From Campylobacteraceae bacterium (GTDB lineage: Bacteria; Campylobacterota; Campylobacteria; Campylobacterales; Sulfurovaceae), in contig JALVTH010000030.1 of the NCBI GenBank assembly GCA_027036015.1, positions 1 to 40,891 on the forward strand: a stretch of 40,891 nt of DNA, given 5' to 3'. Below the pieces are notes generated by a model. The model was not told where the DNA came from. It searched no databases and worked only from the letters and a program-made list of their open reading frames with translations. The position numbers were made by a program, and so were the translations under genes. Shown piece by piece: positions 1 to 40,891 of this stretch (position 1 is its first letter; each line of letters opens with the position of its first letter).

Positions 1-1
1 T

Positions 2-943
2 GCAAAAGAGTTAGTGCAAAAAAGCGGCTTTGATATGCGCGTTTTTTTTGCAAATTCTGGAGCAGAAGCTAATGAAGGTGCTGTTAAGATTGCCAGAAAA
101 TATGGACAAGAAAATTTTGAGAAAAAACGCTTTAAAATTATTACACTTGAGCACTCTTTTCATGGAAGAACCATTACAACTGTAAAAGCTACCGGTCAAG
201 AAAAGATGCATACACCTAACTTTTCTCCTTATCCAGATGGCTTTTTTTATGTAAAAAATATAGATGAAATTCATGAAGCAATCGATGAAGAAACCGTAGC
301 TGTTATGATTGAGCTTGTGCAAGGTGAGGGTGGAGTAGAGCCTTTTGAAAAAGAAAAAATTCAAGAATTGGCCCACTTTTTGCAAGCTAAAGAGCTTTTA
401 TTAATTGTAGATGAAGTGCAAACGGGAATTTATAGAAGTGGAGAGTTTTTAGCTTCTAACTATTACGAAATTACTCCAGATATCATTACCCTTGCAAAAG
501 GACTTGGTGGCGGCGTTCCAATTGGAGCAGTTATGACAAGATTAAAAGATATTTTTAATCCAGGCGATCATGGAAGCACCTTTGGAGGCAATTATCTTTC
601 AACAAGAGCAGCTTTAAGCGTTTTAGAAATTTTAGAAAAGGTTTATAAAAGTGGAGAATTATCAAAAAAAATAGAGCTTTTTGATAATTATTTGAATAAA
701 GTAGTAGCATCTTTACCAGAGTTTTTTTTCAAAGCTGTTGGACTTGGACTTATGCGTGGTCTTAGATGTAAAAGCTCTCAAATTCAAGAAGCAATTATTA
801 AAAAAGCCTTTGAGCATGGTGTTATCGTTTTAAAAGCCGGAAGAAACACAGTGCGCTTTTTACCGCCACTTACAATTAGTGAAGATGAGATAAAAGAGGG
901 CTTCAAACGATTTGAGATGGCCCTTTTAGAAGTTAATGGATAA
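2..943 (+). CDS. argD: Acetylornithine aminotransferase, 5'-truncated by window edge
   Basis: PLP-dependent class III aminotransferase that converts N-acetylglutamate semialdehyde to N-acetylornithine in arginine synthesis; the same enzyme often also serves as succinyldiaminopimelate transaminase in lysine synthesis. The reading frame is open to the left edge, so roughly the first 80-90 residues are missing and the GTG at 14 is an internal valine. Visible family motifs are FFANSGAEANEGA (PLP phosphate contact), EHSFHGRT, the cofactor aspartate in IVDEVQTG, and the Schiff-base lysine in ITLAKGLGGG (codon 497-499). The C-terminus looks complete. It overlaps or abuts the next gene, so the two are probably co-transcribed. 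Confidence 0.93.
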   Translation, partial: AKELVQKSGFDMRVFFANSGAEANEGAVKIARKYGQENFEKKRFKIITLEHSFHGRTITTVKATGQEKMHTPNFSPYPDGFFYVKNIDEIHEAIDEETVAVMIELVQGEGGVEPFEKEKIQELAHFLQAKELLLIVDEVQTGIYRSGEFLASNYYEITPDIITLAKGLGGGVPIGAVMTRLKDIFNPGDHGSTFGGNYLSTRAALSVLEILEKVYKSGELSKKIELFDNYLNKVVASLPEFFFKAVGLGLMRGLRCKSSQIQEAIIKKAFEHGVIVLKAGRNTVRFLPPLTISEDEIKEGFKRFEMALLEVNG

Positions 944-944
944 G

Positions 945-2117
945 ATGAAGCGTTTTTTTTATTTTTTACTTATTACTCAAGGTGTGTTGGCAAATGATTT
1001 ACAAAATTATCTTTTGCCAGAATATAAAGAGCTTTTTGCAACAAAATTGCAAAAAGAGCTTGCCACAAAGCGCTTTGATACGCTTAGTTGGATTGCTCCA
1101 ATTACCCTAAGCTATTCTAAAACTTGGTCTAATCAAATAACAGCGCGCCATCATTTACAAAAGAGTTTTTCAATTTCTATTAACCAGCCAATTTTTCGCT
1201 TTGGTGGAATTTATTATGGAATAAAGTTTGCAAAATCAAAGTATAATCTCAATGTTCTTGCTATTAAAGAGCAAGAAAAAAAGCTTATTATAAAGCTTTT
1301 TAGCCTTCTTTTTCAAATAAGAAAGAATAAGCTTGCCATACAAAAGGCAAAATTGCAAATTACAAATGCTACAATTAGGGTAAAAAAAACAAAAGAGCTT
1401 TTTGAAGCGGGTTTGAGCAATTCATTAAACTTAGATGATGAACTTATTAAATTAAACGAAGCGAAATTGGCTCTTTTGCATTTGCAAGAGCAACAAAATG
1501 AATTACTTCATGCTTTTAAACAATTAAGCAATAAAAGTTACAAATCTATTCCTTTACCAAAATTGCGTATTGTTTCAAAAAAAGAGTTTTTATATAATAA
1601 TTTTGCTATTAAAAAAGCACAAAGAGCCTATATTAATGCAATAAATGCTCAAAAAGTTACAATAGCAAAATATTTACCAACTATATCTTTAAATGCAAAC
1701 TATAATTACACTACCCCAAGCGATTTTGCAAGAAGAAAACATTTTAGTTCCTATGGACTTACTATCTCTTTGCCACTTTCAATGAATAGTTTTAATGATA
1801 TACAAAGAGCAAAACTTGCAAAACTTGAGAGTGCTCTTGACATAAAAACAACGCAAATTGCTCAAAATGAAGTATATGAAGCAAAAGTAAAAAATATCTT
1901 TTTTATTAAACAAAAAGAAGCTTTAGCAAAAAAAGAAGCAATGCTTTATAAAAGGCTCTATAATCAAACGAAAGCTCTTTTTGAAGCTGGGCAAAAAAGT
2001 AAAGATGACGTGAAACTTTTTTATAACTCTTTTAAAATAAAGCAGCTTGATAGTAAAATCTACTATTTTGAAAAAGAGCTTGAGTTATTAAAACTTTATG
2101 AAAAGATGGAACAATGA
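945..2117 (+). CDS. TolC-family outer membrane efflux protein
   Basis: Probable outer-membrane channel of the TolC/OEP family, exporting substrates together with an inner-membrane pump; no pump gene lies nearby. The protein begins MKRFFYFLLITQGVLA, a short signal peptide with likely cleavage after VLA. The rest shows two related long-helix halves typical of OEP repeats: each has an ELFEAG- or ALFEAG-like turn (TKELFEAGLSNS and TKALFEAGQKSK) followed by an amphipathic helix. At about 390 residues it is short for TolC. The ATG at 936, inside the end of argD, is an alternative start adding three residues; I prefer 945 because it gives a cleaner signal peptide, but neither has a strong ribosome site. 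Confidence 0.8.
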   Translation: MKRFFYFLLITQGVLANDLQNYLLPEYKELFATKLQKELATKRFDTLSWIAPITLSYSKTWSNQITARHHLQKSFSISINQPIFRFGGIYYGIKFAKSKYNLNVLAIKEQEKKLIIKLFSLLFQIRKNKLAIQKAKLQITNATIRVKKTKELFEAGLSNSLNLDDELIKLNEAKLALLHLQEQQNELLHAFKQLSNKSYKSIPLPKLRIVSKKEFLYNNFAIKKAQRAYINAINAQKVTIAKYLPTISLNANYNYTTPSDFARRKHFSSYGLTISLPLSMNSFNDIQRAKLAKLESALDIKTTQIAQNEVYEAKVKNIFFIKQKEALAKKEAMLYKRLYNQTKALFEAGQKSKDDVKLFYNSFKIKQLDSKIYYFEKELELLKLYEKMEQ

Positions 2118-3109
2118 AACCTTTTAGCGATTTTATGCACGAATGGCTATATGGCGAAGATGGCTATTATAAAAACTTTAAAGCTATAGGAAAAGAGGGC
2201 GATTTTTTTACAGCAGTAAGCACAAGTGCTTTTTTTGGCGCTTCGATTGCTAATTATCTTTTAAAGCAAATTAAAGCACAAAATATTCCAAAAAATGTAG
2301 CTTTAGTTGAAATTGGCGCTCATCAAGGCTATTTGATGGGCGATATGATTCGATGGCTCTATAGTAATGATGAATCACTTTTAAAAAGTATGCGTTTTAT
2401 CATTATTGAGCGCCAAGATGCGGTTATTGAAGCTCAAAAGAGCTATTTTGCCAAAAATTTTGGTAATGCTATAACAATTGAATATTTTAAAAGCCTAAAA
2501 GAGCTTAAACTTGATTGGGCATTTTTTGTAAGTAACGAAATTTTTGACGCATTTGCTTGCGATTTATATAAAGATGGAAAAATTGCTTATATTGACGAAA
2601 ACTTTCAAATTGTTTGGAAAGATGCTTCCAGCAAAGATATTGCATTTGCCACAAAGCACTTTTTAAAAACGGGAGAGATTGCAAGGGGATATGAAGAGTT
2701 TGCAATAGAAGTTGCTAATAGTTCTAAACATTTTGAGTTTTTATCGTTTGATTATGGGGAAAAGTATGTAAGAAACGATTTTTCAATAAGAGTCTACTCA
2801 AAACACAATACTTGGCCTCTTTTTGATGAAGAGTTAAATCTAAAAGAGCATTTTAAAAAGAGTGACATTACATATGATGTTAATTTTGCTCATGTGATAG
2901 AGAGTTTCGAAAATGCTGGAGTAAAATTGAAAAATTACACTACCCAAGCAAGAGCTTTGGTTGATTTTGGAATTATTGATATTTTAGGAGAATATCAAAA
3001 AATAGCACCCAGCTATGCACACTATTTAGAACAAGCAAATAAAGTTAAAACCCTTATTGCTCCAAATGTTATGGGTGATCGATTTAAACTTGTTCATTTT
3101 GTGCGTTAG
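2114..3109 (+). CDS. MidA/NDUFAF7-like SAM-dependent methyltransferase
   Basis: Class I methyltransferase of the MidA/NDUFAF7 family (former DUF185). The mitochondrial member methylates an arginine of a complex I subunit; the bacterial substrate is not established, so a role with NADH dehydrogenase is only inference. The family N-terminus is recognisable (FSDFMHEWLYGEDGYY, then GDFFTAVSTS), followed by the SAM-binding segment EIGAHQGYLMGDMI and the motif SNEIFDAF. At 331 residues it is slightly shorter than most homologues. It starts in an ATGA overlap with the upstream TolC-like gene, so translation is probably coupled. Its last 26 bases overlap the convergent small gene on the minus strand. 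Confidence 0.82.
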   Translation: MKPFSDFMHEWLYGEDGYYKNFKAIGKEGDFFTAVSTSAFFGASIANYLLKQIKAQNIPKNVALVEIGAHQGYLMGDMIRWLYSNDESLLKSMRFIIIERQDAVIEAQKSYFAKNFGNAITIEYFKSLKELKLDWAFFVSNEIFDAFACDLYKDGKIAYIDENFQIVWKDASSKDIAFATKHFLKTGEIARGYEEFAIEVANSSKHFEFLSFDYGEKYVRNDFSIRVYSKHNTWPLFDEELNLKEHFKKSDITYDVNFAHVIESFENAGVKLKNYTTQARALVDFGIIDILGEYQKIAPSYAHYLEQANKVKTLIAPNVMGDRFKLVHFVR

Positions 3110-3380
3110 AAAATTGCAACTCTTCATCCATCCATTTTTGCATCATTGATAGCTGCATACCAATTAAATCAATGTGATATTGGCTTGCTTTGGGTGAAGG
3201 AAGCCATTTTGCAACGAAATGATCGCATTTTGTATTGTTTACGCTTTGTATGAGATACTCGGCATAATCACGCACATTATTAACTTCCAACTCCTCTTTT
3301 GTTTCGCTATTTTTAATTTTTATGATAAAATCATCTTTATTAAGTGAGATAATTTCGGCTTCTATTTTTAAAATTGCCAT
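3084..3380 (-). CDS. Conserved-looking hypothetical protein, 98 aa
   Basis: I do not recognise the family. It is a 98-residue soluble protein with no signal peptide or membrane segment. The first half reads like a small beta-sheet unit (alternating hydrophobic residues in IEAEIISLNKDDFIIKIK), and the second half is predicted helical (IDLIGMQLSMMQKWMDEEL). The start is well supported: AAAGGA lies seven bases before the ATG. The 3' end overlaps the end of the MidA-like gene by 26 bp in convergent orientation, so the two transcripts are antisense at their tails. Real-gene status rests on the ribosome site and the normal amino-acid composition; function is unknown. Confidence 0.6.
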   Translation of the reverse strand: MAILKIEAEIISLNKDDFIIKIKNSETKEELEVNNVRDYAEYLIQSVNNTKCDHFVAKWLPSPKASQYHIDLIGMQLSMMQKWMDEELQFSNAQNEQV

Positions 3381-3451
3381 TTTTTTCCTTTAAGTTTAAA
3401 GTTATACAAAATTATAGGAAAATATATTTGAAAAAAAATTGATTTGTATCA

Positions 3452-3470
3452 TCTCTCCTAAAAGGAGAGA
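3452..3470 (-). terminator. Hairpin after secreted-protein gene, possible terminator
   Basis: TCTCTCCT AAA AGGAGAGA forms a perfect 8-bp stem with a 3-base loop just past the stop codon of the minus-strand gene ending at 3475. In that direction no uridine run follows directly; the next T tract is about 15 bases on. It may be a weak terminator or a 3'-end stabilising hairpin. Confidence 0.4.
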
Positions 3471-3474
3471 AAAA

Positions 3475-4260
3475 TTAGTAGCTATTAATTAAAAGATTTA
3501 AGTCAATTGGTCCAATTTTGATATGGTGAAAATTGTCTCTAAAAATTGGGGCTGGGTGGCTTCGTTTAAAAATAATGGTTTGTTCATTGCTAATTCCTGT
3601 ATATTGATTTGTTGCTTTAAGATACATTTTTAATTGGTGATATCTCTTATTATAATATCTTTGTCCAAAAATTGTTGCATTTACATAAAGATTACCTCTA
3701 TGCCAGCGAATTGTAAGTTTATTTCCACTAATTTTAGCAACAGCTGCACCTAAATATTCTTCACCTCTTCTTAATGGACGCCACGCCTTAATTAAAAGCT
3801 CTTGGTTGTAAAGCGAAATTTGCATTCTTGAAATTGCGCTAAAAATATTATGATTAACCCAAGTTCCAACGAAAGCTCGTTTTTTATTAAGTGTTATAAA
3901 GTTTTTTCGAATAAAAATAAAGTTTTTTGTAACAATTTTTCTTTTTGCAATGTTAATTTTTTTTGCAATGACTTTTATTTTTGCACTATTAATTGGTTGA
4001 ATAAGCAAAACTAAATTTTTATTGTTAAATCCCCATGCTTCAAAAAGAGCACTTTGAGAGTTTGTTGCATATTTTGGTTTGAGTTTTGCTATTTTTGTAC
4101 CGCTTCGCTTAATAAAGGGGGTAACAATACCATTTTTAATGACAATTTTTATTGGATCATTAAATTTTGCTTGATTTTTATGAGCATTAATCCAAGTGCC
4201 ATTAAAGTTATATCCAAATGCCATGATACAAAAAGCAAATAGTACTATAAGTTTTTTCAT
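3475..4260 (-). CDS. Secreted two-repeat protein of unknown function
   Basis: Not a family I recognise. The protein has 261 residues and a clear signal peptide (MKKLIVLFAFCIMAFG), so it should be periplasmic or exported. After the signal it contains two related modules of about 100 residues: residues 19-119 start FNGTWIN and end NFIFIRK, and residues 130-233 start FVGTWVN and end QTIIFKR. Both are rich in alternating hydrophobic and polar residues, suggesting beta-barrel or lipocalin-like folds; GTWxN at the start of a strand is reminiscent of lipocalin openings, but this is inference. It is very lysine/arginine rich. The ribosome site AAAGGAG sits five bases before ATG. It is a separate unit downstream of znuB. 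Confidence 0.7.
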   Translation of the reverse strand: MKKLIVLFAFCIMAFGYNFNGTWINAHKNQAKFNDPIKIVIKNGIVTPFIKRSGTKIAKLKPKYATNSQSALFEAWGFNNKNLVLLIQPINSAKIKVIAKKINIAKRKIVTKNFIFIRKNFITLNKKRAFVGTWVNHNIFSAISRMQISLYNQELLIKAWRPLRRGEEYLGAAVAKISGNKLTIRWHRGNLYVNATIFGQRYYNKRYHQLKMYLKATNQYTGISNEQTIIFKRSHPAPIFRDNFHHIKIGPIDLNLLINSY

Positions 4261-4345
4261 GATAACTCCTTTGTGATAAATTACATAATTATGGTAGCAT
4301 AAGAGAAAGAGCTTTTGTTAATCAAAATTAAACGAAAAATTACTT

Positions 4346-5152
4346 TTATTTAATGAAAAAGTGTTTGAATGCAAGATAAAGAAGAAAAAAAGCAGCCGAA
4401 ATAAGAATAATAGCCGCTCCTGATGTGAGGTCAAATTTGTAACTCAAAAAGAGTCCACTAAGCGTAAAAGTAATTGAAATAATGCTTGATTTTATCATCA
4501 TCTCATAGAGTGAATTACTTAAATCTTCGGCAATGTAAGTTGGAATGGTCATTAAAGCTATTACTAAAATAAGTCCAACAACTTTAATTGCTGCTACAAT
4601 GGTAAGAGAAGCAAAGACTAAAATAAGAGTAAAAAAAAGTTTTGCATTTATTCCTTTTAAACTTGCATAGGTACTATCGTAAGATATTGCCAAAATTTCG
4701 CGATAATATCGATGAATAAAAAATAAAATTACCAAGGTTAAAATTGCCATAAAAATTAAATCGCTTTTACTTACAGCTAAAATTGAGCCAAAAAGATAGC
4801 TTAATAAATCTCCATGATAGCCTGGCGTTAAATCGACAAAAACAACGCCAATTGCCATACCCACGGCCCAAACAAGTCCTATAAAAACGTCTATTCTCTC
4901 TCTTTGTTTAAAACTAATAAAAGCAATAATAAGTGCACCCATTAAAGCAAAAAAGGTTGCACCCCAAAAAATTGGTAATCCTAAAAAAATAGCTAAACCA
5001 ATACCTCCATATGAACTATGGGCAATTCCTCCAGTTAAAAAACTCATTTTATTAACGACAATGAGCGAACCGATAATTCCGCTTGCAATACTCACTAAAA
5101 TTGCTGCAATGATGGCATTTTGAAAAAAAGTATAGTGCAATGCTTCAATCAT
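4346..5152 (-). CDS. znuB: Zinc/manganese-type ABC transporter permease
   Basis: Inner-membrane permease of the ABC-3 (ZnuB/MntB) family, which moves the metal released by the binding protein into the cytoplasm. The 268 residues form about eight hydrophobic segments with almost no soluble loops. Family signatures include GIIGSLIVVNKMSFLTGGIA with the following HSSYGGIG near the N-terminus and VKVVGLILV-type sequence (IKVVGLILVIALM) near residue 190. The start overlaps the end of the ATPase gene by 8 bp, so the two are translationally coupled. Length is normal for the family. The metal is inferred from the binding protein, which has three histidine ligands. Confidence 0.88.
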   Translation of the reverse strand: MIEALHYTFFQNAIIAAILVSIASGIIGSLIVVNKMSFLTGGIAHSSYGGIGLAIFLGLPIFWGATFFALMGALIIAFISFKQRERIDVFIGLVWAVGMAIGVVFVDLTPGYHGDLLSYLFGSILAVSKSDLIFMAILTLVILFFIHRYYREILAISYDSTYASLKGINAKLFFTLILVFASLTIVAAIKVVGLILVIALMTIPTYIAEDLSNSLYEMMIKSSIISITFTLSGLFLSYKFDLTSGAAIILISAAFFLLYLAFKHFFIK

Positions 5153-5885
5153 TTTCTTTTCCTAACATTTGCATCAGTTCAACTTCGCAAAAATGCTCTT
5201 TTTCTTTAATTGAAAAATTAAGAGTCGTTAAATCGTGCATATAGCCTTTTTGGTTAAGATAGAGTACTTTATTGGCATAATTTGAGATAACTCCTAAATC
5301 GTGCGTTACAATAAGAATGGTCATTGTTTTATTAAGCTCTTTTAAAAGAGTAAAAATCTCTTTTTGTCCTTTTGCATCAATATTTGAAGTTGGTTCATCT
5401 AAAATTAAAAGTTTAGGATGCGAACATAAAGCTCTGGCAATAAAGACTCTTTGTCTTTGGCCGCCTGAGAGTTTTGAAATTGTTCGATGTAAAAAGCTCT
5501 CCATACCAACCTTTTTGAGCGATTCTTTTGCGCAAGCAATTTCAAAAGAAGAGTATTTGACATTAAAAAAGAAGTGATTTTGATGTTTTGTACCATTGCC
5601 CATCATTACAACATCTAAAACAGTAATTGGAAAATCTAAATTAAAGTTACTATTTTGAGGAACATATCCAATATCGTCTTTACTTAGGTTATGATAAACA
5701 ATTTTTCCTTGCTGCAAAGGTAAAATTCCTAAAAGAAGTTGAATGAGTGTAGATTTTCCTCCTCCATTTGGTCCGGTAATGGCAAAAAAATCACCTTTGT
5801 TTATTTCAAAAGAGATATTTTCTAAAACAAGCTCTTTTTCATAAAAAAAAGAGAGATTTTTTACCTCTATTAATTTATTTTTCAT
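5145..5885 (-). CDS. znuC: Zinc/manganese-type ABC transporter ATPase
   Basis: ATP-binding subunit that powers the metal uptake system. All ABC motifs are present in order: Walker A GPNGGGKST, Q-loop around YVPQNSNFNLDFP, signature LSGGQRQRVFIARAL, Walker B LLILDEPTSNID, and the switch histidine in ILIVTHDLG. The VPQ...FPITVLDVVMMG stretch is typical of the metal-specific ZnuC/MntA group. At 246 residues it has the usual length. It overlaps znuA by 11 bp upstream and znuB by 8 bp downstream, so the three genes form one operon in the order binding protein, ATPase, permease. Confidence 0.9.
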   Translation of the reverse strand: MKNKLIEVKNLSFFYEKELVLENISFEINKGDFFAITGPNGGGKSTLIQLLLGILPLQQGKIVYHNLSKDDIGYVPQNSNFNLDFPITVLDVVMMGNGTKHQNHFFFNVKYSSFEIACAKESLKKVGMESFLHRTISKLSGGQRQRVFIARALCSHPKLLILDEPTSNIDAKGQKEIFTLLKELNKTMTILIVTHDLGVISNYANKVLYLNQKGYMHDLTTLNFSIKEKEHFCEVELMQMLGKEND

Positions 5886-6675
5886 TGCTTGTACTTAATG
5901 CTTTTGCAAAATATAAAAGATTATCTAAAATATTCTCTTTTAATGGAGAGATGGCAATAACTTTTGCTCCAACTTCATTTGCAATAATTTGTGCACTTTT
6001 AGCAGAAAACTCTGGTTGAATGAAAATTGTTTTTATTTGTTTTTCTTTTGCAAAGCGAATGAGTTTAATTAAATCTTTAATTAAAGGATTTTTCCCCTCA
6101 ACTTCGATAGTATATTCTTTTAAATGATAATAAGCAGCAAAATAACTCCAAGCGGGATGAATGTCTAAAAAATTTCTTTGCTTGAGTAAAGCAAGAATTG
6201 ATTGAATTTTTTTATCGTAATTATTTACTTTTTGAATAAAGTTTTTAAGGTTTTGTTGGTAAAAGATACTATTATTCTTATCAATGCTACTTAGCGTATT
6301 GCTCATACATCTTGCAATTTGAATAATGTTTTTGGGGCTAAGCCAAATGTGAGGATTGTTATTGATTTTTGTAATGTTTTTGTCACAAGGAATAATTTTT
6401 AAAGTAGGATTTTGGCTTTGAAATCTTGCTTGCCACTCCTTTTCAAACTCTACGCCAATGGTAAAATAGAGCTTTGCTTTTGAGAGTTTTTGCATGGTTG
6501 AGATTTTTGGTTCATAGTGGTGAGGAGATTTATTTTTAGGAATAAGCGTGATAATATTGGCTTTTCCTTGAGTAATGTTTTGTAAAATAAAAGCCTCTGG
6601 TGCAATGGTAACAGCAATTGTTATTTTTGCCAAAAGTGCAACTGAAAAAGTAAAAAATAAAAAGAAAATGCGCAT
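5875..6675 (-). CDS. znuA: Zinc-type periplasmic metal-binding protein
   Basis: Cluster A-I solute-binding protein that captures metal in the periplasm for the adjacent ABC transporter. A signal peptide (MRIFFLFFTFSVALLA) leads the 266-residue protein. Likely ligands are H52 or H53 in SPHHYEPK, H109 in NPHIWLSP and H173 in IHPAWSYFA. Three histidines point to zinc; manganese members usually have glutamate at the third place. The aspartate commonly found in the C-terminal DPL motif is replaced by serine (ISPLKEN, S243), and the histidine-rich loop of many ZnuA proteins is absent. The ribosome site AAGG lies seven bases before the ATG, with a promoter close upstream. Confidence 0.87.
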   Translation of the reverse strand: MRIFFLFFTFSVALLAKITIAVTIAPEAFILQNITQGKANIITLIPKNKSPHHYEPKISTMQKLSKAKLYFTIGVEFEKEWQARFQSQNPTLKIIPCDKNITKINNNPHIWLSPKNIIQIARCMSNTLSSIDKNNSIFYQQNLKNFIQKVNNYDKKIQSILALLKQRNFLDIHPAWSYFAAYYHLKEYTIEVEGKNPLIKDLIKLIRFAKEKQIKTIFIQPEFSAKSAQIIANEVGAKVIAISPLKENILDNLLYFAKALSTSNEK

Positions 6676-6694
6676 TATGAGCCTTTTTTGCGCA

Positions 6695-6700
6695 ATTATA
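6695..6700 (-). promoter_or_regulatory. -10 element of znuA operon promoter
   Basis: TATAAT preceded by TGC, an extended -10 (TGCTATAAT), 20 bases before the znuA start codon. No good -35 is visible, as is common for Campylobacterota sigma-70 promoters, and the region upstream is A/T rich. The short leader of about 13 bases leaves room for the AAGG ribosome site. I see no clear Zur-type operator. Confidence 0.5.
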
Positions 6701-6760
6701 GCATATTTTTGTAAAGTTTTTTAAAGTTTATAAAAAGATTTATTCAAAACTGAGGATTAA

Positions 6761-6787
6761 ACTTTTTACTTTCTATTCATAAAAAGT
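6761..6787 (-). terminator. Hairpin 3' of first tRNA-Asp copy
   Basis: ACTTTTTA and TAAAAAGT pair over 8 bp around an 11-base loop, directly after the tRNA-Asp CCA end in transcription direction. The same hairpin follows the other tRNA-Asp copy; the only base that differs between them (6774 T, 7164 G on the plus strand) lies in the loop. Probable terminator or 3' processing signal; there is no separate U tract beyond the arm itself. Confidence 0.4.
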
Positions 6788-6789
6788 GG

Positions 6790-6866
6790 TGGCGCGGCGG
6801 ACGGGACTCGAACCCGCGACCTCCTGCGTGACAGGCAGGCATTCTAACCGGCTGAACTACCGCCGC
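6790..6866 (-). tRNA. tRNA-Asp (GTC), copy 1 by coordinate
   Basis: Complete cloverleaf of 77 bases with encoded CCA. The acceptor stem is GCGGCGG/CCGCCGC with G as discriminator. The anticodon stem-loop is CCTGC-CTGTCAC-GCAGG, giving anticodon GTC. It is the last tRNA of the seven-gene transcript and identical in sequence to the copy at 7180-7256. Confidence 0.97.
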
Positions 6867-6897
6867 AAGGTGAGAAATTTTAAATATAAGTTGGAAG

Positions 6898-6973
6898 TGG
6901 TGGTCGCTAGTGGACTCGAACCACTGGCATCCACCTTGTAAGGGTGGCGCTCTACCAACTGAGCTAAGCGACC
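6898..6973 (-). tRNA. tRNA-Val (TAC), copy 1 by coordinate
   Basis: 76-base tRNA with encoded CCA. The acceptor stem is GGTCGCT/AGCGACC with A as discriminator, and the anticodon stem-loop is CCACC-CTTACAA-GGTGG, giving anticodon TAC. It is identical to the copy at 7279-7354. Only five bases separate it from tRNA-Lys upstream, where the other cassette has tRNA-Glu. Confidence 0.97.
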
Positions 6974-6978
6974 TTAGG

Positions 6979-7054
6979 TGGTGACCCGTCTTGGATTCGA
7001 ACCAAGGGCCCACTCCTTAAAAGGGAGTTGCTCTACCGACTGAGCTAACGGGTC
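6979..7054 (-). tRNA. tRNA-Lys (TTT), copy 1 by coordinate
   Basis: 76-base tRNA with encoded CCA. The acceptor stem is GACCCGT/ACGGGTC with A as discriminator, and the anticodon stem-loop is ACTCC-CTTTTAA-GGAGT, giving anticodon TTT. It is identical to the copy at 7459-7534. Confidence 0.97.
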
Positions 7055-7057
7055 TCA

Positions 7058-7082
7058 CTTATTGGGCTTAAAGCCCAATAAG
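7058..7082. other. Perfect 10-bp inverted repeat between tRNA cassettes
   Basis: CTTATTGGGC and GCCCAATAAG pair perfectly around a 5-base loop. It lies three bases upstream of tRNA-Lys copy 1 in transcription direction, next to a G-rich (plus strand) tract at 7084-7098. There is no U tract on either side, so I read it as an RNA processing hairpin in the tRNA precursor rather than a standard terminator. Confidence 0.5.
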
Positions 7083-7163
7083 CGGGGGAGGGGGATGGAG
7101 TTTATTACTCCTAATATTTTTTCTTTTATCTACTAAAGGAGGAGGATTAAACTTTTTACTTTC

Positions 7164-7164
7164 G
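7164..7164. other. Only mismatch between the two Asp repeat units
   Basis: The 115-base units 6752-6866 and 7142-7256 (tRNA-Asp plus 3' flank) differ only here (G) versus 6774 (T). The position is in the loop of the shared 3' hairpin. Confidence 0.8.
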
Positions 7165-7179
7165 ATTCATAAAAAGTGG

Positions 7180-7256
7180 TGGCGCGGCGGACGGGACTCG
7201 AACCCGCGACCTCCTGCGTGACAGGCAGGCATTCTAACCGGCTGAACTACCGCCGC
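7180..7256 (-). tRNA. tRNA-Asp (GTC), copy 2 by coordinate
   Basis: Identical to the tRNA at 6790-6866: 77 bases, encoded CCA, anticodon GTC. It ends the promoter-proximal Lys-Glu-Val-Asp cassette and is followed by the same A/T hairpin as the other copy. Confidence 0.97.
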
Positions 7257-7278
7257 ACACCATATTGCATTTTTCAAG

Positions 7279-7354
7279 TGGTGGTCGCTAGTGGACTCGA
7301 ACCACTGGCATCCACCTTGTAAGGGTGGCGCTCTACCAACTGAGCTAAGCGACC
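7279..7354 (-). tRNA. tRNA-Val (TAC), copy 2 by coordinate
   Basis: Identical to the tRNA at 6898-6973: 76 bases, encoded CCA, anticodon TAC in the loop CTTACAA. Four bases separate it from the tRNA-Glu gene upstream. Confidence 0.97.
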
Positions 7355-7358
7355 ACTT

Positions 7359-7434
7359 TGGCGACCCTTAGAGGATTTGAACCTCTGTGACTGTGCGGAA
7401 AACACAGCATCCTTGGCCACTAGATGAAAGGGTC
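7359..7434 (-). tRNA. tRNA-Glu (TTC)
   Basis: 76-base tRNA with encoded CCA. The acceptor stem is GACCCTT/AAGGGTC with G as discriminator, and the anticodon stem-loop is CTGTG-TTTTCCG-CACAG, giving anticodon TTC. It is the only tRNA-Glu in the window; the second cassette lacks it. Confidence 0.97.
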
Positions 7435-7458
7435 TTCTTAAAAACCCCAAATGACCAC

Positions 7459-7534
7459 TGGTGACCCGTCTTGGATTCGAACCAAGGGCCCACTCCTTAA
7501 AAGGGAGTTGCTCTACCGACTGAGCTAACGGGTC
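7459..7534 (-). tRNA. tRNA-Lys (TTT), copy 2 by coordinate
   Basis: Identical to the tRNA at 6979-7054: 76 bases, encoded CCA, anticodon TTT. It is the first gene of the seven-tRNA transcript; the promoter lies about 20 bases upstream. Confidence 0.97.
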
Positions 7535-7555
7535 ATTTATTTTTTAAGTGGCGTA

Positions 7556-7584
7556 ATTATAGCCACAAATTTCTTTAATGTCAA
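7556..7584 (-). promoter_or_regulatory. Consensus sigma-70 promoter of tRNA cluster
   Basis: On the minus strand TTGACA (7579-7584) is separated by exactly 17 bases from TATAAT (7556-7561). Both hexamers match consensus perfectly, and a G/C-containing discriminator (TACGCCAC) follows, as is common for stable-RNA promoters. It should drive all seven tRNA genes. Confidence 0.85.
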
Positions 7585-7602
7585 GAGTTTTTGAGAAATT
7601 TT

Positions 7603-8646
7603 TTAAAAAAATGTAAAAAAATCTTCTTCAGAGTATAATACCATCTCTAATGCAGAGCGAGCGCTTTGCTCTTGAATATTAATTCTATCGCCATCAAAGA
7701 AAAACTTTTTAATAACTTTTTTATCACCATTTTTTACACCAATAAAAACGGTTCCAACTGGCTTTTCTTCACTTCCTCCAGTTGGTCCAGCAATTCCACT
7801 TACAGCAACTGCAATATCACAATTGGTTTGTTTTTGGATACCATCAAGCATTTGCGAAACACACTCCTTGCTTACTGCTCCATATTTTTGCAAAACTTCT
7901 TTTTCTACACCTAACCATTCATGTTTAATGTCGTTGCTATATGTTACCATGGAGCCTTTAAGAACTTTTGAAGCACCGCTTTTTTCTGTTAATTTTGATA
8001 CTAGCAAACCTCCAGTACAGCTTTCTGCAAAGGCTATGGTTTTGTTTTTGGCTGATAAATAAGTAATTAAAGACTCTCTAACCGAAGAGATGGCAAGCAT
8101 TTTTATCTTAAGCTCTTCTATGCTTTGGGTTAAAATACACTCACCTTCGCTATCTTGTATCTCTATGTTATACCAGGTTGGAAGAACTTTTACAATAATT
8201 GCGTGCTCTTGTAATCTATCTTCTAATTCTAAAAGTGCTTCTTTGCTTCCAAAAAGTTTAAAAGCAGCAACGTTTTTATTCGAGAAGGTTAAGTTACTTT
8301 CTATCTTAGAAAAAAGTTTTATTGGTTTAACGATTAAATGCGATCCATTATATTCATAAAGCTTATTGTTTTCTTTTTGAATTTCTCTAAAGCCTTCAAT
8401 TTCAAGATCTTGACAAAATTGTTCATAGTATCGTTGCATAATAAAAACAGCTATTAGAGTGTGGCAAGATTGTATAACTCTTTTTAAATCGTTAATAATT
8501 TCTTGCGTATAAGTTGGATAGCGGTAGGCAATTTTTGAAATTTTTGCATATGGATAAACTCTTTCTATGTAAGAGCGCTGAACTAAATCTTGATATAAAG
8601 ATGCACCAATAAAAAATATTCTTTGGGGTTTTTGTAAGCTTGGCAT
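7603..8646 (-). CDS. CinA-family protein with divergent N-terminal domain
   Basis: The C-terminal half (from about residue 185) is a complete CinA/PncC domain, which in PncC deamidates nicotinamide mononucleotide in NAD salvage: it has the nucleophile motif AFAESCTGGLL, the GAVS segment, and SGIAGPTGG followed by KPVGTVFIG. The N-terminal part sits where standard CinA carries a MoCF/ADP-ribose pyrophosphatase domain but lacks the usual GTELL and NT/NA motifs, so that activity is doubtful. It instead starts with RIFFIGASLYQDLVQR. I chose ATG 8646 because AGAGGA lies seven bases upstream; the in-frame TTG at 8652 is too close to it. It is divergent from ileS. Confidence 0.8.
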   Translation of the reverse strand: MPSLQKPQRIFFIGASLYQDLVQRSYIERVYPYAKISKIAYRYPTYTQEIINDLKRVIQSCHTLIAVFIMQRYYEQFCQDLEIEGFREIQKENNKLYEYNGSHLIVKPIKLFSKIESNLTFSNKNVAAFKLFGSKEALLELEDRLQEHAIIVKVLPTWYNIEIQDSEGECILTQSIEELKIKMLAISSVRESLITYLSAKNKTIAFAESCTGGLLVSKLTEKSGASKVLKGSMVTYSNDIKHEWLGVEKEVLQKYGAVSKECVSQMLDGIQKQTNCDIAVAVSGIAGPTGGSEEKPVGTVFIGVKNGDKKVIKKFFFDGDRINIQEQSARSALEMVLYSEEDFFTFF

Positions 8647-8677
8647 AACCAATTCCTCTTAAAAAAAATTTAATTTA

Positions 8678-8683
8678 ATTATA
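8678..8683 (-). promoter_or_regulatory. -10 element of cinA-like gene
   Basis: TATAAT on the minus strand, about 32 bases before the start codon. Its spacer and -35 position are covered by the 18-base palindrome at 8690-8707, which could therefore act as an operator. Confidence 0.4.
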
Positions 8684-8689
8684 ACTCTT

Positions 8690-8707
8690 TATAGCTTAAA
8701 AGCTATA
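8690..8707. promoter_or_regulatory. 18-bp palindrome between cinA-like gene and ileS
   Basis: TATAGCTT AA AAGCTATA, arms of 8 bp with no mismatch. It lies 7 bases upstream of the cinA-like -10 and about 60 bases upstream of the ileS -10. Candidate repressor site; no known regulator is implied by its sequence. Confidence 0.35.
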
Positions 8708-8762
8708 TTTTATAATAATAAAGTATTTAACAAGTTCTTTTTGCTAAATGTAATAGAGTTTT

Positions 8763-8771
8763 TGTTATAAT
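8763..8771 (+). promoter_or_regulatory. Extended -10 promoter of ileS
   Basis: TGTTATAAT, an extended -10 with perfect TATAAT at 8766-8771, about 43 bases before the ileS start. TTGCTA at 8741-8746 could serve as a poor -35 with a 19-base spacer. Confidence 0.5.
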
Positions 8772-8813
8772 CGCACAATTTAAATAATAACTATAAAAGT
8801 TAAGGAAAAATGA

Positions 8814-11570
8814 ATGGATTATAAAGAGACGCTGCATTTGCCTAAAACTACTTTTCCAATGCGTGGGAACTTACCAAAAAACGAACCAATTCGTTATAAA
8901 AAATGGCAAGAGAATAAAGTTTATGAGAGAATGAAAAAAAATAGAGAAGGAAGAGAACTTTTTACTCTACACGATGGTCCTCCATATGCAAATGGACGTA
9001 TTCATATTGGTCATGCTCTTAATAAAATTTTAAAAGATATAGTTATCAAATATAACTATTTTCAAGGCAAAGCCATTCGTTTTACGCCAGGATGGGATTG
9101 CCATGGTTTACCAATTGAGCAAAAAGTAGAAGAGTCAATTGGCAAAGAGAAAAAAGAGCAAATGAGCGTAAGTCAATTTAGAGGGCTTTGTCGTCAACAT
9201 GCGGCAAAATTTGTTGAGCTTCAAAAAGAAGATTTTATAAAATTAGGAATTATTGCCGATTGGGAACATCCTTATTTAACGATGGATTTTAAATTTGAAG
9301 CAAACATTTATAGAGCACTTTGTGAGATTGCAAAAGAAGGGCTTTTAATTGAGCGAAGCAAACCAATTTATTGGTCTTGGGCGGCAGAATCGGCTTTGGC
9401 TGAAGCAGAAGTTGAGTATGAAGAAAAGGAAGATTATTCGCTTTATGTAGCGTTTGAATTAAGTAAAGAAGCAAAAGAGACGCTTGGAATTGATAATGGA
9501 GCAATTGTTATTTGGACGACGACTCCTTGGACACTTCCAGCAAACGTAGCAATTGCCATTCATCCAGATGAAACATATGTTTTAACCAAAGATGGGAAAG
9601 TTATAGCAAAAAGTCGTGTAGAAGCTCTTTTGAAAGAAGAGGTGATTCAAAGTGGCGAAATTATTAAAGAATTTAGTGCAAAAGAGCTTGAAAAATTAAA
9701 AGCAATTAATCCATTAAATGGTAGGGGTTCTTTGATTATTTTTGGTGATTTTGTTGAACTTGATGGGGGAACTGGAGCAGTTCATATTGCACCAGGTCAT
9801 GGTGAAGTAGACTATTTTGCAGCTTTAAAATATGATTTACCAGTTATTATGCCAGTTGATGATAAGGGGAAATATGATGAAAGTATAAAAGCTTTAAAAC
9901 TTTTGCCAAATCCTGAGGATTTTATAGGAGTGCATGTATTTGATGCAAACGAAAAAATTATTGAGTTGCTAGGACAAAGCACTTTAAAAGTAGGGCGCTT
10001 TAGCCACTCATATCCGCATTGTTGGAGAACCAAAAAACCAGTAATTTTTAGAGCGACAAAACAATTTTTTATTGCTATAGATAAAAAATTACCTGGCATT
10101 AACAAAACTTTGCGCCAAATTGCAAAAGAAGAACTAAAAAATGTAAAATTTTATCCAGATTGGGGAAGAAATAGAATTGGTTCGATGATAGAAAATCGTC
10201 CCGATTGGTGTATTTCGCGCCAAAGAAGTTGGGGTGTTCCAATAGCCTTTTTTAGAAAAAAAGATACTAAAGAGCTTGTGTTAGATGAAAAAGTATTAAA
10301 TTTTGTTGCAATGATTTTTGAGCAATATGGGTGTGATGCATGGTATGATTTTCCAATTGAAAAACTTCTTTATCCCGGAAGTGGGCTTGATCCAAACAAT
10401 TTAGAAAAAATTACTGATGTACTTGATGTTTGGTTTGATAGTGGATCAACATGGATGGCAGTTTTAAAATCAAGAAATTATGATGCAGGGGAGTTTCCAG
10501 CAAACTTATATCTTGAAGGAAGCGATCAACACAGAGGATGGTTTCAAAGTTCTCTTTTAGTTAGTGGAGCAATTGAGAAAAAAGCTCCATATAAAGCAAT
10601 TTTAACCCATGGCTTTACAGTGGATGAAAAAGGTGAGAAGATGAGTAAATCAAAAGGAAATGTCGTCTCACCTCAAGAGATTACTTCTAAAATGGGTTCA
10701 GAAATTTTACGATTATGGGTTGCTTTGAGTGATTATCAAAGCGATTTAAAAATTAGTCAAAATATCTTAAAACAAACGGCAGAACAATATAGAAAAATTA
10801 GAAACTCATTTCGATTTTTACTTGCTAATTTAGATGGACTTGAAAAGATTGTTGAAAAAGAAGAGTTTGGTGAGCTTGATCGATGGATTTTGTCGAAAGC
10901 CAAAAAAGTATTTGATGAAGTTAATGAGGAATTTGCAAAATATGAATTTGCCAGAGCCTTTAGCTTATTAAATAACTTTTTAACCAATGAATTAAGTGGT
11001 ATTTATATGGATTTATGTAAAGATAGATTATATTGCGATGCTAAAGAAGATTTAACGCGTCGCTCGGCTCAAAGTGCAATGTATTTAATCGCTAAATCGA
11101 TGTTGGCTCTTGTTGCACCTGTTTTAACCTATACCGCAGATGAAATATTAGAACATGCTCCAGCAATTTTTAAAGGTGAGGCAAAAGATATTTTTGACAT
11201 TGAATATGAGCCATTAATTGAAGTTGAAAATACAATTAATGAAAAAGCTTTAATTGAATCTAGAGAGAAATTTTTTGAAGAAATTGATAAACTTAGAAAA
11301 GAAAAGATTATTAAAACGACACTTGAATTGGCTTTAGTTGGAGATTTTAGTAACTTTAATGTGCAAGATGAAAAGAATTTACAAGATTGGTTTGGAGTGA
11401 GTCAAACATTAAATAAAAGTAATAACGAAGTTTTGGCAACTTTTGAAGTAGATGGAAAAACTTTTACAATTGTAAAAGCACAAAATTATAAATGCCCAAG
11501 ATGTTGGCGCTATGTGAGTGAAAGTGAAGATGAGCTTTGTAATCGATGTAAAAAGGTGCTTAGCGAGTGA
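8814..11570 (+). CDS. ileS: Isoleucyl-tRNA synthetase
   Basis: Class I aminoacyl-tRNA synthetase that charges tRNA-Ile with isoleucine and edits misactivated valine. The 918 residues have the normal bacterial layout: [16 protein letters not shown] with the HIGH motif near residue 62, the editing domain insert with [15 protein letters not shown] in [12 protein letters not shown] near residue 608, the anticodon-binding region, and a C-terminal zinc finger with CPRC and CNRC pairs. The start is supported by AAGGA seven bases upstream. Its TGA overlaps the GTG of a 36-codon membrane protein, so that small gene is likely translated with it. gatA and guaB follow on the same strand. Confidence 0.97.
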
Positions 11571-11677
11571 ATTTGCATGAACCAGTCCCTTTTATTGTAA
11601 TTATTGGAGCAATAATTTTTATATTGCTTCTTATTTCAATTGGTTTGGCTATAGTGTATTATTTTAAGAAAAGATAG
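11567..11677 (+). CDS. 36-aa single-span membrane protein
   Basis: A short reading frame fills the ileS-gatA gap. GTG at 11567 overlaps the ileS TGA (GTGA), and TAG at 11675 lies nine bases before gatA. The product starts [15 protein letters not shown], continues as a solid hydrophobic helix of about 23 residues, and ends YYFKKR: one membrane span with a positive tail, so the C-terminus is probably cytoplasmic. AAGG lies ten bases before the GTG. The coupling, the exact fit of the gap and the typical small-membrane-protein shape support a real gene. The function is unknown; I do not recognise a family. It could be a small regulator or complex subunit, but nothing here says which. Confidence 0.6.
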
Positions 11678-11685
11678 GAGAGAGA

Positions 11686-13029
11686 ATGAAGTTACGTGAG
11701 GCTTGTAAACTAAGTAAAGAGGAGCTAAAAAGTTTACAAGAAGAGTTATTGCAAAAGGCAAAAGAGAGTGATTTAAACGCATATATTGGATTTGAAAGAA
11801 GTGAAATAGGTGTTCCAATTTTAATTAAAGATAATATTCAAGTAAAAAATTGGCCAATAACTTGTGCTTCGAAAATTTTACAAGGATATATTGCACCTTA
11901 TAATGCAACGGTAATTGAAAAGTTGAAAGTAAAAGGTTTTGCTCCAATGGGGCGAGCCAATATGGATGAGTTTGCAATGGGTTCAACGACTGAGAGCAGT
12001 TTTTATGGTCCAACTAAAAACCCACACGATACAACAAGAGTTCCAGGAGGAAGTAGTGGAGGAAGTGCAGCTGCAGTTGCAGCAGGCCTTGCAATTGCGG
12101 CTTTAGGAAGTGATACTGGAGGTAGTATCAGACAGCCAGCAAGCTATTGTGGAGTTGTGGGATTTAAACCAACTTATGGCAAAGTAAGCCGCTATGGTTT
12201 AAGTGCATATGCAAGTAGCCTCGATCAAATTGGTCCAATTACTCAAGATGTAAAAGATGCGGCTTTGCTTTATGATATGATTGCTGGATATGACGAAAAA
12301 GATTCTACTTCAGCTAATATTGCCCATACTTCAATTTACAAAAACTTAGATTCAAGTCAAAAATATACCATTGCAGTTATTGATAATTATGTTGAAGCAG
12401 CAAGTGAAGATGTAAAAGAAGCGATGCAAAAAGCAATTAAAGCGTTAAAAGAAGCAGGCCATACTATTATTCATAAAAACTTATTAAATACGAAATATGA
12501 TATTGCAACCTATTACATTATTGCAACGGCTGAAGCAGCTACAAATTTAGGACGATATGATGGAGTGCGTTATGGCTATAGAGCCGAGGGTGCAAAAAAT
12601 AGTATGGAGCTTTTTTTTAAAACAAGAAGTGAGGGTTTTGGAGACGAAGTTAAAAGAAGAATATTGCTTGGAAACTTTGTTCTTTCATCCGGATATTACG
12701 ATGCCTATTATATCAAAGCACAAAAGGTGCGCCATTTAATTAAAGAAGAGTATAACAAAATTTTTGCCAAAGCTGATTTAATTCTCTCTCCGATTGCTCC
12801 AAGCGTTGCTCCTAAACTTGGGCAATTACAAGATCCACTTACAATGTATAAAAGTGATATGTATACGCTTGCTATTAATTTAGTTGGACTTCCAGCGATT
12901 AGTTTGCCTATTATGAAAAATAAAGAAAATCTTCCAGTTGGCTTACAATTAATTGGAAAAGCCTTTAATGAGCAGCCAATTTTTAATGCGGCTTTAAGTT
13001 TAGAAGAAAGAGTAAATTATAAAGGATAG
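11686..13029 (+). CDS. gatA: Glutamyl-tRNA(Gln)/aspartyl-tRNA(Asn) amidotransferase subunit A
   Basis: Amidase subunit of GatCAB, which makes Gln-tRNA(Gln) and Asn-tRNA(Asn) by amidating mischarged tRNAs; expected in Campylobacterota, which lack GlnRS. The amidase-signature Ser-cisSer-Lys triad is visible: lysine in [10 protein letters not shown] (near residue 47), the cis-serine in [15 protein letters not shown] (near 146), and the nucleophile region [14 protein letters not shown] (near 121). The 447-residue length is slightly short at the C-terminus but normal for this group. AGGAG lies five bases before the ATG. gatB and gatC are not in the window. It is followed at three bases by guaB. 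Confidence 0.95.
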
Positions 13030-14481
<1,452 letters not shown>

Positions 14482-14493
14482 TAAAGGAAAGCA

Positions 14494-15504
14494 ATGAGCC
14501 AAGTTTATGCCGCTTTTAAATCGATAGGAGCTTATGCTCCAAAAAATGTTTTAACAAACCAAGATTTAGAGAAAATGGTAGATACTTCTAATGAATGGAT
14601 TATTAAAAGAACGGGAATTAAAGAGCGCCGAATTGCCGATAAAGATGAAGTTACAAGTGACATGGGAGCAAAAGCAAGTGAGCTTGCAATTAAAAGAGCC
14701 CAAATTAAAAAAGAAGAGATAGATTTAATTTTATGTGCGACAGTAACTCCAGATTATTTTAATATGCCTTCAACTGCTTGTATTATTGCTAATAAACTTG
14801 GCATTGCAAACGTTCAAGCATTTGATATTAGTGCAGCTTGTAGTGGCTTTGTTTATGCTCTTTCAATTGCTAAAGCCTTTGTTGAATCAGGGATGAAAAA
14901 AAATGTTTTAGTAATTGGTGCAGAAAAATTTAGCTCAATTGTAGATTATACTGATAGAACAACATGTATTTTATTTGGCGATGGTGCTGGAGCTGCAATT
15001 ATTAGTGCAACAAGTGATAAAGAAGAAGCAATTATTGATATTAATGCAAGTGCAAATGGAGCTTATTGGGATTATTTAATTACTCCATCACCAGGATCAG
15101 TTAATCCTGCAAGTAAAGAGGCAATTGAGCAAGGTTTACAATATGTTAAAATGAGAGGAAATGAAACTTTTAAATTAGCTGTTAAAACATTAACACAAGA
15201 TGTAAAAGATATATTAGAAAAAAATAGTATTAAAGCTAATGAAATTGATCATTTTATTCCTCATCAAGCAAATTATCGAATTATTAAAGCAGTTGGCGAT
15301 GCACTTGGCATGAGCGAAGAGCAAGTTGTGTTAACGATTCACAAATATGGCAATACTTCAGCAGCATCAATTCCTATGGCAATTAATGAGTTATATGAAA
15401 GTGGAGGATTAAAATATAAAGAATTAATGCTGTTAGATACTTTTGGCGGGGGTCTTACTTGGGCAAGTGCCTTAATTCCTTTTGCTGGAAAAGCAAATGG
15501 CTAA
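14494..15504 (+). CDS. fabH: Beta-ketoacyl-ACP synthase III
   Basis: Condenses acetyl-CoA with malonyl-ACP to start type II fatty acid synthesis. The thiolase-fold catalytic triad is complete: C116 in DISAACSGFVYAL, H257 in FIPHQANYRI and N287 in KYGNTSAASIP. At 336 residues it is slightly longer than the E. coli enzyme. AAAGGA lies seven bases before the ATG. In many bacteria fabH follows plsX; here it follows guaB. Its stop codon overlaps the ATG of the following RNA methyltransferase gene by eight bases. Confidence 0.95.
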   Translation: MSQVYAAFKSIGAYAPKNVLTNQDLEKMVDTSNEWIIKRTGIKERRIADKDEVTSDMGAKASELAIKRAQIKKEEIDLILCATVTPDYFNMPSTACIIANKLGIANVQAFDISAACSGFVYALSIAKAFVESGMKKNVLVIGAEKFSSIVDYTDRTTCILFGDGAGAAIISATSDKEEAIIDINASANGAYWDYLITPSPGSVNPASKEAIEQGLQYVKMRGNETFKLAVKTLTQDVKDILEKNSIKANEIDHFIPHQANYRIIKAVGDALGMSEEQVVLTIHKYGNTSAASIPMAINELYESGGLKYKELMLLDTFGGGLTWASALIPFAGKANG

Positions 15505-16408
15505 GCCCTCTCTTGAAGATTTTAAAGAAAGACTTGAGCTTATTCAACCTAAACTTTTTGAAGCGCTTAAAGAAAAAAAGCGTTTTTTCTCTTTTCGAAC
15601 TAACCTTCATAAAACAACGCCAAATGAAGTTATAAGCCTTTTAGAAAGAGAAGGATACTCTCCAAAAAAGGTAGATGGCTTTGAAAATGCTTTTATTTTA
15701 CCGATAGAAGAGAGAAAAAAAATTACAAAAAGTAGTGCCTATACAAGCGAGCTTATTTACATTCAAAATCTCTCTTCTATTTTTGCAGCTGAAGCCTTAG
15801 ATATTCAAAAAGAAGATTGGGTTTTAGATTTAGCAGCAGCTCCAGGTGGTAAGAGCCTTATTTTTAGTGAAAAAGCTCAAAAAGTTAGTGCAGTTGAGCC
15901 TAATAAAGAGCGTTTCTTTCGAATGAAACGCAATTTCAAGCAAAAGGGTGCAAAAAATATTCAAACTTATAATAAAGATGGGCGATTTGTTTATAAAAGC
16001 TGTCCAATGTGGTTTGATAAAGTTTTTTTAGATGCACCATGCTCTTCTGAAGTACATATTGAACTTGATAAAGGGCTTACTTGGTGGAGTTTGCGCCGCA
16101 TACATAAATTTGCAAAGTTACAAAAAGAACTTATTATTTCTGCTTTTGAATCATTAAAAAGTGGAGGTGAGATGATATATGCCACTTGCACTTTTGCTCC
16201 AGAAGAGAATGAAGCCGTTATTGATTTTTTATTGCAAAAATATCCAAATGCAACATTACTTTAAATTGAACATAATTTGCCAAATAGCTTTCATGGACTT
16301 TTAAGTTGGCAAGGGCAAGCATTTAATAAAGAGGTGCAAAAAGCACTCCACGTCATTCCTCAAGATGCTTATAGCGGCTTTTTCTTGGCAAAAATAAAAA
16401 AGTTATAA
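15497..16408 (+). pseudogene. RsmB/NOP2-type RNA cytosine-C5 methyltransferase with in-frame stop
   Basis: SAM-dependent m5C methyltransferase of the RsmB/Sun/NOP2 family, expected to modify rRNA or tRNA. The catalytic core is intact: SAM-binding LDLAAAPGGKS, C182 in DAPCSSE and C231 in YATCTFAPEENE. An in-frame TAA at 16262-16264 ends the product after 255 residues. The same frame then continues open for 47 codons to TAA at 16406 and reads IEHNLPNSFHGLLSWQGQAF...SGFFLAKIKKL, which looks like the normal family C-terminus (GFF.AKI.K). So the gene seems truncated by a nonsense change. ATG 15497 is the likely start (GGAAAAG upstream); an earlier TTG at 15482 is unlikely. The shortened protein may still fold. 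Confidence 0.8.
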
Positions 16409-16424
16409 TATAATTAGCGTTCTC

Positions 16425-16447
16425 TTACAACTTTTAAGGAGTTGTAA
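16425..16447 (+). promoter_or_regulatory. Hairpin enclosing the ribosome site of the oxygenase gene
   Basis: TTACAACT (16425-16432), loop TTTAAGG, and AGTTGTAA (16440-16447) form a perfect 8-bp stem. The Shine-Dalgarno TAAGGAG lies in the loop and first stem bases, and the last stem base is the A of the start codon. Such a fold could limit translation initiation. Confidence 0.4.
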
Positions 16448-17109
16448 TGGTCCAAATTTCTGAGCAAATTTTTGCTTTAAAAGAGATTTGGGATATGGAT
16501 TTTGAAAAATTTCCATTGGCTTCTTTTTATCAAAAATATCCTTTTTTAATTTACGAAAATCTTTTATCAAAAGAAGGGTGTACAAAAATTATTGATTCGC
16601 TAAATAAAAAAGAAGATTACAAAGCAAGACTCATTACAAAAGGACTTGATGAGGAGATAAGAAAGACAACATTACATCAGCCAACAAAAAAGATACGAGA
16701 TATGTTTGAAACTATTATTAACGCTAAAAAAGCTGAAATAGAGCGTTTTTTTAACGTTTTGCTTACAAGTGGCAGCGATATTCAAATTCTTGAATATAAA
16801 GAGGGTGGTTTTTATAAACGGCATGCAGACAATGCTAGTGAAATATATAAAAATAGAAAGTTAATCAATTATAAACTTATAGCACCACAAAGAAAGATTA
16901 CAACTTTATTTTTTTTAAATGATAATTTTGAAGGGGGTGAAATTGAGATTTCTGATGTACGATATAAAGATGGAAGTAAAGTCATTTTTAAACCAAAAGC
17001 TGGGCAAATGATAGTTTTTCCAAGTCATGGACTTTTTGCTCATGAAGTAAAAAAAGTAAAAGGCAACAGATTTGCTATAGTAAAATGGTGGAATGGATTT
17101 GAAGGATAG
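16447..17109 (+). CDS. 2-oxoglutarate/Fe(II) oxygenase, prolyl 4-hydroxylase-like
   Basis: Probable non-haem iron dioxygenase of the P4H superfamily, using 2-oxoglutarate and oxygen to hydroxylate an unknown substrate. The iron-binding triad can be traced in the C-terminal half: HxD in YKRHADNAS, then the distal histidine in FPSHGLFAHEV, with an arginine or lysine in GNRFAIVKWW expected to bind 2-oxoglutarate. TTLFFLNDNFEGGEIEI matches the family beta-strand between them. The N-terminal 90 residues are more variable. No signal peptide. The start has AAGGAG six bases upstream, inside a hairpin. It lies between two apparently broken genes but is itself intact. The target, protein or small molecule, cannot be read from the sequence. 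Confidence 0.75.
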   Translation: MVQISEQIFALKEIWDMDFEKFPLASFYQKYPFLIYENLLSKEGCTKIIDSLNKKEDYKARLITKGLDEEIRKTTLHQPTKKIRDMFETIINAKKAEIERFFNVLLTSGSDIQILEYKEGGFYKRHADNASEIYKNRKLINYKLIAPQRKITTLFFLNDNFEGGEIEISDVRYKDGSKVIFKPKAGQMIVFPSHGLFAHEVKKVKGNRFAIVKWWNGFEG

Positions 17110-17111
17110 TT

Positions 17112-17502
17112 ATGAAATTTTCAAAAAATTCAAAGTGTCCTTGTGGCAGTGGTAAAAAGTATAAAATATGTTGTTTTAGATTACACAAAGGTCTTTTAGC
17201 CAAAAATGCACTTGAGCTTATGAAAAGCAGATTTAGTGCTTATGCTGTTGGCGATGCAAACTATATTATAAAAACGACCCATAAAAGCTCCATACCACTA
17301 TGAATCAGATAAAGAGCAATGGATTCAAAGTATCAAAGAGTTTGCAAAAAGCAATTTTAAAAAACTTGAAATTTTAGATTTTATTGATAAAGAAAAAGAG
17401 GCTATTGTTGAATTTAAAGCTTATATTGATGATTATGTAATGCATGAAAAAAGCTATTTTTTAAAAGAAGACAAGTGGTATTATGTAAAAGCAATAGAGT
17501 AA
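17112..17502 (+). pseudogene. YchJ-type (UPF0225) SEC-C protein, frameshifted
   Basis: The first frame encodes a SEC-C zinc motif (CPCGSGKKYKICC) and the start of the YchJ/UPF0225 domain (LMKSRFSAYAVGDANYIIKTTH), then stops at TGA 17301-17303. The rest of the domain continues in the next frame from about 17299: YESDKEQWIQ..., VEFKAYI, HEKSYFLKEDKWYYVKAIE, ending at TAA 17500-17502. The combined product of about 129 residues matches the E. coli YchJ pattern (SRFLKENGQWYYIDG) without its second SEC-C motif. One extra base around 17295-17298 explains it. Function of the family is unknown; SEC-C motifs bind zinc. It starts two bases after the oxygenase stop, with AAGGAT as ribosome site. Confidence 0.8.
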
Positions 17503-17568
17503 AATAGCTTATTAAATTAATTAATCTTGATTATGCTACTTAAGTTGCACATCTACTACACTAAAGAC

Positions 17569-17577
17569 TGTTAAAAT
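17569..17577 (+). promoter_or_regulatory. Possible extended -10 for yfdX-like gene
   Basis: TGTTAAAAT gives a TGN-extended -10, about 38 bases before the start codon. TTGCAC at 17545 is too far (21 bases) to be a good -35. Weak candidate; the gene should have its own promoter because the upstream gene is unrelated and broken. Confidence 0.3.
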
Positions 17578-17614
17578 TTATGCATCAAAAAACTTTATAT
17601 AAAGGAGCTCAAGT

Positions 17615-18493
17615 ATGAGAAAAATTGTAACTTCAATAGTGGCGGCAGCTGTGCTTGGAAGTAGCTTTGTTTTTGGAGCAGTTAAAACTTCGGCTCAAGT
17701 TTCAAAAGAAAGTGTCATTCAAGCAAAAAAAGATGCAAAAAATTTAGAGGTATCATTAGTTAAAGAAGCAGTCGAGTCACTTGCTTTAACGCAAAGAGTT
17801 TTAGTTGATATTAGTAAAAAAGATACAAAAAGTGCAATTAAAGATTTAGAAGATGCAATAGGAAAGTTAGAAGTTATTTTAGCGAGTAAAAAAGCACCAA
17901 AACTTTTACCTGTAGCAAATAAAATTTTTGCAGTGGAATATGTAGGAGATATCAATACTCTTAAAAAAGCGGTAAAAAAGGTTAAAGAGCTTGTAAATGA
18001 AGGAAAATTACAAGATGCAAGAGTGCTTTTAAATACGCTTCAAAGCCAAATTAATGTAATTACAACTTATATTCCTTTAGCAACCTATCCAGATGCACTC
18101 AAACTTGCGGCAAAATATTTACATGAAAATAAAGTAAATGAAGCAGCAACTGTTTTAGATACTGCTTTAAATACTCTTGTTCAAGAAGAAACAATTATTC
18201 CAATTCCAATTGTTAAAGCAGAAGCTTTAATTAAAGCAGCAAGTAAAATTGCAAAAAAAGATAAAAAACAAGCGCTTGCTCATTTAGAAAATGCAAAAAA
18301 AGAGCTTGAACTTGCTAAAGCATTAGGTTATGTAAGTAAAAGTGATACAACTTATAAAAACTTAAATGATGCAATAGAAGCAATTGAAAAAGAGATAAAA
18401 GGTAAAAACAAAGTAGAAAAACTTTTTGAAGATCTCTTGAAAAAAATCAAAGATTTCAAAGAAAAAATAGTTGATGCTGCAAACAAAAAATAA
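17615..18493 (+). CDS. YfdX-family periplasmic protein
   Basis: Secreted helical protein of the YfdX family. The signal peptide runs to about residue 21 (VLGSSFVFGA). The mature part is almost wholly alpha-helical, with repeated A/K/L-rich helices. Family features include TYIPLATYPDALKLAAKYL in the centre and LENAKKELELAKALGY near the C-terminus. In enterobacteria yfdX is linked to acid and drug stress and has been described as chaperone-like; no such partner genes are here, so the role is open. AAGGAG lies seven bases before the ATG. It is a single-gene unit closed by a strong hairpin shared with tyrA. Confidence 0.8.
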   Translation: MRKIVTSIVAAAVLGSSFVFGAVKTSAQVSKESVIQAKKDAKNLEVSLVKEAVESLALTQRVLVDISKKDTKSAIKDLEDAIGKLEVILASKKAPKLLPVANKIFAVEYVGDINTLKKAVKKVKELVNEGKLQDARVLLNTLQSQINVITTYIPLATYPDALKLAAKYLHENKVNEAATVLDTALNTLVQEETIIPIPIVKAEALIKAASKIAKKDKKQALAHLENAKKELELAKALGYVSKSDTTYKNLNDAIEAIEKEIKGKNKVEKLFEDLLKKIKDFKEKIVDAANKK

Positions 18494-18511
18494 TCGGGAC
18501 TTTTCCCGATT
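18492..18511. terminator. Bidirectional rho-independent terminator
   Basis: AATCGGGA CTTT TCCCGATT, an 8-bp stem with a 4-base loop between the convergent yfdX-like gene and tyrA. On the minus strand it is followed by ATTTTTTG, a good U tract, so it mainly ends the tyrA transcript. On the plus strand the following ATAAGATTTT is weaker. Confidence 0.8.
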
Positions 18512-19346
18512 ATAAGATTTTATGCAATGTATTTGCTTTTTGAATTAATTTTTCTACCTCTTGCCAATTTTCGTTAGCGATTGCTTTTTTTAAGTGGCCT
18601 AATTCTTCTTCGAAAGAATTAATTGCTTCAACGACATTTTTTTTGTTTTGGCGAAAAATATCGACCCACATTGCAGCAGAACTTTTGGCAATTCTACTCA
18701 TATCTTTAAAACCACCGCCAGCTAAAGCAATGATTGCTTCTGGATTTTCTTGAGAAAGAACACTATTTGCTAAAGCATAGCTTATGGCATGAGGCATATG
18801 AGAGATATAAGCTGCATGCAAATCGTGCTCTTTAGCATTCATATAAATAATTTTCATACCTAAATCGCTAAAGATTTTTCTTGCAAATTCAAGATTTTTT
18901 GGGTTATTCTCATGCGTATCGCAAAGCACCATTACTTTGCCACGATAGAGCTTTTTGTCCGCAGCACTTGGACCATGTTTTTCTGTTCCAGTCATTGGAT
19001 GCGCTGCAATAAAATTTGGGCGTATCTCTTTTGGGATTGCTTGAACGATTTTTTCTTTTGTACTTCCAAAATCAACAATAGTAGTTTCTTTGCTTACTCC
19101 TTTTAATTTTGGAATAAGAGCTACAATTGCATCAACCGGAATTGCTAAAATAAGCAGATCAACTTCAAAAAGATCTTTTAGCTCATCAGTAATTTTATCG
19201 GCAATTTTAAGCTCAAGTGCTTCGATACAGTGTTGGGCATTGTGATCTAAACCAATAATTTCAAGCTCTTTATCTTTGTAGCGTTTTTTAAGAGCTAAAG
19301 CAAAAGAACCACCCATAAGTCCAAGTCCAATAATTCCTACTTTCAT
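18510..19346 (-). CDS. tyrA: Prephenate dehydrogenase
   Basis: NAD(P)-dependent oxidative decarboxylation of prephenate to 4-hydroxyphenylpyruvate in tyrosine synthesis. The Rossmann motif is at the N-terminus (VGIIGLGLMGGSFAL), followed by the substrate region AAHPMTGTEKHGPSAA and the catalytic histidine in ISHMPHAISYALA. The C-terminal helical dimer domain carries GGGFKDMSRIAKSSAAMW. At 278 residues it is a stand-alone enzyme without chorismate mutase or ACT domains. It overlaps the upstream transferase gene by four bases (ATGA) and is probably co-translated with it. Confidence 0.94.
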   Translation of the reverse strand: MKVGIIGLGLMGGSFALALKKRYKDKELEIIGLDHNAQHCIEALELKIADKITDELKDLFEVDLLILAIPVDAIVALIPKLKGVSKETTIVDFGSTKEKIVQAIPKEIRPNFIAAHPMTGTEKHGPSAADKKLYRGKVMVLCDTHENNPKNLEFARKIFSDLGMKIIYMNAKEHDLHAAYISHMPHAISYALANSVLSQENPEAIIALAGGGFKDMSRIAKSSAAMWVDIFRQNKKNVVEAINSFEEELGHLKKAIANENWQEVEKLIQKANTLHKIL

Positions 19347-20092
19347 TTAAATTCCTTCCAATTGGCTTCTTTGGTAATTTCTGGGAAGCCATCTAAAATT
19401 TGTAGTGGTGTAAAATTTGTTTTATAGGCAAACGATTTGCATCCATCAACCCAATACCCTAAATAGATCCAATCTTTTTTTAAGATTTTGGCAAACTCTA
19501 TTTGTTTGATTAACGAATAAACACCCAACGAATACCACGCATAATCTGGATCGTAAAAAAAATAGATTGCGCTAATTCCATCATAGGTTATATCTATTAA
19601 ATCAACGGCTACTAATTTATCGTCAATGTAATAGAGTACCTCTTTACCAAAATTATACGCGCCTTCGACAAAATTTTCGTAATATTCGGCTTTGTTAATT
19701 GGGCGATATTTCCAATTATCTTTGCCTTCTTTCCATTTATGGTATTTATTGTAACGCTCAATGTGCGCTTTAGTTAAAGAAGGGCTTTGGACAATATATT
19801 TTGTATTTTTATTGCGTTTAATTGCCTTTTTTTGCGATTTTGAAGGTTTAAAATTATTAACGTCAATTCGTAAGCTTTTACACTCATTGCAATCTTTGCA
19901 AATTGGATAAAAATAGTAATTACCAAAACGTCTCCAACCTCGCTCAATAACCGCACTATTAAAAAGGGCATTCGATCTGGTTACATATTTATAATACATT
20001 CTAACCTTATTGCCCTCTAAATAGGAACACTCATAATCTAAGGTACAAAAGTCTGTTGATGGTGGAAATAGTTGTTTATTTTCTTGTTTCAT
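19343..20092 (-). CDS. bpt: Aminoacyl-tRNA-protein transferase (Bpt/Ate type)
   Basis: Transfers an amino acid from aminoacyl-tRNA to the N-terminus of proteins, marking them for N-degron breakdown. Bacterial Bpt moves leucine to N-terminal Asp/Glu; the related Ate moves arginine. Sequence alone does not separate the two, but Bpt is the usual assignment in bacteria. Family features are the N-terminal cysteines in DFCTLDYECSYL, the cluster PICKDCNECKSLRI, and the C-terminal segments IYFFYDPDY, SLGVYSLIKQI and YLGYWVDGCKSF(A)YK. Length 249 is typical. It is first of a two-gene unit with tyrA, and is divergent from trmN6. Confidence 0.88.
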   Translation of the reverse strand: MKQENKQLFPPSTDFCTLDYECSYLEGNKVRMYYKYVTRSNALFNSAVIERGWRRFGNYYFYPICKDCNECKSLRIDVNNFKPSKSQKKAIKRNKNTKYIVQSPSLTKAHIERYNKYHKWKEGKDNWKYRPINKAEYYENFVEGAYNFGKEVLYYIDDKLVAVDLIDITYDGISAIYFFYDPDYAWYSLGVYSLIKQIEFAKILKKDWIYLGYWVDGCKSFAYKTNFTPLQILDGFPEITKEANWKEFK

Positions 20093-20142
20093 AGGGCGAT
20101 TGTAACAAAAAATTGGTAAAATTACATAAAAAAAGTTATAAA

Positions 20143-20853
20143 ATGGCCGTAATTTTATATCAATCTTTTGATGGATATCGATATAATAGCGATTCTATCT
20201 TTCTTTATCACTTTGCAAAAGAATTTAAAATTCAAGGAAACGTTTTAGATATAGGATGTGGAGTAGGGGTTTTAACACTACTTTTGCATAAAGATTTTAA
20301 AAATGCGCGCTATTTTTCTATTGAAAAACAAGAAATTATGCAAAAATTTGCTCAAAAAAATTTTGAAATTAATAACTGCTTTGCTACTTTAATTAAAGAT
20401 GATTTTTTACACCACAATTTTACTCAAAAATTTGATTTTATTATTTCAAATCCTCCATTTTATAGAGTAGATCAACATCAAAGTAAGAATGAATCAATCA
20501 ATTTTGCTCGTTATGAGCATCATTTACCACTTGAAAAACTTATTAAAAAAAGTGCTAAACTGCTTAATCCAAGAGGATATTTTATTTTTTGTTATGATGC
20601 ATCTTTAATAGATGAAATATTAAGTTATCTTTTACTTTATAAAATAAAACCTTTAAAAGTGCGTTTTGTGCATCCAAAAGCTCAAAGAAAAGCTACCATT
20701 GCATTAATTGCAGCAAGAAAATCTTATAAAGGAAGCGTTATAATAGAAAAACCTTTTATTGTTTTTAATGAAGATAACACTTATACCAAAGAGGCTAAAG
20801 AGGCTTTTTTAGCTGCAAATACACATTCCATAAAGGTGTTTTATGATGACTAA
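20143..20853 (+). CDS. TrmN6-like tRNA (adenine-N6) methyltransferase
   Basis: Class I methyltransferase related to TrmN6/YfiC, which methylates A37 of tRNA1(Val). It opens LYQSFDGYRYNSDSIFLYHF, the family start that normally lies close to the initiation codon. Next come the SAM site VLDIGCGVGVLTLLL and the N6-adenine signature NPPFYR. I chose ATG 20143 over an upstream TTG at 20113 because it puts this conserved block near the N-terminus. At 236 residues the length is normal. There is no strong ribosome site. The end overlaps the YkgJ-like gene by 8-11 bases, and the run continues to trpC. Confidence 0.83.
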   Translation: MAVILYQSFDGYRYNSDSIFLYHFAKEFKIQGNVLDIGCGVGVLTLLLHKDFKNARYFSIEKQEIMQKFAQKNFEINNCFATLIKDDFLHHNFTQKFDFIISNPPFYRVDQHQSKNESINFARYEHHLPLEKLIKKSAKLLNPRGYFIFCYDASLIDEILSYLLLYKIKPLKVRFVHPKAQRKATIALIAARKSYKGSVIIEKPFIVFNEDNTYTKEAKEAFLAANTHSIKVFYDD

Positions 20854-21244
20854 AGAGGGATTTTGCTATACTTTCAATAGCAGTGCTTGTGCGTCGTGTG
20901 GCGGGGCTTGCTGCATAGGTGAGAGTGGATATATTTGGGTAAGTCGCAATGAAATTGAATTAATTGCAAATTATTTAAATATTTCACTTGAAGAGTTAGG
21001 TCAAAAGTATCTTAAAAGAGTAAAAAATCGCTATTCTTTACAAGAAGTTAAAACAAAAAACGATGGATATGCTTGTATCTTTTTTGATATTAAAAGCAGA
21101 CTTTGCCAAATATATCCAGTAAGACCGAAGCAGTGTCAAACTTTTCCCTTTTGGGAACAATTTAAAAATGATATTGAAAATTTAAAAAAAGAGTGTCCAG
21201 GGGTGGTGGTAGATGAAAAAGATTGTGATAGCTTTAGCAATTAG
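20843..21244 (+). CDS. YkgJ-family cysteine cluster protein
   Basis: Small cytoplasmic protein of the YkgJ (CxxCxxxCC) family, presumed to bind zinc or an iron-sulphur cluster. C16, C19, C23 and C24 in CASCGGACC form the N-terminal set; later cysteines are in YACIFFD, RLCQIYPVRPKQC and ECPG. The YPVRPKQCQTFPFW segment is diagnostic. The role is unknown; some homologues are annotated Fe-S oxidoreductase without proof. ATG at 20843 or 20846 both fit behind AAAGGTG. It overlaps the methyltransferase upstream by up to 11 bases and the TPR gene downstream by 32 bases. Confidence 0.83.
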   Translation: MMTKEGFCYTFNSSACASCGGACCIGESGYIWVSRNEIELIANYLNISLEELGQKYLKRVKNRYSLQEVKTKNDGYACIFFDIKSRLCQIYPVRPKQCQTFPFWEQFKNDIENLKKECPGVVVDEKDCDSFSN

Positions 21245-22445
21245 TTTATTTGGAGTTTTAGGTGCACAAGAGTTGAGTTTGCCTCAAGATGAAGATAGCC
21301 TAATTATGCAAGCTCTCTACTATGAAGTTTCCAATCCAAAAGAAGCAGCAGCCATTTGGAAAAAGCTTTTTGAAAAAACCAATAAAGAAGAGTACTTGGT
21401 AGAGTATTTTAACTCTTCACTTAAAGTAAAAAACGTAAACGAAATTATTAAAGAGCTTCAAGCAATGCTTGCAAAAAAGAAAAGCAAAGACCTTTATGAA
21501 CTTTTGGCAAATTTATATATGACTCAAGGAAATAACGATAATGCTATCTCTATTTTAGAAAATGTTAAAAATTTAGATATTGAGTCTTTGTATCAACTTG
21601 CATATTTATATACATTAACCAATCAAGATGAAAAAGCCCTTGGAATTTATAAAAAAATATATGCGATGCAAAAAAGTTGGGAAGCTTTAAAAGGGGAGCT
21701 TGCCATTCTTTCAAAAAGAAAAGACATTAAAAAAATTAAAGAGATTTTATGGCAAGAAATTCACAATAATCCTGCTCTTCCAAAAGAGGCTTACTTTGTT
21801 TTGGCAGGTCTTTTAGATTTAAAAAAAGAAAGCAATAAGGCGTTATATATTTTTAAAAAACTTTATGAAATGACAGGCGATAAAAAATATCTAAAACAAA
21901 TGATTAGTATCTATTTTTATCAAAACAATTTTAACGCAATTATGAAGCTTTTAGAACAAACACATTTTGATAATAAATTGCTTTATGAACTTTATATTTC
22001 AAAAGATAGATATGTAGATGCTTATAAATTAATTGATGGATTATATGCTAAAACAAAAGATCCTTATTGGTTAGGACAAAAAGCAATGCTCACTTATGAA
22101 ATTGCAAAAAAATATAATAGTGTAGATAAAAATGTGATTAAGAAAATGGATGAACTTTTTAACAAAGCGTATAAAGCAGGAGCAAAAAGTCCAACTTTTT
22201 ATAATTTTCATGGCTATATTTTAATTGACGAAGATTACGATATCAAAAGAGGTATTAAATTGGTACAAAAAGCACTTGCACTTGAGCCAAAAAATGTTTA
22301 TTATTTAGATTCGCTTGCTTGGGGGTATTTTAAGCAAAAAGAGTGTAAAAGTGCAAAAGATTTGGCAAAAGAGATAGAAAAACTTGGAACAGACGAAAAA
22401 GATATTTTGGAGCATCTTAAAAAAATAAAAGAGTGTAAGGAGTAG
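21213..22445 (+). CDS. Exported tetratricopeptide-repeat protein
   Basis: Probable periplasmic or outer-membrane-associated scaffold made of TPR helices. A signal peptide (MKKIVIALAISLFGVLGA) precedes a 410-residue chain of helix pairs: NLYMTQGNNDNAISILE, YLYTLTNQDEKALGIYKKI, LLDLKKESNKALYIFKKL, and a C-terminal ALALEPKNVYYLDSLAWGYF unit that is a near-canonical TPR. Such proteins bind partners; which one is not visible. The ATG lies inside the YkgJ-like coding region (32-base overlap) behind a G-rich ribosome site. trpC starts six bases after the stop, with its ribosome site AAGGAG over the stop codon. Confidence 0.75.
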   Translation: MKKIVIALAISLFGVLGAQELSLPQDEDSLIMQALYYEVSNPKEAAAIWKKLFEKTNKEEYLVEYFNSSLKVKNVNEIIKELQAMLAKKKSKDLYELLANLYMTQGNNDNAISILENVKNLDIESLYQLAYLYTLTNQDEKALGIYKKIYAMQKSWEALKGELAILSKRKDIKKIKEILWQEIHNNPALPKEAYFVLAGLLDLKKESNKALYIFKKLYEMTGDKKYLKQMISIYFYQNNFNAIMKLLEQTHFDNKLLYELYISKDRYVDAYKLIDGLYAKTKDPYWLGQKAMLTYEIAKKYNSVDKNVIKKMDELFNKAYKAGAKSPTFYNFHGYILIDEDYDIKRGIKLVQKALALEPKNVYYLDSLAWGYFKQKECKSAKDLAKEIEKLGTDEKDILEHLKKIKECKE

Positions 22446-22451
22446 AGTTTC

Positions 22452-23252
22452 GTGGCTAATATTTTAGATAAAATCATTGCAAAAACAAAAGAAGATTTAG
22501 AGCGAAGGAAAAAAGAGTATCCTCTTGAATGGCTTGGGCGCTCACTCGCTTTTAATCCTTTTATGCCAAGAGATGTTTATAGCGCTCTTAAAGCAACTGA
22601 GGATAATCCTTATCGAATTATTGCAGAAATAAAAAAAGCTAGCCCTTCTAAAGGAGTTATTAGAAAAGATTTTGATCCAATGGTTATTGGACAAGCTTAT
22701 GAAAAGGGTGGGGCCAATGCTTTATCGATTTTAACAGAGCCTCATTGGTTTCAAGGTGATAAAGAATATTTGGGGATGGTAAGACGCTATGTTTCTATTC
22801 CAATATTAAGAAAAGATTTTATCATTGATAAATATCAAATTTTAGAAGCGCTTGTATATGGGGCAGATTTTGTTTTGTTAATTGCAAAAGCTCTCAGTAG
22901 AAAAGAGTTAAAAGAGTTAATTGAGTATGCACATCATTTAGGGCTTGAAGCTTTAGTTGAAATTCATGATAAAGCAGACTTAGTAAAGGCAATATTTGCT
23001 GGAGCAAATATTATTGGAATTAACCATAGAGATTTAGAAACGTTTAAAATCGATATGGAACTTAGTTTTAAATTAATTCCACTGATTCCAAATTCTAAAA
23101 TTATCGTAGCTGAGAGTGGCATTAATAATCACGAAGTCGTAAAAGAGTTAAGCAAAGCTGGAGCTGATGCTTTCTTAGTAGGAGAGCATTTTATGCGTCA
23201 AGAAGATGTTACAAAAGCTGTACAAGAGTTAAAATATGGTAAAAGCCTTTAA
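22452..23252 (+). CDS. trpC: Indole-3-glycerol phosphate synthase
   Basis: Closes the indole ring from CdRP in tryptophan synthesis. TIM-barrel motifs are all present: [13 protein letters not shown] with the catalytic lysine, [34 protein letters not shown] and VAESGI. The start is GTG with AAGGAG upstream. It is a stand-alone trpC, not fused to trpF and away from other trp genes, as often in Campylobacterota. Its TAA shares the tetranucleotide TTAA with the stop codon of the convergent cmoB gene. Confidence 0.95.
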
Positions 23253-24151
23253 GCTTTTATTGCTTTAATATAGACTCTTTTTGGTGCCGGGTAGCCTTCA
23301 ATAGTTAAATTTGGATTATTTGGATCTAAAAAGTCATTAAGGCTTTGAGAGTTTATCCAATCTGTTTTTCTTTGTTCGTTTAAATCAGTTTTTTTTACAG
23401 CTAATACTTCTACTTCTTTGAAACCAGCTCTAAAACACCAATTTTTTAAAGCATTAATAGTTGGAATAAAATAGATATTTGGAATTTTACTATATCGCTC
23501 TTTTGGTGTTAGACAAATATCGTCTTCTCCATCAATCATAAAAGTATCTAAAAAGAGCTCACCTTCTTTTTTTAATCCTTTATATAGAGCTTTTAATGTA
23601 TTAATTGGATCGCTTCTGTGATAAAGCACACCAAGACAAAAGAGTGTATCAAATTTTATCTTATAAAATGGAAGATGTTCAACTCCTAAGAGCTCATAAA
23701 CTATATCGCTTTGAATAAATTTATTAATAAAGCTAAATTGCATATAAAAAAGAGCTGAAGGGTCAAATCCAATAAGCTTTTTAGGCTTTTGCTTTAGCAT
23801 TCGAAAAAGATAATAGCCATTATTACAACCTATATCTCCAACAACTTTATCTTTTAGGTTAAAGTGTTTTTGCAAAAGATTATATTTAATAAAACTTTGC
23901 CATTCGCTATCAATATATAAAGAGTCAATTTTAAAAGGTCCTTTGCGCCAAGGCATCATCATTTTAGCTACTTGCTTAATGGAAGAGAGGTTTTTTTTAG
24001 AATATTCGGGCTCTAACGTAATAGTGATAACATCATCTAAAAAAAACTCTTTTACTTGAGGCTCTAATTTCTCAAGAGCCTCTTTAATTGGAGCAATGTT
24101 TTTCCATTGCAGCCACTTTTGGCGCTCTTTTTTAATTGCATTAATATCCAT
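23249..24151 (-). CDS. cmoB: tRNA U34 carboxymethyltransferase
   Basis: Uses carboxy-SAM to make 5-carboxymethoxyuridine at the wobble base of several tRNAs, extending decoding; the window's tRNA-Val(TAC) would be a natural substrate. Family features are MMPWRKGPF, the SAM-type site [29 protein letters not shown] and [11 protein letters not shown]. The 300-residue length is normal for this phylum. Its partner cmoA is not in the window. It starts one base into the stop of the upstream cyclophilin gene (TAATG), at the end of the MTHFS-RNase Y-cyclophilin-cmoB run. Confidence 0.93.
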
Positions 24152-24663
24152 TATTTTAGATATGCCTTAATAATATAAGCTTTTTGCAGTGGTCTATCAT
24201 TTTTATCAGTTGGAAGAGAATTGATTTTTTTCACAACTTCTTGCCCTTTGATAACTTTTCCAAAAATGGTATAACCACCATTAAGCCAAGGTGCTGGAGC
24301 TACAGTAATAAAAAATTGGCTTCCATTTGTATTTGGCCCACGATTTGCCATTGCCAAAAGATAAGGTCTATCAAAAATAAGATTTGGAGCAAACTCATCT
24401 TTAAAAGGTTTGTGCCAAATAGACTCACCTCCCATGCCGGTTCCGGTTGGATCTCCGCCTTGAATCATAAAGTTTTTAATGACTCTATGAAAAATCGTTC
24501 CATTATAATAGCCCTCTTTAACATGTGTTGTAAAATTTTCAACGGCTAAAGGTGCAACTTTTGGAAACAATTTTAATTCTATTTTCCCAAAATTTGTCTC
24601 AAGCACAACATTTTGTGCCAAAATAAAAAGAGGTAAAAGCAAAAAAGCAATAATTTTTTTCAT
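24151..24663 (-). CDS. Exported cyclophilin-type peptidyl-prolyl isomerase
   Basis: Cis-trans prolyl isomerase that assists folding, here probably periplasmic because a signal peptide is present (MKKIIAFLLLPLFILA). The cyclophilin core is complete: FHRVIKNFMIQGGDPTGTG with the catalytic arginine, ANRGPNTNGSQFFIT, and the PWLNGGYTIFGKV segment with the tryptophan of the classical drug-binding loop. At 170 residues it is a single domain. AAGGAG lies seven bases before the ATG, inside the end of the RNase Y gene (4-base overlap). Confidence 0.93.
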   Translation of the reverse strand: MKKIIAFLLLPLFILAQNVVLETNFGKIELKLFPKVAPLAVENFTTHVKEGYYNGTIFHRVIKNFMIQGGDPTGTGMGGESIWHKPFKDEFAPNLIFDRPYLLAMANRGPNTNGSQFFITVAPAPWLNGGYTIFGKVIKGQEVVKKINSLPTDKNDRPLQKAYIIKAYLK

Positions 24664-26144
24664 GATAACTCTCCTTGTTTAGTTGCAAATTCAATGGCTC
24701 TTGTTTGGCGAATAGCATGCACTTTGATTTGCCCAGGGAACTGGACTTCATTTTCAACTTTTTTTGCTATTTCATGTGTTAAAAGCACCAATTCATCATC
24801 ATTAACTTTCGTAGCATCTATAAAAATTCTAATCTCACGTCCTGCATTAATAGCATAAGCTTGCATTACGCCATCAAAGCTTAGGGCAATGCTCTCAAGT
24901 GCTTTTACTCTTTTTGTAAAACTCTCAAGCACTTCGCGTCTTGCTCCAGGTCTGGCTGAGCTTAAAATATCGGCTGTGCAAACTGCTGCACTCTCAACAC
25001 CAATAGGGTCTTCATGCCCATGATGAGCATAAATTGCATTAATTACAACTGGGTCTTCATTATATTTTCTACAAACCTCAGCTCCAAGTTCAACATGGCT
25101 TCCTCCAAAATCTTGAGTTAATGCTTTTCCAATATCATGTAAAAGTCCAGCTCTTGCTGCAAGTTTTTCATCTCCACCCATTTCTGCGGCAAGCGATTTT
25201 GCTAAACGTGCAACTTCCATTGAGTGTAACAGCGTATTTTGTCCATAACTTGCGCGATATTTTAATCGACCAACAAGTTTAATAAGTTCTTCGTGCATTG
25301 GGTAAAGTCCTAAATCAATAACGACCTTTTCACCTTCTTCGTAAATTTTTTGTTCAAACTCTTGAATAACTTTTTGATGAATCTCTTCAATACGTGCTGG
25401 TTGAACCCTGCCATCTTCAAGGAGGCGCTCAATAACTTCAACGGCAATTGCTCTTCGATAAAGATTAAAATTGCTAACGGTTATGACATTTGGTGTATCA
25501 TCAATAATAATATCTACTCCAAGAAGTTGCTCTAACGTTTTAATATTACGACCTTCTTTACCAATGATTTTACCTTTTTCTTCGTCGTTTTTAAGCGTAA
25601 TCGTATTAATAAGGCGCTCTCCAGCAAACTCTCCAGCATAACGAGTAACTGCGTCTGCTAAAGCACTATTTGCAAATTTTTGGGCATTTTCTTTTGCAAT
25701 GACTATTTCTTTTCTTGCCATTTTTGCTAAATCCGCTTGTAACTCTTCTTTAAATCGTTTAAAAAGTAAATTTTTTGCTTCTTCTTTAGTTAGAGAAGCT
25801 ACTTTACTAAGCTCTTCAGTTAAAGTGCTGAGTTTATTTTTGTAGCGATTTATGAGTTCATCTAAGCGACTATCTTTTTCATTAATATTTCGTAATTTTC
25901 GCTCTAAATTTTGCTCTTTATCTTTAATAATTGTTTCAAAACTTTTAGCTTTTAATTCAAGCTCTTTTGCTTCATTTTTTGCTTCTTGCAAAAGTTTTTG
26001 TGCTTCATTTTTAATAATATCAGCTTTTGCTTTTGCTTCTATTTCATATTCTCTAAAATGGCTTTTTGCATGATGTTTACCAAGAAGCCAGCCAATAATG
26101 ATTCCAAAATTTAAAACAACAAATGCAATAATTAAAGTTTGCAC
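24660..26144 (-). CDS. rny: Ribonuclease Y
   Basis: Membrane-anchored endoribonuclease that starts mRNA decay. Order of parts: one N-terminal membrane helix (residues 1-22), a long charged coiled coil to about 170, a KH RNA-binding domain with IIGKEGRNIKTLE near 195, and an HD phosphohydrolase domain with AGLLHDIGKAL near 335. Length 494 is close to the usual 500-520. The start is GTG, four bases after AAGGAG; an overlapping ATG is out of frame. It follows the MTHFS gene by 27 bases and overlaps the cyclophilin gene. Confidence 0.95.
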   Translation of the reverse strand: MQTLIIAFVVLNFGIIIGWLLGKHHAKSHFREYEIEAKAKADIIKNEAQKLLQEAKNEAKELELKAKSFETIIKDKEQNLERKLRNINEKDSRLDELINRYKNKLSTLTEELSKVASLTKEEAKNLLFKRFKEELQADLAKMARKEIVIAKENAQKFANSALADAVTRYAGEFAGERLINTITLKNDEEKGKIIGKEGRNIKTLEQLLGVDIIIDDTPNVITVSNFNLYRRAIAVEVIERLLEDGRVQPARIEEIHQKVIQEFEQKIYEEGEKVVIDLGLYPMHEELIKLVGRLKYRASYGQNTLLHSMEVARLAKSLAAEMGGDEKLAARAGLLHDIGKALTQDFGGSHVELGAEVCRKYNEDPVVINAIYAHHGHEDPIGVESAAVCTADILSSARPGARREVLESFTKRVKALESIALSFDGVMQAYAINAGREIRIFIDATKVNDDELVLLTHEIAKKVENEVQFPGQIKVHAIRQTRAIEFATKQGELS

Positions 26145-26171
26145 GCATCTCCTTTATTAGAGCCAAGCGTT

Positions 26172-26723
26172 TCAAAAGGAAGTTAAAATGACTTTTTTTG
26201 TAATAATTTCATCTGCTTTTATATCATAACAATTGGTAATGATATTGTTATTAACAAAAAGTTCTCTTACAACAAAAACTTTCTTTTTAACTTTTATTTT
26301 TGTATGAGCAAAAAATCTATCATACATCCCTTTCCCAAATCCAACTCTTTTGCAGCTTTTATCTATTCCTATTATGGGAATAAGGGCATAATCTATTGTT
26401 TTAATTTTTCTTTTTGAAACCTTTGGCTCTTTGATATTAAATTTTTTTCTTTGTAACGGAAATCGAAAAGGGGTTAAGATAAAACTCTCCCCCCTCATAT
26501 ATGGAACATAAACTCTTTTTTTTCGTCTTTTTAACTCTAAAATTAAAGGAAAAATATCTACCTCATTTTTTAAAGGTAGATATAACATTATATCTTTTAT
26601 TTGCTGTGAAAGCAGCTCTTTTTTAAGCTCTTTTGTTAAGATTTTATCAATTTTATAATATGAGCTTTTTTGCTTTTTTAATTGAATAATGACAAATTTT
26701 CGAAATAGAGTTTTTGCTACCAT
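26172..26723 (-). CDS. 5-formyltetrahydrofolate cyclo-ligase
   Basis: ATP-dependent conversion of 5-formyl-THF to methenyl-THF, recycling a folate storage form. The best motif is the C-terminal VGFGKGMYDRFFA, matching the family G-x-G-x-G-Y-Y-D-R nucleotide loop, though one tyrosine is methionine here. LYLPLKNEVD and VYVPYMRGE fit the substrate region. The protein is short (183 residues) and very lysine-rich, a divergent member. It heads the operon with rny, cyclophilin and cmoB and is divergent from ftsY. Often annotated fau or ygfA in other bacteria. Confidence 0.85.
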   Translation of the reverse strand: MVAKTLFRKFVIIQLKKQKSSYYKIDKILTKELKKELLSQQIKDIMLYLPLKNEVDIFPLILELKRRKKRVYVPYMRGESFILTPFRFPLQRKKFNIKEPKVSKRKIKTIDYALIPIIGIDKSCKRVGFGKGMYDRFFAHTKIKVKKKVFVVRELFVNNNIITNCYDIKADEIITKKVILTSF

Positions 26724-26740
26724 TTTAACTTGATTTTGGG

Positions 26741-26746
26741 TATAAT
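26741..26746 (+). promoter_or_regulatory. -10 element for ftsY
   Basis: TATAAT, 29 bases before the ftsY ATG, with a T-rich region upstream and no good -35. It lies in the short gap between the divergent MTHFS gene and ftsY. Confidence 0.4.
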
Positions 26747-26775
26747 TTTTGAAAAATTATAGCGTAAGGATATTA

Positions 26776-27642
26776 ATGTTTGATTTTGTAAAAAAAGCTT
26801 TTGGATTTAAAAAAGAAAATAAAGAAAAAGTTAGAAAAAAAATCGAAAAAGAAGAGCTTGAAGATTTACTATTAGAAGCAGATGTAAATTATGAGTTGAT
26901 TGAAAAGATTTTGGAACAACTTCCAGACTCTATTAATAGAGTGCAACTTTTTAACTCACTTATAGCAATTTTTGATTATCGGGCAAATTGGATTGAACCA
27001 GGCACTACCAAGCCATTTGTTGAGATGATTATTGGTGTAAATGGAGCTGGAAAAACTACGACTATTGCAAAGCTTGGATATAAATATAAAAACGAAAGTT
27101 TAAAAGTAATGTTTGGAGCCGCAGATACCTTTAGAGCCGCGGCAATTGAGCAATTAAAAGGGTGGGCAAATCGACTTAATATTCCAATTGTAACATCAAA
27201 ACAAGGGCACGATCCTTCAGCAGTCGTTTTTGATACCATAAAATCAGCAATTGCAAAAGATATTGATAGAGTAATTATTGATACGGCTGGGCGGCTTCAT
27301 ACGCAAAAAAATCTTGCAGCAGAGCTTCAAAAGATGGTTAGAATTGCAAATAAAGCCTTAAGTGGGGCTCCTCATAGAAAACTTTTGATTTTAGATGGAA
27401 CGCAAGGAAGCTCAGCTATTAATCAAGCTAAAGCTTTTAATGATATCGTTGGAGTTGATGGTATTATCGTTACAAAATTAGATGGAACAGCAAAGGGAGG
27501 AGCTCTTTTATCAATAGCAAATGAGCTTAAAATGCCAATTTATTATATGGGAATAGGAGAAAAACCTCAAGATTTAGTTCGATTTAACGCAAGAGATTAT
27601 GTTAATTCAATAGTAGATGAAATTTTTGGTAAAGAGAGTTAA
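26776..27642 (+). CDS. ftsY: Signal recognition particle receptor FtsY
   Basis: SRP-type GTPase at the inner membrane that docks ribosome-SRP complexes for co-translational membrane insertion. A short, basic N-terminal segment precedes the N domain; the acidic A domain of E. coli FtsY is absent. The G domain has GVNGAGKTTTIAKL (G1, from about residue 87), DTFRAAAIEQL (G2), DTAGRLH (G3), TKLDGTAKGG (G4) and GIGEKPQDL (G5). I start at ATG 26776 (AAGGAT upstream), giving 288 residues; an upstream TTG at 26749 is unlikely. Its stop shares TTAA with the convergent lipoprotein gene. Confidence 0.96.
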   Translation: MFDFVKKAFGFKKENKEKVRKKIEKEELEDLLLEADVNYELIEKILEQLPDSINRVQLFNSLIAIFDYRANWIEPGTTKPFVEMIIGVNGAGKTTTIAKLGYKYKNESLKVMFGAADTFRAAAIEQLKGWANRLNIPIVTSKQGHDPSAVVFDTIKSAIAKDIDRVIIDTAGRLHTQKNLAAELQKMVRIANKALSGAPHRKLLILDGTQGSSAINQAKAFNDIVGVDGIIVTKLDGTAKGGALLSIANELKMPIYYMGIGEKPQDLVRFNARDYVNSIVDEIFGKES

Positions 27643-28103
27643 TATTCACTCTCTATTGCTTCATTATTGTTGCTTGGCATAAGGGAGTTGACAATATTTT
27701 CTTCAATGTCCCTGTTATTTGTTTTATTTGAATCAATCGATTGGAGTTCTTTTTGCATTTTAAGTTTCATAATTTCATATTCGGCTCTTTTTTTGCTATT
27801 AATCTCTTCTTGAATAGTTCCTTCATTTGGCAAAATTTGTTTACATTTGCTACGTCCTAAAATCCAGCCATCAAAATATGCTTTAGAGCTTGAAGAAAGG
27901 GCATAATTTTTAGTAAATTCGCCTTCTGCAGTCGTGCAGCCATCTTTTACCCCAAGTTCCCAATCTGCTCCTTTGCTTTTGCCAAAATTAATTTTATGAT
28001 AACAAAAATAGCCATCTTTTCCACATAAATCTAAAGAAGGTTCGGGATTTTTGGATGAGCATCCTAATAAAAGCAAAGCAAATAGAGCATAGCTATATCG
28101 CAT
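27639..28103 (-). CDS. Putative lipoprotein, 154 aa
   Basis: Unknown lipoprotein. The N-terminus is a lipoprotein signal with lipobox LLGC at C15 followed by SSK, so no inner-membrane retention aspartate is at +2. The mature part has a cysteine-containing domain with the pattern W-E-L-G-x-K-D-G-C-T-T-A-E-G and YFDGWILGRSKC, which recalls DUF2799-like modules, followed by a charged helix (about residues 96-125) and an asparagine-rich tail. I cannot assign a function. It converges on ftsY with shared TTAA stops and is divergent from the CAP-domain gene. Confidence 0.7.
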   Translation of the reverse strand: MRYSYALFALLLLGCSSKNPEPSLDLCGKDGYFCYHKINFGKSKGADWELGVKDGCTTAEGEFTKNYALSSSSKAYFDGWILGRSKCKQILPNEGTIQEEINSKKRAEYEIMKLKMQKELQSIDSNKTNNRDIEENIVNSLMPSNNNEAIESEY

Positions 28104-28162
28104 ATTACCAACCTTATGATAAAATTGCTATTATTTTAGCATACAAAACTAAAGAAGCTTAA

Positions 28163-29059
28163 ATGGTATTAAAAAATATTGTGGGTAGTTTTTTATTTTT
28201 TGTTATAGCTCAAGCAAATGCTTTAGAGTATTTAAATACTTTACGTCAAAAATGTGGAGCAGCACCTTTAAAAATGAATCAAAAATTAAACTATGCAGCC
28301 AAAAAACATGCTCTTTATCTGAGTAAAAATCATCTCTTTAGCCATTTTGAAACTCCAAAAAAAGCCTATTTTTTTGCAAAAACTCCTTGGAATCGTTTAG
28401 AAAAAGCAAAAATGAATACCATTGCCGTGAACGAAAACATCTCTTTTTATAATCTCTCTTACAAAGATTCAATCAATCAGCTTTTATCAACTATCTATCA
28501 TCGCATCTCTTTTTTAGATGAGCGAGTGGATATTATTGGTTATGCAAAAGTAAATGAAGTTTTTGTTTATGATCTTTCAAACTCAAAGCTTAATAAGTTG
28601 TGTAAAAAAGCAAGAAAATTAGACAAAGTTTTGATTTGTGCTAAGAATAAAGCTTTAAATTTTGCTTCTTTTTACGATGCAATAAATAAAGTAAGTCAAA
28701 AATCAAAAAAATTAATTATTTGTCCATATAATGGGCAAAAAGGAGTCCCTTTAACTTTAGTAAAAGAGACTCCTTTATTTACAAATAAAATAAGAGGTTT
28801 TGCAATAAGCGTTATTTTTAATAGATTTTATTTTAAAAAGGTTCAAGTAAAGCAATTTAAGCTTTTTTCTCAAAAAAAAGAAGTGCTTTCAAAAATTGTT
28901 ACAAAAGGTAACGATAAAGCAAAAAAGTTAGAATTTAATCAAATAATTCTTTTACCTCTTCGCCCCTTACAAAGGGCTAAAAGATATGAGGTGCTTTTAC
29001 GATATAGCTATAAAAATAGAGTGTTTCAAAAAAGATGGTTTTTCTTTACCAAATATTAA
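28163..29059 (+). CDS. Exported CAP/SCP-domain protein
   Basis: Secreted protein with a CAP domain (cysteine-rich secretory/PR-1 superfamily, YkwD type). The signal peptide runs to about residue 20 (VIAQANA). The CAP domain shows AAKKHALYLSKNHLFSHFE, VNENISF and TIYHRISFLD, with the usual histidines and glutamate of the cavity. Bacterial CAP proteins have no agreed activity. After about residue 160 comes a second, basic, beta-rich domain not found in the minimal CAP proteins. The ribosome site is weak (AAGAAG). The stop shares TTAA with the convergent NifU-like gene. Confidence 0.78.
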   Translation: MVLKNIVGSFLFFVIAQANALEYLNTLRQKCGAAPLKMNQKLNYAAKKHALYLSKNHLFSHFETPKKAYFFAKTPWNRLEKAKMNTIAVNENISFYNLSYKDSINQLLSTIYHRISFLDERVDIIGYAKVNEVFVYDLSNSKLNKLCKKARKLDKVLICAKNKALNFASFYDAINKVSQKSKKLIICPYNGQKGVPLTLVKETPLFTNKIRGFAISVIFNRFYFKKVQVKQFKLFSQKKEVLSKIVTKGNDKAKKLEFNQIILLPLRPLQRAKRYEVLLRYSYKNRVFQKRWFFFTKY

Positions 29060-29343
29060 GCTCTATAGAGATCTTTTGGTAAAGAGTCTTCTTGACCTGG
29101 GAAAATGCTTTCAACAACTAACTCTGGATGGATAAGTTCTCTCAATTTTCTTTGAACCACCATTTTAGTTGTCATTGTGCTCATTGAGCATCCATTGCAT
29201 GTGCCACCAAGTTCAATATAGATAACTCCATTTTTTACTCCCAGTAACTTCATCGTTCCTTGGTGTGATTTAACATATTCTTCAATTTTTGGAAGATAGT
29301 TTTTTACTGCAATATAGAGGTCTTCATCAGAAAATGGCATCAT
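29056..29343 (-). CDS. NifU-like (Nfu) iron-sulphur scaffold protein
   Basis: Small Nfu-domain protein that carries and delivers Fe-S clusters. The CxxC motif is in ELGGTCNGCSMSTMT, with the preceding DGGxxxL-type region replaced by MKLLGVKNGVIYIEL. At 95 residues it is just the C-terminal domain of NifU, as common in this phylum. ATGATG gives two possible starts; the first has AAAGGAT seven bases upstream. It is a single gene divergent from the ComF-like gene. Confidence 0.9.
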   Translation of the reverse strand: MMPFSDEDLYIAVKNYLPKIEEYVKSHQGTMKLLGVKNGVIYIELGGTCNGCSMSTMTTKMVVQRKLRELIHPELVVESIFPGQEDSLPKDLYRA

Positions 29344-29357
29344 TTCTATTATCCTTT

Positions 29358-29365
29358 AGTATAAT
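29358..29365. promoter_or_regulatory. Overlapping divergent -10 elements (nfu / comF-like)
   Basis: AGTATAAT contains TATAAT on the plus strand (29360-29365) for the ComF-like gene and TATACT on the minus strand (29358-29363) for the Nfu gene. If both are used, polymerases at the two starts would exclude each other. Confidence 0.35.
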
Positions 29366-29407
29366 TTTGGCAAAATATAACAAAAAATAATTAAATAAAG
29401 TTAAAAG

Positions 29408-30001
29408 ATGCGATGTTTTAGTTGTGGGGATCTTTGTATAAATGCAATTTGCGAAACTTGCACAAAAGAGCTTTTAACTCCAGAAATTGTTACAAGAAAA
29501 GTTGGCAATTTAGAAGTTATAAGTTTTTTTGATTACTATTTAATTGCAGATATTATTAAAAGTAAATATCATTTAAGTGGTTATCGTGTTTATAAATATT
29601 TGGCAAAGCGTTTTTTTCAAGCTTTCTTAGCCGAATATGCCAAAAGTTTTAAAAACAGGATTTATTTAATTGGAATTGACGAAAATGTGCAAAGAGGTTT
29701 TAGCAACATTGCGCTTTTAACCCATTTTGGTGCAAAAGGAGCTAAAAACTTAACTCCAATGCACAATGCTTTAAAGGCGCAAAATAGAGTCTCTTACGCT
29801 GGAAAATCGCTTGAATTTCGTTTGACACATCCAAGAAATTTTGTCTATAATGGATTAAAAGATATTGAAGCAATTTTAATAGATGATACAATAACAACGG
29901 GAACAACGATTTATGAAGCACATAAAGTTTTAGTCGCTAATGGAGTAAAATTGCATTTTGCTTTAACTTTAGCAAGTGCAAAAGAGGGTATGGATTATTA
30001 A
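29408..30001 (+). CDS. ComF-like phosphoribosyltransferase-domain protein
   Basis: ComF family: an N-terminal zinc finger (CFSCGDLCINAICETC, four cysteines) followed by a type I phosphoribosyltransferase fold with the PRPP-binding loop ILIDDTITTGTTIYEA. In naturally competent bacteria ComF is needed for DNA uptake; Campylobacterota members are shorter, and this one has 197 residues. No other competence genes are in the window, so a role in transformation is inference. It lies upstream of the DUF2018 gene but a separate promoter follows it. Confidence 0.83.
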   Translation: MRCFSCGDLCINAICETCTKELLTPEIVTRKVGNLEVISFFDYYLIADIIKSKYHLSGYRVYKYLAKRFFQAFLAEYAKSFKNRIYLIGIDENVQRGFSNIALLTHFGAKGAKNLTPMHNALKAQNRVSYAGKSLEFRLTHPRNFVYNGLKDIEAILIDDTITTGTTIYEAHKVLVANGVKLHFALTLASAKEGMDY

Positions 30002-30009
30002 AACTTTAG

Positions 30010-30018
30010 TGCTATAAT
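30010..30018 (+). promoter_or_regulatory. Extended -10 promoter of DUF2018-to-hemC operon
   Basis: TGCTATAAT, an extended -10 with perfect TATAAT, 30 bases before the DUF2018 start codon. The genes after it abut or overlap as far as hemC and the next lipoprotein, so this may drive the whole run. Confidence 0.5.
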
Positions 30019-30047
30019 TCAAAATTAAAATTAATAAAGGATGAGTG

Positions 30048-30329
30048 ATGAATCTTTTTAGAGATGATGACGATTTTTTAACTTCTACCCCAAAAGAGAA
30101 TTTTTTATCAATTATTAAAAACGCAAATGAAAATATCGTTATGCAAGAGCTTGAAAAGATGTTTGCTAGACTTGCTTTGGCTGAAAAGATCTTAGAAGAA
30201 CATAATTTAGAGCAAGAGTATGAAAAAAGAGTTCCAGGTTTTCCTTTTGAAGATTCAAAAGATTATGAAAATAGACTTAATTCGCTTTTTATTGAAACGG
30301 TTGGCAATATTCTAACGCAAAGTGAATAA
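30048..30329 (+). CDS. DUF2018 (HP0242-type) helical protein
   Basis: Small all-helical protein of the DUF2018 family, restricted to Campylobacterota; Helicobacter pylori HP0242 is the studied member and forms an intertwined homodimer. Function unknown. Key similarities are NPLDKW-like (TPKENFLSIIKNA), ELEKMFARLALAEKILEE and the C-terminal GNILTQSE, matching HP0242 ANILSGNE. Start at ATG 30048 with AAAGGA upstream; the GTG three bases earlier is unlikely. It precedes the polyprenyl synthase gene by nine bases, as in other members of the phylum. Confidence 0.82.
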   Translation: MNLFRDDDDFLTSTPKENFLSIIKNANENIVMQELEKMFARLALAEKILEEHNLEQEYEKRVPGFPFEDSKDYENRLNSLFIETVGNILTQSE

Positions 30330-30338
30330 GGATTTTTA

Positions 30339-31241
30339 GTGCGAGCATTAGAAGCAGTTGAGAGAAAAATTGAACAATTTATCGAGAGTTTAGATGATAA
30401 AGAAGTAATTGCAATTATAAAAAAAATTCCAGCTGGAAAGAGATTAAGAGCTAAATTAATGCTTGAAATTGCTGGTGATGGAATTTTGGTTATTAAAGCT
30501 GCAGCAATTATAGAGATGATTCATGCTGCAAGCTTGCTTCATGATGATGTGATAGATGAAGCTCTAATGCGAAGAGGAGTTGCATCAATTAATGCACTCT
30601 ATGGAAACAAAAGTGCAATTATGATTGGAGATATTCTCTATTCAAAAGCCTTTTATGAACTTGTTGATCTTGATAAAGAGATTGCAAAAATTATTTCAAA
30701 TGCAGTTGTGCTTCTTAGTATTGGAGAGCGAAAAGATGTTGTTTTGTCACAAAGTTTTAATGTGAATGAAGCACTTTATAAGCAAATGCTTTATGAAAAA
30801 ACGGGAGCTTTAATTGAAGCAGCAGCTTGGTCGGCAGCAATTTTAGCTAAAAAAAATCCAAAAATATTTAAAGATTATGGAAGAAAGCTTGGAATTGCTT
30901 TTCAAATGATTGATGATATTTTAGATATAATAAGCGATAGTAAAACTCTTGGAAAACCAGCTTTCAATGATTTTAAAGAAGGCAAAACCACTTTACCTTA
31001 TATCTATTTATATAACGCGTTAGAAAAAGATGAAAAAAAATATCTTCAATCGTTGCATAAAAAGAGTTTAAATAAAAAAGAACAAGAGTGGATTTTGCAA
31101 AAAATGAAAGAGTATGGCATTGTAGAAAAAGCCAAAAAAGAAGCACTTACTTTAATTAACGAAGCAATTGCCCTTATGAAAGAAGCTGGAGAAAAAAATT
31201 TAGAAGCCATAGCTTATGAGATGGTTAATAGGAGTTTTTAG
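30339..31241 (+). CDS. Long-chain polyprenyl diphosphate synthase
   Basis: Trans-prenyltransferase that builds an isoprenoid chain, probably the menaquinone side chain. Both aspartate motifs are present: first LLHDDVIDEALMRRG and second FQMIDDILDI. The residue five before the first motif is alanine, not a bulky aromatic; by the known chain-length rule this favours long products over FPP or GGPP, so an octaprenyl-type enzyme (IspB-like) is more likely than IspA. The start is GTG with AAGGAT six bases upstream. hemA follows with no gap. Confidence 0.88.
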   Translation: MRALEAVERKIEQFIESLDDKEVIAIIKKIPAGKRLRAKLMLEIAGDGILVIKAAAIIEMIHAASLLHDDVIDEALMRRGVASINALYGNKSAIMIGDILYSKAFYELVDLDKEIAKIISNAVVLLSIGERKDVVLSQSFNVNEALYKQMLYEKTGALIEAAAWSAAILAKKNPKIFKDYGRKLGIAFQMIDDILDIISDSKTLGKPAFNDFKEGKTTLPYIYLYNALEKDEKKYLQSLHKKSLNKKEQEWILQKMKEYGIVEKAKKEALTLINEAIALMKEAGEKNLEAIAYEMVNRSF

Positions 31242-32504
31242 GTGTATTATCAAATTGTAAGTTTTAATTATAAAACTTGTTCACTCCAAGAGCGTGAAGC
31301 TATTGCTTTTCATAGCCAAGAAGAGATAAAAGAGTTTTTAAACTATTTAACCGAATTTGATTCAATTGTTGAAGCATTTGTAATTAATACTTGCAACAGA
31401 GTCGAAATTGTAACTGCCAGTAAAGATGAATTTGCAACATACCATGCAATTTTAGGGCTTTTAAGTAAACATAAAAATGTAAATTTTTATGAATTGGAAA
31501 AAAAAGCAAAACGCTACGAAAATAAAGAAGCAATTAAACACTTTTTTAGTGTTATCTCTTCACTTGATTCAATGGTTGTAGGAGAAGCACAAATTACAGG
31601 GCAGGTAAAAGAGGGTTATAATCTTTCATTAAAAAACAAAACAGCTGGGAGTGAACTTGGAAAACTCTTACAATTTGGTATTAGATGTGCTGCAAAGGTT
31701 AGAAATGTAACGAATATCTCTGAGCATCCAATCTCTATTGCATCAGTTGCCGTTGCGCAAGCAGAAGAGGAGCTTAGCTCTTTATCTGGAATGGTTGGCG
31801 TTGTCATTGGAACAGGAGAGATGGGGCGCCTTGCAGCTAAACATCTTTTGCGTTTAGGAGCTGATGTTTTATTGGTTTCGCGAAATAAAAATAAGGCTCT
31901 TACTTTAGCAAGTGAACTTGGAGAAAATGTAAAAGTAGGAACTTTTGATAAAATTCCATACTATCTTAATAAATATCGATTACTTTTTAGTGCAACGGCT
32001 TCAAAAGATCCCATTATCACAAAAGAGATGGTAGAAGAAAAAAACATTAAACGCCTTTGGTTTGATATGGCAATTCCAAGAGATATAGATGATGAAATTC
32101 CAGTAGAAGATGTTAAAATCTATCGAATTGATGATTTACAAGAAATTTCTAAAAGAAACCACGCTCTTAGGAAAGAGCAAGCTTACATTGCAATGGAAGT
32201 TGTCGAAAACTTTACTGATGAGTTTTTTAAATATATGCAAGCTTTAAGAGTTGAACCTTTTATTAAACAAATGCGCCTTTTTATTAAAGAAATTGTTCAA
32301 GAAGAGACTAAAAGAGTAATAAAAAAAGGCTTTTTGCCAAAAGAGTATGAAAAAAACATCCTTCATTTTGGCGAGCAGCTTTTTGATAAATTTTTACATA
32401 ATCCAACAAAGCGTTTAAGAGCTCTTTCAAAAGAGAAAGAGGGGAGTTTGTTAACTGAAGCCATACAAGAGATATTTTTATTTGAAAGAAAGGATAAAAA
32501 GTGA
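31242..32504 (+). CDS. hemA: Glutamyl-tRNA reductase
   Basis: First step of C5-pathway tetrapyrrole synthesis: reduces glutamyl-tRNA to glutamate-1-semialdehyde with NADPH. The catalytic cysteine is C51 in INTCNRVE; other motifs are [17 protein letters not shown] and the NADPH site [16 protein letters not shown]. The C-terminal dimerisation helices are complete; 420 residues is normal. The GTG start directly follows the TAG of the polyprenyl synthase gene, and the TGA overlaps the GTG of proS, so translation of the three is coupled. hemC is three genes downstream. Confidence 0.96.
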
Positions 32505-34213
32505 GATTTTCAAAAGCATTTATCTATACAAGCAAGGAAACTCCTGCAGAAGCAACCTTGCCAAGTCATATTTTTTTACTTCGCGGCTCATATATTCAAA
32601 GTGTTGGAGCTGGACTTTATAATTTTTTGCCACTAGGAAAGAGGGTGCTTGATAAGATTAGAGCAATTGTAAAAGAGGAGTTAGATAAAGCTGGATGTCA
32701 AGAAGTTGATTTAGCTTTCGTTACGCCAAGTGAGCTTTGGATTGAATCTGGACGATATGAAAAATATGGTAAAGAGCTTTTGCGATTTCGCGATAGAAAA
32801 GATGCAGAATTTGTTTTGGGTCCTACCCATGAAGAGATGATGGTAAATTTGGTTCGAAGTTACGTAAAAAGCTATAAACAATTGCCACTTAATTTATATC
32901 AAATCAAAACAAAATTTCGCGATGAGATTAGACCACGCTTTGGTTTAATGAGAGGGCGCGAATTTATTATGAAAGATGGATATAGCTTTCATGAAAGCTA
33001 TAAAGATATGCTTAAAGAGTTTAATAAAATGGAAAAAACCTATAGCACTATTTTTAAAAGAATGGGGCTTGATTTTAGAATTGTAGAAGCAGATAGTGGT
33101 GCAATTGGAGGAAGCGGTTCAAAAGAGTTTATGGTGTTAGCAAATAGTGGTGAAGATACTATAGTAGTTTGTGATAGTTGTGATTATGGAGCCAATATTG
33201 AAGCAGCAAAAAGAGTTGCTCCTAAAGCACCAGAAGAAAAACCAGAAATGACTTTTGGAAAGTTTTATACTCCTAATGTTAGCACGATTGAAGATTTAAG
33301 CAAATTTTTACATATTGAGCCTTACTGGATAGTAAAAATTGTTGCAAAAAAAGCGCTTTTTGATGGTGGAGTTGAAAAGATTGTTCTATTTGCTCTTAGA
33401 GGAAGTGATGAGTTGCAAGAAGTGAAAGCACAAAATGTAATTGATGCAAATGAATTACTTGATGTAGAAGCGAGTGAGCTTGAAGCATTGGGACTTGTTC
33501 CTGGATTTTTAGGATTAAAAGATTTGCCAAATGATATTTTAGTAGTTGCTGATAAAGAGTTAGAGGGTGAAAACTGCTGTGTAAGTGGAGCAAATGAGAA
33601 AGATTATCACTATGTTGGAGTTGATTTGACCAAACTTGATTTAACATATAAAGATATTGCCCAGGTAAAAGAGGGTGATATTTGTCCAAAATGTCAAAAA
33701 GGAAAGCTTAGTTTTACAAAAGGAATTGAAGTAGGGCACATTTTTCAACTTGGTACGCGCTATTCTAAGCCACTAAAAGCTGAGTTTTTGGATAAAAATG
33801 GCAAATTAAAACCTTTTGAAATGGGAACATATGGAATTGGTGTTTCAAGACTACTTGCAGCAATTATAGAACAGCATCACGATAACAAAGGTCCAATTTG
33901 GCCAGTAACTGTAGCACCATTTGAAGTAGAAATAATTATTTCTAACGTGAAAAAAGAAGAAGAGTTAACTAAAGCGAATGAACTTTATGAAGTAATGCAA
34001 AAAGAAGGGATTGAAGTTTTAATTGACGATAGAAAAGAGCGCTTTGGCTTTAAGATGAATGATTTTGAATTGCTTGGGATTCCATATGCAATTATTGTTG
34101 GTAAAAAGATTGGTGAGAATAAAGTTGAGCTTGTTGATAGAAAAAGTTTAGAAAAAGAAGAGATTAGTTTTGAGCAAGTGCTTGATAAACTCAAAGAAAA
34201 GTTAAATAAATGA
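32501..34213 (+). CDS. proS: Prolyl-tRNA synthetase (bacterial type)
   Basis: Class II synthetase charging tRNA-Pro. Class II motif 2 is in [21 protein letters not shown] (shown in family order), and motif 3 in [17 protein letters not shown]. Between them an editing (INS, YbaK-like) insert occupies roughly residues 240-390, as in standard bacterial ProS; the anticodon-binding domain is at the C-terminus ([12 protein letters not shown]). Length 570 is normal. The start is GTG overlapping the hemA stop (GTGA), with AAAGGAT upstream. fxsA overlaps its stop by four bases. Confidence 0.96.
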
Positions 34214-34641
34214 TTTTTATTTTACTCTATTTTATTGCAGAACTTTTACTCTCTATTAAAGTTGGAATTACTATTGGTTTTGGATGGAGTGCGGCGTGGG
34301 TTATTGGCACAACGCTAATTGGTGCACTTTTACTTCGCCTCTCTCCTTATGCCATAATGGATACTTTTAACCAAATTGCACTGCAAAAATTTGATCTTTT
34401 TAGCGCACAAAATGCGGCAATTTCTTATATAATGGGTGCAATTTTGCTTATTATTCCTGGAGTTTTAAGCGATATTTTAGGGATAATTTTACTACTTTAC
34501 ACATTTTATTTAAGATTCTTTGCTACAATGTCTCATAAAAAATTTGATTATACAACTTACAAAGGAGAAGATGATGTCATTGATGCAGAAATTATCGAGT
34601 GCGATGATAGCAACCACACTCATAGCAAGCGCAAGTTTTAA
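34210..34641 (+). CDS. fxsA: FxsA-family membrane protein
   Basis: Small inner-membrane protein of the FxsA family; in E. coli overproduction of FxsA relieves exclusion of phage T7 by the F plasmid, but its normal role is unknown. Three or four hydrophobic segments are visible ([51 protein letters not shown]). The [10 protein letters not shown] motif is diagnostic. The last 23 residues, acidic then histidine/lysine-rich, are coded by the same DNA as the signal peptide of the next gene. ATGA overlap with proS upstream. Confidence 0.88.
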
Positions 34642-35401
34642 TTTGGAAGATTATGTAAAAAAAGATTTAATCAGAAATCCACAAATTAAAGTTAAAGGTG
34701 TTGAGTTAATTGAAAAAAGACCTCTTAAAAACTTAAAAAATTGGACTGCTTATTTGTTTGTGATGGATTTAGTAATTCGAGGTAAAGAGGATAAATATCC
34801 AGAAACTATCTTAGTAAATGAAAAAGAGGGCTTAGTTTCGATGGATTTGTACGATTTTAAAAATCATAAACTCATAAAAAATGATATTCGCCCAAAAATG
34901 GATGCAAGCTATTATGATAAATCACATTTAGTAGCTGGAAAAGAAGATGCAAAACATAAAATTGTTGTTTTTAGTGACCCTCAATGTCCATTTTGCCAAA
35001 GATATGTTCCACCAATTTATGATGCAGTAAAAAAACATCCAGATACATTTGCTTTATATTATTACCATATGCCATTAACAAGAATTCATCCAGTAAGTGG
35101 TATTTTAACAAGAGTGATGGAAGTATTGCAAAAGCAAGGCAAAATGGATGATGCAATGAAAATGTATAAATTAAATATTAATATTCGTGAAACAAATGAG
35201 ACAAAAGTATTAGCGGCAATTAAAAAACAATTTAATCTTGATATCAAAAAAGAAGATATTGATAAAGAAGAGATTAAAAAAGCTATAGCAAGTGATAAAG
35301 ATAAGGGTAATCATATAATGTTAAGAGGAACTCCAACTATTTATATAGATGGAGAGTTTCAAAAAGATCCAAAAAGCTATCAAAAATATCTTAAAAAGTA
35401 A
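34574..35401 (+). CDS. Periplasmic DsbC/DsbG-like thiol-disulphide protein
   Basis: Exported thioredoxin-fold protein. A signal peptide ([10 protein letters not shown]) and an N-terminal DsbC-like region of about 95 residues precede the redox domain, with active site CPFC in FSDPQCPFCQRYV and the cis-proline loop in RGTPTIYIDG. This suggests disulphide isomerase or reductase activity in the periplasm; its place beside haem genes would fit a role in cytochrome c maturation, but that is inference. ATG at 34571 or 34574 both lie behind AAAGGAG; I prefer the second for spacing. A track-style TTG at 34520 is unlikely. It overlaps fxsA by 68 bases. Confidence 0.83.
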   Translation: MSLMQKLSSAMIATTLIASASFNLEDYVKKDLIRNPQIKVKGVELIEKRPLKNLKNWTAYLFVMDLVIRGKEDKYPETILVNEKEGLVSMDLYDFKNHKLIKNDIRPKMDASYYDKSHLVAGKEDAKHKIVVFSDPQCPFCQRYVPPIYDAVKKHPDTFALYYYHMPLTRIHPVSGILTRVMEVLQKQGKMDDAMKMYKLNINIRETNETKVLAAIKKQFNLDIKKEDIDKEEIKKAIASDKDKGNHIMLRGTPTIYIDGEFQKDPKSYQKYLKK

Positions 35402-35407
35402 AAAGCC

Positions 35408-36364
35408 GTGACTAAAGAGTTAATCATTGCAACAAGGCAAAGTCAGCTTGCTCTATGGCAAGCTTATCATGTGAAAGAGTTAATAGAAAAAAAGTTTAGT
35501 GATATTAAAGTAATTATTAATAAAATGACAAGCAAAGGTGATAAGATTTTAAATAAACCTTTGGCTTTAATTGGTGGAAAAGGACATTTTACTAAAGAGC
35601 TTGAAGATGCAATGCTTGCTAGTCAAGCTCATATGGCTGTGCATTCACTTAAAGATGTGCCAACCTTTATTCCAGAAGGTTTAGAGCTTGCAGCAATTAC
35701 AAAACGCCAAGATCAAAGTGATCTTTTTTTATCACAAAAGTATAAGAGTTTTGATGAGTTACCAAGTGGGGCAATTGTTGGAACAACAAGTTTACGAAGA
35801 AAAATGCAAATTTTACACAAACGACCTGATTTGTTTGTGAAAGATTTGCGAGGCAATGTTAATACAAGGCTTCGCAAATTAAAAGAGGGCGAGTATGATG
35901 CAATCATTTTAGCCTATATTGGATTAAAAAGGCTCAATTTAATTGATGAAGTAAACTATTCTCATAAATTAGATTTTATGATTCCACCAATGGGGCAAGC
36001 AGCACTTGGAATTGAAATTGTAAAAGAAAATTCTCTTGCAAAAGAAGTAGCAGCAGCACTTAATGATGAAGATACCTTTTTTTGCACAACGTTAGAGCGA
36101 GATTTTCTAAAAGCAATAGAAGCTGGATGCTCTTCGCCAGTAGCAGTAAATGCTTCTATAATTGGTGAGGAAGTTGTAATAAAAGCTTTAATTGGCACAG
36201 TTGATGGAAAAAAAATAATGAAAAAAGCGCTGCAAGCCAAAAAAGAAAAAGCAAAAGAGTTGGGGGTAAAACTTGCTCAACTGATGCTTGAGAGTGGTGC
36301 AAAAGAGTTACTTAAAGAAGCCGAAGAAAATGTCTTTAAAGAATATCGTGTTCCTCGTTTGTAG
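35408..36364 (+). CDS. hemC: Hydroxymethylbilane synthase
   Basis: Polymerises four porphobilinogens to hydroxymethylbilane in haem synthesis. The dipyrromethane cofactor cysteine is C241 in AIEAGCSSPVAVNA. Other motifs are IATRQSQLALWQA, GGKGHFTKELEDAML, AVHSLKDVP and SLRRKMQIL. Length 318 is normal. The start is GTG six bases after the previous stop, with only a weak ribosome site, so it probably depends on coupling. Its last 35 bases overlap the start of a small lipoprotein gene. Confidence 0.95.
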   Translation: MTKELIIATRQSQLALWQAYHVKELIEKKFSDIKVIINKMTSKGDKILNKPLALIGGKGHFTKELEDAMLASQAHMAVHSLKDVPTFIPEGLELAAITKRQDQSDLFLSQKYKSFDELPSGAIVGTTSLRRKMQILHKRPDLFVKDLRGNVNTRLRKLKEGEYDAIILAYIGLKRLNLIDEVNYSHKLDFMIPPMGQAALGIEIVKENSLAKEVAAALNDEDTFFCTTLERDFLKAIEAGCSSPVAVNASIIGEEVVIKALIGTVDGKKIMKKALQAKKEKAKELGVKLAQLMLESGAKELLKEAEENVFKEYRVPRL

Positions 36365-36740
36365 CTTTTTTTTACTAAGTTCTTGCAAGAGTCCTTATAA
36401 AGCAAGGATAACCTTTTATGATAAAAATATTACTAAAATTCCTTGCTTAGCATATACTCCTTCCCTCAATTCACCTTTACACAAAGCACTAAAAAAACTT
36501 TATCCATTTAATAATAACTGTCCCTTTAGACTCCATTTAGGATATAAAAATAATATAGTTTGCAATAGCATTTATAATGTTCCTCAAAAAACAACTTCAA
36601 ATTTTCCAAGAGCTTATATTCGTTTAGATGTGCAAAAAGGCTTTAAAATGATTTATACTTATTATAAAGATTTAGAAGATAAAGCCACACTTAAAGATTT
36701 AAAAGAGGCTTTTAACAGATTAAAAAAAGATATTTTATAA
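36330..36740 (+). CDS. Small putative lipoprotein, 136 aa
   Basis: Unknown protein with a lipoprotein signal: MSLKNIVFLVCSFFLLSSC, lipobox cysteine C19. The mature part of about 118 residues is basic, with three or four further cysteines (for example PCLAYTP, NCPFRLH and VCNSIYN). I do not recognise the family. The ATG at 36330 lies inside the end of hemC in another frame; a longer reading from 36288 adds only charged residues before the signal and is unlikely. The gene probably closes the hemC operon. A promoter for yebC follows. Confidence 0.62.
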   Translation: MSLKNIVFLVCSFFLLSSCKSPYKARITFYDKNITKIPCLAYTPSLNSPLHKALKKLYPFNNNCPFRLHLGYKNNIVCNSIYNVPQKTTSNFPRAYIRLDVQKGFKMIYTYYKDLEDKATLKDLKEAFNRLKKDIL

Positions 36741-36749
36741 GAAAAAGAG

Positions 36750-36755
36750 TATAAT
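36750..36755 (+). promoter_or_regulatory. -10 element for yebC
   Basis: TATAAT, 28 bases before the yebC ATG and ten bases after the upstream stop. The region before it is A/T rich, with no clear -35. Confidence 0.45.
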
Positions 36756-36783
36756 TGCACTAACTTTTTAATAGGAGCAATCA

Positions 36784-37524
36784 ATGGGTAGAGCTTTTGA
36801 ATATCGAAAAGCGGCAAAACTAAAGCGCTGGGGAACAATGTCGCGTCTATTTCCAAAGCTTGGAAAGATGATTACAATTGCAGCAAAACAAGGTGGTTCT
36901 CCAGATCCAGAAATGAATGCAAAGCTAAGAACAGCAATAATGAATGCAAAAGCGCAAAATATGCCAAAAGATTTAATTGAGCGAGCTATCAAAAGAGCTT
37001 TTGAAAAAGATGCAAAAGATTTAAAAGAGATAACTTATGAAGCAAAAGCGCCTCATGGAGTGCAACTTATCATTGAGTGCGCAACCGATAATTCAACAAG
37101 AACTGTAGCAAATGTTAAAGCGATTTTAAGAAAAAATAATGCAGAGCTTTTACCATCGGGTTCACTCAATTACATTTTTACTAAAAAAGCAGTTTTTGAG
37201 TTTGACTATGATGAGAATTTAGATTTAGAAGAGTTAGAGCTTGATTTGATTGATTATGGTTTAGAAGAAGTAGAAGAAGATGTTCTTCCTCAAGAAAATG
37301 GAGAAGATAAGAAAATTATTAGAATTTATGGGGAGTTTAAATCATTTGGAGAGCTTTCAAAAGCTTTAGAAAAGCATGGAATTGAAGTGAAAAAAGCAAA
37401 TGTTGAATATATTGCTAATGCGCCAATTGAATTAAGTGATGAAGCAAGTGAAGAGATTGTAAATTTAGTAGAAAAATTAGAAGAAGATGATGATGTGCAA
37501 AAGGTTTATACTAATATTGCATAA
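36784..37524 (+). CDS. YebC/PmpR-family protein
   Basis: YebC/TACO1 family. Members bind DNA as regulators or help ribosomes through difficult sequences such as polyproline; which applies here is unknown. Family features are the N-terminal MGRAFEYRKAAKLKRWG, QGGSPDPEMNAKLRTAI, NMPKDLIERAIKRA, and the acidic middle and C-terminal domains. The 246-residue length is normal. AGGAG lies six bases before the ATG. Its final 14 bases overlap the convergent ppx/gppA-like gene. Confidence 0.93.
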   Translation: MGRAFEYRKAAKLKRWGTMSRLFPKLGKMITIAAKQGGSPDPEMNAKLRTAIMNAKAQNMPKDLIERAIKRAFEKDAKDLKEITYEAKAPHGVQLIIECATDNSTRTVANVKAILRKNNAELLPSGSLNYIFTKKAVFEFDYDENLDLEELELDLIDYGLEEVEEDVLPQENGEDKKIIRIYGEFKSFGELSKALEKHGIEVKKANVEYIANAPIELSDEASEEIVNLVEKLEEDDDVQKVYTNIA

Positions 37525-38416
37525 AATTTTGGCACTCTTGAAGTGCTACCCCAACACTTAATCCATCGTCAATTACTATAACTTCTTTTTTATGTAAAAT
37601 CTCAAAAATTTTTTGAAAGATAATAACTCCTGCTAAAATTAAATCTTCTCTTCCAACGCCAACAGCTATTTGGCGTTCTTTAATATCCATAGCTAAAAGT
37701 TTATGCAAATAAAAATCAAGTTCATCATAAAAAAGTTTCGTTCCAGTTACGATTTTAGCATCATAGCTTTCATAATTTAAATTATGTTTTAAGGCTGCAA
37801 TTGTAGTAGGAGTGCCAGCTGTTGCACAAAAAATTAATTTATCAAGTTCAAATGATGAGACAAACTTTTTTATAGCTTGAAGTTTTTCTTCAATAAACAT
37901 TGGAATCTCATCTAATGAGTTAGTGCTATTTGCAACTGTAACAATACCAAAATCAAAACTTTGGGCATAAACTTTATCATCGATATAAAAACTAATCTCA
38001 GTCGATGCTCCTCCAATGTCAACTAAAACAAAATTTTGTAAGATATCCAGCTTTTCTAAGCGAAACTTCACTGCTTCAAGCGTTAAGATTGCTTCCTTTT
38101 GAGGGCTAATGATTTGAAATTCAATATTAGTTGCATTTTTAATAGATTCAATTGCTTCTTTGGCATTTAGTGCTACGCGCATTGCTTGAGTTGTTACAGC
38201 CTTAATGTGGATGTTTTTAAAATCAATTTTTTCTTGAGCTCTTTTTAAGGCTGTAATAATTCTTTGTATTGCTTCATTTGAAATTTTTTTTGTTTTATGT
38301 AAATCTTGGGCAGTCCTAACAGTTGCTAAAAAGCTTGCAGTTATCTCTTTTTTTTGGCAATCAAATTTTGTAACTTGCAAAGTATTTGAGCCCAAATCAA
38401 TTGCAATAAGCTGCAT
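37511..38416 (-). CDS. Ppx/GppA phosphatase family protein
   Basis: Exopolyphosphatase or guanosine pentaphosphatase family, with the actin/Hsp70-like ATPase fold. Phosphate-binding motifs are IAIDLGSNTLQV at the N-terminus and LVDIGGASTEISF in the centre; CATAGTPTTIAAL and VGVGREDLILAG follow. At 301 residues it is the short form with no C-terminal HD-like domain, as usual in Campylobacterota. Which substrate, polyphosphate or pppGpp, cannot be told. I start at ATG 38416; it overlaps the ilvA stop by one base (TGATG). Confidence 0.9.
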   Translation of the reverse strand: MQLIAIDLGSNTLQVTKFDCQKKEITASFLATVRTAQDLHKTKKISNEAIQRIITALKRAQEKIDFKNIHIKAVTTQAMRVALNAKEAIESIKNATNIEFQIISPQKEAILTLEAVKFRLEKLDILQNFVLVDIGGASTEISFYIDDKVYAQSFDFGIVTVANSTNSLDEIPMFIEEKLQAIKKFVSSFELDKLIFCATAGTPTTIAALKHNLNYESYDAKIVTGTKLFYDELDFYLHKLLAMDIKERQIAVGVGREDLILAGVIIFQKIFEILHKKEVIVIDDGLSVGVALQECQNFMQY

Positions 38417-39630
38417 CAATGCTCCTCTTTAAATTTATAACCGTGTTCTTGTAAAAGCTTTCTAATTTCTTCTTGATGCTCTTTTCCTTTCGTTTCAAGT
38501 GCAACGCTAACAAGTGCATCACCAAATTCTAAATCTGTTGATGTTCTATCATATCCAATTTGAACAATATTTGCATTGGCTTTTCGCATTAAACTTGCAA
38601 ATCCTTCAAGAGCACCTGGCTTGTCAATAAGAGTAACGACTAATTTCATTTTTCGATACGTTTTTACAAGCCCTCGCTCAATTATAAGAGAAAGCATTGT
38701 TACATCAATATTTCCACCACTAAGTAATATACAAATTTTTGCATTTTTAGGTAAGAAATCAAGTTTTTTATGCATTAATGCAGCAATTCCTACAGCTCCA
38801 GCACCTTCTACTAAAAGTTTTTGTTTCTCAAGCAAAAACAAAATAGCACTTGCAATTTCATCATCATTTACTAATAAAATATCATCTATATATTGTAAAA
38901 TATATTCAAGTGTCATAGGTGAAGCATTTTTAACAGCAATTCCATCAGCAATTGTTTTAACACTTTTTGTTGAGAGAGCTTTTTTGGCTTTAAAAGATTT
39001 TGCCATTGCAGGAGCTCCACTAGCGGCTACGCCAATTACTTTAATATGAGGATTAAGTACCTTTGCAGCAACTCCAATTCCACTAATTAATCCTCCACCA
39101 CCAACTGGAACAACAATTGCATCTAAATCATCTATCTCTTTAAATATTTCTAAATAAATTGTTCCTTGTCCAGCAATGACATCATCATCAGCGAAAGGGT
39201 GAACAAATTCTAAATTATGCTCTTTTGCATACTCTATTGCATGGTTATAGGCTTCATCATAATTTGCTCCTTTTAAAACAACTCTTGCTCCATAACTTTT
39301 AACACCTTGCACTTTATTAAGCGGAGTTGATTCTGGCATAAAAATTGTAGCTTTTATATTAAAATAGTGAGCACTAAAAGCAACTCCTTGAGCATGATTT
39401 CCTGCACTTGCTGCTACAACTCCGCCTTTTTTACCCTCTTCAATTAAAGTTGCAATTTTATTAAAAGCTCCTCTTAGCTTAAAAGAACCTGTAACTTGCA
39501 AATTGTCTTTTTTAAGATAAATTTCATAGCCATATTTTTGGCTAAGCATTGGAGCATAAGCTAAAGGAGTATTGTGTGCTACCTTTTTTACTCTTTTGTA
39601 GGCTTTTTTGACATCTTCAAAATTTATCAT
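38416..39630 (-). CDS. ilvA: Threonine ammonia-lyase (threonine dehydratase)
   Basis: PLP enzyme that deaminates threonine to 2-oxobutyrate, first step of isoleucine synthesis. The cofactor lysine is K51 in GSFKLRGAFNK, the glycine loop is in VPVGGGGLISGI, and AASAGNHAQGVA is the substrate loop. The C-terminal part from about residue 325 is an ACT-like domain of the short (404 residue) form, in which feedback control is usually weaker or different from the two-ACT enzyme. AAGGAA lies upstream of the ATG. The ppx/gppA-like gene is coupled downstream. Confidence 0.94.
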   Translation of the reverse strand: MINFEDVKKAYKRVKKVAHNTPLAYAPMLSQKYGYEIYLKKDNLQVTGSFKLRGAFNKIATLIEEGKKGGVVAASAGNHAQGVAFSAHYFNIKATIFMPESTPLNKVQGVKSYGARVVLKGANYDEAYNHAIEYAKEHNLEFVHPFADDDVIAGQGTIYLEIFKEIDDLDAIVVPVGGGGLISGIGVAAKVLNPHIKVIGVAASGAPAMAKSFKAKKALSTKSVKTIADGIAVKNASPMTLEYILQYIDDILLVNDDEIASAILFLLEKQKLLVEGAGAVGIAALMHKKLDFLPKNAKICILLSGGNIDVTMLSLIIERGLVKTYRKMKLVVTLIDKPGALEGFASLMRKANANIVQIGYDRTSTDLEFGDALVSVALETKGKEHQEEIRKLLQEHGYKFKEEH

Positions 39631-39651
39631 TGAGTTTCCTTATTGCTTTTA

Positions 39652-39676
39652 TGATACAATTGAGGGAATTATACCA
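39652..39676. promoter_or_regulatory. Divergent extended -10 promoters (CoA-binding gene / ilvA)
   Basis: On the plus strand TGATACAAT (39652-39660) is an extended -10 for the CoA-binding gene. On the minus strand TGGTATAAT (39668-39676) is an extended -10 for ilvA. The two are eight bases apart. Confidence 0.45.
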
Positions 39677-39691
39677 CTAAAAGGATAAAGT

Positions 39692-40123
39692 ATGGAGTGT
39701 GAATTTCCAACCATTAATGCAAATAGTGAAGAGATTCAAACAATTTTACAAAAATATAAAAATATTGCAATTGTAGGGGCTTCTCCAAATCCCCAAAAAG
39801 ATAGCCATAAAGTAACAAAATATATGATAGAAGCTGGATACAATGTTTTTCCAATCTATCCAAAAGAAGATGAAATTTTAGGACAAAAAGTTTATAGAAG
39901 TTTGTTAGAGATACCTCATAAAGTTGATATTGTAGTAGTTTTTAGAAAACCACAAGCTGTTTTAGCTGTTGCTGAAGCTGCAATTAAAAGAGGCGATGTT
40001 GACGTGCTTTGGACTCAACTTGGAATTGTGAATAACGAAGCTGCAAAATTAGCTGAAGAAAATGGAATTAAAGTGGTACAAAACCATTGCATCAAAATTG
40101 AGCATGCAAGATATTTTGGCTAA
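39692..40123 (+). CDS. CoA-binding (Rossmann) domain protein
   Basis: Stand-alone CoA-binding domain protein, similar to the N-terminal part of succinyl-CoA synthetase alpha. Motifs are NIAIVGASPNPQKDSHKV (nucleotide loop), YNVFPIYPKEDEILGQKVY, VDIVVVFRKP and VLWTQLGIVN. Family members have no settled role. At 143 residues it is the usual single-domain form. AAAGGAT lies upstream of the ATG. A terminator overlaps its stop codon, and it converges on the 3D-domain gene. Confidence 0.9.
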   Translation: MECEFPTINANSEEIQTILQKYKNIAIVGASPNPQKDSHKVTKYMIEAGYNVFPIYPKEDEILGQKVYRSLLEIPHKVDIVVVFRKPQAVLAVAEAAIKRGDVDVLWTQLGIVNNEAAKLAEENGIKVVQNHCIKIEHARYFG

Positions 40124-40143
40124 AGCCCACTTGGGCTTTTATT
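40123..40143 (+). terminator. Rho-independent terminator after CoA-binding gene
   Basis: AAGCCC ACTT GGGCTT with TTATT after it: 6-bp G/C-containing stem, 4-base loop and a short T tract, starting at the stop codon of the CoA-binding gene. Confidence 0.75.
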
Positions 40144-40876
40144 GAATATAAAGAACAATCTTTCTTTTACCCCACTGAAGCGCTTTTTTCTTATTAAGCC
40201 CCATGTAAATATCAATTCTACTTCGAAATCTTTTATTCATTTTATCTCTAACAGTATAAAGTCCTGGAAGTCCTTGAATTTTTACTTTTTTCCCATTGGT
40301 TAAACCATACTTTTTAATCAAATCGCGAGAAACTGCAATAATTTTCATACCTGGTTTAATTTTATTATTCCAAGCTGCCAAAAATGGAGTTTTATCAGTT
40401 TGTCCTGGATGAGAAGTATAAGCAGTTGCAATTACTTGAATTTTCTTTTTAAAGTGTTTAATCTCTTTTGGTTTTTTAAATTTTGTTAAAGCTACTTTAT
40501 TATTAATTTTTTGGCGTTTTTGTAAAACACGTTTAATTTTTACAACTTTAATTTTTTTACTTTGATACTCTTTTGCAGTTGTATTTTCTTGTAGTTTTTT
40601 TGAAGCAAATTTTACAATTGCTTTGCTACGACGTTTTATTTTACTAATTTTTTTATTTGCTTCTTGTGTAACTTTACTAAGCTTTTTTTGCGTTTTTTTA
40701 ATTGTGATTACTGCTTTTTGTTTTAATTTTTCTTTTTCTAATTTTTCTTTTTTTTCTTTTTTTATTTTTGTTTTTTCTTTTTTTTTTGTTTTTTTTTTAT
40801 CTTTTTTTTTTATTTTTTTATTTTGTTTTTTTTTTTTCTTTTCATACTCCTCATCACTAAATTTTCTAACATAGTT
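40139..40876 (-). pseudogene. 3D-domain protein with lysine-rich linker; start missing, probable frameshift
   Basis: The C-terminal 100 residues are a 3D domain (double-psi barrel related to RlpA/MltA): ATAYTSHPGQTDKTPF, AAWNNKIKPGMKIIAV, then the three aspartates in SRDLI, VRDKMN and RIDIYMGLN. It is probably an exported cell-wall protein. The frame is open back to 40876 but has no ATG, GTG or TTG before the TTG at 40381, which lies inside the domain, and a TGA stands at 40877-40879. So the true start must lie in another frame. The next frame upstream reads KVKIE at the window edge; one missing A near 40875-40877 would give KVKIENYVRKFSDEEYEKK. The linker has 27 lysines in 43 residues, with a 12-base A run. 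Confidence 0.65.
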
Positions 40877-40891
40877 TCAATTTTTACCTTT

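Follow-up and report, generated by a model that had tools for sequence, protein, structure and literature searches.

In the window, a complete contig of 40,891 nucleotides from a draft genome of 1.69 Mb in 79 contigs, a gene for an RNA (cytosine-C5) methyltransferase of the NOP2/RsmB-F type is interrupted by an in-frame TAA. As this stop was found in none of the relatives examined, the case is most likely one of plain gene disruption or of an error in the draft assembly, rather than a new biological mechanism, and the finding is ordinary whether mutation or error lies behind it. The frame starts with ATG 15497 (+ strand), runs for 255 codons to TAA 16262-16264, continues with 47 sense codons and ends at a second TAA (16406-16408), which amounts to 303 codons from ATG 15497 to position 16405 with the internal TAA counted. 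The initial annotation had described an ochre codon splitting an RsmB/NOP2-type enzyme with an open frame of 47 codons behind it, and both points were borne out, with PF01189 aligning on both sides of the stop. A second broken gene, of the YchJ type, at 17112-17502 had been missed there. The features of this region are:

14494..15504, + strand: 3-oxoacyl-ACP synthase, presumably FabH-like as named from its sequence, overlapping the methyltransferase start by 8 bases
15497..16264, + strand: truncated NOP2/RsmB-F-type RNA (cytosine-C5) methyltransferase ORF, 255 codons (PF01189, E 2.2e-36)
16262..16264, + strand: in-frame TAA, missing from all examined homologues covering the place
16265..16408, + strand: 47-codon remnant corresponding to the family's C-terminus (last core strand), plus TAA 16406-16408
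16447..17109, + strand: 2OG-Fe(II) oxygenase, apparently intact (PF13640, E 5.7e-17, profile positions 2-97 of 98)
17112..17502, + strand: YchJ-type gene (SEC-C plus YchJ_M-like, PF17775), frameshift near 17280-17300

The truncated ORF by itself reached 125.9 bits against PF01189 (Pfam cut-off 27), and a score of 135.7 bits was obtained with an alignment across the internal TAA. In the whole-genome search, profile positions 3-198 of 199 aligned over this one stop, and the window match was the only one with an internal stop among 11 over-cut-off PF01189 matches in 10 genomes. It was also the lone PF01189 match in its own genome, and a redundant paralogue was therefore rejected. The top NCBIfam match of the truncated ORF was TIGR00446 (E 1.5e-47), under its cut-off, and all its NCBIfam matches to the equivalogs for RsmB, RsmF and the tRNA C49 methyltransferase stayed below cut-off, as did every NCBIfam match of an intact relative (L009). 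Both C181 and C230 (residue 1 = window 15500), which we take to be the catalytic pair formed by the motif IV and VI cysteines of the NOP2/NSUN/RsmB-F family, lie 5' of the stop, as had been claimed, and are conserved in all compared sequences (eight aligned sequences and a set of 28). The motif AAAPGGK at 112-118 (same numbering), presumably the SAM-binding motif, is likewise invariant in eight aligned sequences. Nearest named homologues, among the best 80 of at least 548 relatives, were Campylobacterota MAGs with 66-71% identity (L052-L059).

The tail beyond the stop is the family's real C-terminus and more than a chance open frame, as the initial annotation had supposed: the PF01189 alignment crosses the TAA, the alignment with relatives extends almost to the second TAA, no gap against them occurs in the tail except at their last residues, and no further stop lies within the 47 codons. 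A model of the read-through protein, with TAA read as Q, led to a mean pLDDT of 95.5 and contained tail strands at 264-266, 284-286 and 295-302 (block means 96-98). Its top Foldseek matches included the m5C methyltransferases 2yxl, 1ixk, 2frx and 3a4t; the solved relatives in the NOP2/NSUN/RsmB-F family (PF01189), namely 2yxl, 1ixk, YebU/RsmF (2frx and 3m6w) and aTrm4 (3a4t), showed TMq values of 0.73-0.85 to the model. With these enzymes the reconstructed protein shares the catalytic domain, AAAPGGK, the two conserved cysteines and, in the remnant, the C-terminal strand; unlike them, the window ORF ends without reaching the last core strand. As the ORF ends at 255 while the model has the final strand of this fold at 295-302, a protein lacking residues 257-303 would not form the complete catalytic fold, and from the loss of this strand together with the two shorter ones the short product is probably unstable and does not fold. 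The earlier suggestion that the shortened enzyme could be partly active was based on the position of the cysteines; these are indeed kept, but with the last core strand lost from the model any partial activity appears doubtful.

To see how far the stop is shared, 21 loci were compared, 17 of which entered the codon alignment (the window's own, 15 reaching the place, and L020, which ends before it); the alignment omitted L016, L017, L018 and L021, weak matches with E between about 1e-4 and 1e-3. All 15 relatives carry a sense codon at the position of 16262-16264, coding for proline (nine), glutamate (three), alanine, aspartate or asparagine (one each), with CCA as seven of the nine proline codons and GAG, GCA, GAT and AAT also present. 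A second set, the best 80 of at least 548 GTDB relatives, shares some genomes with the first; one of its loci (L065) ends before the position, and none of the 79 that cover it stops there. The end of the protein lies 60-94 residues past the PEENE motif in 76 of these 79, and the other three leave their contigs 46, 57 and 64 residues past it. In the window, 16 residues separate PEENE from the TAA, or 64 positions when the TAA and the tail are counted. Homologues ending at the same place had been named as the observation that would speak against an interrupted gene; none was found, and among the homologues examined the stop appears private to this genome. These data also bear on a functional shortening, in which the lineage would have given up the C-terminus while keeping a working enzyme of 255 residues. 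Such an enzyme would keep both conserved cysteines, AAAPGGK and all 50 strongly conserved body columns, but the last modelled strand (295-302) and near-invariant residues fall into the lost part, none of the 79 covering homologues is shortened, and the sequence of the tail is maintained, making this explanation very unlikely.

For the age of the stop, pairs with 63-76% body identity were compared, leaving out the partial loci L011, L012 and L020. The mean tail identity was 44.4% in the 10 pairs with the window and 45.3% in the 34 other pairs (mean body identity 69.3% and 67.5%, respectively), and the tail scores as coding in the methyltransferase frame. The tail has thus undergone no measurable decay, and the stop is either very young or not real; with normal tail identity, no extra stop and no internal gap, a real mutation would have to be very young. 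Strongly conserved columns, defined by agreement of no fewer than 24 of 27 homologues, numbered six in the tail and 50 in the body; the window deviated at one of the former (R285 to H) and at none of the latter, which may be a weak hint of lost constraint.

A recent inactivating nonsense mutation, leaving a young pseudogene of an RNA m5C methyltransferase, has a probability just short of even. The mutation would have created TAA 16262-16264, translation would end after 255 residues, and the product, deprived of the final strand of the methyltransferase core, would probably be degraded; the base would then be real in the cell, the product inactive and its loss tolerated. A private disabling change with a homologous remnant behind it, as seen in the sequence, fits a pseudogene, and recent loss is favoured by this privacy, by the homologous tail modelled within the fold and, weakly, by the change of R285. 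Further evidence comes from the codon itself, as two changes are required to convert CCA, the commonest codon in relatives, into TAA, so that a single wrong base is insufficient and a real mutation is favoured over an error. This argument is weakened by the other codons found in relatives, since the ancestral codon may not have been CCA. The distribution of the gene cuts both ways. No over-cut-off PF01189 match was detected in 21 of 31 genomes from the wider family and order, nor, by our own count, in 17 of the 24 with good quality, and such frequent absence favours loss; the gene is kept in all five other good-quality genomes of the window's genus, so that tolerance of the loss nearby lacks support, and the three of 11 genus genomes without it are only 71-82% complete. 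A tail otherwise conserved as in intact pairs also weakens the recent-loss reading.

About equally likely as a very recent gene loss is a consensus or assembly error, with the gene intact in the cell and the TAA present only in the 79-contig draft; we place its probability likewise just short of even. Here the undecayed tail and the retention of the gene in all five other good-quality genomes of the genus are what would be expected. The window genome has a completeness of 100 and a contamination of 0.04, which speaks against an error, though neither figure measures base accuracy, and the two changes needed from CCA argue in the same direction. A further point for an error is the frameshifted YchJ-type gene, which follows on the same contig and strand at a distance of about 1 kb, with the apparently intact oxygenase in between. 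Its halves lie in different frames (PF17775 positions 2-29 and 26-98) and it also gave a two-piece tblastn match, and 22 of its 23 best matches in relatives are open over 134-181 residues. The remaining match (L038, on C36 of relative G047) has a TAG after 51 residues. The broken YchJ suggests that the locus is decaying or its consensus is poor, rather than that TAA 16262-16264 is in any way special; decay of one locus would suit recent loss. An old operon of the methyltransferase with the oxygenase and YchJ lacks support, as neither was found beside it in 26 loci, most with only 1.5-3 kb of flank. A match to the FabH-like gene was detected near the methyltransferase in seven of the 26 loci searched.

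Of the 1.69 Mb genome, 435 kb were surveyed for broken genes (423 ORFs), with candidates chosen by eye from listed ORF pairs. The homology test was limited to genes that have a counterpart in the sampled parts of G010 (334 kb) or G003 (320 kb), where 74 and 64 queries matched, respectively, and with this coverage the rates are rough. A histidine kinase (L181:1742-2404, corresponding to G000:C23:21742-22404) is split by an in-frame TAA at L181:2162, located between a HisKA-like part below the Pfam cut-off and the HATPase part. A gene for an MBL-fold protein (L184:4660-5528) is probably frameshifted within seven consecutive A; its Pfam match covers the first half only and the case is less certain. 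The tally of the 435 kb is three confirmed and one probable broken gene of mixed kinds. The histidine kinase and the probable MBL-fold frameshift add weight to a consensus error, and mixed kinds of broken genes, also expected from a noisy consensus, weaken recent loss. Against an error, such a tally in 435 kb is not extreme: the 334 kb of G010 contained one doubly hit gene (L206:6500-6900, which has an internal stop as well as a frameshift when compared with its homologue from the window genome), and in the 320 kb of G003 no broken gene was accepted. If four lesions were scattered at random over 435 kb, two would fall this close with a chance of about 3%, a rough, after-the-fact figure that counts the uncertain MBL-fold case, and it leans to a shared local cause, either a single decaying locus or a stretch where the consensus is poor.

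Several survey candidates were not accepted. The pairs in L169, L170 and L176 were dropped as ordinary adjacent genes by their look, and L177 11712 and L179 19018 after viewing of the sequence, as the alignment reached beyond the likely start on its upstream side. Judged by eye from the rows only, further candidates were discarded, namely L185 18312, L208 10231, the rows of L218 and L225 (probably antisense ORFs), the rows of L214 (a gap at a start within the alignment) and L176 1764 (a gap inside one frame); row 11228 of L225, with 89% identity and one stop, is the least sure of them. One pair in L171 was not carried into the tally. Directly behind a dnaE-like gene lies a lipoprotein-like open frame (L172:18173-18610) in which the first 76 codons include neither ATG nor GTG nor TTG; it has no Pfam match, and its start is perhaps damaged.

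Compared with known cases, nothing distinctive separates the window gene from ordinary bacterial pseudogenes by nonsense mutation or small indel, with which it shares the one in-frame stop, the homologous remnant downstream and the restriction to a single genome. Low-coverage assembly is documented by Cooley and Wright (2024; PMC11017572) to produce spurious frameshifts and internal stops, which also speaks for a consensus error, and the internal stops and frameshifts scattered over this draft genome resemble such spurious pseudogenes. Residual translation from broken genes, termed 'pseudo-pseudogenes' (Feng et al., 2022, as cited in PMC13345370), offers another likeness, in that some protein might still be made from a broken gene. 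A private stop with an undecayed remnant beside a second broken gene is a caution that reads should come before biology. If real, the stop would add one more case of RNA m5C methyltransferase loss to a group with 21 of the 31 searched genomes already lacking an over-cut-off PF01189 match.

Of the three causes proposed by the initial annotation, a recent nonsense mutation and a consensus error survive, and programmed readthrough is left with no positive support. Readthrough or recoding of the UAA would yield some full-length enzyme, and the coding score of the tail, its identity to relatives and the second in-frame TAA in the histidine kinase could be explained in this way. The stop is, however, conserved in none of the 79 GTDB loci and none of the 15 relatives, and among 337 sampled ORFs with a length of 150 aa or more, 207 are terminated by TAA, which led to the rejection of an alternative genetic code. 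ARAGORN recovered all 38 Rfam tRNA matches (150 of 161 first-look candidates were scored), and none of these 38 genes carries a TTA, CTA or TCA anticodon reading UAA, UAG or UGA, so that a suppressor tRNA was rejected; the set is incomplete, since anticodons GAT (Ile) and TGC (Ala) were not found among the 38 either. An RNA signal was rejected as well, as folding at the stop was no better than in shuffled sequences (z +1.47; 184 of 200 shuffles gave an equal or better fold). Readthrough of this one stop is slightly less probable still than a functional shortening, and a lineage in which UAA is usefully read through, giving both the methyltransferase and the histidine kinase (L181:2162) in short and full-length forms, is very improbable. 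The tRNA search also revealed seven tRNA genes at window positions 6790-7534 (- strand) in an apparently partly duplicated array, with Asp, Val and Lys twice each and Glu.
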